From assembly GCA_018262855.1 (NCBI GenBank), contig JADFDO010000013.1, positions 1-61,722 on the forward strand: DNA of 61,722 bases. The letters run 5' to 3'. Source of the stretch: Methanolinea sp. Lineage in GTDB: Archaea > Halobacteriota > Methanomicrobia > Methanomicrobiales > Methanospirillaceae. A program made the translations under genes and the position numbers. A model generated the notes under the pieces. The model did no database searches. It was given only the letters and a program-made list of their open reading frames with translations, and was not told the DNA's origin. Of the stretch, positions 1 through 61,722 are shown in pieces. Within the stretch, counting starts at the first letter, position 1. The number at the start of each line of letters is the position of its first letter.

Positions 1-194
1 TGTATACGAATGTGTCCTGGGAGCCGACGAGCTTTGCAGGTGCGATCAGCCATGACGGCATGACACTGACGATCGTCGAGAAGGGAGGGGGATACAGCTA
101 CGGCACACTTATCGCTCAGGATAAGATCGATCTCGTGTATGCCGATACTCGCGAACCATACGAAGTCGCGATTGATATGCTGAAGAAGGATTGA
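1..194 (+). CDS. C-terminal fragment of an unrecognised protein
   Basis: The reading frame is open from the first base of the window to a TGA at 192-194, so this is the 3' end of a gene that starts upstream. The visible 63 residues or so end in a Lys-Lys-Asp tail. They contain alternating hydrophobic and polar stretches and a Gly-Gly-Gly-Tyr turn, consistent with a small beta-rich domain. The codon at 12 is a GTG, but nothing supports it as the real start. I do not recognise the family. Confidence 0.6.
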   Translation, partial: YTNVSWEPTSFAGAISHDGMTLTIVEKGGGYSYGTLIAQDKIDLVYADTREPYEVAIDMLKKD

Positions 195-443
195 AGCACA
201 ATTTTTTTTATTTTTTCCTCGGATTATTTCCCAGGCATTTTTAGAACATATTAGAATCCCGGGAGCAATTACAGAAATTGAACGTGATCGGGCCAGTCAC
301 CTCGGTCATGTTCCAGTATTAATAAGGGATTTTGGACAATCTAGCCACCAAATATTTGTTCGATGGCGTGAATAATCGTGGTGTTTGATGTTGGTTTCCT
401 GATTCTTTTGTGAATTTCAAATGATATTTTGGTTCCAAAGGGC

Positions 444-451
444 TATATAAA
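444..451 (+). promoter_or_regulatory. TATA box of the candidate RNA gene
   Basis: TATATAAA, preceded by the purine-rich tract CCAAAGGG that could act as a BRE. It lies about 25 bases before the GC-rich block that begins near 470, the usual archaeal spacing to a transcription start. No protein-coding gene follows on this strand. Confidence 0.6.
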
Positions 452-467
452 TCGAATTTGAATCGCC

Positions 468-630
468 GATGCGCTCCATCTCATCTCGCCTACCAGAATC
501 ATTCAGCAATTACTGAAGAAATGGAGGTGACCGCAGGTCGCCCCGGGTCGAGGGCGGTAGCCCCGCGGTATTTTCGGGGACGGCGGGGTCAATCACATAT
601 AAGATGTGAGATCCGTGACAAGGATTTTTT
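468..630 (+). ncRNA. Candidate structured non-coding RNA
   Basis: A GC-rich block sits in an AT-rich intergenic region, between a TATA box (444-451) and T-runs at 625-630 and 637-642. Several paired elements can be read by eye. CTCCAT (474-479) pairs with ATGGAG (521-526), enclosing TTCAG/CTGAA (502-506/513-517). GTGACCGC (527-534) can pair with GCGG (583-586) plus TCAC (593-596) across a six-base bulge. Inside that lie CGCCC/GGGCG (539-543/552-556) and CCCCG/CGGGG (561-565/575-579). TCACAT/ATGTGA (593-598/604-609) is an alternative 3' hairpin, and ATCC/GGAT (611-614/622-625) followed by six T looks like a terminator. It does not resemble SRP RNA, RNase P RNA or a C/D box guide. An H/ACA-type or novel RNA is possible. 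Ends are approximate. Confidence 0.5.
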
Positions 631-811
631 ACTTTATTTTTTATCAGGGTTTTTCATCACTCGTCGTCCTAATTTTTGAGTTATGTTGGTGGTAATAATG
701 ATACTATACCTATGATAAAAAATGCTGGCAATTCTTCTTCGCCCTGTATTTACAATGAGGCATCCGGTCTATCTATTTTGTTGAGAATCAAAAAACGGAC
801 ATGGAAAAAAA

Positions 812-1180
812 TTAATGGAGTGCCAGCTCGATTCCGACCCTCAGGTCATCGTCCCCAAATGGTTTTAAGATGAACCCGTCAGGATAGGTTGTCTTTGCCC
901 GATCGATAATCTCACCCTGGGAATAGCCGGTGACAAAGACAACCGATGCCTTTGAGATCTTACGTATCCTTCTCGCAGTTTCAATACCGTCAAGGGTCCC
1001 GGGAAGCCCGATATCGAGGAGAACGAGTGAAGGTTCTTCGTTCTGGACGAGATCGAGGGCATCGGGTCCATTTGCGGCCTTCCCGCACACCTCGTACCCG
1101 AGTTTCTTCACGCGCCATTCAAGAAGGCTTGCAATAACATCATCATCTTCGACAATCAGGATCCGGGCGTTCGAAGTCAT
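812..1180 (-). CDS. Stand-alone response regulator receiver protein
   Basis: A 122-residue protein consisting of a single CheY-like receiver domain. The acidic cluster is E11-D12-D13, the phosphoacceptor is D56 in LVLLDIGLPG, the switch Thr is in the VVFVTG strand, and the conserved Lys is in FILKPFG. There is no output domain, so it probably relays phosphate within a phosphorelay or acts by protein contact. No kinase gene is adjacent; the nearest hybrid kinase is at 5222-7060. Its upstream region shares an AT-rich segment near 1190-1230 with the divergent gene at 1465. Confidence 0.93.
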   Translation of the reverse strand: MTSNARILIVEDDDVIASLLEWRVKKLGYEVCGKAANGPDALDLVQNEEPSLVLLDIGLPGTLDGIETARRIRKISKASVVFVTGYSQGEIIDRAKTTYPDGFILKPFGDDDLRVGIELALH

Positions 1181-1220
1181 GGTTTTTGTTTTTTATAATG
1201 ACTTATGCATCAAAAATCAC

Positions 1221-1464
1221 ATAAATAAGTTTGCAAAGCGGTATTCCTTAGCACATACGACTACCGAATATCAGGAACAATGCAGGATATCACCGATCCC
1301 GGTTTCTCTTCGGGAGCATACAAAAAGAGGACCATTGTCTAGAAACGTTCCCGGGATATTCCCGGAAGACCCGCATACGAAGGAAAAGTCCGGCATGTCT
1401 CCGAAGCACAGGTGATATTATCCCCTTTCGCACAATCTCTTCCTGAGTAATCAGGAGAAGACCC
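1221..1464 (+). promoter_or_regulatory. Long leader with Shine-Dalgarno-covering hairpin
   Basis: A TATA-like box (ATAAATAA, 1221-1228) implies a start near 1250 and a leader of about 215 bases before the ATG at 1465. The leader contains CCGGGA-TAT-TCCCGG within 1343-1361. Immediately before the gene is TCCTGA (1441-1446) paired with TCAGGA (1451-1456) across a four-base loop, and the right arm contains most of the Shine-Dalgarno AGGAG (1453-1457). This could limit translation unless opened. The TATA assignment and regulatory role are inference. Confidence 0.4.
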
Positions 1465-2160
1465 ATGAAGTATGAGATTCGGTACAAACCAGCCTATTCA
1501 CTGCTGGTGGTAACCCTAGACCCTGGAGAGAGTATTGTTGCAGAGTCGGGTTCGATGACCTACATGCAGCCTTCGATCGAAGTAAAGACCCAGAAGAGGG
1601 AGAAGAGCCTCTGGGGAACCCTTGGGATGGCCATCCTCGGAGGCCAGAGTTTCTTTGTGAACGAGTTCGTGGCAACAACGGGGAGCGGAGAGGCGGGATT
1701 TTCCGCAGCGCCGCTCGGCGATATCGAGACCCTGAAGGTGACTGGTGATCGGGGTTTCATCCTCCAGAAGGCAGCGTATATCGCCTCCCAGGGGTCAGTG
1801 CACCTTGACGTGAAGTGGGAGGGATTCACCAAAGGGCTGTTCGGCCAGGGCCTCTTCATGATCAAGGCGTCCGGCGAGGGGACAATCTTCATCAATACGT
1901 TTGGGGCGATTGACCATCATACCCTGGCACCCGGGGAACGGCTTCTCGTCGATAATTTCCACCTTGTCGCGTTCAGTGACACGTGCCAGTACAAGGTGAC
2001 CAAGTTCGGGGGGCTGAAAGAGACGATCCTTGGCGGCGAAGGATTTGTGACGGATATCCAGGGGCCGGGAGAGGTGTACGTCCAGACCAAGAATATCCGG
2101 GAGCTGGCAGATTGGATCTGGACCCTCATCGAACCGAGAATCCAGGCGCGTGCGAGGTAA
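1465..2160 (+). CDS. AIM24 / TIGR00266 family protein
   Basis: A 231-residue protein of the AIM24 (former DUF124) family, recognised from the opening segment with a SLLVVTLDPGESIVAESGSM-type strand pattern and the repeated Gly-rich beta strands that form the family's double-stranded beta helix. The middle part has the typical GEGTIFINTFGAIDHHTLAPG stretch cut by a short loop. No signal peptide or membrane segment is visible. The molecular role is unknown in archaea; homologues are named after a mitochondrial inner-membrane organisation factor. The ATG at 1465 follows AGGAG by seven bases. T8 at 2182-2189 is a likely terminator. Confidence 0.88.
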   Translation: MKYEIRYKPAYSLLVVTLDPGESIVAESGSMTYMQPSIEVKTQKREKSLWGTLGMAILGGQSFFVNEFVATTGSGEAGFSAAPLGDIETLKVTGDRGFILQKAAYIASQGSVHLDVKWEGFTKGLFGQGLFMIKASGEGTIFINTFGAIDHHTLAPGERLLVDNFHLVAFSDTCQYKVTKFGGLKETILGGEGFVTDIQGPGEVYVQTKNIRELADWIWTLIEPRIQARAR

Positions 2161-2181
2161 CCGGGGCATATTTCCTGCACG

Positions 2182-2189
2182 TTTTTTTT
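2182..2189 (+). terminator. Oligo-T terminator after AIM24-like gene
   Basis: A run of eight T begins 22 bases after the stop codon. Intrinsic archaeal termination typically needs only such a T-tract. No strong hairpin precedes it. Confidence 0.5.
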
Positions 2190-2286
2190 ATGATGGAGTC
2201 TTTGGGGTTACCTGGTCTCTTTCCATTACGGATACTCATGTTCCCGGTCAAATACCCTTTAAACAATTGAAGGAGAGACACCTACT

Positions 2287-2805
2287 ATGGAACATCAGGC
2301 TCCGGGTTCCCAACCCGTGAAAGCGCCATTGATCCGATCTCCTGGAAAACTTGTTGCCGCAGTGATTCTCTGCAACCTCGCGGGGATTCTCGGCTCCCTG
2401 GTGACAATCACCGGGGAAGGATCATGGTATTCGACTATCCTGAAACCCTCATTCAATCCCCCGGGATTTCTCTTCGGCCCGGTCTGGACGCTTCTGTATA
2501 TCCTGATGGGGATCTCGCTCTATCTCGTCTGGATGGAAGGTCCCGCAAGGAAGGAAGTCAGGCTTGCGCTTATCGCCTTTGCGATCCAGCTTGGCCTGAA
2601 CACGCTCTGGTCTTTCCTCTTCTTCGGGCTCCAGTCGCCGTTCCTTGGACTTGTCGAGATAGTGATCCTCTGGATCAGCATTGTCGCAACAGTGATACTC
2701 TTTTACCGGGTCAATCGTACTGCAGCAATCCTGCTCATCCCCTACCTGGCATGGGTCTCCTTTGCAACATTCCTCACCTATAATATCTGGATCCTGAACG
2801 GATAG
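2287..2805 (+). CDS. tspO: TspO/MBR family membrane protein
   Basis: A 172-residue protein with five predicted transmembrane helices, the normal TspO/peripheral benzodiazepine receptor fold. Characteristic residues are the PSFNPPGFLFGPVWTLLYIL stretch after the first helix and the Asn-Thr-Leu-Trp-Ser segment in the third helix. Family members bind porphyrins or tetrapyrroles and take part in stress signalling or porphyrin breakdown; the ligand here cannot be told. The N terminus carries about 20 extra residues before the first helix. It stands alone, with its own upstream region and a stem-loop after the gene. Confidence 0.9.
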   Translation: MEHQAPGSQPVKAPLIRSPGKLVAAVILCNLAGILGSLVTITGEGSWYSTILKPSFNPPGFLFGPVWTLLYILMGISLYLVWMEGPARKEVRLALIAFAIQLGLNTLWSFLFFGLQSPFLGLVEIVILWISIVATVILFYRVNRTAAILLIPYLAWVSFATFLTYNIWILNG

Positions 2806-2820
2806 CGCATATCACAAGAG

Positions 2821-2841
2821 GGTCCGGGACAAGCCCGGACC
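2821..2841. terminator. Hairpin between convergent genes
   Basis: A perfect 8-bp stem GGTCCGGG / CCCGGACC with a five-base loop lies 15 bases after the tspO stop, in the gap before the convergently transcribed gene at 2975. There is no long T-run next to it, so it may stabilise mRNA ends rather than terminate on its own. Confidence 0.5.
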
Positions 2842-2974
2842 AGGACATCACATTTATCCCGCCCGATGAGCATCAGGTATTCCAGGGATCAACAGTATCG
2901 GCAATACGGTATCTGAAGGGAAAAGAAAAGAGGAGATGGTCAGGGGAGTTTATACTGTCCCCTGCATTATTCTC

Positions 2975-3499
2975 TCAGAAAAACCGATCCGGGAATCTGC
3001 TGGTAATTCCCTGCAACCTGTCTGCATCCACTGACACGCGCTCAAATTTTGGAACGCTCTCCCACCACATGGTGGATCGTGCGTTCAGGTAATTCCTCTC
3101 CCCGCTTATAAGGGTGAGCGTAAAGGTATCCTCATTCCCCATGGTCGGCATCCACCCCTGCTTGTAGATGCCGGATATGGAGAGCATGCCGCTCACGGAC
3201 ACCGTATAGGTCCAGGTGCGTGTCCCTGCTGCACCAATAAGACCCGATCCAGAAGGTTCATACTCGTCGCTCTTGAGAATTAACCCCCTACTGGCATCCA
3301 TGAACCAGCGGAACCCGGTACTTGGATTTTCGACAAGGGAGAGTACGATCGTGTCTCCCGGGTTGACCTGTGCCATGGTTCCACTGTCTTTTTCGGTAAA
3401 GGTCAGGGTTGATGCGAGAACAGGGACTGCACATACTACGAGTGCAACGATACAGGATATCAGGAATATTCTCTTCAGGTTCATGGCTGGAAATTTCAC
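2975..3499 (-). CDS. Exported chagasin-like (I42) protease inhibitor
   Basis: A 174-residue protein with an N-terminal signal segment (FLISCIVALVVCAVPVLAS) followed by one domain of the I42/chagasin family. The hallmark NPSTGFRW motif follows the first strands, a second Gly-rich loop (GLIGAAGTRTWTY) follows it, and a third loop region precedes the C terminus. Family members inhibit papain-type cysteine proteases with these three loops. In an archaeon the target is unknown and may be an exogenous or surface protease. I chose the GTG at 3499 because GGAG lies five bases upstream; an ATG at 3484 is the alternative. About 35 C-terminal residues extend beyond the domain. Confidence 0.83.
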   Translation of the reverse strand: MKFPAMNLKRIFLISCIVALVVCAVPVLASTLTFTEKDSGTMAQVNPGDTIVLSLVENPSTGFRWFMDASRGLILKSDEYEPSGSGLIGAAGTRTWTYTVSVSGMLSISGIYKQGWMPTMGNEDTFTLTLISGERNYLNARSTMWWESVPKFERVSVDADRLQGITSRFPDRFF

Positions 3500-3598
3500 C
3501 AAATCTCCTTTTTTTTCCTGTGATATAATAGTATCACCGGGACCTCAGTGACTCGCAACGTGTTTCCCTTATACCATCCAGGACCTGTGGTTATCTAC

Positions 3599-4291
3599 TC
3601 ATGCCTTTTGAAAGAGGGGGATGATGATCTCAAAGATGAGGTTTGCGATGATGTAGAACACCGATGCAATCCCCATGGCATACACAAAATAAATGAGCGG
3701 GTAGTAGATCGCCGGGATACTTCGGATATTGACAAGCAGCAGGAATGCAAGAGAGAGGCAGAAGATGATCAGGGCATACACCATGGTCACGAGGACTATC
3801 CTCTTGATGGTGGTGTTCCTGCTTAATACGATGAGCACCGAAGAAAAACAGACAATGCCCAGGCAGAATCCCACAAATGAGAAGATGATCGTCAGGATCT
3901 GGGTGAATGTAATGGCCACCCATGCGGTCAGCGAGAGCATCAGTATGACAAGCGGAATAACCAGGAGGAGTCGTTTGAATGACTCCACACCGATAAAATA
4001 ATAAAATATCGGCCTATCCCTAGGTTCTGCGAATGCTGCCCAGAGGACTGCGAATAAACACAGGAACGCAAGGATCAGACAGGATGCGATTCCAATCTCC
4101 TGGAGGTTGAAGGGGATACCGAGCAGTTCAAAGAAGGTCTCTTCCTGCCGGAGTTCGAGGGACGTCAGGGTCAGGATGACGGAGAGCGATGCAAAGAGTG
4201 AAAGAAGGACGAACAAGTACCAGTGTGACCTGAGGAAGTTGTTCAGCTGAAATTCGCTTTCTCCTACCTCAATCACAGGGACAGGTACCAT
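3599..4291 (-). CDS. Unknown six-helix membrane protein
   Basis: A 230-residue integral membrane protein with about six hydrophobic helices, starting at HWYLFVLLSLFASL after a short soluble N terminus. The helices are spaced through the whole protein with short polar loops; the longest loop contains REEDRP-like charged residues between helices two and three. I do not recognise the family. It is monocistronic, facing the response regulator at 4450 divergently, and the gap between them contains a TTTAAATA box. No catalytic or transport motif is obvious. Confidence 0.75.
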   Translation of the reverse strand: MVPVPVIEVGESEFQLNNFLRSHWYLFVLLSLFASLSVILTLTSLELRQEETFFELLGIPFNLQEIGIASCLILAFLCLFAVLWAAFAEPRDRPIFYYFIGVESFKRLLLVIPLVILMLSLTAWVAITFTQILTIIFSFVGFCLGIVCFSSVLIVLSRNTTIKRIVLVTMVYALIIFCLSLAFLLLVNIRSIPAIYYPLIYFVYAMGIASVFYIIANLIFEIIIPLFQKA

Positions 4292-4449
4292 GAAATGGCT
4301 GAGTGTTGATGTAAAATCTCATATATCTTTCTTCCTGCGTTTTTCATCCCTGTCCAAAGGGTAGGAGCCAAGAGGACGCCACCGTCTTGTTTAAATAGTT
4401 ACCCGGTTATTTTCTCCATAGAGACATAATCCGATCCCCGGAGCGCTGC

Positions 4450-5208
4450 ATGATATCTATCCTCCTTGTTGATGATGAGGTCCAGTTCCTTGAAGTGACC
4501 CGCATGTTCATGGAGAGGGGAAGGGGCATCCAGGTGACCACGGCAACATCCGGAGACCAGGCACTTGAGATTCTCAAGACCAGGAAGTTCGACGCCATAA
4601 TCTCCGATTACGCGATGCCTGGCATGAATGGTATTGAATTCATGAAGCAGGTCAAGTCCCTGGGCGACGATACCCCCTTTATCATTTTTACCGGGAGAGG
4701 CAGGGAGGATGTCGTCATAGATGCCCTGAATTTCGGAGCGGATCTCTACCTCGAGAAGGGTCCCGATCCCCGTGCCCAGTTCACCGACATGATGCAGAAG
4801 ATCAGGAGCATGGTCTCGCTTCGGGCAGATATCAGGGGGAAGACCGAGATGGTGGGGATTCTCACATCCATCATGAAAAAGTTCCCCGGGATGTTCTTCC
4901 GGATGGTTCCCGGCGATAAGGATTCTTTCATGTTCGCAAGTCCGGGAGCTGAGATCATTACAGGATACTCGCCGGGCGATCTCGTGGAGGGGAGAGTCGA
5001 CTTTCATGCACTGATCCTCCCGGAAGACCTGCCGCGTGTTCGAGAGGCACGCGATACCGCACTTGCATCCAGGGACTCGTACCAGGTCAGCTACCGGGTG
5101 CTTACACGATCAGGATCAAAGAAGAAAGTCAGTGAAACCGGGTACTTCATCCAGGGTATGAGAGGACCTGCACTCGAAGGTTACATCCTGGATATCGACA
5201 GTATTTAA
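4450..5208 (+). CDS. Response regulator with PAS output domain
   Basis: A 252-residue protein. Residues 1-118 are a receiver domain with acidic residues D8/D9, phosphoacceptor D53 (IISDYAMPGMNG), T81 and K103. After a linker, residues of about 140-250 form a PAS domain (start FFRMVPGDKDSFMFASPGAE, later the GYSPGDLVEG and FHALILPEDLPRV features). There is no kinase or DNA-binding domain, so the PAS unit probably mediates sensing or protein contact. It converges on the hybrid kinase at 5222-7060, whose receiver domain is very similar (same IIFTGRGREDVV/IIFTGKGREEIV pattern), suggesting recent common ancestry. A TATA-like TTTAAATAG lies near 4390. Confidence 0.9.
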   Translation: MISILLVDDEVQFLEVTRMFMERGRGIQVTTATSGDQALEILKTRKFDAIISDYAMPGMNGIEFMKQVKSLGDDTPFIIFTGRGREDVVIDALNFGADLYLEKGPDPRAQFTDMMQKIRSMVSLRADIRGKTEMVGILTSIMKKFPGMFFRMVPGDKDSFMFASPGAEIITGYSPGDLVEGRVDFHALILPEDLPRVREARDTALASRDSYQVSYRVLTRSGSKKKVSETGYFIQGMRGPALEGYILDIDSI

Positions 5209-5221
5209 TTGTTTTTCACCA

Positions 5222-7060
5222 TCACGATGCACTTCGGGATTCTTCCTCTTTCTGGGGTTCTTTGTGGATATTCCGGAAACACCCGTGGGGAACCCGGATC
5301 TCGAACCTTGCTCCTTTCCCATAGGTCCCGGTCTCCTTGATGGTCATGCCCGTGATCGCCAGGATCTCCCGGGAAAGGAAGAGCCCGAACCCGGTGTTCT
5401 TGCCATACCCTCTCTTGAAGATATCATCCTTCTCCCTGGCGGGAACCCCCTGCCCATTGTCCTCGTATACGATCTTCATACCTGCTTCGTCCTGGAACGA
5501 GGTCATCCAGATTGACGTGATGCCACCCCCGTGCCTGAGTGAGTTGTCGACGAGGTTGTGGATCACGTTCTCGAAGAGTGGATCGGCATAGACCTCAAGG
5601 TTCACGATATCACTGCTCACCTCAACATCATGGAGGGCTGCGGATTCAGACTCCCTCGAGATGATCTGCTCCATACCCTGCCATGCGGGAGCTTCAATGC
5701 CGATATCCTGGTAGATCTTGGTAAACTCAATCTGTCGCTTGATTGCCTGTGCAAGGATCTCGACCTTCGAGAGGGTCTCTTTCTGGGTATCGTCCTTCGG
5801 ATCTTCCTTGAGAAGCTCGATGTACAGGAGAAGTGCCGTGACCGTGTTAAGAATATCATGGCGCGTGATGATGTTGAGCAGCGTGAGCTTTGCGTTCATC
5901 CTGCGGAGGGATTCTTCAGCTGACTGCCGGTCCGTGACATCGTGCGCTGATCCAAGGACCAGTGACTGTCCTCCAATCCTGACAGGGTGGTTCCTGATCT
6001 CGACAACGACCTGGCTCCCATCCTTCCGGTTGATGGTAAATTCTTCGGGTCCGGTCGGGGTCCCCTCAACATGACGCGCAAGAAGGGATATGGCTTTTGG
6101 CACACCATCCGGTGAAAGAAGTCCCGTTTCCAGGAAATTCTTGCCTAAAAGATCTTTCCTGGAATACCCTACCAGGAGCTCCGCTGCCCGGTTTCCGTCA
6201 ATAAAGGTGCCCTTGAGATCAGTAATGTAATATGCATAGGGAGCATATTCGAAGAGAATCTTAAGCCGCTCTTCGGATGCGGTCTTCTGCTCCTCTATCA
6301 TCTCACGGTCTGTGATATCCTGTCCGATGCATGAGATCCCCGTGACATTGCCCTCAAAATCCCGGAGCAGGGTGTTATTGAGATCGATCCTCCGGTTATT
6401 CCCGTCCCTTGTCTGGATGGTGCAGGTGAAATAGAGGGCGTTTAGGTCTCCCTCCATCGCAGAAAGGAAAAATTGTTCCACCTTGTGCCTGTCCTGAGCG
6501 GGAATAAATTTTTCTATCCATTTTGCACCTATCAGTTCGTCATGTTCGTACCCGGCAAAGGCAAGCAGAAAGGTATTACAGAACGTGGTGATCAGGGATC
6601 TGTCTAGCTGGAACGCGATGAGACGGGCATTTTCCAGGGATTCCCTAAATCTTCTCTCGCTCTCCCGGAGTTCCAGCCGGGTCTCGTGCCTCCGGACCGC
6701 TTCCCGTATCATGTAGAGTAATTCGAGGAAGTTGAGCCGCGGATCGCCTCTCTTCTGGAGATAATAATCTGCCCCGTAGTTGAGGGCCTTGATCACGATC
6801 TCCTCCCTGCCTTTCCCGGTGAATATGATCGTGGGAGTATCGTTTCCCTGGTTCTTGATGGTCTTGAGGAAATCGATCCCGCTCATCCCAGGAAGATCAT
6901 AATCGAGGACGATTGCATCGTAGCGGGATCTCCTGAGAAGCTCGATGGCTTCCTGGCAGGACATGCAGGTATCTATCTGCATCTCCTCTTCCCGTTCGAG
7001 GAAGCGGCGGATGAGATCGAGAAGAGCCGGATCGTCATCAACCAGCAGGATATGCATCAT
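5222..7060 (-). CDS. Hybrid receiver-PAS-histidine kinase
   Basis: A 612-residue soluble protein. It has an N-terminal receiver (D8/D9, phosphoacceptor D53, K103), then PAS modules covering about 140-385 (features such as DRSLITTFCNTFLLAFAGYE and KNFLETGLLSPDG), then a kinase core. H401 lies in the TRHDILN phospho-acceptor box. The N box is HNLVDNSLRH (501-510), the G1 box DNGQGVP (534-540), and the G2 box GYGKNTGFGLFLSR (about 551). No transmembrane segment is present, so it senses a cytoplasmic signal. The receiver-first layout is common in methanogens and suggests input from another kinase. A perfect inverted repeat lies just upstream (7089-7110). The start may be the second ATG (7057). 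Confidence 0.92.
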   Translation of the reverse strand: MMHILLVDDDPALLDLIRRFLEREEEMQIDTCMSCQEAIELLRRSRYDAIVLDYDLPGMSGIDFLKTIKNQGNDTPTIIFTGKGREEIVIKALNYGADYYLQKRGDPRLNFLELLYMIREAVRRHETRLELRESERRFRESLENARLIAFQLDRSLITTFCNTFLLAFAGYEHDELIGAKWIEKFIPAQDRHKVEQFFLSAMEGDLNALYFTCTIQTRDGNNRRIDLNNTLLRDFEGNVTGISCIGQDITDREMIEEQKTASEERLKILFEYAPYAYYITDLKGTFIDGNRAAELLVGYSRKDLLGKNFLETGLLSPDGVPKAISLLARHVEGTPTGPEEFTINRKDGSQVVVEIRNHPVRIGGQSLVLGSAHDVTDRQSAEESLRRMNAKLTLLNIITRHDILNTVTALLLYIELLKEDPKDDTQKETLSKVEILAQAIKRQIEFTKIYQDIGIEAPAWQGMEQIISRESESAALHDVEVSSDIVNLEVYADPLFENVIHNLVDNSLRHGGGITSIWMTSFQDEAGMKIVYEDNGQGVPAREKDDIFKRGYGKNTGFGLFLSREILAITGMTIKETGTYGKGARFEIRVPHGCFRNIHKEPQKEEESRSAS

Positions 7061-7088
7061 CTGATATACCCCAGGACCGGGCCTTGAC

Positions 7089-7110
7089 CTTGACTGGCGG
7101 ACCAGTCAAG
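7089..7110. repeat. Perfect 9-bp inverted repeat before kinase gene
   Basis: CTTGACTGG (7089-7097), CGGA, CCAGTCAAG (7102-7110). It ends 29 bases upstream of the hybrid kinase start. It can serve as a dimeric regulator's operator or as a hairpin in the 5' leader. Confidence 0.6.
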
Positions 7111-7190
7111 AATGGATTGATAGACATGGAACTTGGTTGATTTTTATCTTTCTGTTCTGTTGGATCGCTGGAAAATGGTGAAAAGAGGTA

Positions 7191-7565
7191 TCAATTTTTC
7201 AGGATGCTGAGAGGACAATGGCGCTTCACCGAGGGTTGCGTATCTGCAAGGTACTCACGGATGATGATTGCATTCCTGTTCCCGGAACATAATGCCTGCA
7301 GATCCCTGCACGATACAATATAGAGACGGTCTTGAATAAGCGCTGTCAGATCCTTCTTTTTCCTTGCAAGCACGGGAGAGAACCACGCTATTCCTTCCTG
7401 GTCTCCTTCGTCATTGAGTATTGCAGCGTTCCGGTCGGAGTCGAGCACCCCCAGATCTTCGGGAGGTACGTAAAACGTTCGGTCCCCAAGGACGAGGGCA
7501 ATGCCATTTCCTGAACGACGGGCTGTGCCAGCTCTTATATAGACGGATACCGGTGCCTGCCTCAT
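7191..7565 (-). CDS. Unknown conserved-looking 124-residue protein
   Basis: A 124-residue soluble, mixed alpha/beta protein with no signal peptide or membrane helix. Arg, Asp and hydrophobic residues alternate in a way typical of a folded domain (strands such as GIALVLGDRTFYVPPEDL and RLYIVSCRDLQAL). Codon use matches neighbouring genes. I do not recognise a family. It lies between the hybrid kinase and a 500-base intergenic region rich in inverted repeats, one of which is in its leader (7606-7620). An adapter or sensory role is conceivable but unsupported. Confidence 0.65.
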   Translation of the reverse strand: MRQAPVSVYIRAGTARRSGNGIALVLGDRTFYVPPEDLGVLDSDRNAAILNDEGDQEGIAWFSPVLARKKKDLTALIQDRLYIVSCRDLQALCSGNRNAIIIREYLADTQPSVKRHCPLSILKN

Positions 7566-7605
7566 GATGTCACCTATTTCATGTTGGTTTCAACCCATGT
7601 AAACC

Positions 7606-7620
7606 TGGCGTCTGACGCCA
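7606..7620. promoter_or_regulatory. Palindrome in leader of the 7565 gene
   Basis: TGGCGTC-T-GACGCCA, two perfect 7-bp arms around one base, about 41-55 bases upstream of the start codon. It shares GTCAGAC with the larger palindrome at 7753-7772, which suggests the same DNA-binding protein (inference). Confidence 0.4.
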
Positions 7621-7752
7621 TAATAGGCTCCGATTTGAGATTTGAACAGAAATATTAGAGATTTAAAAACAATGCAATGCCCCTGAATCTCTGATTTACG
7701 TAACCATGAGAGCCTGTTGGCATATCCATGCCGTTTTCTGCCCGCCCAATAG

Positions 7753-7772
7753 TGTCAGACGTTAGTCTGACA
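7753..7772. promoter_or_regulatory. Palindrome TGTCAGAC-N4-GTCTGACA
   Basis: Two perfect 8-bp arms with a GTTA spacer. The size and symmetry fit a dimeric helix-turn-helix regulator site. It shares the GTCAGAC core with 7606-7620. It is not next to an obvious start codon. Confidence 0.4.
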
Positions 7773-8067
7773 TTTCCTGCGCTTTCCTTCCAAAGTCCCT
7801 GCATTCTTACTCAAAGTTGAGATTCACAAGCGATTTGCGTGTTTTTTCCAAAAGGTTTATATGGAGAACAATACAACAAAAAATGTGAAACCAACATGGT
7901 TCAGCTCCAGATAATGCTGATACTCCAATTGATCGTTGCTTGATACTCTCACGCATCAATGGTATATCACTGCCTGGACCATGGTGGTCCTTTTCCTTGT
8001 AGCAACTTCTCAAGAGCGATTGCTTGTCGATGATGTGATATGGACCCGGCTGGCACATCGACAACAA

Positions 8068-9804
8068 TCATGCGATAATGATATACGCAAGGATTGAGAG
8101 GAGGAACACCAGGAGCAGCATTCCCGCACTGAGCACCGGCATGAAGAGGAGTATGGTATTGACGGTGCTTGCCATCTGGGTGATCCGGTGGGACCCGAAG
8201 ATTACGACCCCTTCTGCCCATACCGTGCTTCCCGCTGCCTCCGCCTGGGCAAGGTCATCAGATGCTTCCCTGTATGCCTTTTCCACCAAAGGAATGATAT
8301 CTGAAGCCGGGATGTGCATTCCCACAGGATTTTTCCCAGTCACCGTGTTCACGACGTGCGAGTCTGTTGTCATCACTTCTGCCTCATCAACAGACCGGAG
8401 CAGGTACTCCCTGATTGTCTCCCGAACCCCGAGTGCCATGTTATTTCCATCGATAAGGAGGTAGGCGGTAGTCTGGGTTCCTGCCTTCACAAGAGCAAGC
8501 TGGATGCCCCGGTCACCGAATCCCTGCTCCCGTGTAAATGGGACCTGGACGTGGGCTATACCCATTTCAAGGGGTACCCGTGCCTGATGCGGCATTTCAT
8601 CGATCGCTTTCAGCCCGGCATGGTAATACTCCATGGCAAGCTTGGTTGCAGGGAGGACATAGGTGATATCCCCTGCCTGGCAGTTATGGGCATCAATAAA
8701 TGCCACGTTCTTGAATGCCCGGTGCCCTTCAGCCATGATGGTCATGCCAATATTAAAATCGAGATCCTCAGTCCGTTCGGGGGACCGGGTACTCACCATG
8801 AGGAGGGTTGTATCAAAGACCTGGCAGAGGATGGAAACCGAACCAACCCTGTACCGGACAGACGGTGTCGCATGCGTGGTGTAGGAAAGACCGGCCTCTG
8901 AGGAAGCGACTGCATGAGCCAGTTTCTCTATCTCTTTTTCTGACACCAGGTTGAAGTCGTGAGTGGCCGCTCCGTGGGGAACCATCACCATCTGCGGAAA
9001 TCCTGCCTGCATCCCTGTCGGAAGGTTTCCTCCCCCGATCTCTCCCATGGGCCCGGGATGGACATTCGGGACGGTCAGGATGAGACCTTTCTTCTCATGC
9101 CTGCGGAAGAATATCGAGACCTGGGGTACGGTAACCTCTTCACCGATCGTACGGAAATAATCCTCGAGTGCCCGCGAACCGTCCGTGAGATGGGCAAGGA
9201 AGGAGTTGAGGAAATCCAGTCCCCTGATATGGAATGTGCGATACAGAGGCCTGTCAATCGCCCATATCAGGATTACAAACCCGAGACCGAAGAAGACCTG
9301 GAGAAGAAGACCGAGAAGGAGAAAATTGTCGGGGAAGAGCCGGGTGCCGAGAGCGATCCCGGCAAGGCTCTGGCTTGCAGCAGGGAGGATCATCCGTCCC
9401 AGCCTGTAATCGGCAATAGCCATCAGGACGAGGAGACGAAGGCCGAGGATACATCCCATGGAAATAGCATAGAAGAGAGGGAGAAGCAGTGGGGAGATGA
9501 TCATTGCGAGGAGGGTGATGATTACCCCAAAGACCGTACACGCGACTGCAAGAAGAGCAGACCTGTTCCAGGTCATGGGGCGTCCCATGAGCTCGACCGC
9601 AGGTTTTGTGACAAGACAGGCGAAGAGTGCGGGAATAGTAAAAGCAAGGGTTCCCAGCCAGAGTGCCGACCCAAGTTTCAAACTGACTGCATCGAGAATG
9701 AACCCGATCGCGAGAAGGATGATGATGGAGATTGGCCATGATGGAGCATTGAAGAGGTACCGCCCGAGGCGCTCGATCCGTGCCTCGCTTCCCATCACGG
9801 ACAT
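8068..9804 (-). CDS. DUF2070 family membrane protein
   Basis: A 578-residue protein. The N-terminal 190 residues or so hold six hydrophobic helices (first at WPISIIILLAIGFILDAVSL), followed by a large soluble domain and a final C-terminal helix (about the last 35 residues, very hydrophobic). The soluble part carries conserved-looking HPGPMGEIGGGNLP, PHGAATHDFNL, FIDAHNC and LLIDGNNM segments rich in His and Asp, suggestive of a metal-dependent enzyme; this is the pattern I associate with archaeal DUF2070, whose function is unknown. I chose the ATG at 9804 because it follows the upstream gene's stop by seven bases and GGAG lies about 11 bases before it. It is probably cotranscribed with the kinase gene. 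Confidence 0.85.
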   Translation of the reverse strand: MSVMGSEARIERLGRYLFNAPSWPISIIILLAIGFILDAVSLKLGSALWLGTLAFTIPALFACLVTKPAVELMGRPMTWNRSALLAVACTVFGVIITLLAMIISPLLLPLFYAISMGCILGLRLLVLMAIADYRLGRMILPAASQSLAGIALGTRLFPDNFLLLGLLLQVFFGLGFVILIWAIDRPLYRTFHIRGLDFLNSFLAHLTDGSRALEDYFRTIGEEVTVPQVSIFFRRHEKKGLILTVPNVHPGPMGEIGGGNLPTGMQAGFPQMVMVPHGAATHDFNLVSEKEIEKLAHAVASSEAGLSYTTHATPSVRYRVGSVSILCQVFDTTLLMVSTRSPERTEDLDFNIGMTIMAEGHRAFKNVAFIDAHNCQAGDITYVLPATKLAMEYYHAGLKAIDEMPHQARVPLEMGIAHVQVPFTREQGFGDRGIQLALVKAGTQTTAYLLIDGNNMALGVRETIREYLLRSVDEAEVMTTDSHVVNTVTGKNPVGMHIPASDIIPLVEKAYREASDDLAQAEAAGSTVWAEGVVIFGSHRITQMASTVNTILLFMPVLSAGMLLLVFLLSILAYIIIA

Positions 9805-9811
9805 TTTCCGA

Positions 9812-10741
9812 TCATCTCCATTCCTGGTGAGCGCTGCCCTCTCCTGTTCGGCGGGAGGGCAGGTTTCCGTAACTTTGCTGGTAACGGCCCTCCACCATAT
9901 ACCAGGAGGGAAGGTTGTTCTGACAGCCGACCGCCTCGACCGCAAATGACGCGGTCACGGTCCCGACGCGGCAGCATTCCAGGGGAGAACACCCTTTCTT
10001 CATCGCGGTAAGAAAACCTGCACGGTATGCATCGCCGGCCCCCGTGGGATCGACCATGGTGACATCCAACGCCGGTATAGTGCCCTTCTCATCCCCACGT
10101 GTGTATTCGCTTCCCTCTGCACCCATCGTGAAAACAGCCATGGGAACGGATCCGGCAAGTTCTTCCCGGGAGGTTCCCAGGGTTTTTGCCATACTCTTCA
10201 CCTCGTACTGATTGGCAAAGAGGATATCGACGTGGGAGAGGATCCCCTCCAGCTGGGTTTTGGAATACCTGTGCAGGTCCTGGCCGGGGTCAAATGTGCA
10301 AAAAGCTGCCTTTTCTGCAACCCTGCAATTGAAGTCCGGGTCCGCGGTGGCAAGGTGCACGAAGGGAAGCGAGGGAGCTTCTGATTCTGCAAAAATCCTG
10401 GATGCACCCCACTCGAAGAAGGTGACCTGGTCCCCATTCCCATCAGTGAACATGAACGCAGTCGGCGTATGATCGGAGGGAACCTTAAAAAATTGCTGAG
10501 TGATGCCGAGCGACCTCTGCCAGCGGTCATACTCGCTCCCGGGAAAATCCCCGCCGATCGCACTCACGAGGGTGCAGGGTTCACCGAGACGGGCTATCCC
10601 TGCCGCGATATTCGCTGCCCCTCCGCCAAACAGGACTTTCCGCTCGAGGATCGTGGCAGAACCATTTGAAGGGGGTAATCCTGATACGGTGCAGATGTGA
10701 TCGATTGCGGTGTGCCCCACGACATAGATCACAGCGGACAT
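9812..10741 (-). CDS. PfkB family sugar/nucleoside kinase
   Basis: A 309-residue ribokinase-like enzyme. Seen: the N-terminal [15 protein letters not shown] signature (PfkB motif 1 region) and the C-terminal [13 protein letters not shown] motif with catalytic D237 in GAGD (234-237). It phosphorylates a sugar or nucleoside with ATP. The archaeal branch includes nucleoside kinases and ADP-independent sugar kinases, and the substrate cannot be fixed from sequence alone. It overlaps the upstream UPF0212 gene by 13 bases and is followed after seven bases by the DUF2070 gene, so the three form an operon. Confidence 0.9.
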
Positions 10742-11067
10742 ACCTCCTTCACCTCGAGAGGAACGTCCCGAAGGGCTTTTCCGATCACGGATCGTGCAAT
10801 TCTCCTGGCATGTTCAGGGGACTCGGCTTTGAACACCTTCATCTCAAGGAGCACCCCCACAAGCGCAGTCCTTGCGACCACAAGTGCACTGTTCAGTTCG
10901 CCCTCGCAGAACGGGCATGCGAGCATCCCCGCTTCGATATCGACATATGCAGCAACAGGATTGAGTCTTTTTCCAGCCTCACTGATCGCAATACTGACTG
11001 CATCGTCGAGTGAAGAGACATCTTTTATGATAAAGGCCCCTTCTAGGATTACCCGGAAATCAGGCAT
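10729..11067 (-). CDS. UPF0212 (DUF555) protein
   Basis: A 112-residue archaeal protein of the UPF0212 family, recognised by the start [17 protein letters not shown], the central ACPFCEGEL motif, and the end EVCPL. The cysteine pair in CPFC may bind a metal together with other residues. The function is unknown. Known family members begin at the Met-Pro-Asp segment, so I used the ATG at 11067 rather than the in-frame start 15 bases upstream. It overlaps the kinase start by 13 bases. Confidence 0.85.
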
Positions 11068-11075
11068 CTTCCCAC

Positions 11076-11609
11076 TCACCATGACTGGTGATGGACGTGA
11101 TCCACCACAGGCATTCGTTCTGTATAATTCCCGGGAGGAAAACCCCTCCCAACGCAGAGGATCGCTACGGGTCGTACATGACCAGGAAGCGCAAGGATCT
11201 CTTTGACATCATCCTCCTGGAATGCGCCCACCCAGCACGAATGAAGTCTCCGTGCGTGGGCTGAGAGCATCATGTAGGTACAGGCAATGGTTGCGTCCTG
11301 GATTGCATAGAGAATCCCGCGATCACCGTACCGGGACATCGACCGGACATAATTTGCACACACGACGAGGAGAAGGGGCGCATCCCGGACATGCTCCTGG
11401 CCATATGCTGCATCCGCAATCAATTCCCTCTCTTCCTGCGCATCAACGACCACAACATCCCATGCTTCCAGGTTCCCCGCACTCGGTGCAGTGCTGGCCG
11501 AATCCAGGATATAAGTGAGATCAGTTTCAGGTACTGGACCCTGATCGTACTCTCTCACCGAGCAGCGCGATACCAGGAACTCCAGGAATTCAGATGAGTC
11601 CATGCTCAC
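11076..11609 (-). CDS. Nitroreductase family flavoprotein
   Basis: A 177-residue FMN-dependent nitroreductase-like protein. The N-terminal [17 protein letters not shown] segment carries the SRxSVRxY-type FMN phosphate-binding Arg-Ser-Arg pattern. [15 protein letters not shown] is the second hallmark, and a C-terminal VGRGFPPG-type strand is present. Such proteins reduce nitro groups, quinones or flavins with NAD(P)H or F420-like donors; the true substrate is unknown. The GTG at 11609 or the ATG at 11603 can be the start. The gene overlaps the upstream unknown by about 20 bases, making it part of the minus-strand operon. Confidence 0.88.
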
Positions 11610-11946
11610 TGAGTACCTGCCAGGATGCCTGTGCAGCGGTCGTCACCGCACTGATGGATTCACTCATCTTGATCGATGCAGCCCCGTAATTCTCACTCTC
11701 CACCATACTGATGGCTTCAGAAAGGAGGTTGATGGAACGCCGGAAATCAGCGATCTCCGTTCCTTTCCAGGCGAACTCGAGTTCGGAACGGACTGCTTCA
11801 AGGATGAGGACCAGCATCCTTTTACCGCCGGGACGTTCCATTTCGGGGAACCCTGCGAGCGCAATGGTGAGCTGCGAGCATATGATCAATTCACTCTTCG
11901 CCCGTTCAGCAAACTGGTAGCCTTTCACCGCGGTCTTCAGATCCAT
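11590..11946 (-). CDS. Unknown helical protein
   Basis: A protein of about 118 residues from the ATG at 11946 (MDLKTAVKGYQFAERAKSEL). It is predicted to be almost entirely alpha-helical, with heptad-like hydrophobic spacing through to the end. There is no Cys, signal peptide or membrane helix. An upstream in-frame ATG at 12000 would add a hydrophobic segment that looks like read-through of intergenic DNA. I do not recognise the family. It overlaps the nitroreductase gene, implying translational coupling and perhaps a shared process. Confidence 0.65.
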   Translation of the reverse strand: MDLKTAVKGYQFAERAKSELIICSQLTIALAGFPEMERPGGKRMLVLILEAVRSELEFAWKGTEIADFRRSINLLSEAISMVESENYGAASIKMSESISAVTTAAQASWQVLSEHGLI

Positions 11947-12023
11947 ATTCTCACTGTACAATATGCATACAAGATACTTCTGGATAGGGAAAAAAAGCAA
12001 GAAAATGAGTGAAAAAAGTATTC

Positions 12024-12356
12024 TTATTTGCCTGACTTCTGCTTTGCGCCGAGTATCGAGACTTTGGGCCTTCTCATGGCTTTTCTTACCATGGGATTTG
12101 CCTGCGGGCCTGATTCAGTAGAGCGGCCTCCCCGGCCGCCCCGCCCGCCTCTCCCGCCACCGCGACCTCCCTGTCTCCCGCGGTAGCCTCCCTGTGACTC
12201 GGCAGCCAGTGCCTCCAGTTTCCTGAGTGATGCTCCAGCCTTGAACCTCTGGTTAGGACCGGGTTTCTTGACGTCGCCTTCAGCCTTCGGCACGAGTCGT
12301 ATCTGTCCCTTGACTCCCTTCACCTGGGTCCACTGGACCGTTCCTGTCTTTCCCAT
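12024..12356 (-). CDS. DUF5350-like protein with RGG-rich tail
   Basis: A 110-residue basic protein. The N-terminal half (MGKTGTVQWTQVKGVKGQI onward) looks like the small DUF5350 family of methanogens. Residues of about 60-85 form an Arg-Gly-Gly tract (repeated RGG/GRGG), and the C terminus is Lys/Arg-rich. RGG boxes commonly bind RNA, so an RNA-associated role is inferred. The start at 12356 is set by AAGGAG seven bases upstream; the longer in-frame version has no such signal. It stands between gatE and the unknown at 11590, with its own AT-rich promoter region. Confidence 0.8.
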   Translation of the reverse strand: MGKTGTVQWTQVKGVKGQIRLVPKAEGDVKKPGPNQRFKAGASLRKLEALAAESQGGYRGRQGGRGGGRGGRGGRGGRSTESGPQANPMVRKAMRRPKVSILGAKQKSGK

Positions 12357-12431
12357 ATGCAAACTCCTTATTTTATATGCCACGCTCTGTTTTAATACTT
12401 CGCTCCCTGTTGATGCGGGATACTGGATCGT

Positions 12432-14297
12432 TTACTGGCGGAGCATGCCGGCAAGTACATTTTTTAACACGTGTGAGACCTTCTTGCCATCCACCGCTCC
12501 CCTGACCTCTTTCATCATCACACCCATGAGCGGCCCAAGGGCACCCATTCCCTTCTCCTTCACAAAAGGCATCCTCTCCTCGACGATCTTCCGTGCCAGG
12601 GCCTCGAGATCCTCGTCAGATACGTTTGAATCCAGGGATTTCATCACCGATTCGGCCGGTTCTCCCTTCGAGATCCTCTCGAGGAGATCTGGGACAGCCT
12701 CCTTTGCCACCTTCTCATCGCGGACACCGATGAGAACGTCCAGTATTGCCGGCAGCCCCGGTTTTCCCCTGACTGTCTGATCGGCAACGAGAAGCTGGAT
12801 GTCAAGGCCTCCACGTGAAAGCTCTTTCAGCGTGGCAATGAGGGTTCTCGCAGCGAGCGGCGGGGATATTCCAAGTTCAACCGCCTTTTCATACATCCAT
12901 ACGTGCTCCGAGAAGGCCATCTGCCGTGCGACAGAGGGATCCAGCCCATGCTCCCCTGTATAGCGTGCCGCTTTTGTAACCAGGAGTTCCGGGATTCCAA
13001 TCGACTCCCAGTACACCTTCGTGATGGAAACCGGCAGCACATCGGTCTCCGGGTACATCCGGGCCGCACCAGGAAGCGGGCGCATGTAGGCGGTGCTCCC
13101 TCCCTCGAGCATTTTCCTGGTCTCTTCCGGGACACCCCTGAGTGCCATTTCAGCCCTCCGGACAACCTGCTGGCAGGCACAGACAACCTGCGATGCGGTA
13201 CCCGCAACGAGGACCACGCAGTCACGCTCACCGGCTGACACTGCCGATCTGAGCGCTTCAACCTCCTCGGTGGTTACGCCATAGGCAGGGAGTTCGTCGG
13301 TGTGAAAAATCCCACCAACCCCGCATTTCTTGGCATAATCGGAGAGCTCGCTCCCGAGCCTTCGCCCGGGCTGTATCTCTTCACCGACGAGGCCGGAAAA
13401 ACCAATCAGCCTGACAGCGCTGATCCGTGCAGCTTTTTTGAGTATGCCTGATGCAGTGTGGGAAAATAATCCCGTAACATCGAGAGAATCGGCATCAACA
13501 CGGGCCCCGCGTTCGACCAGCCGGTCGCGGATGGAGAGGAGTTGCTGCTGCCTCTGCACTTCGCGCTTTACGACTTCAGCGATGAGGTCGAGTTCCTGGA
13601 CGCCCTTGATCTCGACCCGTGAGCCTCCCCTGATGGAGATGTTGATATCCTGCCTTATCGTCCCGAGGCCCCTCTTCACCTTCCCGGTCGAGCGGAGCAC
13701 CATGCCCAGGTATTCGGCAACCTGCTGGACTTCCTCCGGGGTATGCATGCAGGGGGAGGTCGTGATCTCGACGAGGGGGATTCCAAGCCGATCAAGAGAA
13801 AAAACCTCATCTTTTACCCTCTGGGCCGCCTCTTCTTCGAGGCAGATGGTCTCAATCTCACCGCCGTTCGGGAGTGTCCCGTGGAGTGCCACAAGCGCAG
13901 TCCTCTGGAACCCGCAGGTGTTGGATCCATCAATGACCAGTTTCCTCATGGTGTGGACCTGCGGAACCGGGGTCATGCCAAACATTTTTGCAATCTGGAG
14001 CGAGATGGCAAGAGCCTCAGGGTTGAGTGGGGCCGGAGGCTCCTCATCGTTCTCAACAAGGCATGTGGTGTCATACGTGTAATAGCAGAACCTGCGAAGG
14101 TTCTTCATCTCCTCGCTGGCAGCAAGATCAATCTCACCGAGCTCACTCTCGGTTGCACGCAGGTAACGGTGAAACTCCCCGTCATGCTCGTCAAACGGCC
14201 GTAAAGTTGTCGGGCAACGGCAGAAGAGCTTTTCAGCAGTATTCAGCTGCTGGTGGATCTCGATACCGGCCTTGAGGCCAACCCTCTCATAATCCAT
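12432..14297 (-). CDS. gatE: Glu-tRNA(Gln) amidotransferase subunit E
   Basis: A 621-residue protein of the GatB/GatE family in its archaeal form. It opens with YERVGLKAGIEIHQQL, then RCPTTLRP, and has ETTS/EITTSPCMHTPEE, RGGSRVEIKGVQ and TYMRPLPGAARMYPETDV segments of the kinase-like cradle. The C-terminal part has the AspRS-like insertion and the YqeY-like tail. With GatD it converts Glu-tRNA(Gln) to Gln-tRNA(Gln), needed because archaea lack GlnRS. The ATG at 14297 overlaps the gatD stop by 11 bases, so translation of the two subunits is coupled. Confidence 0.97.
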   Translation of the reverse strand: MDYERVGLKAGIEIHQQLNTAEKLFCRCPTTLRPFDEHDGEFHRYLRATESELGEIDLAASEEMKNLRRFCYYTYDTTCLVENDEEPPAPLNPEALAISLQIAKMFGMTPVPQVHTMRKLVIDGSNTCGFQRTALVALHGTLPNGGEIETICLEEEAAQRVKDEVFSLDRLGIPLVEITTSPCMHTPEEVQQVAEYLGMVLRSTGKVKRGLGTIRQDINISIRGGSRVEIKGVQELDLIAEVVKREVQRQQQLLSIRDRLVERGARVDADSLDVTGLFSHTASGILKKAARISAVRLIGFSGLVGEEIQPGRRLGSELSDYAKKCGVGGIFHTDELPAYGVTTEEVEALRSAVSAGERDCVVLVAGTASQVVCACQQVVRRAEMALRGVPEETRKMLEGGSTAYMRPLPGAARMYPETDVLPVSITKVYWESIGIPELLVTKAARYTGEHGLDPSVARQMAFSEHVWMYEKAVELGISPPLAARTLIATLKELSRGGLDIQLLVADQTVRGKPGLPAILDVLIGVRDEKVAKEAVPDLLERISKGEPAESVMKSLDSNVSDEDLEALARKIVEERMPFVKEKGMGALGPLMGVMMKEVRGAVDGKKVSHVLKNVLAGMLRQ

Positions 14298-15522
14298 GGA
14301 GCGACCTCCTGGTAAAATCCCCTTTCCTGTCATCCTGGATCATCATGCGAGCCTTTTCCGGGTCTGGTTCGTTTCCGAGCACCCACATGAGTTTGACAAG
14401 GGCGGTCTCAGGGAGCATGTCCTCTCCCTCAACCACACCAATTCTGAGAAGATCACGCCCCGTGTCATAGACGCGGTCGCATACCCTCCCATGGAGGCAC
14501 TGGGAGGTCATGACGACAAGCGTTCCTTCATCGATAAGTTCCCTGAGAGCCGGAATAAGGGTGGTGCTCACATGGCCAAGGCCGCTTCCTGCAATGACAA
14601 GCCCCCGGTATCCTGAATATGCCGCAATGAGATCGGGGGAGCTGCCCGGGCTGAACATCAGGATGCCGCAGTGCGGTTCGAGCCGGTCCCGGATCCCGGG
14701 TTCTGATGAGTTCCTCCTGACCGCTCGGGGCGAAAGCGTCAGCGAGAGGGATGGGTAGTCGACATACCCCAGGGGAGGGATTCCTACACTCCTGAACGCA
14801 TCCCTTCTCGATGTATGCATCTTTCTGACCCGAGTCCCCCTATGAATGGCACAGCGGTCATCACTCGTTCCATCATGCATCACAACTGCCACTTCACCGA
14901 GATCGCCGACCGCGGCCTTTGCGCTGCAGAGTGCATTCATCATATTGTCCGAACTGGGCCGATCCGCAGATCGCTGCGAACCGACGAAGAGAACTGGGAC
15001 AGGGGTCTCTAGCATGAAACTGAGAGCCGCCGAGGAATAGGCCATGGTATCAGTCCCATGGGTAACTATCACACCCCTCGCACCGTCCTTTATCTCTTCA
15101 TAGACCGCCCTGGCGAGTTCCTGCCATATAGAAGGCGTCATGTTCTCGGAGAGGATCGTATAGAGTTTCTTCGTCCGGTATTGCGCGATGTCTCGGAGCC
15201 CCGGGATCGCCCTTAAAATATCAGCCGCATCGAACTGGCTGGTCACGGCTCCCGTCCGGTAATCGATCCTGCTTGCGATCGTCCCACCTGTGGACACGAT
15301 GGAGAGCAGGGGAAGGTTCTCATCCTGCTTCACGTCAACTTTCACGGCCGGATGCGGGGAGGGGCGCTCGATGAGGGAACAGTCCTCCAGAAAGACCCCG
15401 ATATTGTATCCGTTCTCAAGCTTCAGGACTGCCATCCCGTCACGGTCCGTGATGTACACTCCCCTCCTTTCACTCCCGCCGAGAGTGCAGCGGATGAGAT
15501 CACCGGGACAGAACGCGTTCAC
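14287..15522 (-). CDS. gatD: Glu-tRNA(Gln) amidotransferase subunit D
   Basis: A 411-residue protein. An N-terminal barrel domain (about 1-65) precedes a type I asparaginase-like domain. The catalytic STGGTIAS motif lies at 77-84 and VTHGTDT at 153-159, both with the required Thr residues, plus the Lys-containing VGSQRSADRPSSDN region. It releases ammonia from glutamine for GatE. The start is a GTG overlapping the argH stop by four bases (GTGA), so argH, gatD and gatE form one operon. Confidence 0.97.
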   Translation of the reverse strand: MNAFCPGDLIRCTLGGSERRGVYITDRDGMAVLKLENGYNIGVFLEDCSLIERPSPHPAVKVDVKQDENLPLLSIVSTGGTIASRIDYRTGAVTSQFDAADILRAIPGLRDIAQYRTKKLYTILSENMTPSIWQELARAVYEEIKDGARGVIVTHGTDTMAYSSAALSFMLETPVPVLFVGSQRSADRPSSDNMMNALCSAKAAVGDLGEVAVVMHDGTSDDRCAIHRGTRVRKMHTSRRDAFRSVGIPPLGYVDYPSLSLTLSPRAVRRNSSEPGIRDRLEPHCGILMFSPGSSPDLIAAYSGYRGLVIAGSGLGHVSTTLIPALRELIDEGTLVVMTSQCLHGRVCDRVYDTGRDLLRIGVVEGEDMLPETALVKLMWVLGNEPDPEKARMMIQDDRKGDFTRRSLHGL

Positions 15523-17000
15523 AGGCCAGCCTCCTTTCTCGCATCACGAATCAGCCTCTGGATGGCGTCGGAGTAAGAGGTCTGTCTCTTGTCGAGCATT
15601 GCAGAGTCCTCGGAAAGAACCTTCTGTCTCGAAGAAATGGAGATTTTAACCGCAAACGGCGAAGGACTTCCCGGTGCCCTGCGCCGATCGATACTTGAGC
15701 GGACATCCAGTGCATCGCTTACATCTGATGGAGTAATACCGGTAGTAGAGAGGGGAGGTATTCCCATCTCCCGGGCTGCGCTGTCAAGGGAGGGAAGATC
15801 GAGGGTTCCATTCTGGATGGCTTTTCCCACAAGTGTATGTGCGGTACGGAAGGGGAAGTTGTGTTTCTGGACCAGCATGTCTGCAAAATCGGTGGCGGTG
15901 GAGTACCCTTTCCCGGCTTCCGCTGCCATGGCACTAGAATTGAATGTCGCAGTGGAGAGCATATCGATGAGAAGGCGGGTGCTGTGCTTTGCATCCTGGA
16001 TCCCGCGCCAGAGCCCGGGGGTGAGCTCCTGGAGGTCCCGGTTATAGCTCATGGGGAGCGCTTTGGTGATCGCAAGCGCCGATGTCATGGAACCTATGAC
16101 CGAAGCGGCCTTTGCCCTCATCACTTCCGCGATGTCGGGGTTTTTCTTCTGGGGCATTATCGAACTCGTTGAGCAGAAAGCATCATCGAGTTCCACGAAC
16201 CTGGCAAAATTGGAACTCCAGATCACCAGCTCCTCGCAGATCCGGCTGACATGGGCCATCATGATGGAGAGATCAGAGAGGACTTCAAGGGCAAAATCGC
16301 GGGAGCCTACGGCATCCATGGTATTCTCAAGAACACCACCAAATCCAAGCATCTCTGTTGTGAGCTCCCGCTGGATAGGATAACTTGTCGACGCGAACGC
16401 TGCAGCCCCGAGCGGGCACTGGTCAACCCGGGACAGCGCACCCCAGAGCCTCTGGAAGTCACGGGAAAATGCCGCTTCGTGTGAGAGGAGATGGTGGGCA
16501 AGGGTGGTGGGCTGGGCATACTGGAGGTGGGTGAAACCGGGCATGATGGTCTCAATGTGCTCTTCGGCAAGATTGAGGAGAACCTGACGAAGGGAGATCA
16601 GGATGGAGAGTTGCCGGATGACATCCTCGCGGACCCGCAGGCGGAGGCAGGTTGCAACTTCATCGTTCCTTGAACGTCCGATATGCAACCTTCCCCCGGC
16701 CTCTTCTCCGATAGTGGAGATGAGCAGGCTCTCGATCCCTGCATGGATGTCCTCGAAACGGTCATCAAAAGCCGCTGCCGGGATACCATTGTCATAAAAA
16801 TCAAGGAGGCCTGTGAGCAGCTGCCTTGCAGGTTCATACCCGATGATCTTCTGGCGGGACAGCATCAGCACATGGGCGATATCCACGAGGATATCAGCAT
16901 CTGCAATATAGCGGTCTGCACCCATGGACGAGAGAAAATGCATCATCTCCCCGGTTCGTTCGCCTGTGAGGCGGCCCCGTCGTATTACGTCACGCTCCAT
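15519..17000 (-). CDS. argH: Argininosuccinate lyase
   Basis: A 493-residue enzyme of the fumarase/aspartase superfamily, catalysing the last step of arginine synthesis (argininosuccinate to arginine and fumarate). Seen: HIGRSRNDEVATCLRLR (about 105), GFTHLQYAQPTT (about 155), and the catalytic signature SSIMPQKKNPD with its Ser loop (about 285). The length is slightly above the usual 460 residues because of a C-terminal extension containing the SRQKVLSEDSAML segment. It is the first gene of the argH-gatD-gatE operon, an unlinked-function pairing. Confidence 0.97.
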   Translation of the reverse strand: MERDVIRRGRLTGERTGEMMHFLSSMGADRYIADADILVDIAHVLMLSRQKIIGYEPARQLLTGLLDFYDNGIPAAAFDDRFEDIHAGIESLLISTIGEEAGGRLHIGRSRNDEVATCLRLRVREDVIRQLSILISLRQVLLNLAEEHIETIMPGFTHLQYAQPTTLAHHLLSHEAAFSRDFQRLWGALSRVDQCPLGAAAFASTSYPIQRELTTEMLGFGGVLENTMDAVGSRDFALEVLSDLSIMMAHVSRICEELVIWSSNFARFVELDDAFCSTSSIMPQKKNPDIAEVMRAKAASVIGSMTSALAITKALPMSYNRDLQELTPGLWRGIQDAKHSTRLLIDMLSTATFNSSAMAAEAGKGYSTATDFADMLVQKHNFPFRTAHTLVGKAIQNGTLDLPSLDSAAREMGIPPLSTTGITPSDVSDALDVRSSIDRRRAPGSPSPFAVKISISSRQKVLSEDSAMLDKRQTSYSDAIQRLIRDARKEAGL

Positions 17001-17041
17001 CCTAACCGTTACCTCTCATAGAAAGAGGACATTGAATGAGA

Positions 17042-17572
17042 TTAAGGCCACGCTTTCCTTGCAGCGCGTTCAATAGCCCTCTGGACGGAGTCCCTGGGTA
17101 TAATCGTGGCGACGGGCACTTTCACAAGTTGTTCGATCACGCTGCTCACGATGGGGGCACATACAATGGCAACTGCGCCCTCCCTCTCAGCGCGTGTCGC
17201 AGCAATGATTGCCTCCTCGAGTGTGTGGACGGGATACTCCCTCACCCGGATCTTCCGCCCGTCGACCTCTGCATTCCGCTCTTCGATCACGTCCAGGACA
17301 GGGCGGGCAGCGATCAGCCCGATAAACTCCCCCTCAGAAGAATGGGCGATTCGCCGCATTGCGTGTACTACCGCACGCAGCGTCGAGAGGTTCGGCGATC
17401 GTTTCCCGTGCAATATCTTGTAAAGGGAGCTGGGTGCGATTCCGCTCTGCTCGGAGAGCTCTTTTACACTCAGGCGGAGATCATGCCTCATGACCTCCTG
17501 GAGGGTCTGCACAAACTCTTCATCAGAAATGAGGGCGGCCCTGATCAGCCTCTCAACCGGATCTGTCTGCAT
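17042..17572 (-). CDS. HTH transcriptional regulator with ligand-binding-like domain
   Basis: A 176-residue protein. Residues of about 30-70 form an XRE-type helix-turn-helix (LSVKELSEQSGIAPSSLYKI with HGKRSPNLSTL following). The C-terminal half, from IGLIAARPVLDVIEERN, looks like an alpha/beta effector domain (AIVCAPIVSSVIEQL, VPVATIIPRDSVQRAI). It is divergent from the ABC transporter operon starting at 17751, and the shared 180-base gap has repeated TTGTC half-sites, so it is a plausible local regulator of that operon or of argH downstream. Its regulatory target is inference. Confidence 0.85.
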   Translation of the reverse strand: MQTDPVERLIRAALISDEEFVQTLQEVMRHDLRLSVKELSEQSGIAPSSLYKILHGKRSPNLSTLRAVVHAMRRIAHSSEGEFIGLIAARPVLDVIEERNAEVDGRKIRVREYPVHTLEEAIIAATRAEREGAVAIVCAPIVSSVIEQLVKVPVATIIPRDSVQRAIERAARKAWP

Positions 17573-17617
17573 GGTGCTTACAGGGCGTCAGATTTGGCGT
17601 GCGCCGGGATAATCCTT

Positions 17618-17707
17618 TTGTCCAATATGCCGGAAAAAAATATCTTATTGTCAGTATAGTTGATACAATTGTCACTGATAATGCAAATAAGTTATCCTTA
17701 TGGACAA
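17618..17707. promoter_or_regulatory. Repeated TTGTC half-sites in divergent promoter region
   Basis: TTGTCC (17618-17623), TTGTCA (17648-17653), TTGTCA (17669-17674) and the inverted GGACAA (17702-17707). The TTGTCAGT (17648-17655) and ACTGATAA (17674-17681) segments form a nearly perfect inverted pair. The AATATTTAAG box at about 17706-17715 looks like the TATA element of the ABC operon, so the sites flank the promoter. Confidence 0.45.
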
Positions 17708-17750
17708 TATTTAAGCTTAGATGGGAGAATTTATCAGATTTCCGGTCACA

Positions 17751-18995
17751 ATGAACATCATGAAATTGTCCACCTTGAGTGTACTCGTTGGTATACTGCT
17801 GTGTATTGCCCTGTTCGCAGGATGCACCACACCAGGTCCTTCAACGGGAACACCCACCCCCACGACCTCCCCTTCCGAAGGGACGGTCATCGTCACCTAC
17901 ACCAAGGGTACAGGACCAATGCCAACCCTTCTTGGAACAGACCAGATTGACGGGTATATCGCCTGGCAGCCTTTTGTCGAGGTCCCGCCGCTCGCCGGAA
18001 TAGGAAAAGTCCTTGTATATTCTGGCGAACTTCCCCCTGAAGGGCACTGGAAAGATCATCCATGCTGCGTCTTCACCGCAACAGAAGGGATGATCTCCAA
18101 TAATCCCGATCTCACCAACGCAATGACAGCTGCAATTATCCTCTCCACACGATACCTGAAGGATCACCCTGAAGAAAGTGCGGAGATTACCGCAGACTGG
18201 CTCGCAGGGAAAGGAAACTTCACATACGGAGACATCTCAGTCTCATCAGTCGAAGTGTTGAAACGGGCTTTCCCAACAGTGGCTTTCACGAATGAGCCCA
18301 CTGACACCTTCACGAGGAACAACCTCGAATTTGTAGAAGCGTTGAGGGACCTGAACGTTCTCACAGGATCTCTGAAAAACTCCACAGACGATGAGACTAT
18401 CCGTATACTCTTTGATGAAAACCCCTACTATGCTGCAAAATCCATGATAGATTCCGGTCAGATCAAAGCACCCGCACCGGTAAAGAGCCCGGTTGGTGTG
18501 GGATACCTTATGTCTGACCATCATGCCTCTCTCTTTGTAGCAATCAGTAAATGGCAATATTTCAATGATACCTACGGAATTGCAATAAAACCGAGGGACC
18601 TCTCGGCGTCGAGGCCGGATACTGCAGACCTCATGGTACATGGAAAGCCGATCGCCGAGCTCAAGCTGATTTCAGGCGACGCAGGACCGCAACTTATGCA
18701 GCTGATGGCGACGAACAACATCCAGTTTGCCCTGGTTGGAAATCCACCCGCAATCTCTGCTGCAGACAAGGGAACACCAGTGAAGATTATCATGGCCCTG
18801 AACAACGAGGGATCCGGGGTTGTCGTGACCGAAGATTCTCCTGCATCTGACTGGAACAGCTTCGTTGCATGGGCGAAACAGCGTTCTGCGGCAGGAAATC
18901 CCCTGAAGATTGCAGCCCCCGGCAAAGGCTCAATCCAGGATGTCATGCTCAGGTATTCCCTCGAAGCAAGCGGTTTATCTATCCGGGAAGGCTAA
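17751..18995 (+). CDS. ABC transporter substrate-binding lipoprotein, circularly permuted
   Basis: A 414-residue exported lipoprotein (lipobox ALFAGC, Cys 25, then a Thr/Pro linker). The sequence resembles the nitrate/sulfonate/taurine (SsuA/NMT1-like) binding family but with its halves swapped. Residues of about 45-244 (TVIVTYTKGTGPMPTLL, then DGYIAWQPF, HPCCVF, NPDLTNA) match the usual C-terminal half. Residues 245-414 (VGYLMSDHHASLFVAISKW, FALVGNPPAISAADKG, GSIQDVMLRYSLEASGL) match the usual N-terminal half. The end EASGLSIREG would join naturally to the TVIVTY start. It is followed after 12 bases by its permease gene. The ATG at 17751 is preferred; 17721 and 17760 are alternatives. The substrate is unknown. 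Confidence 0.87.
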   Translation: MNIMKLSTLSVLVGILLCIALFAGCTTPGPSTGTPTPTTSPSEGTVIVTYTKGTGPMPTLLGTDQIDGYIAWQPFVEVPPLAGIGKVLVYSGELPPEGHWKDHPCCVFTATEGMISNNPDLTNAMTAAIILSTRYLKDHPEESAEITADWLAGKGNFTYGDISVSSVEVLKRAFPTVAFTNEPTDTFTRNNLEFVEALRDLNVLTGSLKNSTDDETIRILFDENPYYAAKSMIDSGQIKAPAPVKSPVGVGYLMSDHHASLFVAISKWQYFNDTYGIAIKPRDLSASRPDTADLMVHGKPIAELKLISGDAGPQLMQLMATNNIQFALVGNPPAISAADKGTPVKIIMALNNEGSGVVVTEDSPASDWNSFVAWAKQRSAAGNPLKIAAPGKGSIQDVMLRYSLEASGLSIREG

Positions 18996-19007
18996 CATTA
19001 GGGGAAG

Positions 19008-19772
19008 ATGAGGTATCTCCGATTCCTCCTCCCCGTTCTTCTTGTAGTCGGTTGGGAGGTTGCATCCTGGATCATCCACAATCCGTTCATTCTTCCTTCT
19101 CTTACTACCGTAATTCCCATCCTAATGCATCCGTTCAGCCCCGAATACACACTTGGAACCGGGAGCATGGTTGAGAATGCCATAATCAGTATCCAGCGTG
19201 TAGGTCTGGGATTCCTCGCTGCTGCGGTCGTCGCAATCCCGGTTGGCATCCTTATGGGGAGATCTGCCCTTCTGAACGACTTTTTCGATTCGACCATTGA
19301 GCTGCTCCGGCCCATCCCGCCACTCGCCTGGGTTCCTCTTGCGCTTGCTTGGTTCAAAATCGGGTTGACTTCGATCATATTTATCATCTTCATCGGTGCG
19401 TTCTTCCCCATCCTCCTGAACACTGTCGATGGGGTCAAGTCTGTCAAAAAGACCTGGCTCGAGGTGGCAACCACGCTTGGTGCAAAAGAGCGGCAGATCA
19501 TGACAAAAGTGGTCCTGCCAGGGGCGGCTCCGACGATCTGGACCGGCCTTCGGGTCGGGTTCGGTATCGCATGGATGTGTGTCGTTGCCGCAGAATGGCT
19601 TCCCGGAATCTCCCAGGGTCTTGGATACCTGATCCTTTACGCCTACAACTTTGGGCAGACCAATCTTATCATTGCCGGCATGGTGGTCATAGGGATCATC
19701 GGTCTTGCGATCGACTTTGTTTTCAAGGGAATCGAGAAAAAGTGGTTCTCATGGAGGGGTCTGGAACGATGA
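19008..19772 (+). CDS. ABC transporter permease, SsuC/TauC type
   Basis: A 254-residue membrane protein with six predicted helices of the BPD_transp_1 family. The EAA loop is present as EVATTLGAKERQIMTKVVLP, and GLRVGFGIAWMCVVAAEW and LGYLILYAYNFGQ match the nitrate/sulfonate/taurine permease subgroup. It works as a homodimer with the ATPase encoded next. The start follows the binding-protein stop by 12 bases (GGGGAAG precedes the ATG), so the operon is binding protein, permease, ATPase. Confidence 0.93.
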   Translation: MRYLRFLLPVLLVVGWEVASWIIHNPFILPSLTTVIPILMHPFSPEYTLGTGSMVENAIISIQRVGLGFLAAAVVAIPVGILMGRSALLNDFFDSTIELLRPIPPLAWVPLALAWFKIGLTSIIFIIFIGAFFPILLNTVDGVKSVKKTWLEVATTLGAKERQIMTKVVLPGAAPTIWTGLRVGFGIAWMCVVAAEWLPGISQGLGYLILYAYNFGQTNLIIAGMVVIGIIGLAIDFVFKGIEKKWFSWRGLER

Positions 19773-19806
19773 GCCCAAGTCCTTCTCATACCTTTGGGAG
19801 TGATGT

Positions 19807-20577
19807 TTGGTGACCCTGGTCCTTGAGAACCTCTCAAAGTCCTTCGCCGTCGAAGGAAAGACTGAGGTGGAGGCACTCTCCCACCTTAACCTTCAGGTAA
19901 ATGACGGGGAGTTCGTCTCGATCCTTGGACCCTCAGGATGCGGAAAGACCACGCTTCTCAGGATCATTGCCGGGCTCGACCGTGCATCAGGCGGGAAAAT
20001 CCTTCTGAACGGGAATCCGATTGTCGGCCCATGTCCCAGGATGGCCATGATATTCCAGGAATACTCCCTCTATCCATGGAAAACGGTCATCGATAACATC
20101 GCGTTTGGACTCGAGGTGAAGGGAGTCGAAAAAGAGGGGAGAAGAAAAAAAGCCCGCGAGTTGCTGGAACTGGTCGGTCTCTGCGACTTTGCCAATAATT
20201 ATCCATACGAACTCTCTGGAGGAATGCGCCAGAGGGTTGCTGTAGCCCGGGCGCTTGCAGTGGATCCACAGATACTCCTTATGGACGAACCTTTCGGCGC
20301 CCTGGATGCACAGACGAGGAACATGCTCCAGAGGGAGCTTCTCGAGATCTGGGAAAAGACTAGGAAAACAGTGGTCTTTGTCACCCACAGTGTCGATGAG
20401 GCGGTGTTCCTCTCCGACAGGGTTATTGTTCTTACTGCCCGACCGGGGACCATCAAGGAATCTGTCAGTATCGATCTCCCCCGTCCGAGGGACAGGACGG
20501 GTGCAGAATTTGCCAGAATTCGCCGTTATGTACTTGATCTGGTAGAAACAGCGTCTTTCTCCCCCAGTAAGGTTTAA
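19807..20577 (+). CDS. ABC transporter ATP-binding protein, SsuB/TauB type
   Basis: A protein of about 256 residues. Walker A is GPSGCGKTT (about 40-48), the Q loop follows, the signature is LSGGMRQRVAVARAL, Walker B is LLMDEPFGALD, and the switch His is in VTHSVDEA. This is the nitrate/sulfonate/taurine subfamily. The start is TTG 19807 or GTG 19810, with GGAG (19797-19800) six or nine bases upstream. A Met-Ser-Pro-Ser mini-frame of 14 codons overlaps the permease stop but is probably not translated. The C terminus is followed by a short gap to the uL16 gene. Confidence 0.93.
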   Translation: MVTLVLENLSKSFAVEGKTEVEALSHLNLQVNDGEFVSILGPSGCGKTTLLRIIAGLDRASGGKILLNGNPIVGPCPRMAMIFQEYSLYPWKTVIDNIAFGLEVKGVEKEGRRKKARELLELVGLCDFANNYPYELSGGMRQRVAVARALAVDPQILLMDEPFGALDAQTRNMLQRELLEIWEKTRKTVVFVTHSVDEAVFLSDRVIVLTARPGTIKESVSIDLPRPRDRTGAEFARIRRYVLDLVETASFSPSKV

Positions 20578-20631
20578 TAAGCCAGATTCCCATTTAATAA
20601 AGCACAGACAGGGACCAGGAGTTACTCAGAA

Positions 20632-21168
20632 ATGGTCAGAAAACCAGGAAAGATGTACAGGAACCTTGCAAAGAAGGCCTACACCCGCAGGGAATACATG
20701 GGCGGCGTTCCGGGAAGCAAGGTCGTTCAGTTTGACATGGGCAACCTTCAACAGGAGTTCCCGTTATCCATCAACCTTGCGGTGGAAGAGGCTTGCCAGA
20801 TCCGCCATACTGCACTCGAGGCAGCCCGTATCAGCATCAACCGCCACCTCATGAAGGATGTCGGGAGGATGAATTACCGCTTAAAACTCCGGGTCTTCCC
20901 GCACCATGTAATCAGGGAGAACAAGCAGGCCACGGGGGCAGGAGCCGACCGAGTATCAGAGGGCATGCGTCTCTCCTTCGGAAAGGCTGTCGGAACCGCC
21001 GCCCGCGTGGCGCCAGGACAGGCGATCTACACCGTCTACACGACGCCCCAGTACCTGCCCCAGGTCAAGTTGGCTCTCCGTTCCGGTGGCCATAAGCTCC
21101 CTTCCCCGACATTTGTCTCGGTTGAGGAGAAATCTGTCCCTGAAACACCTGCATCCCCGCAGGCATAA
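20632..21168 (+). CDS. rpl10e: Ribosomal protein uL16 (archaeal L10e)
   Basis: A 178-residue protein of the large ribosomal subunit. The sequence runs from a basic start with [16 protein letters not shown] to the [21 protein letters not shown] loop, with [11 protein letters not shown] and [11 protein letters not shown] segments typical of the eukaryote/archaeal L10e branch of uL16. uL16 sits near the peptidyl transferase centre and is normally unlinked to other ribosomal operons in archaea, as here. The acidic/proline tail after [10 protein letters not shown] is extra. A T6 run (21179-21184) lies downstream. Confidence 0.97.
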
Positions 21169-21178
21169 TATCCCTATC

Positions 21179-21184
21179 TTTTTT
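21179..21184 (+). terminator. Oligo-T terminator after uL16 gene
   Basis: Six T residues 11 bases after the uL16 stop codon, fitting an archaeal intrinsic terminator. A candidate TATA box (TTTTTAAAG near 21271) for the next operon follows. Confidence 0.4.
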
Positions 21185-21357
21185 CCGTAGCGTACGAGTG
21201 CGGGCGGGCTTCACACCCGATTTGACAATCTCCCGGCTTCTCTCAATCCTGTATACCTGTCAGCGAACAACGAGATTTTTAAAGATTCATGGCCCTCATG
21301 CATGATTTACGTCGTATCACAATGTATATTCACATCAATCTCCTTATTTTATAGAAT

Positions 21358-22194
21358 ATGAATGAGACCCCTGATCCTGCCCTTGGTGCCTCCATCATAC
21401 ACGCTACCCGCGAGGCTCTCCGGCAGGCTCAGATAACCCTTCCCCCTGATGTAATCAGGGCTCTATCCATGGCGAGAGAGAGAGAGACGAGTGAGATAGC
21501 AAAGGGGGAACTTGCGAATATCATTGCGAACCTCGAGATGGCCGGATCGCTCTCGGTCCCGATCTGCCAGGACACTGGCGTTCCGGTTGTGTATATCACT
21601 CTCCCGCCGGATGTTCCCCTTACCTGCACTATGTATGACGCGGTTGCAGAGGGGGTGAGGAAGGCCACCAGGGAGATCCCACTCCGCCCGAACGTGGTCG
21701 ATCCTCTTTCGAGGGAAAATTCCGGCAATAATACCGGGGCCGGCATGCCCGCAATCCATGTGAGACCGGGAGATCGTTTCACCATCACGGTACTTCCCAA
21801 GGGTGCAGGAGCCGAGAATATGTCGAGGATCGCGATGATGCTTCCCTCTGAACGGGACCAGATCCCGAAATTTGTAGTTGAGACCATGCTTCTTGCGGGA
21901 GGGAGACCCTGCCCGCCTGTGATCCTCGGGGTTGGCATCGGCAGTACATTTGATGGAGTGGCAGCGCTCGCAAAGGAGGCCCTTCTTGAGCCAATCGACT
22001 GCATGACACCGTACGAGGAAGAGATTCTCAATATTGTCAACTCGCTCGGCATCGGCCCCATGGGACTCGGAGGCAAGACTACGGCTCTTGCCGTGAAGGT
22101 GAAGACCGGGGGATGCCACACCGCGTCGCTCCCTGTTGCGGTCAATGTCCAGTGCTGGGCATGCCGGCGGGCAACGGTGGAGGTGGACTATTGA
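21358..22194 (+). CDS. fumA: Class I fumarate hydratase, alpha subunit
   Basis: A 278-residue protein of the iron-sulfur (class I) fumarase/tartrate dehydratase alpha family. Conserved cluster cysteines are in PICQDTG (Cys at about 71), GAENMSR (the loop after the ENSGNNTGAGMPAIH segment) and KTGGCHTAS near the end. It hydrates fumarate to malate, or runs in reverse, together with the beta subunit encoded next. The ATG at 21358 has no clear Shine-Dalgarno sequence. It is the first gene of the fum-kor-suc operon. Confidence 0.95.
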   Translation: MNETPDPALGASIIHATREALRQAQITLPPDVIRALSMARERETSEIAKGELANIIANLEMAGSLSVPICQDTGVPVVYITLPPDVPLTCTMYDAVAEGVRKATREIPLRPNVVDPLSRENSGNNTGAGMPAIHVRPGDRFTITVLPKGAGAENMSRIAMMLPSERDQIPKFVVETMLLAGGRPCPPVILGVGIGSTFDGVAALAKEALLEPIDCMTPYEEEILNIVNSLGIGPMGLGGKTTALAVKVKTGGCHTASLPVAVNVQCWACRRATVEVDY

Positions 22195-22757
22195 GCGTCA
22201 TGGACCTCTGCACCCCGCTCTCTCATGAGGTGCTGATGCTCCGTGCCGGAGACAGGGTCACCCTGTCTGGCGTGGTATACACCGCAAGGGATGAGGCACA
22301 TCTCCGGATGATCGAAGAGGGGATCCCTTTCGATCCCCACGGTGCCGCAATCTACCACTGCGGCCCGGTAATACAGGATGGCAGGGTTATCGCTGCCGGG
22401 CCGACCACCTCTGCCCGCATGAATACGCTCTCGGGTTTTCTCATCGAGAAGGGGGTGAGGGCACTCGTGGGCAAGGGAGGAATGGGCAGGCAGGTCGTGG
22501 ACCAGCTGAAAGGACGTGGAGTCTACCTGGCCTTCACGGGCGGGTGTGCGGCACTTGCAGCCTCCAGGATGACCCTCAAAGGAGTGTTTTTTGAGGATCT
22601 CGGGATGGCCGAGGCCATCTGGGCGATCGAGCTCAACAGACTTCCCCTCGTGGTCGGTATCGATGCGGCCGGCAACGATCTCTTTGACGGGGTGAACAGG
22701 AATGCCCAGGCACAGTTCAGGAAGAAGTTCCAGGCAAAGAGAGAGGTTTCTTCGTGA
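22191..22757 (+). CDS. fumB: Class I fumarate hydratase, beta subunit
   Basis: A protein of about 188 residues matching the C-terminal (beta) domain of class I fumarase. The GDRVTLSGVVYTARDEAH start, YHCGPV, GGMG and FTGGCAALAA features are all in place. The preferred start is TTG at 22191, overlapping the alpha-subunit stop by four bases, with GGAGGTG five bases upstream; the ATG at 22200 would leave that signal 14 bases away. Together with FumA it forms the catalytic (alpha-beta)2 enzyme. Confidence 0.93.
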   Translation: MSVMDLCTPLSHEVLMLRAGDRVTLSGVVYTARDEAHLRMIEEGIPFDPHGAAIYHCGPVIQDGRVIAAGPTTSARMNTLSGFLIEKGVRALVGKGGMGRQVVDQLKGRGVYLAFTGGCAALAASRMTLKGVFFEDLGMAEAIWAIELNRLPLVVGIDAAGNDLFDGVNRNAQAQFRKKFQAKREVSS

Positions 22758-23026
22758 GACTTGTAATCGATGAACGAAGGTGCAAGGGATGCAACCTCTG
22801 CACCATGGTCTGCCCTTACAGGATATTCAAACAGGGAAGCAAGCCGAATGCCCGGGGCATCGTCGTCCCCGAACTGGACAGACCCGAACGATGCGCAAAC
22901 TGCCGGCTGCAGGCACTTTATGGCCGTACGCTCTGCGGGATGTGCCAGATGATCTGTCCCGACCAGGCTATCTCCTGGCAGGAAGAGGAGAAGAATGAAC
23001 CAAGGAAGGTGGCGATAGAGTTTTGA
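22754..23026 (+). CDS. korD: 2-oxoglutarate:ferredoxin oxidoreductase, delta (ferredoxin) subunit
   Basis: A 90-residue ferredoxin-like protein. Two [4Fe-4S] motifs are visible: CKGCNLCTMVCP near the start and CGMCQMICP near residue 65. A CANC pair lies between them. It transfers electrons between KorAB and free ferredoxin. Its GTG start overlaps the fumB stop by four bases (GTGA), so translation is coupled. Delta first, then alpha, beta, gamma is the usual methanogen order for KOR. Confidence 0.93.
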   Translation: MRLVIDERRCKGCNLCTMVCPYRIFKQGSKPNARGIVVPELDRPERCANCRLQALYGRTLCGMCQMICPDQAISWQEEEKNEPRKVAIEF

Positions 23027-24123
23027 CGCGGATTGATTTCATGCAAGGCAACACTGCATGTGCGGAGGGAGCACTTGCAGCTGGATGCCGTTTCTTTGGC
23101 GGGTATCCCATTACACCTTCGACCGAGGTTGCAGAGCACATGGCGGTAAAACTCCCGAAGCTTGGCGGGGTGTTCATCCAGATGGAGGACGAGATTGCAG
23201 GGATTGCCTCGGTGATCGGGGCTTCCTGGACTGGTGTCCGTTCCATGACCGCAACGAGCGGCCCGGGCTTTTCCCTGATGATGGAGAACCTCGGGTTTGC
23301 CGTCATGACCGAGACTCCCTGCGTGGTGGTCAATATCCAGAGAGGAGGGCCATCGACCGGGCAGCCGACCATGTCCGCGCAGGGCGACATGCTCCAGTGC
23401 AGGTTCGGCTCCCATGGCGACTACAGTATCATTGCACTCTCGCCGGCAAGCGTCCAGGAGATGTACGAGCTGACTATCAGGGCATTCAACCTTGCCGACA
23501 GGTTCCGCGTTCCCGTCTTCCTTATGGCTGACGAGATCATCGGCCACATGCGCGAGCGGATCGAGATCCCTGACAGCGTTCCCCGGGAAGAGCGGAGACT
23601 GCTTGATAAGGGCACCCTCCCCTTCCATGCCGGAAGTGACCTTGTCCCCGGATTCCCGCAGTTTGGAAAAGGATACGGGGTGCACGTGACCGGCCTTACC
23701 CACGATGAGCGTGGATATCCCTGCACGACCAGCCCGAGTGTCCACGAAGAACTCGTAAAAAGGCTTGTTGCAAAGGTGGAATCCGCCCGTGACGAGATCG
23801 CCGATTACCGGGTCACCAACCCGGCTGCTGAGGTCGTATTTATCACGTACGGATCGCCTGCACGCACGGTGGAACAGCTGATCCACGATCACCCGGAAGC
23901 AAAGATTGGCCACCTCCGTCTCAGGCTTGTCTGGCCGTTCTGCGAGAAGGCGCTCGGAGAATTCCCGGATGCACGGGTATTCCTGGTCCCGGAACAGAAT
24001 CTCGGGCAGATGGCAAGGGAGATCGAACGGCATACCTCAGTCCCGGTGGTTCCGCTCCCGAAACTCGGGGGGGCCCTCCACACACCCGGGGAACTTGAAA
24101 AGGCGATGGAGATCTGGCGATGA
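23023..24123 (+). CDS. korA: 2-oxoglutarate:ferredoxin oxidoreductase, alpha subunit
   Basis: A 366-residue alpha subunit of a 2-oxoacid:ferredoxin oxidoreductase. It has the pyrimidine-binding GNTACAEGALAAGCRFFGGY start, the PITPSTE motif typical of this family, and ATSGPGFSLMMEN followed by RGGPSTGQPT. In methanogens such an enzyme makes 2-oxoglutarate from succinyl-CoA and CO2 for glutamate synthesis. The start is a TTG overlapping korD by four bases; the ATG at 23041 is an alternative. Confidence 0.95.
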   Translation: MTRIDFMQGNTACAEGALAAGCRFFGGYPITPSTEVAEHMAVKLPKLGGVFIQMEDEIAGIASVIGASWTGVRSMTATSGPGFSLMMENLGFAVMTETPCVVVNIQRGGPSTGQPTMSAQGDMLQCRFGSHGDYSIIALSPASVQEMYELTIRAFNLADRFRVPVFLMADEIIGHMRERIEIPDSVPREERRLLDKGTLPFHAGSDLVPGFPQFGKGYGVHVTGLTHDERGYPCTTSPSVHEELVKRLVAKVESARDEIADYRVTNPAAEVVFITYGSPARTVEQLIHDHPEAKIGHLRLRLVWPFCEKALGEFPDARVFLVPEQNLGQMAREIERHTSVPVVPLPKLGGALHTPGELEKAMEIWR

Positions 24124-24908
24124 CCTATACCGAATGGCTCCGCGAGGACAGGCTTCCCCATATCTACTGTGCAGGGTGCGGCAACGGGACCGTGATCAAC
24201 TGTACCCTCAATGCCGTGGACCAGATGGGTTGGAAGAAAGAGGAGACGGTCTTTGTCTCGGGAATCGGCTGTTCGTCGAGGGCTCCGGGGTACATCATGA
24301 CCGATTCCCTCCATACCACCCATGGGCGGGCTCTTGCATTCGCAACAGGGATCAAGATGGCCAGCCCGGATCTCAATGTCGTGGTCTTCACCGGTGACGG
24401 GGACCTCGCAGCCATAGGGGGGAACCACTTTATCCATGCCTGCCGGAGGAATATCGATCTTACGGTGGTCTGCATGAACAACCAGATATACGGGATGACC
24501 GGGGGCCAGGGGAGCCCGACGACACCCATGGGTGCGCTCTCCACTACCACGCCCTACGGTTCCCGGGAACCTACGTTCGATCTCTGCGAGCTGGCATCCG
24601 CTGCAGGTGCCAATTTCGTATCACGCTGGACTTCCTACCACGTCAAAGAATTAACAAGGGCCATCCATAACGGTCTGAAGACTTCGGGTTTTTCGTTCAT
24701 CGAGGCGGCGGTGCAATGCCCTACAAATTATGGAAGGAGGAATAAGTTCCGCCAGGTCATGGACCAGATCGAGTATTTCAAAACTCACGCGGTTCTTCAG
24801 CAGAAAGCGGACCGGCTCAGGGAAGAGGGTAAGCCTCTTCCTGAAAATTCAATCGTGGTCGGAGAATTTGTCCACCGGAACAGGCCTGCGATGGGGGTGA
24901 AGCGATGA
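24120..24908 (+). CDS. korB: 2-oxoglutarate:ferredoxin oxidoreductase, beta (TPP) subunit
   Basis: A 262-residue thiamine diphosphate-binding beta subunit. The N-terminal YCAGCGNGTVINCTL and GIGCSSRAPGY loops are followed by TPP-binding GDGDLAAIGGNHFIHACRRN and NNQIYGMTGGQGSPTTP. It binds TPP and catalyses decarboxylation or carboxylation with the alpha subunit. The start overlaps korA by four bases (ATGA). Confidence 0.95.
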   Translation: MTYTEWLREDRLPHIYCAGCGNGTVINCTLNAVDQMGWKKEETVFVSGIGCSSRAPGYIMTDSLHTTHGRALAFATGIKMASPDLNVVVFTGDGDLAAIGGNHFIHACRRNIDLTVVCMNNQIYGMTGGQGSPTTPMGALSTTTPYGSREPTFDLCELASAAGANFVSRWTSYHVKELTRAIHNGLKTSGFSFIEAAVQCPTNYGRRNKFRQVMDQIEYFKTHAVLQQKADRLREEGKPLPENSIVVGEFVHRNRPAMGVKR

Positions 24909-25444
24909 GGCACGAGGTTCGCTTCTCCGGGTTCGGCGGCCAGGGAATCATCCTCTCGGCCGTGATCCTCGGGAGGGCTGCAGTCATGTACGACGGGAAT
25001 TATGCGGTCCAGACCCAGGTCTACGGGCCCGAAGCCAGGGGTGGTGCATCCATGAGCGCGGTGATCATCGACGACCAGCCGATCCTCTACCCGAAGGTCA
25101 CGAACCCCGATATTTTTGTGATCATGTCACAGGAGGGGTTCGAAAAGTACGGTGTCCATGCCGGTGAAGATGCGGTGATGATCCTCGACTCATCGCTGGT
25201 GCAATCCAGACCTCGGTGCAGGTATATCGAGATTCCTGCAACCAGGGAGGCCAAACAGACGCTTGGCCGCGACATCGTTGCAAACATCATCATGCTCGGT
25301 GCTCTCGTCAGGACAACCGGGGTCGTGGGCGAGGAGGCTATCGAGAAGGCTATCCTTGATTCCGTGCCGAAAGGCACCGAGTCACTCAACCTGAAAGCCA
25401 TGAAACTCGGATTTGAACTTGCAAAGAAGGAGGATATCACATGA
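24905..25444 (+). CDS. korC: 2-oxoglutarate:ferredoxin oxidoreductase, gamma subunit
   Basis: A 179-residue gamma subunit, with the standard start VRFSGFGGQGIILSAVILG and the QTQVYGPEARGGAS motif that contacts CoA. The C-terminal half contains DIVANIIMLGAL. It completes the four-subunit enzyme. Translation is coupled to korB (four-base ATGA overlap) and to sucC (overlap at 25441-25444). Confidence 0.95.
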   Translation: MRHEVRFSGFGGQGIILSAVILGRAAVMYDGNYAVQTQVYGPEARGGASMSAVIIDDQPILYPKVTNPDIFVIMSQEGFEKYGVHAGEDAVMILDSSLVQSRPRCRYIEIPATREAKQTLGRDIVANIIMLGALVRTTGVVGEEAIEKAILDSVPKGTESLNLKAMKLGFELAKKEDIT

Positions 25445-26526
25445 AACTACTGGAACACGAAGCCAGGGCTCTCTTCGAAAAATACGGGATCCCGCATCCC
25501 CGGGGCTTTCTGATCCGCTCCCCGGGTGAACTTCAAGAGAGGATAGGAGAGCTGGGCGAACGGTGTGTGCTAAAGGCCCAGGTTGACGTGGGGGGACGGG
25601 GAAAGGCAGGTGGAATCCTCGTTGCGGACCGTGCGACCGCTGAGAAGAAAGCCGCCGAACTCTTCGAAAGAGAGATCAAAGGTGTTCCTGTCCGGGAGAT
25701 CCTCGCAGTCGAGTACCTTGAGATCAGGCAGGAATTTTACGCGAGCATTGCCATCGACCGGTCCACAAAGCAGGCTTTAATCCTCTTCACCGATCAGGGT
25801 GGAGTCGATATCGAAACCCTCGCGAAGGAGCGGCCCGATGCAGTGAGAAAGGCATCTCTCCCTCTCCTCATGCACGATATTCCCCCGTTCATGGTTCGCG
25901 ACCTCCTCCAGTCCGCTCCAAAAGAGATCGGGAAGATCTTAAACCAGCTCTACAGGGTATTCTGCGAGAAGGATGCCCTTTTGGCCGAGATCAATCCCCT
26001 GGTTGTCACCCCGGAAGGCGTCTATGCCGCTGATGCCAAGCTGATCATCGACGACAATGCGCTCGCACGCCAGGGGATCACCGTGAACCGTGATCTTACC
26101 GAAAGGGAAAGAGAGGCAGAGAAACATGGCTTCTCCTATGTCGAGCTCACGGGAGATATCGGCGTGATCGGAAACGGTGCCGGCCTGACCATGGCAACCC
26201 TTGACCTGATCGAATATTACGAGGGCAGGGCGGCAAACTTCCTCGATGTCGGGGGAGGGGCGGACCAGGAACGGGTGATGCATGCCGTGAGGCTTGTGGC
26301 GGCCGATCCTTCGGTCAGGGTGATTGTGGTCAATCTCCTCGGAGGTATCACCCGCTGCGACGAAGTGGCAAAGGGGATTATCAGTGCCGGTATCAGCCAG
26401 CCTGTCATCCTAAGGCTTGCTGGGACAAACGAGGCAGAGGGAAGGAAGATCCTCGATGGCTGCGGATACAGGATGATGGAGAGCATGGAGCAGGCAGTCA
26501 AAGCCGCCGTGGAGGCAGTACGATGA
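25441..26526 (+). CDS. sucC: Succinate-CoA ligase, beta subunit
   Basis: A 361-residue ATP-grasp subunit (EHEARALFEKYGIPHPRG start, KAQVDVGGRGKAGGI, then the LLAEINPLVVTPEG motif and NFLDVGGGA near residue 260). It binds the nucleotide and succinate. In a methanogen the enzyme activates succinate to succinyl-CoA for reductive carboxylation by KOR. Four-base overlaps join it to korC upstream and sucD downstream. Confidence 0.96.
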   Translation: MKLLEHEARALFEKYGIPHPRGFLIRSPGELQERIGELGERCVLKAQVDVGGRGKAGGILVADRATAEKKAAELFEREIKGVPVREILAVEYLEIRQEFYASIAIDRSTKQALILFTDQGGVDIETLAKERPDAVRKASLPLLMHDIPPFMVRDLLQSAPKEIGKILNQLYRVFCEKDALLAEINPLVVTPEGVYAADAKLIIDDNALARQGITVNRDLTEREREAEKHGFSYVELTGDIGVIGNGAGLTMATLDLIEYYEGRAANFLDVGGGADQERVMHAVRLVAADPSVRVIVVNLLGGITRCDEVAKGIISAGISQPVILRLAGTNEAEGRKILDGCGYRMMESMEQAVKAAVEAVR

Positions 26527-27389
26527 TCTACGGAGGCAAAACAACCGGTGTGATCGTCACGGGCGCCACGGGGAAACAGGGTGCATTCCACATCGCCCTG
26601 ATGAACGAGTACGCACGGCAGGTGGGAGGAAAGGGTGTCGTGGCAGGCGTGACCCCCGGGAAGGCAGGGCAGGAAGTCGCCGGTGTCCCGGTCTACAACA
26701 GCATCAGGGATGCATTAAAAGAGCATGATGCGGAGGCCAGTGTCCTCTTTGTCCCGGGATTTGCAGCCGGAGACTCGATCATGGAGGCTGCGAGTGCCGG
26801 GCTATCCCTTGTTGTCGCAATCACCGAACACATCCCCGTGCACGATACCATGCGGGCCATATCATACGCGAGCATCCACGGGTGTTCGGTGATCGGTCCC
26901 AACTGTCCCGGCCTTCTCTCACCGGGCGAGATCAAGATGGGGATCATGCCGGTTCACCTCTCCTCGCCGGGGCAGGTGGGTGTCATTTCAAGGAGCGGGA
27001 CACTGACCTATGAGATAGTGGACCAGCTCACGAGGGCCGGACTCGGCCAGAGCACCATCGTTGGAATCGGGGGAGATCCCGTCATCGGCCAGACATTTGC
27101 AGATGTTCTCCATCGTTTTGAGCAGGACGACAGGACAAAAGCGGTCGTGATACTCGGCGAGGTAGGGGGATCCCTTGAGGAGGAGGGGGCGAAAGCAACA
27201 GATCTCCCGGTTGCGGCATACATTGCAGGAATCTCAGCTCCTCCCGAGAAGAGGATGGGGCATGCCGGGGCCATCATCGAGGGCGGTGAAGGCGATGCAC
27301 GTTCCAAGATTGCCAGGCTCGAAAAGATAGGGGTCCCCGTCGCATCACGGCCATCGGAGATTCCGCGACTCATCAAGGAACTTCTCTGA
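26523..27389 (+). CDS. sucD: Succinate-CoA ligase, alpha subunit
   Basis: A 288-residue CoA-binding subunit. The Rossmann start VIVTGATGKQGAFH is followed by GVTPGKAGQEVAGVPVY, IGPNCPGLLSPGE, SRSGTLTYE and the phospho-His motif KRMGHAGAII. It is the last gene of the fumAB-korDABC-sucCD operon. A palindrome CCGGATCCGG (27408-27417) with a short T tract follows and may mark the end of the transcript. Confidence 0.96.
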   Translation: MIYGGKTTGVIVTGATGKQGAFHIALMNEYARQVGGKGVVAGVTPGKAGQEVAGVPVYNSIRDALKEHDAEASVLFVPGFAAGDSIMEAASAGLSLVVAITEHIPVHDTMRAISYASIHGCSVIGPNCPGLLSPGEIKMGIMPVHLSSPGQVGVISRSGTLTYEIVDQLTRAGLGQSTIVGIGGDPVIGQTFADVLHRFEQDDRTKAVVILGEVGGSLEEEGAKATDLPVAAYIAGISAPPEKRMGHAGAIIEGGEGDARSKIARLEKIGVPVASRPSEIPRLIKELL

Positions 27390-27407
27390 ATGGATTCATG
27401 CACAGGG

Positions 27408-27420
27408 CCGGATCCGGTCT
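27408..27420 (+). terminator. Palindrome after sucD
   Basis: Perfect 10-bp palindrome CCGGATCCGG starting 19 bases after the sucD stop and followed by TCTTT. It could fold in RNA and help to end the eight-gene transcript; the T-run is short, so support is modest. Confidence 0.35.
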
Positions 27421-27484
27421 TTCAACCTGGAAACAATTTAATCATGAATGTTCCAAAATATCAGTACTTTTTCACGGAGGAACG

Positions 27485-28342
27485 ATGAGCGGTTTCCAGA
27501 ACAACGGGTACGATTCCCCTGGCGGGGAAGAGGAACCAGTAGGCCCCGAACGGTATCTTCGCCCTGGTGAAGAACTCCTGATCTACACGCCAGATGTTCA
27601 GATAAAAAAGTTCAAGTTCGATGCCTATCTTACCAGCGACAGGCTCTTTCTCACTGATCAGGACGAGAAGACCCCGGGTGTTACGGCAAAGGAGATCCCC
27701 ATACGCTCTGTCGCTGACACCCATCTCGAACATTCTCCATCCCAGGAGCCAATCCTTGTCCTTGGTATCAGAACCTCGGATGATGATATCCGGACGATGA
27801 AAATGGTGTTCGTGCATACGGGGATCGACCGCCTCTCGCAGGCTGAAGAGTGGGTACACCTTATACGCCACGGACAGGATACAACCGCTCCCGTCAGGGA
27901 TCCTGGTTTGGACAGGCCTGAACCCCATACCCCTGTCATCTCCCCAGAAGCCCGCGCGCTCTCGGAGACCATGGTGTTCCCTGAAACCACCAGAACGGAG
28001 AGCATCCCCACCACATCCCCTCCCGAACCCCGGGCAACACCGGACTCTGAACCCTCCCGTTCCTTCCCTGTCACGTACCCTGCAACATTTCCTGAGAGCC
28101 GCAATACCCCGAAAACTGGCCATGATGCAGTGACCACGCAGATACAGTTCTGTTTCCATTGCGGGCACAGGCTCCCTCCGAATGCCAACTTCTGCCCGTA
28201 CTGTGGGACCCGCATGGCTCAGACCCATCACGCACCGGTGACATCGACCCCTGTATCGTCAAGAAAAGATGTGATGGAACAGGAGAACCCGATCGAAAAG
28301 GAGAAAAAAAGCCGGTTGCGATGGCCTTTCAAGAGAAAATGA
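27485..28342 (+). CDS. Zinc-ribbon protein with PH-like N-terminal domain
   Basis: A 285-residue protein. Residues 20-130 or so (LRPGEELLIYTPDVQIKKFK, ITSDRLFLTD-type strands) resemble a PH-like/bPH domain. A Pro/Thr/Ser-rich spacer follows, then a C-terminal zinc ribbon CFHCGHRLPPNANFCPYCG, and a Lys/Arg-rich tail. The start at 27485 is fixed by GGAGG five bases upstream. The function is unknown; zinc-ribbon plus PH-like layouts are common in archaeal membrane-associated proteins, but no transmembrane segment is present here. It has its own TATA-like ATTTAAT near 27435. Confidence 0.82.
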   Translation: MSGFQNNGYDSPGGEEEPVGPERYLRPGEELLIYTPDVQIKKFKFDAYLTSDRLFLTDQDEKTPGVTAKEIPIRSVADTHLEHSPSQEPILVLGIRTSDDDIRTMKMVFVHTGIDRLSQAEEWVHLIRHGQDTTAPVRDPGLDRPEPHTPVISPEARALSETMVFPETTRTESIPTTSPPEPRATPDSEPSRSFPVTYPATFPESRNTPKTGHDAVTTQIQFCFHCGHRLPPNANFCPYCGTRMAQTHHAPVTSTPVSSRKDVMEQENPIEKEKKSRLRWPFKRK

Positions 28343-28348
28343 CCGGGT

Positions 28349-29413
28349 TCAACTCTTCTTTTCTGCAACTATCATCCGGACGAACGCACCTTTGTGGTAA
28401 TCATCCCTGATATCCTTCTCCATTTGTATCGAAAATCCCGCATCGGACAGGGCTCCGCGGTATTCATCAGTTAAAAAAGGCTGTTCTTTTGTGTAGGATT
28501 CTTTATCCTTCCTCTCGCCTTCAATCTCCCACAACTGCATCTCCAGTGACTGGTAAATATCCAAACTCTGCGTACCTATGGACTGGACATTCACAAAGAC
28601 GCCCCCGGGATTCAGGGAATCAGCAATCCTGCGCACCATCCCAACCTGTTTTCCGCTGGGATTTGACGAGGAGAACACAAGATCATACTCTTTGCCGAAA
28701 TCATCGACAAAGAAATTTCCTTCGAGGGTGTGGACCCTGCTCGCATGGTATTGCTGGATATACCGGTGCGCGAGCGGGATCACGTGCGGCATATCAAAGA
28801 CCCATGCGTGAAGCAGAGGATGCATGGCAGCAAGTGCGATAGCATAGAGGCCATGGCCTCCTCCGAGATCCACCATCTTCCGGAAGGAATGAAATTGTGG
28901 GAGGCTTGCGATCTCCCGGACTATCCGCTGCAATCTTCCGGAAAGGGCATTCTCAGCCATTGCCGGAAGGCTGAGTTCGCGAAAGAACAGATCCTGACTG
29001 TAGGAGACCGGCCCTTTCTCCATGATGCCTGGAAGGTGGAGCCAGAGATCGTTGATGTGCCTCCAGGTCTTGTCGAGATATGCACCCTGGCGATACGGGG
29101 AGGACGTTGCAAGAAAAACAAGTGAGAGAGGAGTTGAAGAGAACTTTCCTTCCGAGGATGTTACGAGCCCCATCTCCTCAAGTACCGGTAACACATGGTA
29201 TATGATTTCGGCCCGGCCTTTGGTAAGACTGGCTAGCTCTTCTGGAGTCCTGGGAGTGGCAAGGTGATCGAAAAACAAATACCTGCTGGCTGCAATAAGG
29301 GCAGCAATCCTCGCAAAGCTCTGCACACCATGATCGATATGCTCGAACAGCGGTTCAGGGCTTATCGCTGGTTCCTGGATCAAAGAGGTTGCAGTATCCA
29401 TCCTTTCCATCAT
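28349..29413 (-). CDS. O-methyltransferase-like SAM-dependent methyltransferase
   Basis: A 354-residue protein with the architecture of plant-type O-methyltransferases. An N-terminal winged-helix dimerisation domain (HVLPVLEEMGLVTSSEGKF) precedes a Rossmann domain with the SAM-binding MVDLGGGHGLYAIALAAM motif (about residue 185), VFDMPHVIPLA and DLVFSSSNPSG. The substrate is unknown; many methanogens have such genes next to corrinoid or marker genes, but no such partner is adjacent here. It is divergent from the SAM synthetase gene, whose product is its cosubstrate. The start could also be the ATG at 29401. Confidence 0.87.
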   Translation of the reverse strand: MMERMDTATSLIQEPAISPEPLFEHIDHGVQSFARIAALIAASRYLFFDHLATPRTPEELASLTKGRAEIIYHVLPVLEEMGLVTSSEGKFSSTPLSLVFLATSSPYRQGAYLDKTWRHINDLWLHLPGIMEKGPVSYSQDLFFRELSLPAMAENALSGRLQRIVREIASLPQFHSFRKMVDLGGGHGLYAIALAAMHPLLHAWVFDMPHVIPLAHRYIQQYHASRVHTLEGNFFVDDFGKEYDLVFSSSNPSGKQVGMVRRIADSLNPGGVFVNVQSIGTQSLDIYQSLEMQLWEIEGERKDKESYTKEQPFLTDEYRGALSDAGFSIQMEKDIRDDYHKGAFVRMIVAEKKS

Positions 29414-29529
29414 ATCTCTATTCCCCCGGGACCTTCCTGCATCATCCGTGCGTGGGGATCAAAAGGAATGATTATCTTTCCACCCATCTTTTTAATAATG
29501 ATTACGCGTCTGGTGATCGAGGGATTTCG

Positions 29530-30732
29530 TTGAGACGGAACATAAAGATAGAAGCACTTCAGCAGATTCCGCTGGAACGCCAGGAGATCGAACTCGTTGA
29601 AAGAAAGTGCATAGGGCACCCGGACAGCCTGGCAGACGGGATCGCCGAGTCCATCAGCAGGGCGCTCTCCAAAGCATATCTTGAAGAGTGCGGGGCAATC
29701 CTGCACCACAATACTGACCAGGGCGAGATTGTCGCAGGAGAATCGCAGCCAAAATACGGCGGTGGAAAGGTTATCAGGCCTATTTACATGCTCATAGACG
29801 GAAGGGCAACCAGGCAGTTCGACGGGATCAGCATTCCCACTGACGCTATCGCGGTTGATGCCGCCAGGACCTACCTGAAACAGACTCTGACCAACCTCAA
29901 CATGGACCGGGACATTATCGTTGACTGCCGGCTGGGGACAGGATCCACCGATCTCCGGGACGTCTTCAAACCCTGCCAGAACACACCCCCAAGGGCAAAT
30001 GATACCTCCTTCGGCGTGGGTCATGCCCCCTTCTCTGAAACAGAGACCATTGTCCTTGCGGTGTCCGACTTCATCGACACCACCTACAGGAATAAACACC
30101 CGATCATAGGCCAGGACATCAAGATCATGGGTCTGCGTGATGGGAACACCATCACGCTCACCCTTGCCTGTGCCATGGTGGATCGCTACTGCGGAGAACT
30201 TGCCGAGTATATCGAGCAGAAACGACTCCTGGAGGAGAATGTCCTCAAGGTTGCAAAAAAGCACACCGGCAGGAAAGTGAATGTGGCAGTGAATACCGCT
30301 GATGTGTACGAGACCGGAAGCGTATTCCTGACGGTCACCGGGACTTCCGCAGAGATGGGCGATGACGGGTCTGTCGGGCGCGGAAACCGCTGCAACGGGC
30401 TTATCACTCCAAACAGACCGATGAGCATGGAGGCCACGAGCGGAAAAAATCCCATCAACCACATCGGGAAGATCTACAATATACTCGCCACCCAGCTTGC
30501 GCAGGAATGTGTCCGGAAAGTCAATGGTATCGAAGAGATCTACATCAGGCTTCTCTCCCAGATAGGGAAACCGATCGACCAGCCTCTCGTAGCAAGTGTC
30601 CAGGTACTTCCAGGCAAGGGAATGGATATGAAAGCCATCAAGTCAGATGTCGAGGCAATCATTGACAATGGGCTTGCTGAAGTAACCTGTATCACCGAGA
30701 AGATCATCCGTGGCGAGATCAAAACGTTCTGA
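29530..30732 (+). CDS. mat: Archaeal S-adenosylmethionine synthetase
   Basis: A 400-residue enzyme of the archaeal type, unrelated in sequence to the bacterial MetK. Seen: [61 protein letters not shown] and [19 protein letters not shown]. It makes SAM from methionine and ATP. I chose the TTG at 29530 because GAGGGA lies seven bases upstream and it gives the family's usual 400 residues; the longer in-frame version runs through promoter DNA with a TTTTTAATAAT box near 29490. hisG follows after four bases or so. Confidence 0.95.
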
Positions 30733-30736
30733 GACA

Positions 30737-31627
30737 TTGAAGAAACCCGGGAAACCCCACGAGGTCGTAAACCTCCGCCTGGCCATTCCCAACAAGGGGA
30801 GGATATCGGGGCCGGTGATGGACCTCATGGACAAGAGCGGGCTCCACCTGCTCGACAGCGGCGAGAGACGACTGGTCTCGAGAACCCCTGATCCCCACGT
30901 CGAGGTGCTCTTTGCCCGCCCCGTGGATATACCGGAGTACGTCGCAAACGGGGCTGCAGATCTCGGAATAACAGGCCATGATATGGTGCTTGAACGAGAG
31001 TCCGATGTGGCCGAACTCCTCGATCTTAAGATCGGGTCCGCATCACTTGTTCTTGCAGTAAGGGAAGATGCTCCCTTCCGCTCACCACGCGATCTTCAGG
31101 GGAAGCGGGTCGCTACTGAATTTCCTGTCATCTCACGGAATTATTTCCAGGACCTTGGAATCCAGGTCACCCTTGTTCCTGTCGGAGGAGCATGCGAGGC
31201 TACTCCATATCTTGGGATTGCAGAGGCCATCATTGATCTCTCGAGTTCGGGGAACACGCTTCGCTCGAACCGCCTGAGGATCATGACGGAAGTCCTCTCC
31301 ACAAGCACCATGCTCATCGCAAACAGGGAATCCCTCGCATCAAAAGGAAAGAAGATCGAGGAGATCCAGGTTGCGCTTGAGAGCGTGGTCCGGGCACGCG
31401 GACAGTGTTACCTGATGATGAACGTGATGCGCACCTGCATCGATGAGGTAACGTCTGTCCTTCCGGGGCTTTCGGGCCCCACGGTTATGGAAGTCGCATC
31501 TCGTGATGACATGGTCGCGGTTCATGCAGTGGTTGAAGAAGAGCGGGTATACCAGCTGATCCACCTCCTGAAACAGGCTGGTGCAAGGGATATCCTGGTC
31601 ATGCCGATCGCCCGTATGATACCCTGA
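30737..31627 (+). CDS. hisG: ATP phosphoribosyltransferase
   Basis: A protein of about 296 residues, the long form of HisG with a C-terminal regulatory domain for histidine (segments MEVASRDDMVAVHAVVEEE, LLKQAGARDILVMPI). The catalytic part has LRLAIPNKGRISGPV, NGAADLGITGHDM, ATEFPVISRNYF and IDLSSSGNTLRSNRL. The start is uncertain: TTG 30737, just after the mat stop, or GTG 30710 inside mat; neither has a good Shine-Dalgarno. It is followed by hisA two bases later. Placing his genes after mat suggests a joint transcript. Confidence 0.93.
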   Translation: MKKPGKPHEVVNLRLAIPNKGRISGPVMDLMDKSGLHLLDSGERRLVSRTPDPHVEVLFARPVDIPEYVANGAADLGITGHDMVLERESDVAELLDLKIGSASLVLAVREDAPFRSPRDLQGKRVATEFPVISRNYFQDLGIQVTLVPVGGACEATPYLGIAEAIIDLSSSGNTLRSNRLRIMTEVLSTSTMLIANRESLASKGKKIEEIQVALESVVRARGQCYLMMNVMRTCIDEVTSVLPGLSGPTVMEVASRDDMVAVHAVVEEERVYQLIHLLKQAGARDILVMPIARMIP

Positions 31628-31628
31628 T

Positions 31629-32339
31629 ATGCACGTCTTTCCCGCTGTTGACATCCTCAATGGAAAGTGCGTTCAGCTTGTGCAGGGGAAGAGGGACTCG
31701 GCAACCTACTTCGGGGATCCCCTTTCGTGTGCGCACCGCTGGCTTGACCTCGGTGCAGAACGCCTCCACGTCGTGAATCTCGACGGTGCGTTTGGAGATT
31801 CTTCTGCCAACGCAGAGAGGATCCGGGACCTTATCAGGGATACCGGGGTAGAGATCCAGTTAGGAGGAGGGATACGGTCCTTCCACGATGCTTCATCATG
31901 GCTGGAGACGGGGGTCGAGAGGATCATCATCGGGACTCTCGCAACAAGGGACCCCCGGGTACTTTCCCGCCTGAGCGGGGAGTTTGGGAGTGAGAGAATC
32001 ATGGCAGGAGTCGATGCGAAAGGTGGCGAGATCACCACAGAAGGATGGCAGAAATGTGAGGGTGACTATCTTGTATGGGCAGAACAATTTGAAGATATGG
32101 GTGCAGGTTCACTCCTCTTCACGAACGTTGACGTCGAAGGGCTCCAGGAAGGGATCGATCCGGAACCAGTTGCGCGGTTATTGCAACGCATTCACCTGCC
32201 GGTCACCGTTGCAGGGGGAGTCTCTTCCGCTGGCGATATCCGGATTCTTAAGGACCTTGGTTCCTTTGGGGTCGTCCTTGGTTCTGCGTTATACAGTGGC
32301 AGGATTCACCTGCAGGAAGCCATGGAGGCAGCACAATGA
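31629..32339 (+). CDS. hisA: Phosphoribosylformimino-AICAR-P isomerase
   Basis: A 236-residue TIM barrel with internal half-barrel symmetry. It has FPAVDILNGKCVQLVQG with the first catalytic Asp (about residue 8), VNLDGAFG, QLGGGIRSF, and TNVDVEGLQEG with the second phosphate-binding half. It catalyses the Amadori rearrangement of ProFAR in histidine synthesis. Its ATG overlaps nothing but begins one base after the hisG stop, and it overlaps hisB by four bases. Confidence 0.96.
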   Translation: MHVFPAVDILNGKCVQLVQGKRDSATYFGDPLSCAHRWLDLGAERLHVVNLDGAFGDSSANAERIRDLIRDTGVEIQLGGGIRSFHDASSWLETGVERIIIGTLATRDPRVLSRLSGEFGSERIMAGVDAKGGEITTEGWQKCEGDYLVWAEQFEDMGAGSLLFTNVDVEGLQEGIDPEPVARLLQRIHLPVTVAGGVSSAGDIRILKDLGSFGVVLGSALYSGRIHLQEAMEAAQ

Positions 32340-32917
32340 GGCGCGTTCAGAATCAAAGGAAGACCCGTGAAACATCCATCGATATTGTCCTTGACCTTGA
32401 CAACCCGGAAGGGGGGGAGATCTCGACGGGAATCGCATTTTTTGACCACATGCTCACCTCCATGGCAAAGCATGGCAGGATCGGTCTCTCACTCGTCGCA
32501 CAGGGTGATCTTGAGATCGATGCCCACCACACCATCGAGGATACGGGGATAGTCCTTGGCCAGGCGATAAAAGAGGCCATTGGCGATGGAAAGGGGATTG
32601 CGAGGTTTTCCCACGCCATTGTGCCCATGGATGAATCGCTCGCAACCGTGGCGCTCGATCTTGGTGGGAGAGGGTATCTTGTCTTCAGAGGGTCATTCTC
32701 CCATCAGCGGGTCGGCGGGATCGAGCGGGAGATCTTCGAGCATTTCTTCTACAGCCTATGCATCAGGGGGGGGATCACCGCCCACCTTTCCATGGAGGGG
32801 AAGAACGACCACCACATGTGCGAAGCCCTCTTCAAAGCCTTCGGTATTGCACTCGGTTCAGCGACACGGATTGGACCCGATTGCGACAATATTCCAAGTA
32901 TTAAAGGATCATTCTGA
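32336..32917 (+). CDS. hisB: Imidazoleglycerol-phosphate dehydratase
   Basis: A 193-residue enzyme, monofunctional as in archaea. The His-rich metal-binding motifs are TGIAFFDHMLTSMAKHG, DAHHTIEDTGIVLG and GKNDHHMCEALFKAFG. It converts imidazole glycerol phosphate to imidazole acetol phosphate with Mn. It is last in mat-hisG-hisA-hisB and is followed by a good hairpin. Confidence 0.97.
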   Translation: MRRVQNQRKTRETSIDIVLDLDNPEGGEISTGIAFFDHMLTSMAKHGRIGLSLVAQGDLEIDAHHTIEDTGIVLGQAIKEAIGDGKGIARFSHAIVPMDESLATVALDLGGRGYLVFRGSFSHQRVGGIEREIFEHFFYSLCIRGGITAHLSMEGKNDHHMCEALFKAFGIALGSATRIGPDCDNIPSIKGSF

Positions 32918-32947
32918 ATTGGCTGCGATACCAGGATGTGATGATTG

Positions 32948-32968
32948 AGCCCCTCAAATTCAGGGGCT
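32948..32968 (+). terminator. Terminator hairpin after hisB
   Basis: AGCCCCT (32948-32954) and AGGGGCT (32962-32968) form a perfect 7-bp stem with a seven-base loop, followed by TATCC. It lies between hisB and the convergent HEAT-repeat gene. Confidence 0.5.
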
Positions 32969-32993
32969 TATCCTCCTCTCCTCACTTCCTGTT

Positions 32994-33380
32994 CTAAAAC
33001 GGATTATCTGCTTTTCCATTGAAGGAAAGCCTTGCCAGGGCCTCCTTTGCGGTAATGCGAACGAAACAATTCTCATCGGCACATGCACGGGTGAGTGGCT
33101 CTATTGCCCGGAAATCCCCGATCTTCCCGAGGACCTGGGCTGAAATAAAACGGATATCTCTGTCCTTATCCTCAAGCATTGAAATAAGAGGTCCAACGCT
33201 GCGTTGATCTCCCATCTTGCCGAGAGCCCGGGCTGCAGCGATTCTGATCCCTTTATCCTCATCTTTGAGGGTAAGAAGAAGATACTCGACTGCAGGTTGT
33301 CCTTTCTTTTCCAGATCTGCAATTAACTGGATGATGTCCGGTCTGGTTCTTTGTGCCAAACACTGCAGCGTTCCTGTCAT
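32994..33380 (-). CDS. HEAT-repeat (PBS lyase-like) protein
   Basis: A protein of about 128 residues built of short HEAT/PBS-lyase repeats. Three units of about 30 residues share the pattern IAAARALGKMGDQRSVGPL, ISAQVLGKIGDFRAIEPLT and ITAKEALARL. Such proteins mediate protein contact and have no catalytic residues. The ATG at 33380 is preferred since AGGGGG lies seven bases upstream; the in-frame extension to 33458 lacks such a signal and looks non-coding. It stands alone between the his genes and the histone gene. Confidence 0.83.
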   Translation of the reverse strand: MTGTLQCLAQRTRPDIIQLIADLEKKGQPAVEYLLLTLKDEDKGIRIAAARALGKMGDQRSVGPLISMLEDKDRDIRFISAQVLGKIGDFRAIEPLTRACADENCFVRITAKEALARLSFNGKADNPF

Positions 33381-33611
33381 CAGTGTCCCCCTGAGATAAC
33401 CCTCTTGCAAGGGCAGAAGAAAATGGATCGGATCACTAAAAATGACTTCGCCAATCACTAATGCACAGCATACTTTAAGGTCGGGTAACGAACAGGAAAG
33501 CCAACTAGGAAGAGCCTCGCATCAGCCGGGGATACCGCCAAAAGAAGTGTAAAGCCACCTTGATTGTCTTTTCTGCTGCAGTCTGGTGTGTGAATTTTGG
33601 GAGGGGTGGAA

Positions 33612-33818
33612 TTATGCGGATTTCGCCGCCAGTTCCACGTCCTCTTCCTTGATCGTCTTTCTCCCTGCGTGAAGGGCAAGCCTGTTGGCTTCCTTCGTGA
33701 GGTTTGAGATGTAATCCTCAGCTTTGGCAACAAGGGCAGCAGCGGCATCGCTGCCTACTCTTTCAGCACCATTTTTCTTGGCAATTCTCACAACTGCAGC
33801 AATAGGTAAATCTGCCAT
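33612..33818 (-). CDS. Archaeal histone
   Basis: A 68-residue protein, the usual length of a single histone fold. Helices and loops are visible: LPIAAVVRIAKKNGAERVG, SDAAAALVAKAEDYI and the RKTIKEEDVELAAKS end, with the RKTI loop that binds DNA. It compacts DNA as dimers and polymers. The upstream region is AT-rich with TTTAAATATT near 33863 (minus strand) as TATA box and GAGGT eight bases before the ATG. Confidence 0.97.
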   Translation of the reverse strand: MADLPIAAVVRIAKKNGAERVGSDAAAALVAKAEDYISNLTKEANRLALHAGRKTIKEEDVELAAKSA

Positions 33819-33973
33819 ATATTTTACCTCAATTCAGAAAATGTATCAGCAAATATTTAAAGATATCGCGAATTCTCCGCAATTTATCCTCCAATAGTGT
33901 TTTCCGTGAATCTCCGGCACTATTATACATTACTCCAGAATAAGGCTCCTCTTTCCATTTTTTTCTTAAAAAT

Positions 33974-33996
33974 CTTTTAATTTCTAAAATTAAAAG
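33974..33996 (-). terminator. AT-rich hairpin after Mmp4/MtxX gene
   Basis: CTTTTAATTT (33974-33983) and AAATTAAAAG (33987-33996) are a perfect 10-bp inverted repeat with a three-base loop. On the minus strand it is followed by ATTTTTAAGAAAAAAA and lies just after the stop of the marker gene at 34003. Confidence 0.5.
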
Positions 33997-34002
33997 AGAA
34001 AA

Positions 34003-34761
34003 TCAATCTGATTTTCCCAAAAGTGTATCTGCGAGATTGAGAGCATTTGCGTAGTCGGCGTTGGCGCGCGAAGTATCTATAAAGATTCTGTCGATATTCA
34101 GGACAGGTGCGCCATGCCCTTGACCCGATCCGAGAAATGTCAATGTCCTGAAGATCAAATTACCGGAGATCCCGTCCGGAGCGATGAGAACAGATGAGAC
34201 CTTTATAGCATCCTCAATCAGGATCTGGAAATGGCGTGCCCCGGTCAGGCTGGCAACTTTCTCTGCCTGTGCCAGGCTCTCGTCGACACGCGGGTGCCTC
34301 CCTGCATCGCCGAGTCGGCCGCCAGAAAGGATGGCAACTTCACCCAAAAGCCCCATTCGGCCGGCAAGTCTCTTCGCATGGCTCACCAGCAACACCTTCT
34401 CGTCAACAGTCCACCCTTCATCCACCCCCACCGGCGCCAGGAGGAACCTTATACCGGTTGCCGTCTCCAGGAGCGCAGCTCTCTCGAGGTGATCGACGCC
34501 GGCGGTCTTCTTGAGTGTCGAGAGCGTGGAGTTGGATGGGAGCGTGCCCCGGACCGCGGCGGCCAGTTTCCCACGATAGAGATCACCGACCAGTGCGTTC
34601 CCCGGCGCGGGATCTTCCCGGTATTTCACCTGATCAATCCCGGAAAGGGTCCCGGGACGACAGTAACAGATAATGCGTGATGCACAGCGTGAGCGGGAGA
34701 TACTGCGAAGGACTTTCTCATGTTCTTCGTCAATACCAATCCCGATCCACGTCTGGGTCAT
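34003..34761 (-). CDS. mtxX: Methanogenesis marker protein Mmp4/MtxX
   Basis: A 252-residue protein resembling the MtxX family (methanogenesis marker 4), recognised by VGDLYRGKLAAAVRGTLPS, RFLLAPVGVDEG and GHGAPVLNIDRIFIDTSRAN. The family relates to phosphate acetyl/butyryltransferases and MtrH-linked methyltransferase genes; the activity is unknown and it occurs only in methanogens. It overlaps the marker 2 gene by four bases, so the two are translated together. This pair supports the methanogen assignment. Confidence 0.9.
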   Translation of the reverse strand: MTQTWIGIGIDEEHEKVLRSISRSRCASRIICYCRPGTLSGIDQVKYREDPAPGNALVGDLYRGKLAAAVRGTLPSNSTLSTLKKTAGVDHLERAALLETATGIRFLLAPVGVDEGWTVDEKVLLVSHAKRLAGRMGLLGEVAILSGGRLGDAGRHPRVDESLAQAEKVASLTGARHFQILIEDAIKVSSVLIAPDGISGNLIFRTLTFLGSGQGHGAPVLNIDRIFIDTSRANADYANALNLADTLLGKSD

Positions 34762-35762
34762 GAACCATCATCGGAGAAGAGACGCATAATACCGCGTTTA
34801 TTGAAATCAAACACCTGGGACTTCTGGTCTCCGAGGGCAAGCTGGAGGGTTCTGCTCCTGTTCACAGATCCTACCACGCAGGCGGTCATGCCGACCCGGC
34901 CGAAACGCCTGGATACCTCGGAGATGTTTTCAGGGCTGGCTGTGAGAATGAATCCCATCCCTGGGTAAATTCTGACCCATTGCTCGAAAGTCATGTCATT
35001 CGCCTGAAGATCGGGGGTTGGGATTTTATCGAGATTGATGCTGGCCCCCTTTTCGCTCACCTCAAGGAGCATTCCGAGCGTACCGATGACACCGGGATTG
35101 CTGATATCTTTCCCCGCACTCACAAGGTGATCCCGGCCGAGACTCTCGAGGACACGGATCTGGCTGCGGACCTCATCAGGGCTCTTCATGGTCACCGAAT
35201 CCCAGTTCAGGGAGCAGGACGGATGTACCCTTCCTTCGAGATCCACAGCCATGACTACGGCATCGCCCACCTGTGCGGTGTGCGAATAGATCACCGAATC
35301 CCGCGGGGCGCATCCAAGGATTGCGACGTCGATGACACTGTAGGGCGTGTCCGGGTGCAGGTGTCCGCCGACGATTGGAACTCCGAACTGGAGGGATGCG
35401 TCATGCATTCCCGAGATGACCTTCTTCTGGATGGCGGGGTCAGATATCGAGAAGACATCCACCATGGCAACAGGTCGCCCACCCATTGCCGCGATATCAT
35501 GGATATTCACAAGGACCGCACAGTATCCTGCCCAGTATGGATCTGCCTCCATCAGCCTGCTCCAGATACCGTCAGCCGCAAGAAGGAGGACTTCATCGCC
35601 GTGTTCGATCACCGCGGCATCCTCCCCGAACGAAGCCAGGATCCCCGGACTCTCGATCCGGACGGCGTTTACCATCTCTCCGATGGACTGCTTTCTCCGA
35701 ACCCCTTCGTATTCCCTGACCACCGCAGCAATGGTTGCCGTCGATACACTTGTGAATTCCAT
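34758..35762 (-). CDS. Methanogenesis marker 2 protein (AIR synthase-like)
   Basis: A protein of about 334 residues with the AIR synthase/PurM fold. FGEDAAVIEHGDEVLLLAADG with its acidic cluster, PYWAGYCAVLVNIHDIAAMG and VPIVGGHLHPDT match the HypE/SelD/PurM ATP-binding class. The methanogenesis marker 2 group has no known substrate. I chose ATG 35762 over the longer in-frame 35792. It is divergent from rfcL; the 80-base gap holds an AATTTATTTGA element. Four-base overlap with the Mmp4/MtxX gene. Confidence 0.9.
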   Translation of the reverse strand: MEFTSVSTATIAAVVREYEGVRRKQSIGEMVNAVRIESPGILASFGEDAAVIEHGDEVLLLAADGIWSRLMEADPYWAGYCAVLVNIHDIAAMGGRPVAMVDVFSISDPAIQKKVISGMHDASLQFGVPIVGGHLHPDTPYSVIDVAILGCAPRDSVIYSHTAQVGDAVVMAVDLEGRVHPSCSLNWDSVTMKSPDEVRSQIRVLESLGRDHLVSAGKDISNPGVIGTLGMLLEVSEKGASINLDKIPTPDLQANDMTFEQWVRIYPGMGFILTASPENISEVSRRFGRVGMTACVVGSVNRSRTLQLALGDQKSQVFDFNKRGIMRLFSDDGS

Positions 35763-35844
35763 AGATACAGAAGAACCGGTTTGTACTATCACATTGGAGC
35801 ATCATCAGTGATAATTTATTTGATACAGGGTCCAAACAAGAGGC

Positions 35845-37245
35845 ATGGAGTGGGGGGAAAAATACAGGCCAGTTCACCTCGATGAAGTGGTGGGCAACAG
35901 CACTGCATTACGCCAGATGCTGGAATGGGCCAGGACCTGGAGCCGTGACAAGAAACCTCTCATCCTCTATGGAAAACCCGGAACAGGAAAAACCTCAAGT
36001 GCACATGCTCTCGGCAACGATATGCACTGGGAGATCATCGAGCTGAATGCAAGCGACCAGAGGACAAAGGCAGTCATCGACAGGGTTGCCGGCAGCAGCA
36101 GCACCTCCGGGAGCCTGACCGGGGCTTCACGAAGGCTTATCATCATTGACGAGGCCGATAACCTGCACGGGACCGCTGACCGGGGCGGGGCCAGGGCAAT
36201 TCTCGAACTCCTGAAACGAACCCTCCAGCCAATCATCCTGATCGCAAACGATCTCTATGCTATCCCGGGTGAGATCCGGTCCCGCTGTGAGGGCATTCAG
36301 TTCAAAGCACTCCCTGCCCGTTCCATTGCACCCCGTCTCCGGTACATCTGTGCTGCAGAGAAGATAGCCTGCGCCGACGAAGCCATCCGCAACATCGCAG
36401 AGATGGCACGCGGCGATATGAGGGCGGCAGTTAATATACTGTATGCATCCGCAAGCGGGAGAGACAGGATTGGAGACGAGATCCTGCCATCCCGGAAGGA
36501 CGAACGATCATCCATTTTTGACCTAATACTGGCAATATATGGCAGGATGCCGGCCGAGACCCTCCTCTCGATAGCCTATGTGGTCGATGAACCACCCGAG
36601 ACACTGCTGCAATGGATAGAAGCAAACCTTGGGGGGATCGAGGACCCGGATGCACTTCGATCGGCATATGAGTCCCTGTCCAGGTCTGATGAGTATCTTG
36701 GATTCACCTATCGGCAGCAGTATCACGTCCTGTGGCGTTATGCCACTGCCCTTATGGTGCTGGGGGTGGCCGGAGTCGCTGGCGGCAAGGGGATTCATTC
36801 CCGGATCTCGGCCCCCGAACGCTGGAGAAGGATCTCAACCTACCAGAAGCAGAAATCGGTGAGGGCTTCCATGGTCAGGAAAGTATCGTCGTCTCTGCAC
36901 ATGCCCCAGCGGACCCTCAAAGAGACCTACATGTCTCCCCTCGCCATGGTGATCGACCGTGATCCGCTCAGTTATGCCAGGGAATTTTCTCTTGATAGCG
37001 ACGAGCTCGATCTCTTTCTCCATGACCGCAGCCGGGCTGTATCCGTATCAAAAATTCTCGCCATGGAGGAGAAGGAGAGAGAGACCCGCAGGGAGAAAGA
37101 AACAGCCGCGAAAACAAAACGAAAGGCTGACGGGACAGGCGGGCAGCAGGAGATCATCCAGGAGAAAAAGGATCAGCCATCACCAGATTCCGGCCGGGAA
37201 AAGTCATCGCCGGTGAATCAGAAGACGCTCTTTGAAGGCTTCTGA
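35845..37245 (+). CDS. rfcL: Replication factor C large subunit
   Basis: A 466-residue AAA+ clamp loader subunit. Walker A is YGKPGTGKTSSAHAL (about 44), then ELNASDQRT, Walker B LIIIDEADNLHG and the Arg finger region IRSRC. The C-terminal third is the collar domain followed by a charged Lys/Glu linker and the PIP box QKTLFEGF (459-466), which binds PCNA. With RfcS it loads the sliding clamp. Its 3' end overlaps the convergent UPF0146 gene by 28 bases. Confidence 0.97.
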   Translation: MEWGEKYRPVHLDEVVGNSTALRQMLEWARTWSRDKKPLILYGKPGTGKTSSAHALGNDMHWEIIELNASDQRTKAVIDRVAGSSSTSGSLTGASRRLIIIDEADNLHGTADRGGARAILELLKRTLQPIILIANDLYAIPGEIRSRCEGIQFKALPARSIAPRLRYICAAEKIACADEAIRNIAEMARGDMRAAVNILYASASGRDRIGDEILPSRKDERSSIFDLILAIYGRMPAETLLSIAYVVDEPPETLLQWIEANLGGIEDPDALRSAYESLSRSDEYLGFTYRQQYHVLWRYATALMVLGVAGVAGGKGIHSRISAPERWRRISTYQKQKSVRASMVRKVSSSLHMPQRTLKETYMSPLAMVIDRDPLSYAREFSLDSDELDLFLHDRSRAVSVSKILAMEEKERETRREKETAAKTKRKADGTGGQQEIIQEKKDQPSPDSGREKSSPVNQKTLFEGF

Positions 37246-37640
37246 CTCCTGTGATAGCGGTGCAATATAATTCCGCAGTCGATCAGCTCTCCTCCATCTC
37301 GATATCCTTCAAACCCAAGATGATACACGAGGAGGTCACAATCCACCTGGCTCGCGAGGTTGATAAGGGGAGGAATCATCTCTTCATGAGGGCGTATCGA
37401 ATAGATGAGATCAACATCCCGGAACCGGGCGGTATCCGGAGAGAAGATATCGTCCTGCACGATTCGAATCCCCGGGACAGGAGGCACCTTCCGGGAATCG
37501 GTGCAGAATACGGGGATCCCGCATGCATGGATCAGGACCGCTGCATCCGGATTCTCTCCCACACCCACCTCCGCAACATTTCCATAGTTTCGCGATATAA
37601 ATGCCGCAATACACCGCTCAATATGTTTAAGCCCCGCCAT
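37218..37640 (-). CDS. UPF0146 family protein
   Basis: A 140-residue protein of the archaeal UPF0146 family, seen from VAEVGVGENPDAAVLI, VQDDIFSPDT, DLIYSIRPHEEMIPPLI and the VYHLGFEGY segment. It looks like a small Rossmann domain without a clear SAM-binding glycine loop. The function is unknown. It is divergent from archaemetzincin with a 17-base gap and converges on rfcL with a 28-base overlap, so the last nine residues are coded opposite the PIP box region. Confidence 0.85.
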   Translation of the reverse strand: MAGLKHIERCIAAFISRNYGNVAEVGVGENPDAAVLIHACGIPVFCTDSRKVPPVPGIRIVQDDIFSPDTARFRDVDLIYSIRPHEEMIPPLINLASQVDCDLLVYHLGFEGYRDGGELIDCGIILHRYHRSQKPSKSVF

Positions 37641-37657
37641 CCCAGATATAGTGAGAG

Positions 37658-38188
37658 ATGGACCTGCTTATTTTTTGGGATGAAGCGGCCCCGACGGGGA
37701 TACAATCTGTGTTTTCCAGGGATCTTGAATCCCTCCTCCCCATCACACCCCGGGTTTGTGACAGCCACGTCGTTGTGAACGGGTTTATTCCATCCCGCAG
37801 GCAAACCAATGCCACTGCACTCATTGACTCCCTGGACCTCTCCAAGAAACGTTCCGGAAGGAAGGATCTCATCCTCCTCGTTGTCTCTGATGATCTCTGC
37901 AGGACTGGCGACGAGTACCTCTTTGGCCTCTCCCGCCCCTCCACAGGGAATGCCGTGGTGTCCACAGCCCGGCTGGATAACGAATTTTACGGGCAACCTG
38001 CATGCGACGAAGATCTCATTGATCGACTGGTGAAAGAGTCTGCCCACGAGGTGGGTCATCTCCTCGGTCTTGCACATTGCCGGAATCCCGAATGTATCAT
38101 GTACAATCCCCTCCTCCTCGAGGATATCAGCCGCCAGAAACGATGGTTCTGCCCAAAATGCCAGGAGAATCTCAACTCTTTTGAATGA
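37658..38188 (+). CDS. amzA: Archaemetzincin
   Basis: A 176-residue metalloprotease. The zinc site is HEVGHLLGLAH (H130, E131, H134, H140). Cys residues at 141, 146 and the CPKC pair near 164-167 form the second, structural zinc site of the archaemetzincin family. A Met in CIMYN follows as the Met-turn. It is a cytoplasmic or peripheral peptidase of unknown substrate, widespread in archaea. Full length. Confidence 0.95.
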   Translation: MDLLIFWDEAAPTGIQSVFSRDLESLLPITPRVCDSHVVVNGFIPSRRQTNATALIDSLDLSKKRSGRKDLILLVVSDDLCRTGDEYLFGLSRPSTGNAVVSTARLDNEFYGQPACDEDLIDRLVKESAHEVGHLLGLAHCRNPECIMYNPLLLEDISRQKRWFCPKCQENLNSFE

Positions 38189-38391
38189 AATAGAACGATA
38201 TTGACTGAGTCGTGGGAACTCCCCCTCCTGGATTCATACCAGTGGAAGCAGGTGCGGAAAAGGGGAGCACTGCGAATAATTCTTTTTAAATCCAACTAAT
38301 TCCGGCGGATACGCAGGAAAAGAGAAGAGACACGAAAGAAACAATCAGGATTTGGTTGTGCGGAGTTTCCGGAGATGAAAAAGAGGGGGGA

Positions 38392-38712
38392 TCAGCCGAA
38401 CAGGGCACCGAGCCCTGCCATGCCGCTCTCTTCCTCTTCCTTCTTCTCTTCCTTGCTCGGCTCTGCAGCAGCGGCAGCAGCCGGGGCGGCTGCTCCGGCG
38501 GCGGGTGCAGCGACGGCGGCAACCGCAACAGGGGCTGCTGCAGCCTTGCTGATTGCCTCCTCGATGTTGATTCCTTCGAGGGCAGCGACCATAGCCTTTA
38601 TACGGGCTTCGTCAACGGCGATACCAGCAGCAGTCAGGACTGCTTTTACATTCTCTTCCTTGACTCCTTTTCCTGCCTTGTGCAGGAGAAGGGCAGCGTA
38701 GATATACTCCAT
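38392..38712 (-). CDS. rpl12: Ribosomal stalk protein P1 (archaeal L12)
   Basis: A protein of about 106 residues. The N-terminal helical domain ([20 protein letters not shown]) precedes a long Ala/Pro hinge and a highly acidic tail ending [10 protein letters not shown], the binding site for translation factors and aIF5B/aEF2. It forms dimers on P0. It is the last gene of the uL11-uL1-P0-P1 block. The ATG at 38712 is the family's usual start (MEYIY), six bases inside the frame. Confidence 0.95.
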
Positions 38713-38737
38713 TCTCATTACCTCGTTTCAGTTTCCC

Positions 38738-39592
38738 TTATTTACCCCCAACCATGCTCTGGAGGGCGTAACTTTCTCGATAGGCTTTTCCAATAATCGC
38801 ATCGATGACGTCTTTTGCATAGACATCTGCTTCGATTGCCAGTCCACGGGCTTCCCTGGCCGCTTTCTCCACCAGCGGGATCGCGGTATCCTTCGTGAAG
38901 ACCACCGCATTGACCGAGAGGTTAAAGGCCTGCGATGCCGCCAGGGTCATCTGGCTGTAGATCAGGTTCTCGTCGATCGCAAGTACAGAAGGTTCATACA
39001 CGTCGCCCTCGAAGAGTGCAGCCTGCAGTATCAGCCCGACATCCATCGGCTTGATACCAAGCTTGGCGAGGACATCAGCAAGTTTCGGGCTGATCGTCGC
39101 TCCTTTCTTGACGACTGTTCTGGTCTCCCGTATCTTGACCTTTCCAGCCTCGATAGCGGCAGGGATTCCTGCCTGCTGCAGTTCCCCGACAATGGGGCCC
39201 GGTTTGAAGCTTGTAGGCCCTTTCTCGACAACAATGTCCTCCGGGGCGGTCTCGCCGGGCTTTGCAGCCATCTTGGTCTTGGTCTTCTCGAGTGTCTTGT
39301 AGAGCCTGAACGGATTTTCGTTCGTGAAGATAAGCGCGGAATGCCCTGAGAGATGCCCGGCAAGCTCTGAATGCGGACCTCCCATCTCATCGAACGCATG
39401 ACGGATGAGAGTGTTCCGGGTCATCTTGATCTTCGCCGTGGACTTCAGGTTCCGGCGGATCTGCTGGAGCTGGCTGGCGGGGATGCCATACATGTCAACC
39501 AGGCCCACGAGGGAATATTTCCCTGCATCGGCCTTGATCTCGTCGACCTCTCTCTTCTTCCACGGGGGAAGATGATGGGTATACAGTGCCAT
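38738..39592 (-). CDS. rplP0: Ribosomal protein P0 (uL10), short form
   Basis: A 284-residue stalk base protein with the standard uL10 N-terminal part (PPWKKREVDEIKADAGKYS), the AGHLSGHSALIFTNENPF region, and the P1-binding helices after residue 215 or so. It ends at ALQSMVGGK, without the Ala-rich hinge and the acidic LGALFG tail that ends many archaeal and eukaryotic P0 proteins. Its start codon abuts the uL1 stop. Comparison with other members of the order would show whether the short form is normal there. Confidence 0.95.
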   Translation of the reverse strand: MALYTHHLPPWKKREVDEIKADAGKYSLVGLVDMYGIPASQLQQIRRNLKSTAKIKMTRNTLIRHAFDEMGGPHSELAGHLSGHSALIFTNENPFRLYKTLEKTKTKMAAKPGETAPEDIVVEKGPTSFKPGPIVGELQQAGIPAAIEAGKVKIRETRTVVKKGATISPKLADVLAKLGIKPMDVGLILQAALFEGDVYEPSVLAIDENLIYSQMTLAASQAFNLSVNAVVFTKDTAIPLVEKAAREARGLAIEADVYAKDVIDAIIGKAYRESYALQSMVGGK

Positions 39593-40237
39593 CTATACCA
39601 GCCTCTGCGCCGGCCCCATGGTCGTCTTGACGTAGACAGACCTGATATTCATGGGGCCCTGTTCCAGCACGGACTCGATCCTTTTGAGCACAGCGTCGAT
39701 ATTGTCGGCGATCTGCTCCGGGGCCATCCCGGAGGATCCCACCTTGACATGGAACGTTTTCCTGTCCTTCGTGCGTATCTTCACCGAATTGCGGAGACGT
39801 TCAACCATTGGCTTGATATCGGTCCCTGATGGCACAGGAGTGGGCATCCTACCCCTTGGTCCTAACCGTGGACCAAGAAAACGTCCCACCTGCGGCATGA
39901 CGCTTGTGTCGGCGAGGAAGAATCGGTATGTGCTGGCCACAGTCCGGGCCTCCCTTGGAGCCCCTCCCAGCCTCTCGATCTCTTCCGGTCCGATGACAAG
40001 GTCCACGCCTGCTTCCCTGGCCTGGGTGATGATATCGCCCTTGCCGAGGACGGCGATGCCGACCTTTTTACCTGTACCATGGGGAAGGAGTATCGTCTCA
40101 TCAATACGATTTTTGGGCTGCGCCATGTCGATATTCTTGAGATTGACGGTAATATCTACGCTCTCAGAGAATTTTCTTTCAGGCGCTTTTTCGATGGCCG
40201 TCTTCACGGCATCAATTATCTTTGCCCTTTCAACCAT
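39593..40237 (-). CDS. rpl1: Ribosomal protein uL1
   Basis: A 214-residue protein of the L1 stalk. VNLKNIDMAQPKNRIDETI, LPHGTGKKVGIAVLGKGD, LGPRLGPRGRMPTPVPSGTD and FHVKVGSSGM are conserved landmarks. In archaea uL1 often represses its own operon by binding an mRNA copy of its rRNA site; no such site was assigned here. It is located between uL11 (53 bases before) and P0 (adjacent). Confidence 0.97.
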   Translation of the reverse strand: MVERAKIIDAVKTAIEKAPERKFSESVDITVNLKNIDMAQPKNRIDETILLPHGTGKKVGIAVLGKGDIITQAREAGVDLVIGPEEIERLGGAPREARTVASTYRFFLADTSVMPQVGRFLGPRLGPRGRMPTPVPSGTDIKPMVERLRNSVKIRTKDRKTFHVKVGSSGMAPEQIADNIDAVLKRIESVLEQGPMNIRSVYVKTTMGPAQRLV

Positions 40238-40289
40238 CTATTTCCTCCATAGTTCGCGACCATACTGATCTTCTATGGTTCTCTCTCGT

Positions 40290-40766
40290 CTATTCCACGA
40301 GGAGCTTGTCGTAGGTTCCAGCGTCGATAGCAGAAAGCGCCTCCTTGGGCTTCTTTCCATCGACGGTGACACCCATACTCACACAGGTTCCCACTACTTC
40401 CTTGACCCCGTGCTTGAGATCATAGGAGAGCATATCCCCTGCCTTCATACGGGCAATCCTGACAGCGGCCTCGATAGGCAGGTTGCCAACATCCTTGATG
40501 TTGGGCTCCGAAGATCCCTTCTCGACTCCGACCTCCTTCTTGATGAGGGCGGATGTGGGCGGAATACCCACTGTCACCGTGAAGTTCTTCTTGTCATCGA
40601 CCTCGACCTTCACAGGGACCTGCATGCCGTTGAAGCTGCCGGTCTTCTGGTTGATCTCGTCGACGACTGCCTTCACGTTGATGCCGAGAGGTCCCAGGGC
40701 TGGACCCAGGGGTGGACCCGCGGTTGCCTTGCCTCCAGGTACTAATACCTCGACCACTTCTGCCAT
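40290..40766 (-). CDS. rpl11: Ribosomal protein uL11
   Basis: A 158-residue protein. [20 protein letters not shown] and [16 protein letters not shown] are the classic uL11 start; [15 protein letters not shown] and the [20 protein letters not shown] region form the rRNA-binding domain. With P0 it makes the GTPase-associated centre. A TATA-like TTTAAGTA near 40843 on the minus strand suggests a separate promoter after the spt5 gene. Confidence 0.97.
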
Positions 40767-40870
40767 AGCTGTATCACCATGCTGTCCCTGACGGGACCCA
40801 GCGTGGGTAAATAAGGTTGACCCCGGTTTACTTAAAGGTATACGTGGATCAGGGAGGAGAAAAAAATGGG

Positions 40871-41353
40871 TTAACTTCCTTCGCCCTTGTCGACAACGCG
40901 GACATTGTCTCCCCTCACCGTGATGGGGATGGGAAGCACGCTCTCGTACAGCTCCACGGTAATCTCTTCTTTTCCCGTGTCGATCCGCTTCACGACCGCT
41001 TTCTCTCCCTTGAACGGCCCGGCAATCATCTCGACGATCGTACCTTCCGAGATGCCACTCACAATAGGCTTTGGTACGAGGAAATGGCCGACTTCAGAGA
41101 GCGATGTCTCTCCCCGGACCACCGTGCGCGCATGGGCAACCTTCTCCACCAGCTGCTCAATGCGGGGAAGGCTCTCGGGAGTCTCGACAAGAACGTATCC
41201 TTTGAGTTCATCCGGGACGATGATGGCTACCACCTGGATGTCGGTCGCACCCGTCTCGATGGCCTTCTTGATGTTGTCAGCAACCGTCCGTTCCTGCTTG
41301 GACGTAGTTTTGATGGCAAAAATACGGTTGGATTGCTCTTCCATATCCATCAT
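40871..41353 (-). CDS. spt5: Transcription elongation factor Spt5 (archaeal NusG)
   Basis: A protein of 157-160 residues. The NGN domain ([17 protein letters not shown], later [18 protein letters not shown]-like strands) is followed by a KOW domain beginning at [20 protein letters not shown]. It binds RNA polymerase with Spt4 and promotes processive elongation. The first ATG (41353) overlaps the secE stop by four bases; the ATG at 41344 is an alternative. Confidence 0.95.
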
Positions 41354-41553
41354 GGGAGCAGGAGCATCAGCTCGTATATCACAAATCCGATGAGGCCTAC
41401 GATGAGAACCCCCGCGGCGGCTACCAGTGCAATCTTCTGGAACTCCTCACGCTTCGGGGTTCTTGCAAGTTTGAGGATACGCCAGTATTTCCTGAAGAGT
41501 TCCTCGTTGATATTGAATTTCAGATCCGGCTTGGCAATTTCCATACTACTCAC
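41350..41553 (-). CDS. secE: Preprotein translocase SecE/Sss1 subunit
   Basis: A 67-residue protein with one amphipathic helix ([18 protein letters not shown]) and one C-terminal transmembrane helix ([20 protein letters not shown]), as in archaeal Sec61 gamma. It clamps SecY in the membrane. The GTG at 41553 overlaps the ftsZ stop (GTGA); the ATG at 41544 would give the more usual length. Translation is coupled on both sides. Confidence 0.93.
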
Positions 41554-42641
41554 TTCAAAAAGTCGATCTCAAATTGCTTCTGGACTTTTGGGGTAATTTT
41601 TTCATTCCTACCATATATTTGTGGCGACCGAACCCCTGTCACCACCAGCATTGTGCGCATTTTATTCTGCATATTGGGGTCTATCTGGGCTCCCCAGATG
41701 ATCCGCGCATCAGGAGCTATCCGGTTGTAGACTTCCTGGAGGACCCCTTCGGCTTCCTCCATGGTCATGTCCGGCCCGCCGATCACGTTGACGAGGGCTG
41801 CATTCGCACCAGAGATATCCACGTCGAGAAGGGGAGATCGTATGGCCTTCTTGACAGAGTCTGCGGCTTTCTCTTCGCTCTCGCTCTCACCCACGCCGAT
41901 CATGGCTACCCCTCCGCGCTCCATGACAGTCCGGACATCTGCAAAGTCGAGGTTGACAAGGCCTGGCAGGGTGATCAGTTCCGTGATGCCCTTCACCGCC
42001 CTCATCAGGACTTCGTCGGCGACCTTGAACGCGGCATACAGGGGAAGTTTGGGGACGACCTCGAGGAGACGGTCATTCGGGACGACGATGACCGTGTCTG
42101 CCACATCCCTGAGCCGTTCGAGCCCGGCCTCGGCATTCTCCATCCGGATCACCCCTTCGGCAGTAAAGGGAAGGGTTACGACACCGATGGTGAGAGCCCC
42201 TTCTTCGCGTGCTGACTTCGCGACAATGGGTGCAGCGCCGGTTCCTGTCCCTCCACCAAGGCCGACGGTGATGAAGACCATGTCGCAGCCGCTGACCGCC
42301 CGCTTGATCTCCTGCTCGTTTTCCAGGGCGGCTTCCTCGCCTATCTGCGGGATCGACCCTGCACCGAGGCCTCGTGTCCTCTGCCTGCCGATGAGGATGC
42401 GATGATCTGCCACAGTCCGGGAGAGATGCTGGGCATCGGTGTTGATTGCCACGAGGCGTGCGCCGTGGATCCCTTCTTCCTTCATGCGGGTGATGGTATT
42501 CGAGCCGCTTCCACCGCACCCAATCACGGCGATCTCCGTTTTTAGTTCATTGAGAATCTGGTCAAGATCCTCGTTATTCTTCTGGTTTTCCGGTGAGTCA
42601 GTACTCACCCTGGTCAGCGCTTCCTCGACGATAGACCTCAT
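41550..42641 (-). CDS. ftsZ: Cell division GTPase FtsZ
   Basis: A 363-residue tubulin-like GTPase. [17 protein letters not shown] and the tubulin signature [15 protein letters not shown] (about residue 127) bind GTP, followed by [12 protein letters not shown] and a T7-type loop [15 protein letters not shown]. The N terminus has about 35 acidic residues before the GTPase core. The C-terminal tail is short and lacks an obvious conserved FtsA-binding peptide. It polymerises into the division ring. Its ATG overlaps the dtdA stop by four bases. Confidence 0.96.
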
Positions 42642-43951
42642 ACAAATTTCTCCAGTCCCGGAATGTGAATTCGAATTTCGCTGCTGGTCTGGACCATATC
42701 AGGGGTGATCTCCAGATTCCCGATATGTACAGTGCTACCATTCATCAGCGTACCGTACAATGGTCCCGGGGGAATGCCGAGATCGCGAGCCCTTTCGGGG
42801 TCAAATCTGCGCCTGCTGATGGTAAGGCAGTCACCCGTAACGAACGTAATTTCCCCTCTACGTATGATGTTTACGCATAAGCTTATTAAATCATGCAGTA
42901 CAAATCGATGGATTTCACCTATGGTGATAAAAGAAGGCCAAATTGGCTTTTTCCGTGTTGAGAGTCTGGCCAGCGGAAGCGTTTCAAGCCCCTCCATAAA
43001 TTCGCGTGAGTTGCATCTGAATGCTTCTTCAAGGAGCACCGGATCCATGTCGATCTGAACAGGATTCCCGTCGGGACACTGGCCCTGCAATGTTACCGTG
43101 GATCCGGGGAGAATCTGCTCTGCAAGAGACAGGATATTCCTGTACGTGTTCCAGGAGAGTCCCCCAAAATGTGTCAGGTCACCTTCTGAAAGAACAGGAA
43201 TACCATTCGCACTGAGAAGTGCATCGAGATTTGTAAGGTCTTTTCCAGGGATGGCTTTCCTGTCAACGTACGCAGCAACCGCACCGGTCTTCTCCCGCAT
43301 CTGCCGGATCATGGCATCATCCAGGGATGGTATATGCCTTGTGTGGGCAATATGCCCGAATGCACCCTGGCTTTTGAGGGCAATCTGGGTCTGCCGGGCA
43401 GCATAGTGTGTCCCTCCGAACCCTATCAGAGGGATGCAATCTTCCGGGTCAGCAGAGAGGAGACTTCGTGCCACAGCCCTCCCGGCTGAAGCGTCCCTCC
43501 ATTCCTTCTCCGTACTTCCGATCTCGACAAAGAGGGATGGAATGGAGAGTTCTGAAGGGCCATGGTGTGTGATCTCGTATGCAGCCCGGTACCCTGGCGG
43601 TTTATTTGCATGAAGTCCCCTGAGGATCGCATGCATCCATCCGGGTGCAGCGGGTGGAAGGGAGCGTTCACACCCTCCAAAATCCGCAGTCGTAATATTT
43701 CCCGTCACATGCACGGTGAGAACCGGGACCGGGTTGACAGAAGAGTGCCGGGAGAGGAAGAGGATCAGGTCGGCATCTTTTTTGAGGTCGATATGATCCT
43801 GGTATATCAGGCGGTCTTTTTCGCAAAAGTGGACCAATTCATGACGCTCGAGGGGGTAGGGATCATGAGGTACGCCAAGGAGATCATCAAGTGCTGCATG
43901 AATCGTTGATCCGCCGGGATCCTGCTGGGAACTGATGAGTGCAATCTTCAT
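42638..43951 (-). CDS. dtdA: D-aminoacyl-tRNA deacylase (DtdA/GEK1 type)
   Basis: A 437-residue archaeal D-aminoacyl-tRNA deacylase. It is recognised by [16 protein letters not shown], the [18 protein letters not shown] region, TADFGG, and [19 protein letters not shown] with its zinc-binding His residues. It frees tRNA from D-amino acids. The final 130 residues or so may include an extra domain, as the family core is about 280-300 residues; that tail ([33 protein letters not shown]) is unassigned. First gene of the dtdA-ftsZ-secE-spt5 run. Confidence 0.92.
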
Positions 43952-44013
43952 CTCAAATCAATGTTTCGTGATAATCATGTGAGGTATTCGTGTAAATCAA
44001 CACCTCTGATTCT

Positions 44014-44063
44014 ATCATGCCTTGATTTCAGGTCAGAGAGATCAGCTGTTGATCAAGCATGAT
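44014..44063. repeat. Imperfect 13-bp inverted repeat upstream of dtdA
   Basis: ATCATGCCTTGAT (44014-44026) and ATCAAGCATGAT (44052-44063) pair with one bulged base and enclose 25 bases. It lies 63 bases before the dtdA start and 118 before the divergent PEGA gene, so it may be an operator for either. Confidence 0.45.
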
Positions 44064-44180
44064 GCAATGCAAGGTGGTGATCAGCCTTTGTCGAGAAAAC
44101 CTGGATCAATAACATCCAGACTGACAAAGATATTATAAACGATAATGGGAGAACATCTTGACTCAAAAGGAGTTATGAGA

Positions 44181-44867
44181 ATGTCAACAACACGAACAGT
44201 CCTTCTTGTCTTCCTGGTTGTTGCGGTCTGTATCGGGATACTCCCTGCAACTGCCCAGCCCCCGATTGGAGGAGACCGTGCCTGGTATGCAGTTCACTGT
44301 AATGTTGACGGTGCAAGCGTATCCTTCGATGGCCAGTACAAAGGTGACATCCAGGGAGGCGTCCTCTACGTGGAAGCGTATACCACCGGGACACCCTACA
44401 GTACGTATACCGTCTCAAAGAGTGGATATACCACGTTCAGCGATTCGGTTGACGGAGTGCCAGGCAAGGGAGAGACCTTTGATCTCTATGCCACGCTCAA
44501 CCCGACCGAACCGACCCAGTCACCCATAATAGGCGGCGATATCGGGTGGTACACAGTGCACTCCAATGTTGACGGTGCGGCCGTGATGTTTGACAACACC
44601 TACCAGGGTGTCATCACCAACGGCATTCTGAGCGTGCAGGTTTATACTACCGGGACCCCTTACCGAACTTACACTGTCACCAAGGACGGATACCTGCCAT
44701 TTACGGCTCCTGTGACAAGTTACCCTGCCAAGGGGCAGACCGTCGATCTTTACGCAACCCTGAACCCCGCACCCACGCCAGTGCCAACAAAATCACCCAT
44801 TTCACCGGGTATTGTACTTGTTGGGCTTGCATTTGCGGGGCTTCTCCTGGTCTCCAGGAAACTTTAA
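44181..44867 (+). CDS. Exported protein with two PEGA-like repeats
   Basis: A 228-residue protein. An N-terminal signal segment (RTVLLVFLVVAVCIGILPA) is followed by two almost identical 75-residue repeats, each with WYxVHxNVDGAxVxFD, YTTGTPYxTYTV and GxTxDLYATLNP. These are PEGA-like beta domains found in archaeal surface proteins. The C terminus is a Pro/Thr linker, then PGIVLVGLAFAGLLLVSRKL, a membrane anchor with a basic end. The ATG at 44181 lies eight bases after GGAG. A TATA box (TATTATAAA, near 44133) gives it its own short-leader transcript. Confidence 0.85.
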   Translation: MSTTRTVLLVFLVVAVCIGILPATAQPPIGGDRAWYAVHCNVDGASVSFDGQYKGDIQGGVLYVEAYTTGTPYSTYTVSKSGYTTFSDSVDGVPGKGETFDLYATLNPTEPTQSPIIGGDIGWYTVHSNVDGAAVMFDNTYQGVITNGILSVQVYTTGTPYRTYTVTKDGYLPFTAPVTSYPAKGQTVDLYATLNPAPTPVPTKSPISPGIVLVGLAFAGLLLVSRKL

Positions 44868-44872
44868 CCTCG

Positions 44873-44878
44873 TTTTTT
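44873..44878 (+). terminator. Oligo-T terminator after PEGA gene
   Basis: Six T residues five bases after the stop codon, with no strong stem nearby. Confidence 0.4.
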
Positions 44879-45055
44879 AAGGCTCCCAAGCCGGGCTCAC
44901 AGGTATCCCGCTTCGTGACTATCAGAGTCCTACGGTGGCATCCAGCCTGCCGGATTGAGAGCCCCTGGGTAACCCTTCTTCCGCCCGAAACCCTTCCCGG
45001 ACCCATCGCTGTGCTATCTGCGAGTTTGACAGAAGAATTTACCCTAAAGTCACTG

Positions 45056-45082
45056 GTAACAATGTTCAATAGAAAATGTTAC
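45056..45082. promoter_or_regulatory. Inverted repeat GTAACA-N15-TGTTAC before moeA operon
   Basis: GTAACA (45056-45061) and TGTTAC (45077-45082) are exact inverted arms, lying just upstream of a GTTTAAAG TATA-like box near 45092 and about 43 bases before the ATG of the small protein at 45125. It is a candidate operator; a molybdate or tungstate regulator would be expected from the operon's content (inference). Confidence 0.4.
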
Positions 45083-45124
45083 CTACAGCGAGTTTAAAGT
45101 GAACAATTTACCAATAATTACTCC

Positions 45125-45301
45125 ATGGACGAAGAGAAGATCAGGAAAGCTTTCGAAGCTGAAGGGATCGAGAAAGAGATCAAGTGCCCCCAGGCGTTTG
45201 CAATCGCTGAAAAATACAAGGTTGCCAAGCTCGACATTGCCAGATACTGCAATACCCACGGGGTAAAAATTCGCGCCTGCCAGTTAGGCTGCTTCAAATG
45301 A
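45125..45301 (+). CDS. 58-residue four-cysteine protein coupled to moeA
   Basis: A 58-residue protein. Helical residues 1-40 are rich in Lys/Glu and lead to YCNTHGV, then the ACQLGCFK end. Cysteines are C21, C42, C52 and C56, so it could bind a metal or cluster. The pattern resembles short proteins found next to moeA or formate dehydrogenase genes in anaerobes (from memory, not checked). Its TGA overlaps the moeA ATG by four bases, which makes it a real translated gene and suggests a role in molybdenum cofactor assembly. It does not match a family I can name. Confidence 0.8.
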   Translation: MDEEKIRKAFEAEGIEKEIKCPQAFAIAEKYKVAKLDIARYCNTHGVKIRACQLGCFK

Positions 45302-46503
45302 CGGTTTTTCTCCGCACGGTTCCAGTCGAAGAGGCGATCCGGGTCGGCTGCAGTATTGCGGTTCCTCCCGGGGAGGAGACCAGTCCGCTTGCGGATGCCG
45401 TGGGCAGGGTGCTCGCACGCGATATTATCGCCGATGTCGATATCCCGGGTTTCGACCGGTCTGTCGTCGACGGGTATGCAATCAGGGCTTCAGATACGGT
45501 TGGAGCAGGTGAGGCGATCCCTGCCATCCTCACGCTTGCAGGGACGGTGAAGATGGGCTATCCCCTCGAAATCTCGCTTTCCGATGGAGAATGTGCGTAT
45601 ATTCCCACGGGCGGAGAACTCCCGGGTGGCGCCGACGCTGTCGTCATGATCGAGCACTCGGAAGCGATCGATGATCAGGTGCTGGTGAAACGCCCTGTCG
45701 CCAGCGGTGAGAACCTCATCCACAGGGGAGAAGACTTCGGGAAGGGAAAATCTGCCATCATGAAGGGCAGGAGGCTCTCCCCTCCCGACATCGGGGTCCT
45801 TGCAGCGGTCGGCTGCAGCGTCGTACCGGTCTACACGATACCACGAATCGGGGTGATCTCGACAGGAAACGAGCTTATCCCTGTCAAGGATTCCCCTTCT
45901 GGAAGCCAGATACGGGACAGCAACAGCGTGATGCTTGGAGCATACCTTCGTGCCGCAGGGTGCGAGGCTTGTCTTTACGGTATTGTAAAGGATGAACGCG
46001 ACACCCTTAGGGAGATCCTTCACCGGGCACTCGATGAGAATGATGCAGTCATTCTTTCCGGGGGCAGTTCAAAGGACGAACGGGACCTCTGCGCTGAACT
46101 GATCGCGGAATCCGGGGAAGTCCTTGTTCATGGAGTGGCGATCGCTCCCGGGAAACCGACCATCATAGGAAGAGCGAAGGGAAAACCTGTGCTCGGACTG
46201 CCCGGGCACCCTGCATCCGCACTCGTCGTGCTCGACCGGATAGGCCGTCCTCTCATTGCTGCGATGTCCGGCGAGATCCGCCGGCATGAATGCACGAGGA
46301 CCGCGGTTCTTGCCCAAAATATCCCGTCCACCAGGGGACGCGAGGATTATATCCGGGTAAGGCTGGATGGAAAGTCCGCCATCCCTCTCTTTGGCAAATC
46401 CGGCCTCCTGAATACCCTCGTGCAGAGTGACGGGATACTCAGGATCCCGGCCGGGAGCGAGGGGCTCGAGAAAGGGGCCGAGGTCGAAGTGATACTGTGG
46501 TGA
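45298..46503 (+). CDS. moeA: Molybdopterin molybdotransferase MoeA
   Basis: A 401-residue MoeA. Landmarks: DVDIPGFDRSVVDGYAIRAS (domain with catalytic Asp), IPTGGELPGGADAVVMIEHS, IGVISTGNELIPVKDSPSG with the SDSN-like RDSNSVML, the SGGSSKDERDL loop, and PGKPTIIGRAKGKPVLGLPGHP. It inserts molybdate or tungstate into adenylylated molybdopterin. It is followed immediately by a second MoeA, with a four-base overlap if the GTG at 46500 is used. Confidence 0.96.
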   Translation: MTVFLRTVPVEEAIRVGCSIAVPPGEETSPLADAVGRVLARDIIADVDIPGFDRSVVDGYAIRASDTVGAGEAIPAILTLAGTVKMGYPLEISLSDGECAYIPTGGELPGGADAVVMIEHSEAIDDQVLVKRPVASGENLIHRGEDFGKGKSAIMKGRRLSPPDIGVLAAVGCSVVPVYTIPRIGVISTGNELIPVKDSPSGSQIRDSNSVMLGAYLRAAGCEACLYGIVKDERDTLREILHRALDENDAVILSGGSSKDERDLCAELIAESGEVLVHGVAIAPGKPTIIGRAKGKPVLGLPGHPASALVVLDRIGRPLIAAMSGEIRRHECTRTAVLAQNIPSTRGREDYIRVRLDGKSAIPLFGKSGLLNTLVQSDGILRIPAGSEGLEKGAEVEVILW

Positions 46504-48350
46504 AACGCTACCTCTCAGTCATACCACTCGAGGAAGCTCTCACTTTTTTGAAACACATCCCGATACCCCTTTGTGTCGATACGGTTCCCATTGAGGAATC
46601 TTCCGGGAGGATCACTGCCAGCCCCGTGTTTGCAACGTATTCAGTCCCTGAGGTCCATCTCGCTGCGATGGACGGCATCGCGATCAGGAGCGAGGATACG
46701 ATTGGCGCAAGCGAACAGTCGCCCATACGACTCCAGGATGCACGACGTGTCAATACCGGGAACGTGGTCCCCCCAGAATACGATGCCGTCATCATGATCG
46801 AGGATGTCTGGGTTGACGGTGAGACTTTTACCATACGCAAACCCGCAAGCCCCTGGCAGCATGTCCGGCCCGCTGGCGAGGATATCGCCGAATCGGAGAT
46901 GATTCTTCCCTCGCTGCACCGTATCAGGCCATCGGATATCGGAGCGCTGGCAGCGTACGGTATTACAGAGATTCCCGTTTTTGGTTTCCGTGCAGGACTC
47001 ATACCCACAGGGAGCGAACTTGTCGCACCTGGTATAAGGCCCGGACCTGGCCAGGTGGTGGAGAGCAACACGAGAATGGCCGCATCCTGGCTCTCGGCTC
47101 TTGGCGGGACCTGCACCCGGTATCCGCTCACCCCTGATCGATCGGACGTGATTAGGGACGTGCTTGCAAAGGCAGCCGGCGAGAATGACCTTGTCATCAT
47201 CTCTGCCGGCTCTTCCGCGGGAACAAAGGATTATACTGCGGATGTGATCGCAGGACTCGGGGAGGTTCTTGTTCACGGTGTCGCGATCAAACCGGGTAAA
47301 CCGGTAATCATCGGGAAATTGGGGAAGATCCCGGTGATAGGATTGCCCGGGTATCCCCTCTCCGCACTCACGGTCTTAAGAGAGCTTGTCACGCCGCTGG
47401 TCCGTTTTTCTGGAATCCCTGTTCCCGAACCGGGCATCATCCCGGCCCGGCTCACCTCAACGCTCCACTCGGATGCGGGAACCGACGAGTTTGTCCTCCT
47501 TTCTGCCGGTCGCATCGGTTCATCGTGGGTGGCAACTCCCCTATCACGGGGTGCAGGTATTCAGATGAGCGCTGTTCGGTCAAACGCGTATCTCCGAATC
47601 ATCTCTCCCCTTGAAGGGTACGAGGCGGGAGAGAACGTGCTCATCAGTCTCACCGTGACCGATCACGAGGCAGAGGAGGCCATTCTTGTCACGGGGAGCC
47701 ATGACCCGGTCCTCGATCACCTCTCGGAACTGGTCCGGCACGAACGCGTGGATCTCCATTCAAGCCACGTCGGCAGTATGGGCGGTCTGATCGCCTTGAA
47801 GCGGAACGACTGCCACGCGGCACCGGTTCACCTCCTCGCGCCCAATGGTGACTACAACATCCCATTCCTTGAAAAATACCTGCCCAGGCAGGAGATTGAC
47901 CTTGTCTGTGTTGCCGGCAGAGAACAGGGTATCGTCTCCCGCGAGGGGCTCTCGATTGACGATCTTCCGGGACGATCGTTCATCAACCGGCAGAAGGGCT
48001 CGGGCACCAGGGTGCTTCTCGATCATGAACTGCATCTTCGTGGCATCCCGAAAGAGGATATCCCGGGGTACGAACGAGAGGCGACCACCCACATAGGGGT
48101 TGCGCTTGCAGTCAAAACGGGCGAGGCGGAGGCAGGTTTATGCGTGTATTCTGCGGCAAGGGCACTGGGTCTCCCCTTCGTACCGGTAGCAAAAGAGCGA
48201 TACGAGATCGCAATCCGGCGGGAGCACATGGAAGATTCCCGGATCTCCGCACTCCTTGGGGCTATCAGGTCACCCCGGTTCAGGGAGATTCTGAGAGAAC
48301 TCGGCGGGTACGACGACTCGATCACCGGCGTGCTGCGTCAAGTGCCCTGA
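46500..48350 (+). CDS. moeA: MoeA paralogue fused to a PBP-like domain
   Basis: A protein of about 616 residues. Residues 1-400 repeat the MoeA fold (MDGIAIRSEDTIGASEQSP, PTGSELVAPGIRPGPGQVVES, SAGSSAGTKDYT, KPGKPVIIGKLGKIPVIGLPG). From about 410 a periplasmic-binding-protein-like domain (LVTGSHDPVLDHLSELVR, HLLAPNGDYNIPFLEKYL, INRQKGSGTRVLLDHELHLR) follows. Such MoeA-PBP fusions occur in many archaea and probably sense molybdate or a related oxyanion. The GTG at 46500 gives the typical four-base overlap. The 3' end overlaps the opposite gene by 29 bases. Confidence 0.95.
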   Translation: MKRYLSVIPLEEALTFLKHIPIPLCVDTVPIEESSGRITASPVFATYSVPEVHLAAMDGIAIRSEDTIGASEQSPIRLQDARRVNTGNVVPPEYDAVIMIEDVWVDGETFTIRKPASPWQHVRPAGEDIAESEMILPSLHRIRPSDIGALAAYGITEIPVFGFRAGLIPTGSELVAPGIRPGPGQVVESNTRMAASWLSALGGTCTRYPLTPDRSDVIRDVLAKAAGENDLVIISAGSSAGTKDYTADVIAGLGEVLVHGVAIKPGKPVIIGKLGKIPVIGLPGYPLSALTVLRELVTPLVRFSGIPVPEPGIIPARLTSTLHSDAGTDEFVLLSAGRIGSSWVATPLSRGAGIQMSAVRSNAYLRIISPLEGYEAGENVLISLTVTDHEAEEAILVTGSHDPVLDHLSELVRHERVDLHSSHVGSMGGLIALKRNDCHAAPVHLLAPNGDYNIPFLEKYLPRQEIDLVCVAGREQGIVSREGLSIDDLPGRSFINRQKGSGTRVLLDHELHLRGIPKEDIPGYEREATTHIGVALAVKTGEAEAGLCVYSAARALGLPFVPVAKERYEIAIRREHMEDSRISALLGAIRSPRFREILRELGGYDDSITGVLRQVP

Positions 48351-48783
48351 GCGCTGCATCTGCCGGTGTGGTGCAGGGCTCGACTCCCCCTATATCCCAG
48401 GACCGGTATCCGAACACAGGCTTCCCGGTTTTCAGCGCGATGGCTATCTCGGAGAGTGTGCCATGTGCTCCTCCGACGGCCACCACGGAATCGGCACTCT
48501 CCACGACTACGATGTTCCGGGCGTGGGAAAGCCCTGTCCTGACCTGGACAGTGAGATGGGGATTTCCGCTCCCCGTGTGCGGAAGGATACCAACGGTGAT
48601 CCCGCCTTTTTTCTTCGCACCCCTGCACGAAGCCTCCATAACTCCCCCGAGTCCTCCGGAGATGAGAATCGCGCCATGTTCCGCAAGGATACCCCCGATC
48701 TCCTCTGCCGCCCTGATCTCGCCATCAGTCGCGGATGAGGGGCCTATGACTGCAATCTGGATACAGGAACCAGCACCGGTCAT
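48322..48783 (-). CDS. TIGR00725 / LOG-like protein
   Basis: A 153-residue protein with the lysine decarboxylase-like/LOG Rossmann fold. IAVIGPSSATDGEIRAAEEI and ISGGLGGVMEASCRGAKKKG hold the PGGxGTxxE-related motif region, with AVGGAHGTLSEIAIALKTG as the nucleotide-binding site. The activity in archaea is untested; the family resembles nucleoside-monophosphate phosphoribohydrolases. It overlaps the moeA paralogue at its 3' end and the aldehyde dehydrogenase gene by four bases on its 5' side. Confidence 0.88.
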   Translation of the reverse strand: MTGAGSCIQIAVIGPSSATDGEIRAAEEIGGILAEHGAILISGGLGGVMEASCRGAKKKGGITVGILPHTGSGNPHLTVQVRTGLSHARNIVVVESADSVVAVGGAHGTLSEIAIALKTGKPVFGYRSWDIGGVEPCTTPADAALRALDAARR

Positions 48784-50237
48784 ACCGGACCGCCTGCAGG
48801 GTTGAACGCGAGAAGGCGGGGGACCGTCATCTCCTCGATTGCATATCTCGGCCCTTCCCTTCCAAGACCGGAGCCCTTGACTCCCCCGTATGGCATGTGA
48901 TCCACCCGGAACGTCGGGATGTCGTTCATCTGGACTCCTCCAAACTCTGCACGTTTGTGGGCTCTCATGATCCTGCCGATATCCTGGGTGAAGATTCCAA
49001 TCTGTAATCCGTAGGCAACCCCGTTGGCCATCCCGAGCGCATCCTCGAACCTGTCGTATGGTGTGAGGGTGATGACAGGAGCGAAGATCTCCTCGCAGTT
49101 GACCCGCATCTCCTGTGTGGTCCCGGCAAGGATCGTGGGTGCAAAAAGGTTCCCTTCAGCGGTTCCGCCCACCAGCACTTGTGCACCCCCGGCGACAGCC
49201 TCTTGAACAACAGTGAGTGCCCGTCGTGCCGCCTCCGCCGTGATCATCGGGCCGATAAAGGTCTGCTCGTCACGGGGATCGCCGGCTTTCAGGGCTTTTG
49301 CTCCAGTGCACAGTGCCCTGCATGCCTCTTCGTAAATATCCTGGTGGAGGCAGACCCGCTGGACAGAGATGCATACCTGGCCGGCGTTGATAAAACCCCC
49401 GGTGAGTATTCTGGATATTGCATATGGGAGATTGGCATCGTCATGGACGATGACCGGTGCGCTCCCGCCAAGTTCGAGTGCAACAGGTTTTCGTCCCGCG
49501 GTGTTCCGAAGCTTCCATCCGGCATCGGGGCTGCCTGTGAAGGAGACGAATGCGATGCGCGGATCTGCCGCAATCCTTCCCGCGGTCTCCCCGGGAGAGG
49601 GAAGCACCCCCAGCGCCTCCTTTGGAAAGCCTGCAGACAGGAGCATCTTTCCCAGCAGGAGTGCAGATACCGGCGTTGCAGATGCAGGTTTCAGGAGAAT
49701 GGAATTACCCGCTGCTACTGCCGGGCCAAGTTTATGGCAGGCGAGGTTGAGAGGAAAATTGAACGGGACGATCCCAAGTACTACCCCGATTGGCATCCGC
49801 CTGGTAATGGCAAAACGCCCCTCGTTTCCGGGTGTCCAGTCGAGAGGGATGACCTCGCCCCCGATTCTCTTTGCCTCCTCAGCAGAGACCCGGAGAGTCT
49901 CAGCCGCCCGGATCACCTCCTGCCTGGCAAAAGTGATGGTCTTTCCCCCTTCCATGACCATCTGGACCGCAAGCTCCTCGGCCCGGGCTTCGACATCCGT
50001 TGCGAGGCGGGAGAGGATTCGGTACCGTTCAAACGATGAGAGGTGTCGTGTGAGTGAGAAACCCCGTTCAGCGGATCGTATGGCGTCCTCCCAGTCAGAA
50101 TCAGTTGCCAGATGAACCCGGGCAACCAGTTCACCGTTCCAGGGGAACCGGACATCAAGGATCTCCCCGCCATAGCGTTCTTCTCCCCCCACGATGCATC
50201 CGTATTCCGGCACTTCCTTACGGTTCTTCTCAGGCAT
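48780..50237 (-). CDS. Aldehyde dehydrogenase family enzyme
   Basis: A 485-residue NAD(P)-dependent aldehyde dehydrogenase. It has GIVPFNFPLNLACHKLGPAV, the glutamate motif LELGGSAPVIV, catalytic Cys in GFINAGQVCISVQR and the PYGGVKGSGLGREG end. The family in methanogens includes lactaldehyde dehydrogenase (CofA) of F420 synthesis, a plausible but unproven role. I chose the ATG at 50237 because GGGGAGAG lies seven bases upstream; the longer in-frame extension reads through a TATA-like box. It overlaps the LOG-like gene by four bases. Confidence 0.93.
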   Translation of the reverse strand: MPEKNRKEVPEYGCIVGGEERYGGEILDVRFPWNGELVARVHLATDSDWEDAIRSAERGFSLTRHLSSFERYRILSRLATDVEARAEELAVQMVMEGGKTITFARQEVIRAAETLRVSAEEAKRIGGEVIPLDWTPGNEGRFAITRRMPIGVVLGIVPFNFPLNLACHKLGPAVAAGNSILLKPASATPVSALLLGKMLLSAGFPKEALGVLPSPGETAGRIAADPRIAFVSFTGSPDAGWKLRNTAGRKPVALELGGSAPVIVHDDANLPYAISRILTGGFINAGQVCISVQRVCLHQDIYEEACRALCTGAKALKAGDPRDEQTFIGPMITAEAARRALTVVQEAVAGGAQVLVGGTAEGNLFAPTILAGTTQEMRVNCEEIFAPVITLTPYDRFEDALGMANGVAYGLQIGIFTQDIGRIMRAHKRAEFGGVQMNDIPTFRVDHMPYGGVKGSGLGREGPRYAIEEMTVPRLLAFNPAGGPV

Positions 50238-50644
50238 GATCGTTCTCTCTCCCCAATGTGAATCCCCGTGAGAGAAATAGTTCTCGTATCTTTTCCTCGT
50301 GCAGGGTGTGCCGGAAAAAACAAGCACTCCATAACCGGTAAGAGAACACGACCAGTCATGCGGAGTCCGGTCGGAAATCCATGTGATTTTTATAGGATCC
50401 TCTCTCACCTAAGAGCGTGGTGGAATATTCCATGACAGATCGTTTTATTCTCTGAACCGGATGCGGGGATACTGCTCTGCAGGGCTTTTGGGGCGGTTCC
50501 CGAAGGGAGAAATTACATTCACGGACCCGGCATCCAGTTTCAACATTCTCCGGATGGTTCCCCAAACTTCTTTGAAACGCACGCACAATATTACAGGACT
50601 GTATGGCTCTCCATGGAGCGGGGAGCATGGAACAGGGGATTTAT
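50238..50644. other. Divergent region between aldehyde dehydrogenase and ileS
   Basis: A 407-base gap without a convincing gene. It contains a TATA-like CTATAAAAATC near 50388 on the minus strand, a plausible promoter for the aldehyde dehydrogenase with a leader of about 120 bases. It also contains a foldable segment at 50487-50566 on the plus strand in front of ileS. Confidence 0.6.
50487..50566 (+). promoter_or_regulatory. Possible folded leader RNA before ileS
   Basis: TTTGGGG (50487-50493) pairs with CCCCAAA (50560-50566), enclosing TTCCC/GGGA-G (50497-50509) and CATCC/GGATG (50531-50535/50552-50556), which gives a three-way junction. The segment ends 79 bases before the preferred ileS start. 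A regulatory role is inference; no classical T-box features (AGGGUGGNACCGCG, specifier) are seen. Confidence 0.3.
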
Positions 50645-53600
50645 GTGAAGGCCGTCAGCAGCAGTTACCAGGCGAGGGAGATCGAACATTCAGTCCAGGA
50701 ATACTGGAACGAAGGGAATATCTTTGAAAAAGTCCGCACTCTCCGGGACGGGGGAGAGGACTTCTTTTTTGTCGATGGCCCCCCCTACACGACGGGACAT
50801 ATCCACCTCGGTACTGCATGGAACAAGATCATCAAGGACTGCATACTCCGCTACCAGCGAATGCTGGGAAAGAATGTGATCGCACGGGCAGGCTATGATA
50901 TGCACGGCCTTCCTATCGAGGTCCGTGTGGAGCAGAACCTTGGATTCTCCTCAAAAAAGGATATTGAACGCTTTGGCATCGGCCAGTTTATTGATCACTG
51001 CAGGACATTTGCTGCAACCAACAAGGATATCATGAGCGAGCAGTTCAAGCGCCTCGGTGTATGGATGGACTTTGATGATCCTTACCAGACGATGCACCCC
51101 GGTTACATCGAGGCTGCCTGGTGGACGCTCAAGCGTGCCGAGGAAGAAGGGATGCTGGAGAAGGGATTCCGGGTGGTGAACTGGTGCCCGCGCTGCGCAA
51201 CCGCGATTGCGGATGCCGAGGTCGAATACTGGGATGAGCGTGACCCTTCAATCTTCGTAAAATTTCCACTCGCTGGGGAAGATGGGGGCTACCTGGTCAT
51301 ATGGACCACCACTCCATGGACACTCCCCGCGAACGTTGCTGTTGCCGTTCACCCTGAATTTTCTTACGCCCGTGTGGAAGTGATAAAGGACGGAAAAAAG
51401 GAGATCCTCTGGATCGCAGAAGACCTGGTTGAACCGGTCCTGAAGAAAGGACGGTACAAGGATTATACCGTTACAGGGACCCGAAAGGGCAGGGAACTGT
51501 GCGGCCTGACCTACCATTCCCCGCTTCGCACCCAGGTGCCCCTGCAGGAGGAGATCCCACACAGGGTGGTCACTGCAGATTTCGTCGCCATGGAGAACAC
51601 AGGGATGGTGCATATCGCCCCGGGACACGGGTGGGACGACTATATACTTGGATGTGCGGAGGGGCTGCCGATCCTCTGCCCTGTCGATATCGAGGGCCGA
51701 TTCACTGAGGAGGGTGGAAGATTTTCTTCGATGTACGTCAAGGAGGCCGACCCCCTCGTCATGGAAGAACTCGGCGACCACCTGCTTGCCAGGGACCAGG
51801 TAGTCCACAGGTACGGGCACTGCTGGCGTTGCAAGAATCCCATCATCTTCAGGGCGACCTCGCAGTGGTTCCTGAAAGCCTCTGACCTGAAGGACCGGAT
51901 GCTCGAAGAGGTTGCCAAGGTAACGTGGTACCCTGAATGGGCCGGCAGTGCACGGTTCTATGACTGGATCAAGGAGGCCCGTGACTGGTGCATATCGCGC
52001 CAGCGTTACTGGGGGATCCCCATTCCCATCTGGGTGTGCACGGTGTGCGGAAAGCACAGGGTGATCGGAACCATACAGGAACTCGAGGAGGCGAGCGGAG
52101 CGCCGCTTGAGGATCCACACAGGCCATGGGTCGATGGTGTCACCATCCCCTGCCCGTGTGGCGGGTCGATGCACAGGGTCGAGGATATCTTTGATGTGTG
52201 GTTCGATTCGGCGGTGGCCTCCTGGGCAACACTCTGGTTCCCGTCGAAGAAAGAAGCAATGGAGAGGTTATGGCCTGCCGACTTTATCACCGAGGGGCAG
52301 GACCAGACCAGGGGCTGGTTCTACAGCCAGCTCGGGGCCAGTACGATCGCATTCGGCAGGGCACCCTACCGGAGTGTGCTCATGCACGGGTTTGCGCTTG
52401 ATGCTGACGGCAGAAAGATGAGCAAGAGCCTGGGGAACGTGGTCACACCTGAAGAAGTGATCGATGCCCATGGCGTGGATGTCCTCCGCCTCTATGTCCT
52501 CTCCCAGAATGCTCCGTGGGATGATCTCAGGTTCAACTGGGACGGCGTGAAGAATGTCCAGCGGGCGTTAAACATCCTCTGGAACGTCTACCGGTTCCCC
52601 CTCCCCTATATGATCATGGATACATTCACCCCTGAAGCCTGCATGGGATCATGGGGAGGCTCCTATGTCGCCAGGGAATACTCCACGCTCTCACCGGAGG
52701 ACCGATGGGTCATCTCCCGGGTGAACACCCTTGCACGACAGGTAAGCGGGGACCTGACCGAATGCCAGCTCCACAGAGCTTCAAGGAGCATCATATCGTT
52801 CATTTTAGAAGATCTCTCGCGCTGGTACGTCCAGTTGATCCGGGAGAGGATGTGGCTCGAGGGCGAGGCACCAGAAAAGACCCGTGCCTATGAGACCATG
52901 TACTATACGCTTCGCACCCTGCTCGCAGTCGCATCCCCATTCATCCCCCACATCACCGAGGCGATGTACCGGAACCTACGCCTTGACGGCGATCCAGAGA
53001 GCGTCCACATGCTTGAATGGCACGCCGGAGATGTCCGGCTCTGTGACGAATCGCTCGAGCAAGCCATGAATACCGTCAAGTCATTTGACGAGGCCCAGGC
53101 ATTTGCCCGCCAGGCAGGAAAGCGGAAACTCCGCTGGCCTGTCGGGGAATGTGTGGTTGTTGCTGATACCAGGGACGTTTCGGATGCGATCACGAACCTC
53201 AATTACATCTGCCGGGACCGGGCGAATGCACGCGCCGTCAGGGCGATCTGCGGCCACTGGGACAGGATAGGGTGGAGAGCAGAACCGGTGATGAAGGCCC
53301 TCGGCCCGGCTTTCGGCAAGAAAGCGCCGGCTGTCCGTGATCTCATCCTGCATGCAGATGCAAATGCCATGAAAGCGTGCCTTGACACCGGAGAACCATA
53401 CTCTGTCGGTGAGGGGAACGAGACGTTCAGGATAACCGGGGATCATGTCAACTTTGCAGAGCACCTCCCTGAAAGTATCTTTTCGGCTCCAATGCAGGGA
53501 GGGACAGTGTATGTGGACACCACACTTACCCCGGATCTTGAGGCAGAGGGGTTCGCGAGGGAGGTTATCAGGAGGTTCCAGGAGATGCGGAGGCAGCTCG

Positions 53601-53830
53601 ATCTCCTCGTCGAAGATTTCGTGGATGCAGATGCCTGCATAAAAGATGCGAGGATCTGCAGGATGGTTGCAGAGTCATGGAAGGACGGGATCAAGGAGGA
53701 GATTCGCGCCCGGACGCTCACTATTCACGGAGAGGATTGCACCACAGGTACTTCTTACTCACTCGTGAAAGAATGGGATGTCGAGGGCGTGACCATGACC
53801 CTCTCCATCTCAAGGGCTCACAAGGAGTGA
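50645..53830 (+). CDS. ileS: Isoleucyl-tRNA synthetase
   Basis: A class I synthetase of about 1061 residues. The HIGH motif appears as GHIHLG (about residue 55), and KMSKS as GRKMSKSLGN (about 595). Editing-domain segments (IWTTTPWTLPANVAVAVHP) and the zinc-binding WRCKNP/CPCGG-like Cys sets are present. It charges tRNA-Ile and hydrolyses Val-AMP. The start is set at the GTG at 50645 since AGGGG lies six bases upstream; in-frame starts at 50627 and 50603 lack good signals. Its 3' end overlaps thg1 by 21 bases on the other strand. Confidence 0.96.
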   Translation: MKAVSSSYQAREIEHSVQEYWNEGNIFEKVRTLRDGGEDFFFVDGPPYTTGHIHLGTAWNKIIKDCILRYQRMLGKNVIARAGYDMHGLPIEVRVEQNLGFSSKKDIERFGIGQFIDHCRTFAATNKDIMSEQFKRLGVWMDFDDPYQTMHPGYIEAAWWTLKRAEEEGMLEKGFRVVNWCPRCATAIADAEVEYWDERDPSIFVKFPLAGEDGGYLVIWTTTPWTLPANVAVAVHPEFSYARVEVIKDGKKEILWIAEDLVEPVLKKGRYKDYTVTGTRKGRELCGLTYHSPLRTQVPLQEEIPHRVVTADFVAMENTGMVHIAPGHGWDDYILGCAEGLPILCPVDIEGRFTEEGGRFSSMYVKEADPLVMEELGDHLLARDQVVHRYGHCWRCKNPIIFRATSQWFLKASDLKDRMLEEVAKVTWYPEWAGSARFYDWIKEARDWCISRQRYWGIPIPIWVCTVCGKHRVIGTIQELEEASGAPLEDPHRPWVDGVTIPCPCGGSMHRVEDIFDVWFDSAVASWATLWFPSKKEAMERLWPADFITEGQDQTRGWFYSQLGASTIAFGRAPYRSVLMHGFALDADGRKMSKSLGNVVTPEEVIDAHGVDVLRLYVLSQNAPWDDLRFNWDGVKNVQRALNILWNVYRFPLPYMIMDTFTPEACMGSWGGSYVAREYSTLSPEDRWVISRVNTLARQVSGDLTECQLHRASRSIISFILEDLSRWYVQLIRERMWLEGEAPEKTRAYETMYYTLRTLLAVASPFIPHITEAMYRNLRLDGDPESVHMLEWHAGDVRLCDESLEQAMNTVKSFDEAQAFARQAGKRKLRWPVGECVVVADTRDVSDAITNLNYICRDRANARAVRAICGHWDRIGWRAEPVMKALGPAFGKKAPAVRDLILHADANAMKACLDTGEPYSVGEGNETFRITGDHVNFAEHLPESIFSAPMQGGTVYVDTTLTPDLEAEGFAREVIRRFQEMRRQLDLLVEDFVDADACIKDARICRMVAESWKDGIKEEIRARTLTIHGEDCTTGTSYSLVKEWDVEGVTMTLSISRAHKE

Positions 53831-54541
53831 CGAGAGGAGTGCCCTTCCTTCCGGTGAGGCAAAGACCGGGAGGTTTCGGTCGATTATCACCTCGCTTCTC
53901 GGGCTCTCGACGATCCTCCCGATCTTCGGGTTGAATCCCTTTATGGTATAGATCTTCTTCTGGATGAGAATCCCTCTCCGCTGCCAGACCGGGGTGTGTG
54001 CGAGATTGATGCCGCGTGCGAACGCCAGTTCGTGCATCTCCTGAGAAGACTTTCCCTTCAGGAATGCCGCCGCGTCCTTCCGGCTCATCCCCTCCTTCAT
54101 CATGGCGTGCTGGCAGTATGCATTGAGATGGTTCCTCCAGGCCTCTCCCTGCCTTCCTATGAGGTATTCGGAGGCAAGTTCAGGTGTGACGTGAATTATC
54201 CTCGCATCGAATGAGACCGGCTGATCGCTTTTCATCTCGATAGTAAGTGCACTGGCCGAAAAAGAGGCACAAACAGAGTCGAGTTTCTCCACACGCCCGT
54301 TGAACGGGAGGCGGGAGAAGTAGAGGCTTATCTCGTCAGAAAAGGTGTATGCGAGGTCAGGCGAGAGTCCGCTCTCGGCAACAAGCCTCTCGCCCACCCG
54401 TGCCATCGCATCCGCAAAGCCCTGATCGAAGGGCCTTTCCAGCTTCCACGATTCGGCCATCCTGTGGAACGTCCGGCCATCCAGGCGCACAAAAAGCGGG
54501 GGAAGAGCCACCAGGTTACTGAAAAGTTCCCGATGTTTCAT
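53810..54541 (-). CDS. thg1: tRNA(His) guanylyltransferase, Thg1-like
   Basis: A protein of about 243 residues of the Thg1 family. The palm-like catalytic part has FVRLDGRTFHRMAESW, with the metal-binding Asp of RLDGR, and later YTFSDEISLYFSR with the second acidic motif. Thg1 adds G-1 to tRNA-His 5' ends in eukaryotes; archaeal Thg1-like proteins repair tRNA 5' ends using reverse polymerisation. The length is close to full. Convergent with ileS. Confidence 0.93.
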   Translation of the reverse strand: MKHRELFSNLVALPPLFVRLDGRTFHRMAESWKLERPFDQGFADAMARVGERLVAESGLSPDLAYTFSDEISLYFSRLPFNGRVEKLDSVCASFSASALTIEMKSDQPVSFDARIIHVTPELASEYLIGRQGEAWRNHLNAYCQHAMMKEGMSRKDAAAFLKGKSSQEMHELAFARGINLAHTPVWQRRGILIQKKIYTIKGFNPKIGRIVESPRSEVIIDRNLPVFASPEGRALLSSLLVSP

Positions 54542-54595
54542 GAAAAAAGATGGATGTGTACCGTCAGTCGTGCTATGCACATGCGGTACGGGCAG

Positions 54596-54868
54596 TTATT
54601 TCTCGGGTTCCCCGAAATCCCCTGACTTGAACGCACCGGGGAGGTGACGGATGATCACGATATCACCAATGCTCCGGATAATCCGGAAGGGCAGCTTGAG
54701 CCCCTTGTAATTCTTGATATCTACCAGTTCCTGGTTGAGTTTTCCGACCACGAGCGACTCCATCTTCTTTCCCTCTATGTCAAGGATGACATCCTCGACC
54801 TCTCCCACGAACACGCTCTTTTCTGTGTAGATATTGAGCCCAAATAACTCTGTAATCTGTGTTCTCAT
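54596..54868 (-). CDS. PRC-barrel domain protein
   Basis: A 90-residue protein consisting of a single PRC barrel: a FGLNIYTEKSVFVGEVEDVI start, a LVVGKLN strand and a C-terminal LPFRIIRSIGDIVIIRHL strand with a Glu/Lys tail. Such small archaeal PRC proteins associate with ribosome maturation (RimM-like) or the cell division machinery (CdpB) in some lineages; which applies here is unknown. The start is at the ATG 54868. Divergent from the site-2 protease gene, 51 bases apart. Confidence 0.87.
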   Translation of the reverse strand: MRTQITELFGLNIYTEKSVFVGEVEDVILDIEGKKMESLVVGKLNQELVDIKNYKGLKLPFRIIRSIGDIVIIRHLPGAFKSGDFGEPEK

Positions 54869-54919
54869 CCCAATCATGGAGAGTATATACTATTATGGTT
54901 AAAAAGATACTCTTTTTTT

Positions 54920-56053
54920 ATGAACGGATCGTTCAGGATTGGGTCTCTCTTTGGTATTCCTATCCAGCTTCACTGGACGTTCCTTGTGATCATTCCGCTC
55001 TTTGCCTGGATCATCGGGAGCCAGATATCGATGACGGCTGACCTCCTGTCCGGGCTCTTCCGGGTGCCGATCGATACGACCTATTTCGCGCAGGGGTTGG
55101 CCCCCTATATCGTAGGGGCAATTGTCGCACTCGGTCTCTTTGCCGGTGTGCTCCTCCATGAGATCGCCCACTGCATTGTTGCGAAAAGGATGGGCGTTCC
55201 AATCAACAGCATCACCCTCCTTATCTTCGGCGGGGTCTCTTCCATGGAGGAGAAAGCTCCGGATCCCCGTGTCGAACTCCCCATGGCCCTTATCGGACCA
55301 CTCAGCAGCATGGCGGTGGGAGTGGTGTTTATCGCGCTCTTGTATTTCACGGCGGGAGTGGTGGATGACCTTCCCCTCGCAGGGCTCCTCATCTTTCTCT
55401 TCTCCTACCTGGGGCTCCTGAACATATTCCTCTTCATATTCAACCTCCTCCCCGCATTTCCCATGGACGGAGGGAGGGTACTCCGGGCATACCTTGCGGG
55501 AAGGATGCCCCTCCACCGGGCGACGAAGATTGCCGCTGACGTCGGGAAGGTCTTTGCGGTCATCTTCAGCATTGTTGGGATCATTCTCTTCTCCCCGCTC
55601 CTGATCCTCATCGCGTTTTTCATCTTCATCGGGGCAGGTCAGGAATCGACCGCCATCAAGTATAATTTCCTGTTAAAGGATGTCTCCGTGGGCGATGTCA
55701 TGGCGAGAAACGTGATGACAATCTCTCCGACCACCCCCATCCGGGAGGTGCTCGACCTCATGTACACCACCAAGCACCTCGGTTTTCCCGTGATCGACAG
55801 GGGATACCTGGCGGGGATGGTCACGCTTGCCGATATCCACAAGATCCCGCCACTGGACAGGGAGGCCATGCAGGCCCGGGACATCATGACGAGGGACGTC
55901 ATTACCCTTTCTCCGCAGGCACCTATCATCGATGGCCTGATGCTCATGTCAAGGTACAACATCGGCAGGATTCCCGTGATGGATGGAGACAGGCTGATTG
56001 GGCTCGTGACACGGACAGATATCATGAAGGTCATCGAGATCAAGGATATCTGA
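54920..56053 (+). CDS. Site-2 protease (M50) with two CBS domains
   Basis: A 377-residue membrane metalloprotease. The zinc site is HEIAH (H80, E81, H84) in a transmembrane helix, and NLLPAFPMDGGRVL provides the Asp ligand. Helices cover about residues 20-235. The C-terminal 140 residues are two CBS domains (VGDVMARNVMTISPTTPIRE, ARDIMTRDVITLSPQAP), which probably bind adenosine nucleotides and control the protease. It cuts transmembrane substrates; none is adjacent. Its end overlaps the radical SAM gene by 14 bases on the other strand. Confidence 0.94.
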   Translation: MNGSFRIGSLFGIPIQLHWTFLVIIPLFAWIIGSQISMTADLLSGLFRVPIDTTYFAQGLAPYIVGAIVALGLFAGVLLHEIAHCIVAKRMGVPINSITLLIFGGVSSMEEKAPDPRVELPMALIGPLSSMAVGVVFIALLYFTAGVVDDLPLAGLLIFLFSYLGLLNIFLFIFNLLPAFPMDGGRVLRAYLAGRMPLHRATKIAADVGKVFAVIFSIVGIILFSPLLILIAFFIFIGAGQESTAIKYNFLLKDVSVGDVMARNVMTISPTTPIREVLDLMYTTKHLGFPVIDRGYLAGMVTLADIHKIPPLDREAMQARDIMTRDVITLSPQAPIIDGLMLMSRYNIGRIPVMDGDRLIGLVTRTDIMKVIEIKDI

Positions 56054-57701
56054 CGAACGAGAACAGGGAATCAAGCGGGGTTGGCCCGGCCAGAGACCGG
56101 AATTCATCGAGTGTGGAGAAGGGCCTCCTGGCAGTCACAAGACCCGTTTTTGCCTTCCCAATGCCTGGGAGCCAGGAGAGTGCCGTAGCGGGAAGGGAGT
56201 TGATGTCGATGGGGACCGGGAGTGCCGTGATCGACCGCATACCGTGATCCACTACCACTGCATCAATGACTGTGCCCGCAGGGACGCGGATGGGGATCCC
56301 GGCGAGAATAGGATATGACCCCATCTGGCGCCCGAAGGATGTATTCCCTTCGATCTCCATGACAACATCCTTAAGGACGGTACCGACCGGAAATACACGC
56401 CTGATCATCGGGAGATCGAACGTCTGGCGGACTTTCTCCTTGAAAGCCCGGAACCTTGCCTGGTGGATCCCGGCAGTGTTGTCTGTGAATGCAGGGGTGC
56501 CCTCGAACGGCATGAGCTGCCGGATATTCACCCGCCGGACAAGGTACCCTGATTCGAGCACTCGTTCCAGGAACGCCATGTCCAGGTCATACGTCCCGGG
56601 AGTCTCCCCTGAGAGACCGGAGATGAAATTGAGGCCGGGGAGGAGGTGAGGGATCCCCGCATCGCGCCTGCCCCCGGCTTCGTTGACGATTCGGATCGCG
56701 TCCATGACCTGCTCCGGTAGGGCTTTTAAGTTGTTTCTGGCCACCACCTCAGGGTCAGCGGTCTCCATGCCGAATGCCGCTACGTCCCCTGCGGTATGGT
56801 TCTCTACGATAACATCGAGCGCAGACCTGCTTTCTTCCGGGTGCCTGGCAATAGTCCCCGGGTTCACATTGTCGATATGAAGGGTCGAGAGGGTGGGTGC
56901 CGCCTCTCTCACCGCAGTGAAGAGCTCCCCCACCTTTCCGGGGATTGGGGTCGGATACTCTTCGGAGCGTGATGAGCCATACACAAGGATATCGGGCTGC
57001 CTCCCGAGCCTGAAATGCCGGCCGCCGGCATTATGGAGGGCTTGCACCTCATCGCGGATGCTCTCGACAGGGCGGAAGATCGGAGGACCATAGAATGGCT
57101 CGGTGCAGAACGAGCAGCCTCCCGAATGCGAACGGGAGCATCCCCGGGCGGTCTCGAGTTCACACATGACCCAGGGGAACCTGGGATGCTGGCGAATGAT
57201 CGCACTGCCTGCGACTGCCCAGGGGTCCTCCTTCCGGTACTCGAATGCCCCGTGGGTCTTCCCTTCCTCAAGGAAGCCGTCGAGCGCCGATGCAGGGGAG
57301 CCGGAAAGAAGGTGATCGAACCGGAATCCGGTCCCTTTCACTGCTTTCCTTCCACCTCCCGGAGAGAATCCGAAGTTGATAGGACCGGCGAGGAATGTAT
57401 CGGGGTTCCTGATCTGTGCCCCTATCTGGTGGATCTCGGTCAGGGTGGCCGGGGTCCCGCCAAGATACTTCCCCGGCACGGTGATGCCCGCGATCATGAT
57501 GACGAGATCCGCGGTAGTCATGGTGGCCAGGAGATCGGGATCTTCCCGGACCTGGTCAACCGTGCAATATCTGGTACTATATTCGTGTTCAAGGAGGACG
57601 CCAGCAACAGTCCTGATATAGGGAGAGATATAAGGTGGAACCCCGAGGCAGGCCGGCTCATCCACGTACCCATCAAGGATCCAGGCAGTCTTCCCGGTCA
57701 T
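56040..57701 (-). CDS. Radical SAM protein with helix-hairpin-helix tail
   Basis: A 553-residue protein. An N-terminal alpha/beta part (residues 1-150) precedes the radical SAM core. The cluster cysteines are C188, C196 and C199 (C-x7-C-x2-C in ARGCSRSHSGGCSFCTEP), the long spacing seen in YgiQ/UPF0313-like proteins. A TRAM-like strand region and a C-terminal helix-hairpin-helix (WLPGIGKAKTGLVTARR, FSTLDEF) follow, hinting at nucleic acid binding. The ATG overlaps the mptE stop by four bases. The substrate is unknown; a link to methanopterin or tRNA is possible (inference). Confidence 0.88.
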   Translation of the reverse strand: MTGKTAWILDGYVDEPACLGVPPYISPYIRTVAGVLLEHEYSTRYCTVDQVREDPDLLATMTTADLVIMIAGITVPGKYLGGTPATLTEIHQIGAQIRNPDTFLAGPINFGFSPGGGRKAVKGTGFRFDHLLSGSPASALDGFLEEGKTHGAFEYRKEDPWAVAGSAIIRQHPRFPWVMCELETARGCSRSHSGGCSFCTEPFYGPPIFRPVESIRDEVQALHNAGGRHFRLGRQPDILVYGSSRSEEYPTPIPGKVGELFTAVREAAPTLSTLHIDNVNPGTIARHPEESRSALDVIVENHTAGDVAAFGMETADPEVVARNNLKALPEQVMDAIRIVNEAGGRRDAGIPHLLPGLNFISGLSGETPGTYDLDMAFLERVLESGYLVRRVNIRQLMPFEGTPAFTDNTAGIHQARFRAFKEKVRQTFDLPMIRRVFPVGTVLKDVVMEIEGNTSFGRQMGSYPILAGIPIRVPAGTVIDAVVVDHGMRSITALPVPIDINSLPATALSWLPGIGKAKTGLVTARRPFSTLDEFRSLAGPTPLDSLFSFVRYP

Positions 57702-58312
57702 GGTTCCAGCATGGCAAGAAGCCTTTTCGCCCATTTGAGCTTGCCCCTCTTCATGGGATCGACGTTGGGATCCGAGAGGTCAAATCCAAGGATGGTGATG
57801 CTGGCTGCACCAAGTGAGTGAGCTGCAAATACAGCCCTGTCGCCATCGGAAAACCCTCCGAAGTTGTGGACGTTTAAGAGAGGCCGGCTCTGCGTGGTAC
57901 CGACAAGGGGACCGGAGAATTGAGGAACCCAGTAGTTTAGCTGGGGGATGTTATCGCCGTGTGCGTGCACCACGACAACGGTCCCTTCGCGGTTCATATC
58001 GAGGAATTCCTCGGTTGCACCATCGAGATCGGTAAAAATTGTATCGGGGCGTATACTGTGCGAATAGAGGACGGACGCCGCGGCGTCGGCGGCAAACACG
58101 GTCCCTTCGACGAGAGGGATCTCCTTCTCGAGACAGGGTGCATTCCCGCAGACGCAGATATCATTGCCCCGGCACAGTTCGTCGAGCATAGCGAGATCGT
58201 CACGCGGCAGAAGCCCGGAGAGGATCTCTGCTGCCCGTTCGTCGTCTTCCCGTGCGAACCCGAAATACTCAACTATCTCCTCGTAAAGTGGTTCCCACTC
58301 CTCAAAGTTCAT
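57698..58312 (-). CDS. mptE: 6-hydroxymethylpterin pyrophosphokinase MptE
   Basis: A 204-residue protein of the DUF115-like MptE family. Seen: CVCGNAPCLEKEI, TVFAADAAASVLYS, TIFTDLDGATEEFL with the metal-binding DLDG, and VVHAHGDNIPQL. It transfers pyrophosphate from ATP to 6-hydroxymethyl-7,8-dihydropterin in tetrahydromethanopterin synthesis. GAGG lies six bases before the ATG at 58312. The gene overlaps the DHH gene upstream by 11 bases and the radical SAM gene downstream by four. Confidence 0.92.
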   Translation of the reverse strand: MNFEEWEPLYEEIVEYFGFAREDDERAAEILSGLLPRDDLAMLDELCRGNDICVCGNAPCLEKEIPLVEGTVFAADAAASVLYSHSIRPDTIFTDLDGATEEFLDMNREGTVVVVHAHGDNIPQLNYWVPQFSGPLVGTTQSRPLLNVHNFGGFSDGDRAVFAAHSLGAASITILGFDLSDPNVDPMKRGKLKWAKRLLAMLEP

Positions 58313-59765
58313 TTCCGGCCTCAGTGTCCAGACCGACAAGGCCCGTGAACTTCTTTAAGAGTGGGTCCATAATGAGCGAGAGGAGTTCTTCCTTGTTCTT
58401 GACCCGGCGGAAGTACGAGAGCGGGATTGTGGCTGCGGCCATGTTGGGGTGCCCGCCTGCGTCGCCTATGTCACCAAACGCCTCCTGGAGCACGTTCCCT
58501 ATATGCAGGCGGATGTCACGGTTCCTTGATGAGATGATGATGGCATCATCCGAGATGCCATACACAAGTGCGGTATTCACACCTTCAAGCGAGATGAGGA
58601 GATCAGCTGCCTGGGGGAGCGAGTCGCGGTTCCGGACAAAGCCTACATTGGCGAAGAGATACCCGCTCTGGGTCCTGCGGTTACGGATGGCATTCCCGAG
58701 CACGTCAAGGGTCTCCTGGGAGAGCGATGGGGACATGATCTGGTCAAGGAGATCAGAATCCGTGAGCGGGAGGAGGAAGGCTGCGTTTGAGAGGTCCTGA
58801 GGAGTGACGTTGCGACGGAAATCCCTGGTGTCGGAGCGAATGCCGTAGAGGAGACCCGTTGCCACGTTCTTGTCAACGGGAATGTCCATCTCCTGCAGGT
58901 ACTGGGAGAGAATGCTCGCGGTCGCTCCAAGACCGGGGCGCACATCCACAAAAGAGGTTCCCTCAAGACCATGTCCATCCTGGTGATGGTCGATTACGAT
59001 GTGGATCCGCGTTCTCGGAGAGAGGGAATTGTTCATGCCGGGGCCCGGGCAGTCGACAAGAGCAAGGTAAGTGCAATCCTGGATGGCCTGGGGGTCAAGT
59101 TTCTCCATCTTGATATCGAGGAGGTTGACCATGGTGCGGTTCTCCTGGTGCCCTATGATACCCTCATAAAAGATCCGGCAGGTAAGTTTTCCCGGGTTCG
59201 CATTCCTGGCGATCGCCGCAAGCGCCATGGCACTTCCGATAGCATCTGGGTCAGGGTTCTTGTGGGTGATGATGCCGAGCGTCCCCTCCCATCCCCGGAA
59301 GAGATCATGGAGCTTCTGGGAGAGTTTCCTTATGTGGAGCTTGTTGATCTGGTTGATCGCGGCACGGGCCACGACCTGCTGAGGATAGAGGACCAGATCG
59401 GCACCCTCGGATTCCAGCATCCCTGCCCCGATGGGATCGAGCGCCCTTGCAACAATATGGACCTGGGGATTTTTCTGACGGAGGGTCCTGACGGCGGCTA
59501 CGTTCGCCTGGTGATTTCCGGTAAGGACAAACGCAATCTCGAATACAGGCAGTCCCAGCAGGAACCCGGGATCGCTGATATTCCGGGTCACGGCATCCAG
59601 GTTCTGGTCACGCAACTCCTTCACGCGGGCCTCATCACGGTCAAGAACAAGCACTTTCCCCTCCTTCTGGGAGAGTTCTGAAGCCACGTGGTACCCGGTG
59701 CTCCCACAACCCAGGACCGCGTATTTTACCCGGTCAGATGTCCCGGATCCTCCCGCCTCTGGCAT
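58302..59765 (-). CDS. DHH phosphoesterase with TrkA-N domain
   Basis: A 487-residue protein. Residues of about 10-140 form a TrkA-N NAD-binding domain (VKYAVLGCGSTGYHVASEL, VLVLDRDEARV). A DHH domain follows: THKNPDPDAIGSAMALA, LALVDCPGPG, IVIDHHQDGHGLEG, and a DHHA1-like GGHPNMAAATIP. Such proteins resemble c-di-AMP or nano-RNA phosphodiesterases with a sensing domain. The ATG at 59765 lies close to a TTAATTAT box, which suggests a leaderless transcript. It is the first gene of the operon with mptE and the radical SAM gene. Confidence 0.93.
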   Translation of the reverse strand: MPEAGGSGTSDRVKYAVLGCGSTGYHVASELSQKEGKVLVLDRDEARVKELRDQNLDAVTRNISDPGFLLGLPVFEIAFVLTGNHQANVAAVRTLRQKNPQVHIVARALDPIGAGMLESEGADLVLYPQQVVARAAINQINKLHIRKLSQKLHDLFRGWEGTLGIITHKNPDPDAIGSAMALAAIARNANPGKLTCRIFYEGIIGHQENRTMVNLLDIKMEKLDPQAIQDCTYLALVDCPGPGMNNSLSPRTRIHIVIDHHQDGHGLEGTSFVDVRPGLGATASILSQYLQEMDIPVDKNVATGLLYGIRSDTRDFRRNVTPQDLSNAAFLLPLTDSDLLDQIMSPSLSQETLDVLGNAIRNRRTQSGYLFANVGFVRNRDSLPQAADLLISLEGVNTALVYGISDDAIIISSRNRDIRLHIGNVLQEAFGDIGDAGGHPNMAAATIPLSYFRRVKNKEELLSLIMDPLLKKFTGLVGLDTEAGNEL

Positions 59766-59885
59766 GGTACAATGTCGGGTTTGACAGATAATTAAGGTTA
59801 CAACAGAACCACAAAGAAAACGAGGCCGATTCGCCACCGGAGCGTGCTATCCCCGAGAACGGAACATTTATACTCCATTCGACAC

Positions 59886-59893
59886 CATTTATT
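59886..59893 (+). promoter_or_regulatory. TATA-like box upstream of tRNA-Lys
   Basis: CATTTATTTA about 20-24 bases before the first base of the tRNA, the expected position of a pol promoter element for archaeal tRNA genes. Confidence 0.4.
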
Positions 59894-59909
59894 TAGGCCA
59901 ATCAGGCAT

Positions 59910-59983
59910 GGGCTTGTAGCTTAGTTCGGAAGAGCGACGGACTCTTAATCCGTAGGTCAAGGGTTCAAATCCCTTCAGGCCCG
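59910..59983 (+). tRNA. tRNA-Lys (anticodon CTT)
   Basis: A 74-nt cloverleaf. The acceptor arm is GGGCTTG/CAGGCCC with one G-U, the D arm contains AGCTTAGTTCGGAAGAGC, the anticodon stem ACGGA/TCCGT encloses loop CTCTTAA (anticodon CTT, Lys), and the T arm is AAGGG-TTCAAAT-CCCTT. No intron and no encoded CCA. T7 at 59991-59997 is a likely terminator. Confidence 0.97.
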
Positions 59984-59990
59984 CTCCCCA

Positions 59991-59997
59991 TTTTTTT
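59991..59997 (+). terminator. Oligo-T terminator after tRNA-Lys
   Basis: Seven T residues eight bases after the discriminator base of the tRNA. Confidence 0.45.
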
Positions 59998-60246
59998 ATG
60001 CACATCGTATCCCCGATGTTCATCCTGTATTCTTCTGTGTCGATGGAAATCATGTCGTTTTTGGATAAGGTTGGCCTCATTTTCCCGCAGCATGTCCCTG
60101 TTGCAGAGGCTGGGAACTACCGGGTCTATACCGGGCTCCTAAAAATCCCTGAAGATAACCAGCTGGTTGGGTCCTGAACCTCCTGTATCAATGCAATATT
60201 TTATCGTTCCAGTATCGTATGAATATACATTCAAGAGGTGCCACCA

Positions 60247-60660
60247 ATGAGAAAGAAATTGCTGTTGCTCCTGGGAATTGCACTCATAGTGCTGCCCCTG
60301 AGCGTAGGGGCTTTTACCCCCATGAACTATCCGGACCTGGAGAGTGCATTCAAACTCCCTGACAGCGGGAAGATGGTTTCACCATCAGGCCTCAACAATC
60401 CCGATTCATTGAAGGTCCCGGCCTGGAAGAGCTGGCAGTCCCCTTCAACCAATAATTATGCGGATTCCCTCAAAGTACCAACAACCTGGAATTCTCCCAC
60501 CACCACGAACTACACGTCATTCCTGAAAGTGCCGGTCTGGAAGAGCTGGGTCTCCCCATCCACCACGAATTACACTGCATCCTTTACCGTTCCGGATGTG
60601 AGGAGCCGGAATTACGCCGGTAACCAGTGGGGATCGCAATTCCCGGTCTTCTCCTACTAA
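60247..60660 (+). CDS. Exported repeat protein with SLKVP units
   Basis: A 137-residue protein with a signal segment (RKKLLLLLGIALIVLPLSVGA) and no other membrane helix. The mature part is built of about four repeats of 15-25 residues, each with a SLKVP-type strand followed by a WKSW or TWNSP and SPSTTNY unit. The final part is NYAGNQWGSQFPVFSY. I do not recognise the family; it is likely to be a secreted or surface-associated beta protein. AGGTG lies seven bases before the ATG at 60247. No C-terminal anchor. Confidence 0.75.
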   Translation: MRKKLLLLLGIALIVLPLSVGAFTPMNYPDLESAFKLPDSGKMVSPSGLNNPDSLKVPAWKSWQSPSTNNYADSLKVPTTWNSPTTTNYTSFLKVPVWKSWVSPSTTNYTASFTVPDVRSRNYAGNQWGSQFPVFSY

Positions 60661-60799
60661 TTTTTCCCCTTTCCTCAAATAAAAATCCCTTCGTAATTTT
60701 CATATTTTATGCGTGACTAAATGGCGGTCATCAGCGATTCATGTCAACCACCTGACAATAATTCATAATCCTTTTACGCTATCCTTCCTGACCTCTTGT

Positions 60800-61627
60800 A
60801 TGAGCAGCTTCAAGGTCCCGCCATGCAGGCGGCCTGACATACTCCTGTTTTCGGTTATTACACTTGCAGTAATCTCCCTCCTCTCACTCCCTGTATGTGC
60901 CGCCCCGATCACGGCATACATCTCGACCGAATCCTCAACCAATCTTCCCCCCATGACCGCTGCCTCGTACGAACAGCAGGGAATGGCGCTCATGGCAGCA
61001 CACGATATGGATGGGCTCCTCGCACTCACTGACAAGGGCCTTTCCTTCTACCCGGATGATGCCGAACTCATGTGCCTGAAAGCATATGCACTCCGGAAGA
61101 CCGGGCATTTCCAGGAATCGGTTGACCTCCTGAACGTGGCTATCCCGCTAGACCCGAGACCTGCACGATTTGTGAACAGAGGCTACGGGCTCCTGGCGAT
61201 GGGAAAGACTGAAGAGGCACTAGCTGATGCCGATAAGGCAATCACCATGAACACCTCGTACTCGCAGGGCCACGGGCTGAAGGCCGAAGTGCTGCTGGCG
61301 ATGGGAAATTTCACCGGGGCACTGCAGGAAGCCGACGCCGCCCTTGCGCAGGATCCAGGTGCTGCTCATTATTGGCACGTTCATGGCAATGTGCTGGACA
61401 GGCTGGGGGATTGTAACGGAGCAATCGAATCATTGCGGAAGTCATTAGACCTGAAGATCGAGTATGACATGCCATGGCCGGGGATTCCGAACGCGAGCGT
61501 CGATCTTGCAAGGGTGATGGATCGCTGCGGGAGTCCGGGAACAACACCTGCACCGACAAAGGCTGCATTGCCTGGGATCCTGGTTATTGCAGGAGTTGGG
61601 ATTGTAGTTGGGTTGAGACGGATCTGA
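60800..61627 (+). CDS. Exported TPR-repeat protein with C-terminal anchor
   Basis: A 275-residue protein. The signal or first membrane segment is LLFSVITLAVISLLSLPVCA. About four TPR units follow (AELMCLKAYALRKTGHFQES, FVNRGYGLLAMGKTEEALAD, GLKAEVLLAMGNFTGALQEA, YWHVHGNVLDRLGDCNGAIE). A Thr/Pro linker and a hydrophobic tail LPGILVIAGVGIVVGLRRI end the protein, similar in style to the PEGA protein at 44181. It probably faces the cell exterior as a scaffold. The start is set at the ATG 60800; the upstream in-frame extension lacks a signal. Confidence 0.8.
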   Translation: MSSFKVPPCRRPDILLFSVITLAVISLLSLPVCAAPITAYISTESSTNLPPMTAASYEQQGMALMAAHDMDGLLALTDKGLSFYPDDAELMCLKAYALRKTGHFQESVDLLNVAIPLDPRPARFVNRGYGLLAMGKTEEALADADKAITMNTSYSQGHGLKAEVLLAMGNFTGALQEADAALAQDPGAAHYWHVHGNVLDRLGDCNGAIESLRKSLDLKIEYDMPWPGIPNASVDLARVMDRCGSPGTTPAPTKAALPGILVIAGVGIVVGLRRI

Positions 61628-61636
61628 CCGCCAATC

Positions 61637-61642
61637 TTTTTT
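61637..61642 (+). terminator. Oligo-T terminator after TPR gene
   Basis: Six T residues about nine bases after the stop codon, near the end of the window. Confidence 0.35.
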
Positions 61643-61722
61643 CATGGAATTAAATGCCATAAAATCCCTGAAAAAAAGGAGTTGGGTTAAAAGAGTCTAA
61701 TTGAGATAATCCACATATAAAA

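Follow-up and report, generated by a model that had tools for sequence, protein, structure and literature searches.

An IS1595-type MITE in Methanolinea with a structured core common to two MITE families

Short mobile repeats whose transcripts can fold are well known in prokaryotes, according to the available portions of two articles (PMC10969869, PMC3733652). Specifically, MITEs derived from insertion sequences (IS) are described in the accessible part of a review as short elements with inverted repeats and AT-rich intergenic targets, having flank duplications that decay and transcripts that are predicted to fold (PMC10969869). The same part reports that mRNAs containing Correia elements are cleaved by RNase III and that ERIC sequences have effects at gene 3′ ends. 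REP palindromes, as presented in the available sections of PMC3733652, are short, intergenic, GC-rich, and found in many copies. The terms IS1595 and "nested" are absent from the MITE review (PMC10969869), and the element reported below is undescribed in the accessible text of the open literature on IS1595 MITEs in archaea, on repeats of Methanoregula and Methanolinea, on structured archaeal MITEs, and on tRNA-fragment arrays (including PMC10969869, PMC3733652, and PMC3852290; subscription papers and ISfinder were outside this scope).

Here we analyzed a 61,722-nucleotide stretch of DNA from Methanolinea sp. (contig JADFDO010000013.1 of assembly GCA_018262855.1), hereafter the window, in which an apparent orphan RNA gene proved to belong to a family of mobile elements. 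The family has a testable oddity, in that preservation is better at the center of the element than at the ends needed for recognition by the transposase, and this center is common to two MITE families that differ in their ends. The interpretation in which we place good confidence is that of an IS1595-type MITE with a fold-constrained core that is common to two MITE families and is probably passive in host-gene transcripts.

A MITE at 326-711 and its partner insertion sequence

An earlier note, made from the letters of the sequence, had described positions 444-642 as a TATA-driven structured RNA gene. The sequence features that it named are present, namely a TATATAA at 444-450, a foldable GC-rich stretch at about 460-590 (GC of 0.59 at 501-600, and only 0.33-0.36 in the windows 351-450, 601-700, 651-750, and 701-800), and T6 runs at 625-630 and 637-642, 3′ of the GC-rich stretch; the idea of a distinct gene driven from its own promoter was not confirmed. 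What had been overlooked is that these features lie inside a longer repeat (326-711), of which they form the middle. The longest listed frame crossing this element encodes 73 aa, the closest plus-strand frame upstream of the feature stops at 194, and the downstream gene at 812-1180, a response regulator as judged by reading its sequence, is on the opposite (minus) strand.

Searching the same genome with 430-660 gave 44 listed matches, 31 of which had E<1e-5, and homology among the copies reached far past 444 and 642, to the inverted ends GGGTATAGTGACAATCTAGCCACC and their mirror. Among roughly 40 stretches of the genome that were scanned under a shared-end rule, 18 elements had these ends, including the window copy (386 bp), copies elsewhere with lengths of 295-396 bp, and an IS of 855 bp. 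The window copy has IS1595-type ends and lies at 326-711 in plus orientation, its left terminal inverted repeat (326-349, plus strand) being partly decayed and fitting the family end at 19/24 positions and its right terminal inverted repeat (688-711, minus strand) at 21/24. A consensus-end search of the genome found 24 places, versus one for the reversed control; the left end of the window copy is too decayed for it to figure among those 24. The 7-mer flanks of the 18 elements were identical at 87 of 126 positions, which none of 20,000 permutations equaled, and the 8-mer flanks of the same elements gave a permutation value of 0.00025. The flanks of the window copy are alike at just 5/7 positions, a weak target-site duplication in this copy.

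The partner IS (G000:C25:133733-134585, in the same genome) has ends as in the MITE and encodes a 262-aa protein that matched DDE_Tnp_IS1595 with an E value of 2e-35. It is flanked by seven identical bases, AAAATTA, the eighth base being different; flank duplications of the IS1595 family are 8 bp. Taken as a set, the elements have terminal inverted repeats, many copies, a partner with the same ends, and a target-site duplication at the level of the set, and the window copy has no transposase coding. Because the inverted repeats are common to the window copy, 16 other such elements, and the transposase-coding IS, the window feature is a MITE, that is, a non-autonomous mobile element, and one of dozens of copies of the core. 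The window MITE fits the IS1595-type transposase encoded in the same genome, and we infer that a transposase of this type transposes the MITE in trans and would have moved the copy into 326-711. The transposase-coding IS is without the core, and hence the core is dispensable for IS movement.

A left end at 19/24 and flanks at 5/7 give the window copy the look of an old, partly decayed insertion. Four genomes of the same genus (G050, G078, G044, and G061) have a syntenic response-regulator region, and no match to window positions 1-816 was present in their syntenic flanks, which covered 1135, 1500, 365, and 1500 bases, respectively. Since these four syntenic genomes are without the element, the insertion is either lineage-specific or was lost in those four genomes.

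These observations bear on a rival view, in which the TATA box drives a dedicated gene for a non-coding RNA and the remaining copies are pseudogenes. The TATATAA just 5′ of the core, the T-runs 3′ of it in the window copy, and the conserved core structure (see below) would agree with such a gene, but the TATA-like sequence at 444-450 (plus strand) is not conserved elsewhere. When the 40 bases upstream of 27 copies were compared with YTTAWAWA, the best match averaged 6.15 of 8 versus 6.19 in shuffles, and T-runs of at least six within 60 bases downstream followed only 10 of the 27 copies. The TATA box and terminator T-runs are therefore not features of the family, and the TATA is a chance trait of the window copy. 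Moreover, the element is missing from the syntenic place in the four relatives, no copy could be distinguished as an ancestral gene outside the repeat, and nothing in our analyses of the copies pointed to an RNA gene acting in trans. We regard a dedicated RNA gene as very improbable, and the earlier proposal of one does not survive a TATA private to one copy of a multicopy MITE that is absent from the locus in four relatives.

Comparison with Rfam 15 at the gathering score retrieved no family for the core in the window, with tRNA only elsewhere; under lax limits, positions 400-700 gave a single chance match (E of 0.81), and a scan of eight other related loci returned only tRNAs. The reading of the feature as lying outside Rfam thus holds. 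The H/ACA-type guide that had been suggested is rejected, as no Rfam guide-RNA family was found at threshold and just 2 of 26 copies from the same genome, and 8 of 74 overall, had an ACA where one would be expected on the 3′ side. The sole RNA gene that Rfam and ARAGORN found in the window was a tRNA-Lys (CTT) at 59910-59984.

The core and its conservation

The core is a conserved module of 140 nt at 458-597 on the plus strand. It matched our covariance model, R1, with 155.4 bits, a score to be read with the window copy itself being among the 26 copies from the same genome that were used to build the model. The predicted arrangement would be nested, with the two hairpins and a variable domain enclosed by an outer GC stem. 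The 5′ arm of the outer stem (463-470, plus strand) pairs with the 3′ arm (579-586, plus strand), with seven of eight pairs formed in the window copy and A469-A580 broken. Within it, the variable domain (472-525, plus strand) is of several sequence types among the copies and has no single predicted fold in common, single-sequence folds of the copies likewise showing no agreement there. Hairpin 1 (526-542, plus strand; GGTGACC-GCA-GGTCGCC) shows compensating changes across genera, and hairpin 2 (552-563, plus strand; GGGC-GGTA-GCCC) has longer forms in relatives, such as CGAAGGG/CCCTTCG.

By itself, the window sequence gives only a mild folding signal. Positions 467-632 (166 nt) on the plus strand folded at −57.7 kcal/mol (z of −1.84), with 4 of 200 shuffles equal or better, and the minus strand was close (z of −1.48). 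The single-sequence scores being mild, we take the structure as real because of the comparative evidence. Across 74 copies from several genera (those with E up to 1e-5 that were retrieved, a subset of the known copies), 93.8% of cells were paired and two-sided changes were found in 11 of the 19 modeled pairs, counts that lean upward as the alignment was fitted to the model. The covariation score was 0.266 versus 0.167 in shuffled alignments, with none of 500 reaching it, and slid controls had a maximum of 0.085. All three modeled helices showed two-sided changes among these copies. Types of hairpin 1 taken straight from the sequences pointed the same way and included GGTGACC/GGTCACC, GGCAGCC/TGCTGCC, and GGCCACC/GGTGGCC, which serve as examples only because the automatic choice took the best-pairing register and was wrong for some rows. 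RNAalifold run on the 26 copies from the same genome alone returned a covariation term of 0.01; the strong covariation depends on the relatives and on the model-fitted alignment. The earlier description of a structured feature with no protein product is borne out, the structure by covariation in the 74 copies, and the loss of stems without compensation among relatives, which the note had named as refuting it, was not what we found, since the core stems were retained with compensating changes.

The core is also better kept than the MITE ends. Among the 18 copies flanked left and right by family A sequence (19 before L064, which has a truncated core, was dropped), mean pairwise identity was 87% in the outer 5′ arm and 86% across the stretch running from hairpin 1 through the 3′ arm. 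The variable domain had 63%, the MITE flanks had 59-60%, and the 20-base bins at the inverted repeats had identities of 0.64 and 0.69. The covariation, together with a core identity that is high relative to the rest of the element, argues for a core kept by selection on folding.

Carriers, strand, and possible role of the core

Matches to R1 were present in 17 of 100 genomes from the host's taxonomic family, representing 6 of 17 genera. The genome under study had at least 32, this being the number scored, and two genomes of another genus had 30 and 27. Of 294 genomes sampled across the phylum, 5 had an R1 match, only one of which was outside the family. The pattern of hairpin 1 with a four-base loop occurred in 26 of the 100 family genomes; it misses the three-base-loop copies of the genome under study and was excluded from the counts. 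Viral contigs searched for exact matches had none.

Typing by flanks was performed for 38 places in the same genome, 29 of which had the full core and nine only a short hairpin. Twenty-three had family A flanks on both sides, six had family B flanks on both sides, one (L047) had family A on the left and family B on the right, and eight were untyped on one or both sides. Family B has ends of approximately CTCnTCGCTGTTTTGTGTGGGnAG, found at seven places in the genome and at none in the reversed control; a look for its transposase found none, the search in this genome being by end pattern. The same core is thus common to two MITE families with different ends, and it may have spread between them. 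Variants of the core of about 93-104 nt, with the outer stem and variable domain and without hairpins 1 and 2, were seen at four loci (L208, L201, L206, and L207) in genomes G030 and G010, from another genus. At a further locus (L220 245-480, G050:C2), the left side reads as a seemingly inverted right arm of family B and the right side as a family A arm, which suggests arm swapping at the palindrome.

Mixed elements of this kind raise the possibility that the core is a palindrome at the DNA level, a hotspot of recombination or strand switching that swaps MITE arms, so that the similarity would come from exchange and DNA hairpins, not from RNA. The occurrence of short (hairpin-only), ~103-nt, and 140-nt forms would agree with this, as would the two-family L047 and the apparently inverted arm in G050. 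However, identity in the variable domain inside the core is scarcely above that of the flanks (63% vs 59-60%), where exchange of the whole region predicts otherwise; because this domain sits between two conserved parts, whole-region exchange is a poor explanation. The lean of wobble pairs toward one strand also speaks against a DNA palindrome, which we consider rather unlikely.

That lean was seen as an excess of wobble pairs over A-C mismatches on the plus strand, at 32:11 (p of 0.002) when each 80% cluster was represented by a single copy and two wobble-rich pairs were excluded, and at 19:7 (p of 0.03) in a MAFFT alignment (A4) that was not structure-fitted, with one wobble-rich pair excluded. 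Under stricter clustering, the ratios were 17:10 (p of 0.25) and 13:7 (p of 0.26), neither of which is significant. The MITE flanks had no excess of C>T over G>A (14% vs 17% on the left and 17% vs 18% on the right). The wobble excess weakly points to a plus-strand RNA and is a lead, not proof.

Gene context was assigned with gene calls from a crude longest-frame rule. In the genome under study (27 copies), 12 sites were convergent (13 with the window row corrected by hand), one was divergent, and at co-directional sites nine copies read with the genes and four against. Among 27 loci of relatives, 10 were convergent, five co-directional with the genes and three against, five divergent, and four unresolved. 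Copies in the genome under study likely avoid promoter regions, while a preferred reading direction relative to genes is suggestive only, at 14 of 21 (p of 0.19, not significant).

The strand and context data concern a further reading, in which the core is a functional RNA domain on mobile elements that folds in the plus-strand transcript, is a target for binding or cleavage by some factor of the host, and persists because of the protection it gives to the element or the host. It is compatible with MITE identity and differs only on the role of the core. The two-sided changes in all three helices, the wobble ratios, the flanks without a matching C>T excess, and the co-directional counts in both genome sets favor it, but the wobble excess is lost under stricter clustering, the orientation bias is not significant, and neither a promoter nor a partner gene is conserved. 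We hold such a domain to be a tentative possibility.

Returning to the MITE with a core that is probably passive, we propose that the core would be transcribed only within the transcript of another gene, typically past gene 3′ ends, where it would fold into a stable structure with several branches that dampens or tolerates read-through. Such a passive working mode in read-through transcripts seems most likely, as a guess from position, and any action of the core would presumably be in cis, in the transcripts of neighboring genes. A bolder conjecture, which we think doubtful, is that a compact domain selected at the RNA level, acting in cis, was carried by two MITE families as their cargo and so spread through this family's methanogens, with a related hairpin pair in tandem arrays after alanine tRNA genes. 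If true, this would be an archaeal structured RNA module living on mobile elements and acting in cis where it lands. If the core works as RNA, it would provide natural insertions across the genome for testing archaeal 3′-end processing and read-through.

Arrays linked to tRNA genes were observed in several genomes. In the genome under study, two tRNA-Ala genes (L107 2160-2814; G000:C28:19159-19813, minus strand) are each followed by a repeat unit in which a pair of hairpins resembling hairpins 1 and 2 precedes a copy of the last 26-31 bases of that tRNA itself, and the second gene carries two such units in tandem. Similar arrays follow tRNA-Ala in G008, G050, G044, G056, G037, and G053, and are weaker in G013 and G030; G043 has the two tRNAs and no array. 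The sole R1 match outside the family (L210 260-460, in G101, from another family of the order) is likewise a tRNA-linked array and not a MITE, with the tRNA 3′ end repeated and a hairpin pair between copies.

Comparison with described elements

Like REP palindromes, as far as the available sections on these go (PMC3733652), the core is GC-rich, intergenic, and multicopy. The many intergenic copies of short GC-rich hairpins could be read as REP-like palindromes that depend on an IS200/IS605-type (Y1) transposase for their movement. However, unlike REP/RAYT systems, the elements here have inverted repeats and a flank duplication, and Y1_Tnp was found in none of the 25 family genomes searched; the 8 positive genomes of 41 were all in other families. 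With Y1 absent from the genome under study and the other 24 family genomes searched, we reject a REP/RAYT identity, which is next to inconceivable on these data.

The Correia/NEMIS and ERIC elements are, as here, MITEs with foldable sequence, the folding in our case being predicted from sequence. Both fold largely via their inverted repeats. Unlike them, the present structure is an internal module, and one known from sequence alone.

Set against the IS-derived MITEs in the accessible part of the review (PMC10969869), the present element is likewise short, with inverted repeats and a flank duplication. It is unlike them in having a GC-rich nested core whose conservation exceeds that of the inverted repeats, a core that is present in two MITE families and has compensating changes across genera. 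For a GC-rich nested module of this kind, better conserved than the ends and carried by two MITE families, we found no earlier description in the accessible open literature, subscription papers and ISfinder being outside the scope. Without recognition of the MITE, annotators would report dozens of false RNA genes. With respect to the IS1595 family (ISXO2-like), the relationship is that of an element and its partner: the IS has DDE_Tnp_IS1595 and the same ends as the MITE, and it codes for the transposase and is without the core, whereas the window copy is the reverse.

Follow-up and report, generated by a model that had tools for sequence, protein, structure and literature searches.

A circularly permuted SsuA/TauA-like binding protein of a predicted NitT/TauT-type importer in Methanomicrobiales and related archaea

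An ABC transporter operon of Methanolinea sp. encodes a binding protein (SBP) whose two halves stand in swapped order, i.e., the protein is circularly permuted relative to SsuA/TauA/NMT1-like proteins, as sequence and profile comparisons demonstrate. The operon lies in the window, the stretch of 61,722 nucleotides that was analyzed (contig JADFDO010000013.1); the permease gene begins 12 bases past the SBP gene and is followed by the ATPase gene (Table 1). SBP, permease and ATPase are all of the NitT/TauT type and form one operon. The protein is very probably the SBP of a NitT/TauT-type importer, of the NMT1_2/SsuA/TauA kind, with its chain permuted at a loop of lobe 2.

Table 1. Features of the permuted SBP gene and its neighbors (window coordinates).
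Feature	Position	Strand	Basis or remark
Permuted SBP gene	17760..18995	+	411 aa + stop
Signal peptide with terminal lipobox LFAGC (lipoprotein Cys)	17760..17825	+	Sequence and alignment
Thr/Pro-rich linker from lipid anchor to fold	17826..17879	+	Sequence; disordered in AF2 model
Half X, residues 44-236	17880..18458	+	Profile matches, hhalign, PDB profile search
New linker, about residues 237-245	18459..18485	+	Joins old C terminus to old N terminus
Half Y, residues 246-414	18486..18992	+	Profile matches, hhalign, PDB profile search
ABC permease (BPD_transp_1)	19008..19772	+	Profile search
ABC ATPase	19807..20577	+	Profile search
Divergent regulator REG, Cro/C1-type HTH	17042..17572	-	Adjoins permuted and normal cassettes alike

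The SBP frame is open from 17721 to 18995 (+), and with 17751 and 17721 as possible alternative starts the product comprises 411-424 aa. The ATG at 17760 is the more likely start because the proteins of relatives begin at the corresponding ATG. Both the signal peptide and the Thr/Pro linker, which the original prediction had placed ahead of the moved half, were located. Within the lipobox, G24 and C25 were invariant across 24 aligned proteins, and from the signal peptide and the lipobox Cys the SBP is predicted to be an archaeal lipoprotein. Half X is the counterpart of the C-terminal half in SsuA/TauA-like proteins of normal order; its first element is the second strand of lobe 2. Half Y is the counterpart of the N-terminal half in normal relatives, and its last element is the GSIQD helix in lobe 2. 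The motifs quoted in the original prediction were all found in frame, except that the protein reads DGYIAWQPF where DAYIAWQPF had been given.

The swapped order was seen in four kinds of comparison. First, the Pfam profile NMT1_2 (PF13379) matched the permuted SBP with 100.5 bits (cut-off 24.7) as two stretches in swapped order. Positions 17916-18203 aligned to profile positions 163-251 and positions 18660-18983 to 37-150, in the same frame and with zero stops; the linear order of the profile is thus broken, since 163-251 comes ahead of 37-150. The NCBIfam profile SsuA_fam (TIGR01728; cut-off 163.5 bits) aligned its positions 138-232 to residues 51-150 and gave the permuted SBP 72 bits, which is below the cut-off, and the normal-order protein L111 182.3 bits. 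The matches to NMT1_2 and SsuA_fam are far beyond chance. Second, the profile of the permuted proteins of the window's kind (group A) was aligned by hhalign to that of normal-order proteins from the same locus (group N). Positions 1-187 of the A profile matched columns 136-298 and positions 203-370 matched columns 1-135, so that the two matches join at template column 135/136. After re-ordering of A, a single match of 1-356 to 1-298 was obtained (E 1e-45), and likewise a single match when the N profile was doubled. Third, on the nearest normal-order protein, the bacterial L155, the A profile gave two swapped pieces of 97.4 and 80.5 bits; on the L155 sequence written twice it gave one piece of 177.3 bits covering model positions 30-398. 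Fourth, a PDB profile search assigned residues 14-126 of TauA (6ssy) to half Y and residues 127-218 to half X, and none of the 16 matches listed was linear and full-length. Since the TauA halves adjoin at 126|127, the cut falls in the lobe 2 loop that links the GS helix to the strand after it. All 23 named relatives in the alignment (50-82% identity) keep the swapped order from end to end, and full-length conservation of this arrangement was also seen across the window's taxonomic family and order. Thus, the proposed circular permutation was borne out by swapped linear matches that became one full-length alignment only once permuted.

It is very unlikely that halves X and Y stem from different proteins and that a fusion of half-SBPs or of unrelated domains merely resembles a permuted SBP. 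Gain of the moved part from a different gene was considered possible for MglB-2 of Treponema pallidum by its authors (PMC4990184), but here the families matched by one half are also those matched by the other, and both halves carry group-specific insertions that a single normal-order protein (L155) has as well; on the doubled sequence of L155 their scores add up in one piece. The halves also abut without gap or overlap on the N template and on TauA. Moreover, the cut lies inside lobe 2, hence neither half is a whole lobe. AF2 modeled the full permuted chain with a pLDDT of 88.9 and a pTM of 0.84 from an input alignment of permuted sequences only, and half Y alone with a pTM of 0.49, which likewise lends no support to separate unrelated domains. 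Even less credible, and refuted for groups A, B and C, is an artefact of assembly or gene calling: the assembly of the window consists of 31 contigs, but about 100 independent assemblies show the same order, among them the single-contig genomes G033 and G065.

In the AF2 model of the full chain, the order of helices and strands matches that of the two-lobed cluster F (type II) SBP fold, and residues 21-41, in the Thr/Pro linker region, have a pLDDT below 50. The folded shape would probably be the usual two-lobed clamp. Linear Foldseek comparison of the full-chain model with the PDB gave nothing above TM 0.28, a value from a run of the permuted model without a matched normal-order control. The matches obtained, of which those to NMDA receptors were best, were all weak and distorted and were read as the lack of a linear match and not as kinship. 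Searches for folds or domains that assume linear order overlook such permuted SBPs or split them.

The permuted chain opens with the second strand of lobe 2 and continues to the former C terminus; the new linker then leads to the former N terminus, after which the chain passes through lobe 1 and closes with the first helix of lobe 2. The SBP would bind its ligand between the lobes as the clamp closes and would hand it to its own cognate permease; its membrane tether would sit on lobe 2 and no longer on lobe 1. Resemblance to known families allows a guess that the ligand might be a small anion such as a sulfonate. None of the curated families nearest to the cassette (sulfonate, taurine, nitrate and Sao transporters) was matched above its cut-off. 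For the permease the nearest models were SaoP (183.6 bits) and TauC (169.3 bits), and for the ATPase SaoA, TauB and NrtC/D, again each under the cut-off. The Sec-assisted organometallic system SaoX/SaoP/SaoA (NF040735/NF040733/NF040729) provided the best curated matches for permease and ATPase and the second for the SBP. However, the permuted SBP reached 42 bits against an equivalog cut-off of 300 bits for SaoX, the SaoP and SaoA scores were also far under their cut-offs, and the neighborhood of the locus showed no recognizable Sao genes.

By profile, each half is homologous to SsuA/TauA/NrtA-like SBPs (PF13379, NMT1 PF09084, TIGR01728), and the homology spans the entire fold; these systems likewise form operons with a NitT/TauT-type permease and ATPase. 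The permuted SBP differs from them by its swapped halves and by two extra insertions in half Y. The earlier natural case of a permuted binding protein found in the literature is MglB-2 (Tp0684) of T. pallidum alone, a lipid-anchored ABC binding protein for which a 'Cluster Bc' was proposed (PMC4990184). Its permutation is conserved in its clade, and it works with its own ABC transporter (PMC4990184). In Tp0684, the first three strands of the N-lobe were moved and the order of the C-lobe was unaffected, within a sugar-binding fold of type I/cluster B (PMC4990184). The archaeal SBP resembles Tp0684 at the sequence level in being homologous to normal SBPs with moved termini. In contrast to Tp0684, it is cut inside lobe 2 of an SsuA/TauA-like protein, and its family matches NMT1/SsuA/TauA/NrtA only and not the type I/cluster B fold. 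New here is thus a permutation in an SsuA/TauA-like SBP, a different fold class; no paper on the operon or on a permuted NMT1/SsuA-type protein was found in the literature searched. One idea for MglB-2 is that permutation serves lipid anchoring (PMC4990184). In the archaeal systems the lipobox is invariant in permuted and normal forms alike, so that anchoring alone does not explain the permutation; this speaks against permutation being needed for lipid anchoring, and the difference would lie in which lobe is tethered.

Group A was present in 100 of 232 Methanomicrobiales genomes (98 strong matches and two fragments), which confirmed that the same order occurs in related methanogens. A permuted paralogue, group B (loci L095-L106), was found in Methanomicrobiales as well; it is about 30% identical to A, cut at the same loop, and accompanied by its own permease and a more distant ATPase in its operon. 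Several members of group B lack the lipobox Cys and carry an N-terminal membrane helix. A third permuted set, group C (L109-L130), occurs in Archaeoglobi and other families of the phylum. Permuted binding proteins had been called rare; among these relatives, however, the permutation is ancient and widespread in Halobacteriota, where the permuted form is spread over several archaeal families alongside normal counterparts at the same locus and in the same genus. The only family found in which the swapped order is standard was the protein's own permuted subfamily, which widened the claim and did not refute it.

Every normal-order relative examined, from other archaea and from bacteria, showed Y followed by X. 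Normal order was found at the archaeal loci L111, L112 and L132-L149 and at all ten bacterial loci with both halves detected. The bacterial whole-genome search covered Pseudomonadota as its sole phylum, and in the 249 genomes sampled all frames listed with both halves had the normal order. The bacterial match L057 was a TctC-like tricarboxylate-binding protein and was dismissed as a chance match. That the permuted order is ancestral and the normal-order proteins derived would agree with the age and spread of the permuted proteins in Halobacteriota, but it is very improbable given the normal order in these bacterial loci, in the normal-order archaeal clades and in solved relatives such as TauA. 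At locus L107 (G369:C58), in a genome outside the order Methanomicrobiales, an A-type permuted SBP and an A-type permease stand with an ATPase nearest to those of normal-order systems; lateral transfer and a binning error are possible readings.

In Methanomicrobiales, the locus has the layout gatE-gatD-argH-regulator, then SBP-permease-ATPase, followed by L10e and fumarase. Some species have a permuted SBP there and others a normal one, even inside single genera (g8, g11 and g17). The group N systems (e.g., L111 and L187) share the locus, divergent regulator, lipobox and operon with group A, and differ by the normal order of their halves. Between congeners with opposite orders, identity was 76-92% for the regulator and mostly 67-87% for the remaining flanking genes; in comparison, it was 37-40% for the permease and 59-65% for the ATPase, and the SBP was alignable by halves only (23-42%). 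Group A occurred in 100 and group N in 116 of the 232 genomes, and none carried both, against 50 expected if independent, a hypergeometric figure that ignores kinship among the genomes. Six normal-order SBP matches (G041, G056, G062, G068, G071 and G079) contained one internal stop codon, possibly through gene decay or through the match extending past its start.

Since SBP, permease and ATPase differ while the regulator and flanks stay, the cassette appears to have been exchanged as a unit under the resident regulator; this favors a common physiological role as well as pairing of SBP and permease. From the shared locus and regulator, the likeliest reading is that permuted and normal cassettes do the same job; their substrates could differ, as the permease and ATPase also differ. 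The permease and ATPase had been described as being of normal order. This is too simple, as the type of the permease changes together with the order of the SBP: in the permease tree, which tracks SBP order, A and B form one clade and C another. Nature thus provides matched pairs of permuted and normal forms in which effects of chain order on the anchoring lobe, on folding or on docking to the permease can be studied.

The number of origins was addressed with a tree of SBPs whose halves had been re-ordered and whose insertions had been excluded. Groups A, B and C were each one clade, A+B was supported by 97/86 and A+B+L155 by 100/98, and C was separate. Joining all permuted sequences in one clade was rejected (p-AU 0.0175; 0.008 without other long branches). 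L155 (also L178; G552:C15:622633-623883) is a normal-order bacterial protein, and within about 5 kb of it no window-like permease or ATPase was found; further normal-order relatives of L155 were found neither in its family nor in its class nor in plasmids. The reading favored here is that A+B and C may go back to separate permutations at one loop, for which the placement of this single bacterial sequence is the basis. We tentatively suggest, at somewhat less than even confidence, that there were at least two independent permutations at the same loop in archaea and a possible third at another loop (L154), with the order interchangeable if the cognate permease travels along. It is also quite conceivable, although less likely than not, that A+B and C go back to one permutation and that the normal order of L155 is a reversal or L155 is misplaced. 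The breakpoints of A/B and C agree to within two alignment columns, the regulator-SBP-permease-ATPase layout is common to the groups, and without L155 one clade was not rejected (p-AU 0.29). Against a single origin stand the rejection obtained with L155, the two half-Y insertions that L155 has in common with A and B and that are absent from the tree data, and the separation of C from A+B in the permease tree too.

The permutation would have arisen by the usual route, with the gene first duplicated in tandem and in frame and both outer parts then lost. No tandem in-frame double SBPs that could represent such intermediates were found among the long frames examined in G412, G416 and other genomes; each of these frames held a single YX unit or combined an SBP with other domains. 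A permuted SBP of another type was observed at L154:6936-8123 (-) (G494:C13:144935-146092); its cut lies where the chain crosses from lobe 1 to lobe 2. It is known from one metagenome assembly and is possibly an artefact; it carries a PGF-CTERM-like C-terminal anchor, and the 41 other genomes of its family with matches gave normal-order or fragmentary ones.

The HPCC motif of the permuted SBP (window positions 18054-18068) is common to many archaeal and bacterial SsuA/TauA/NrtA-like members. Its residues H103, C105 and C106 were invariant in group A and may form a metal or thiol ligand site. The CC of the motif was present also in groups C and N and was partly lost in group B.
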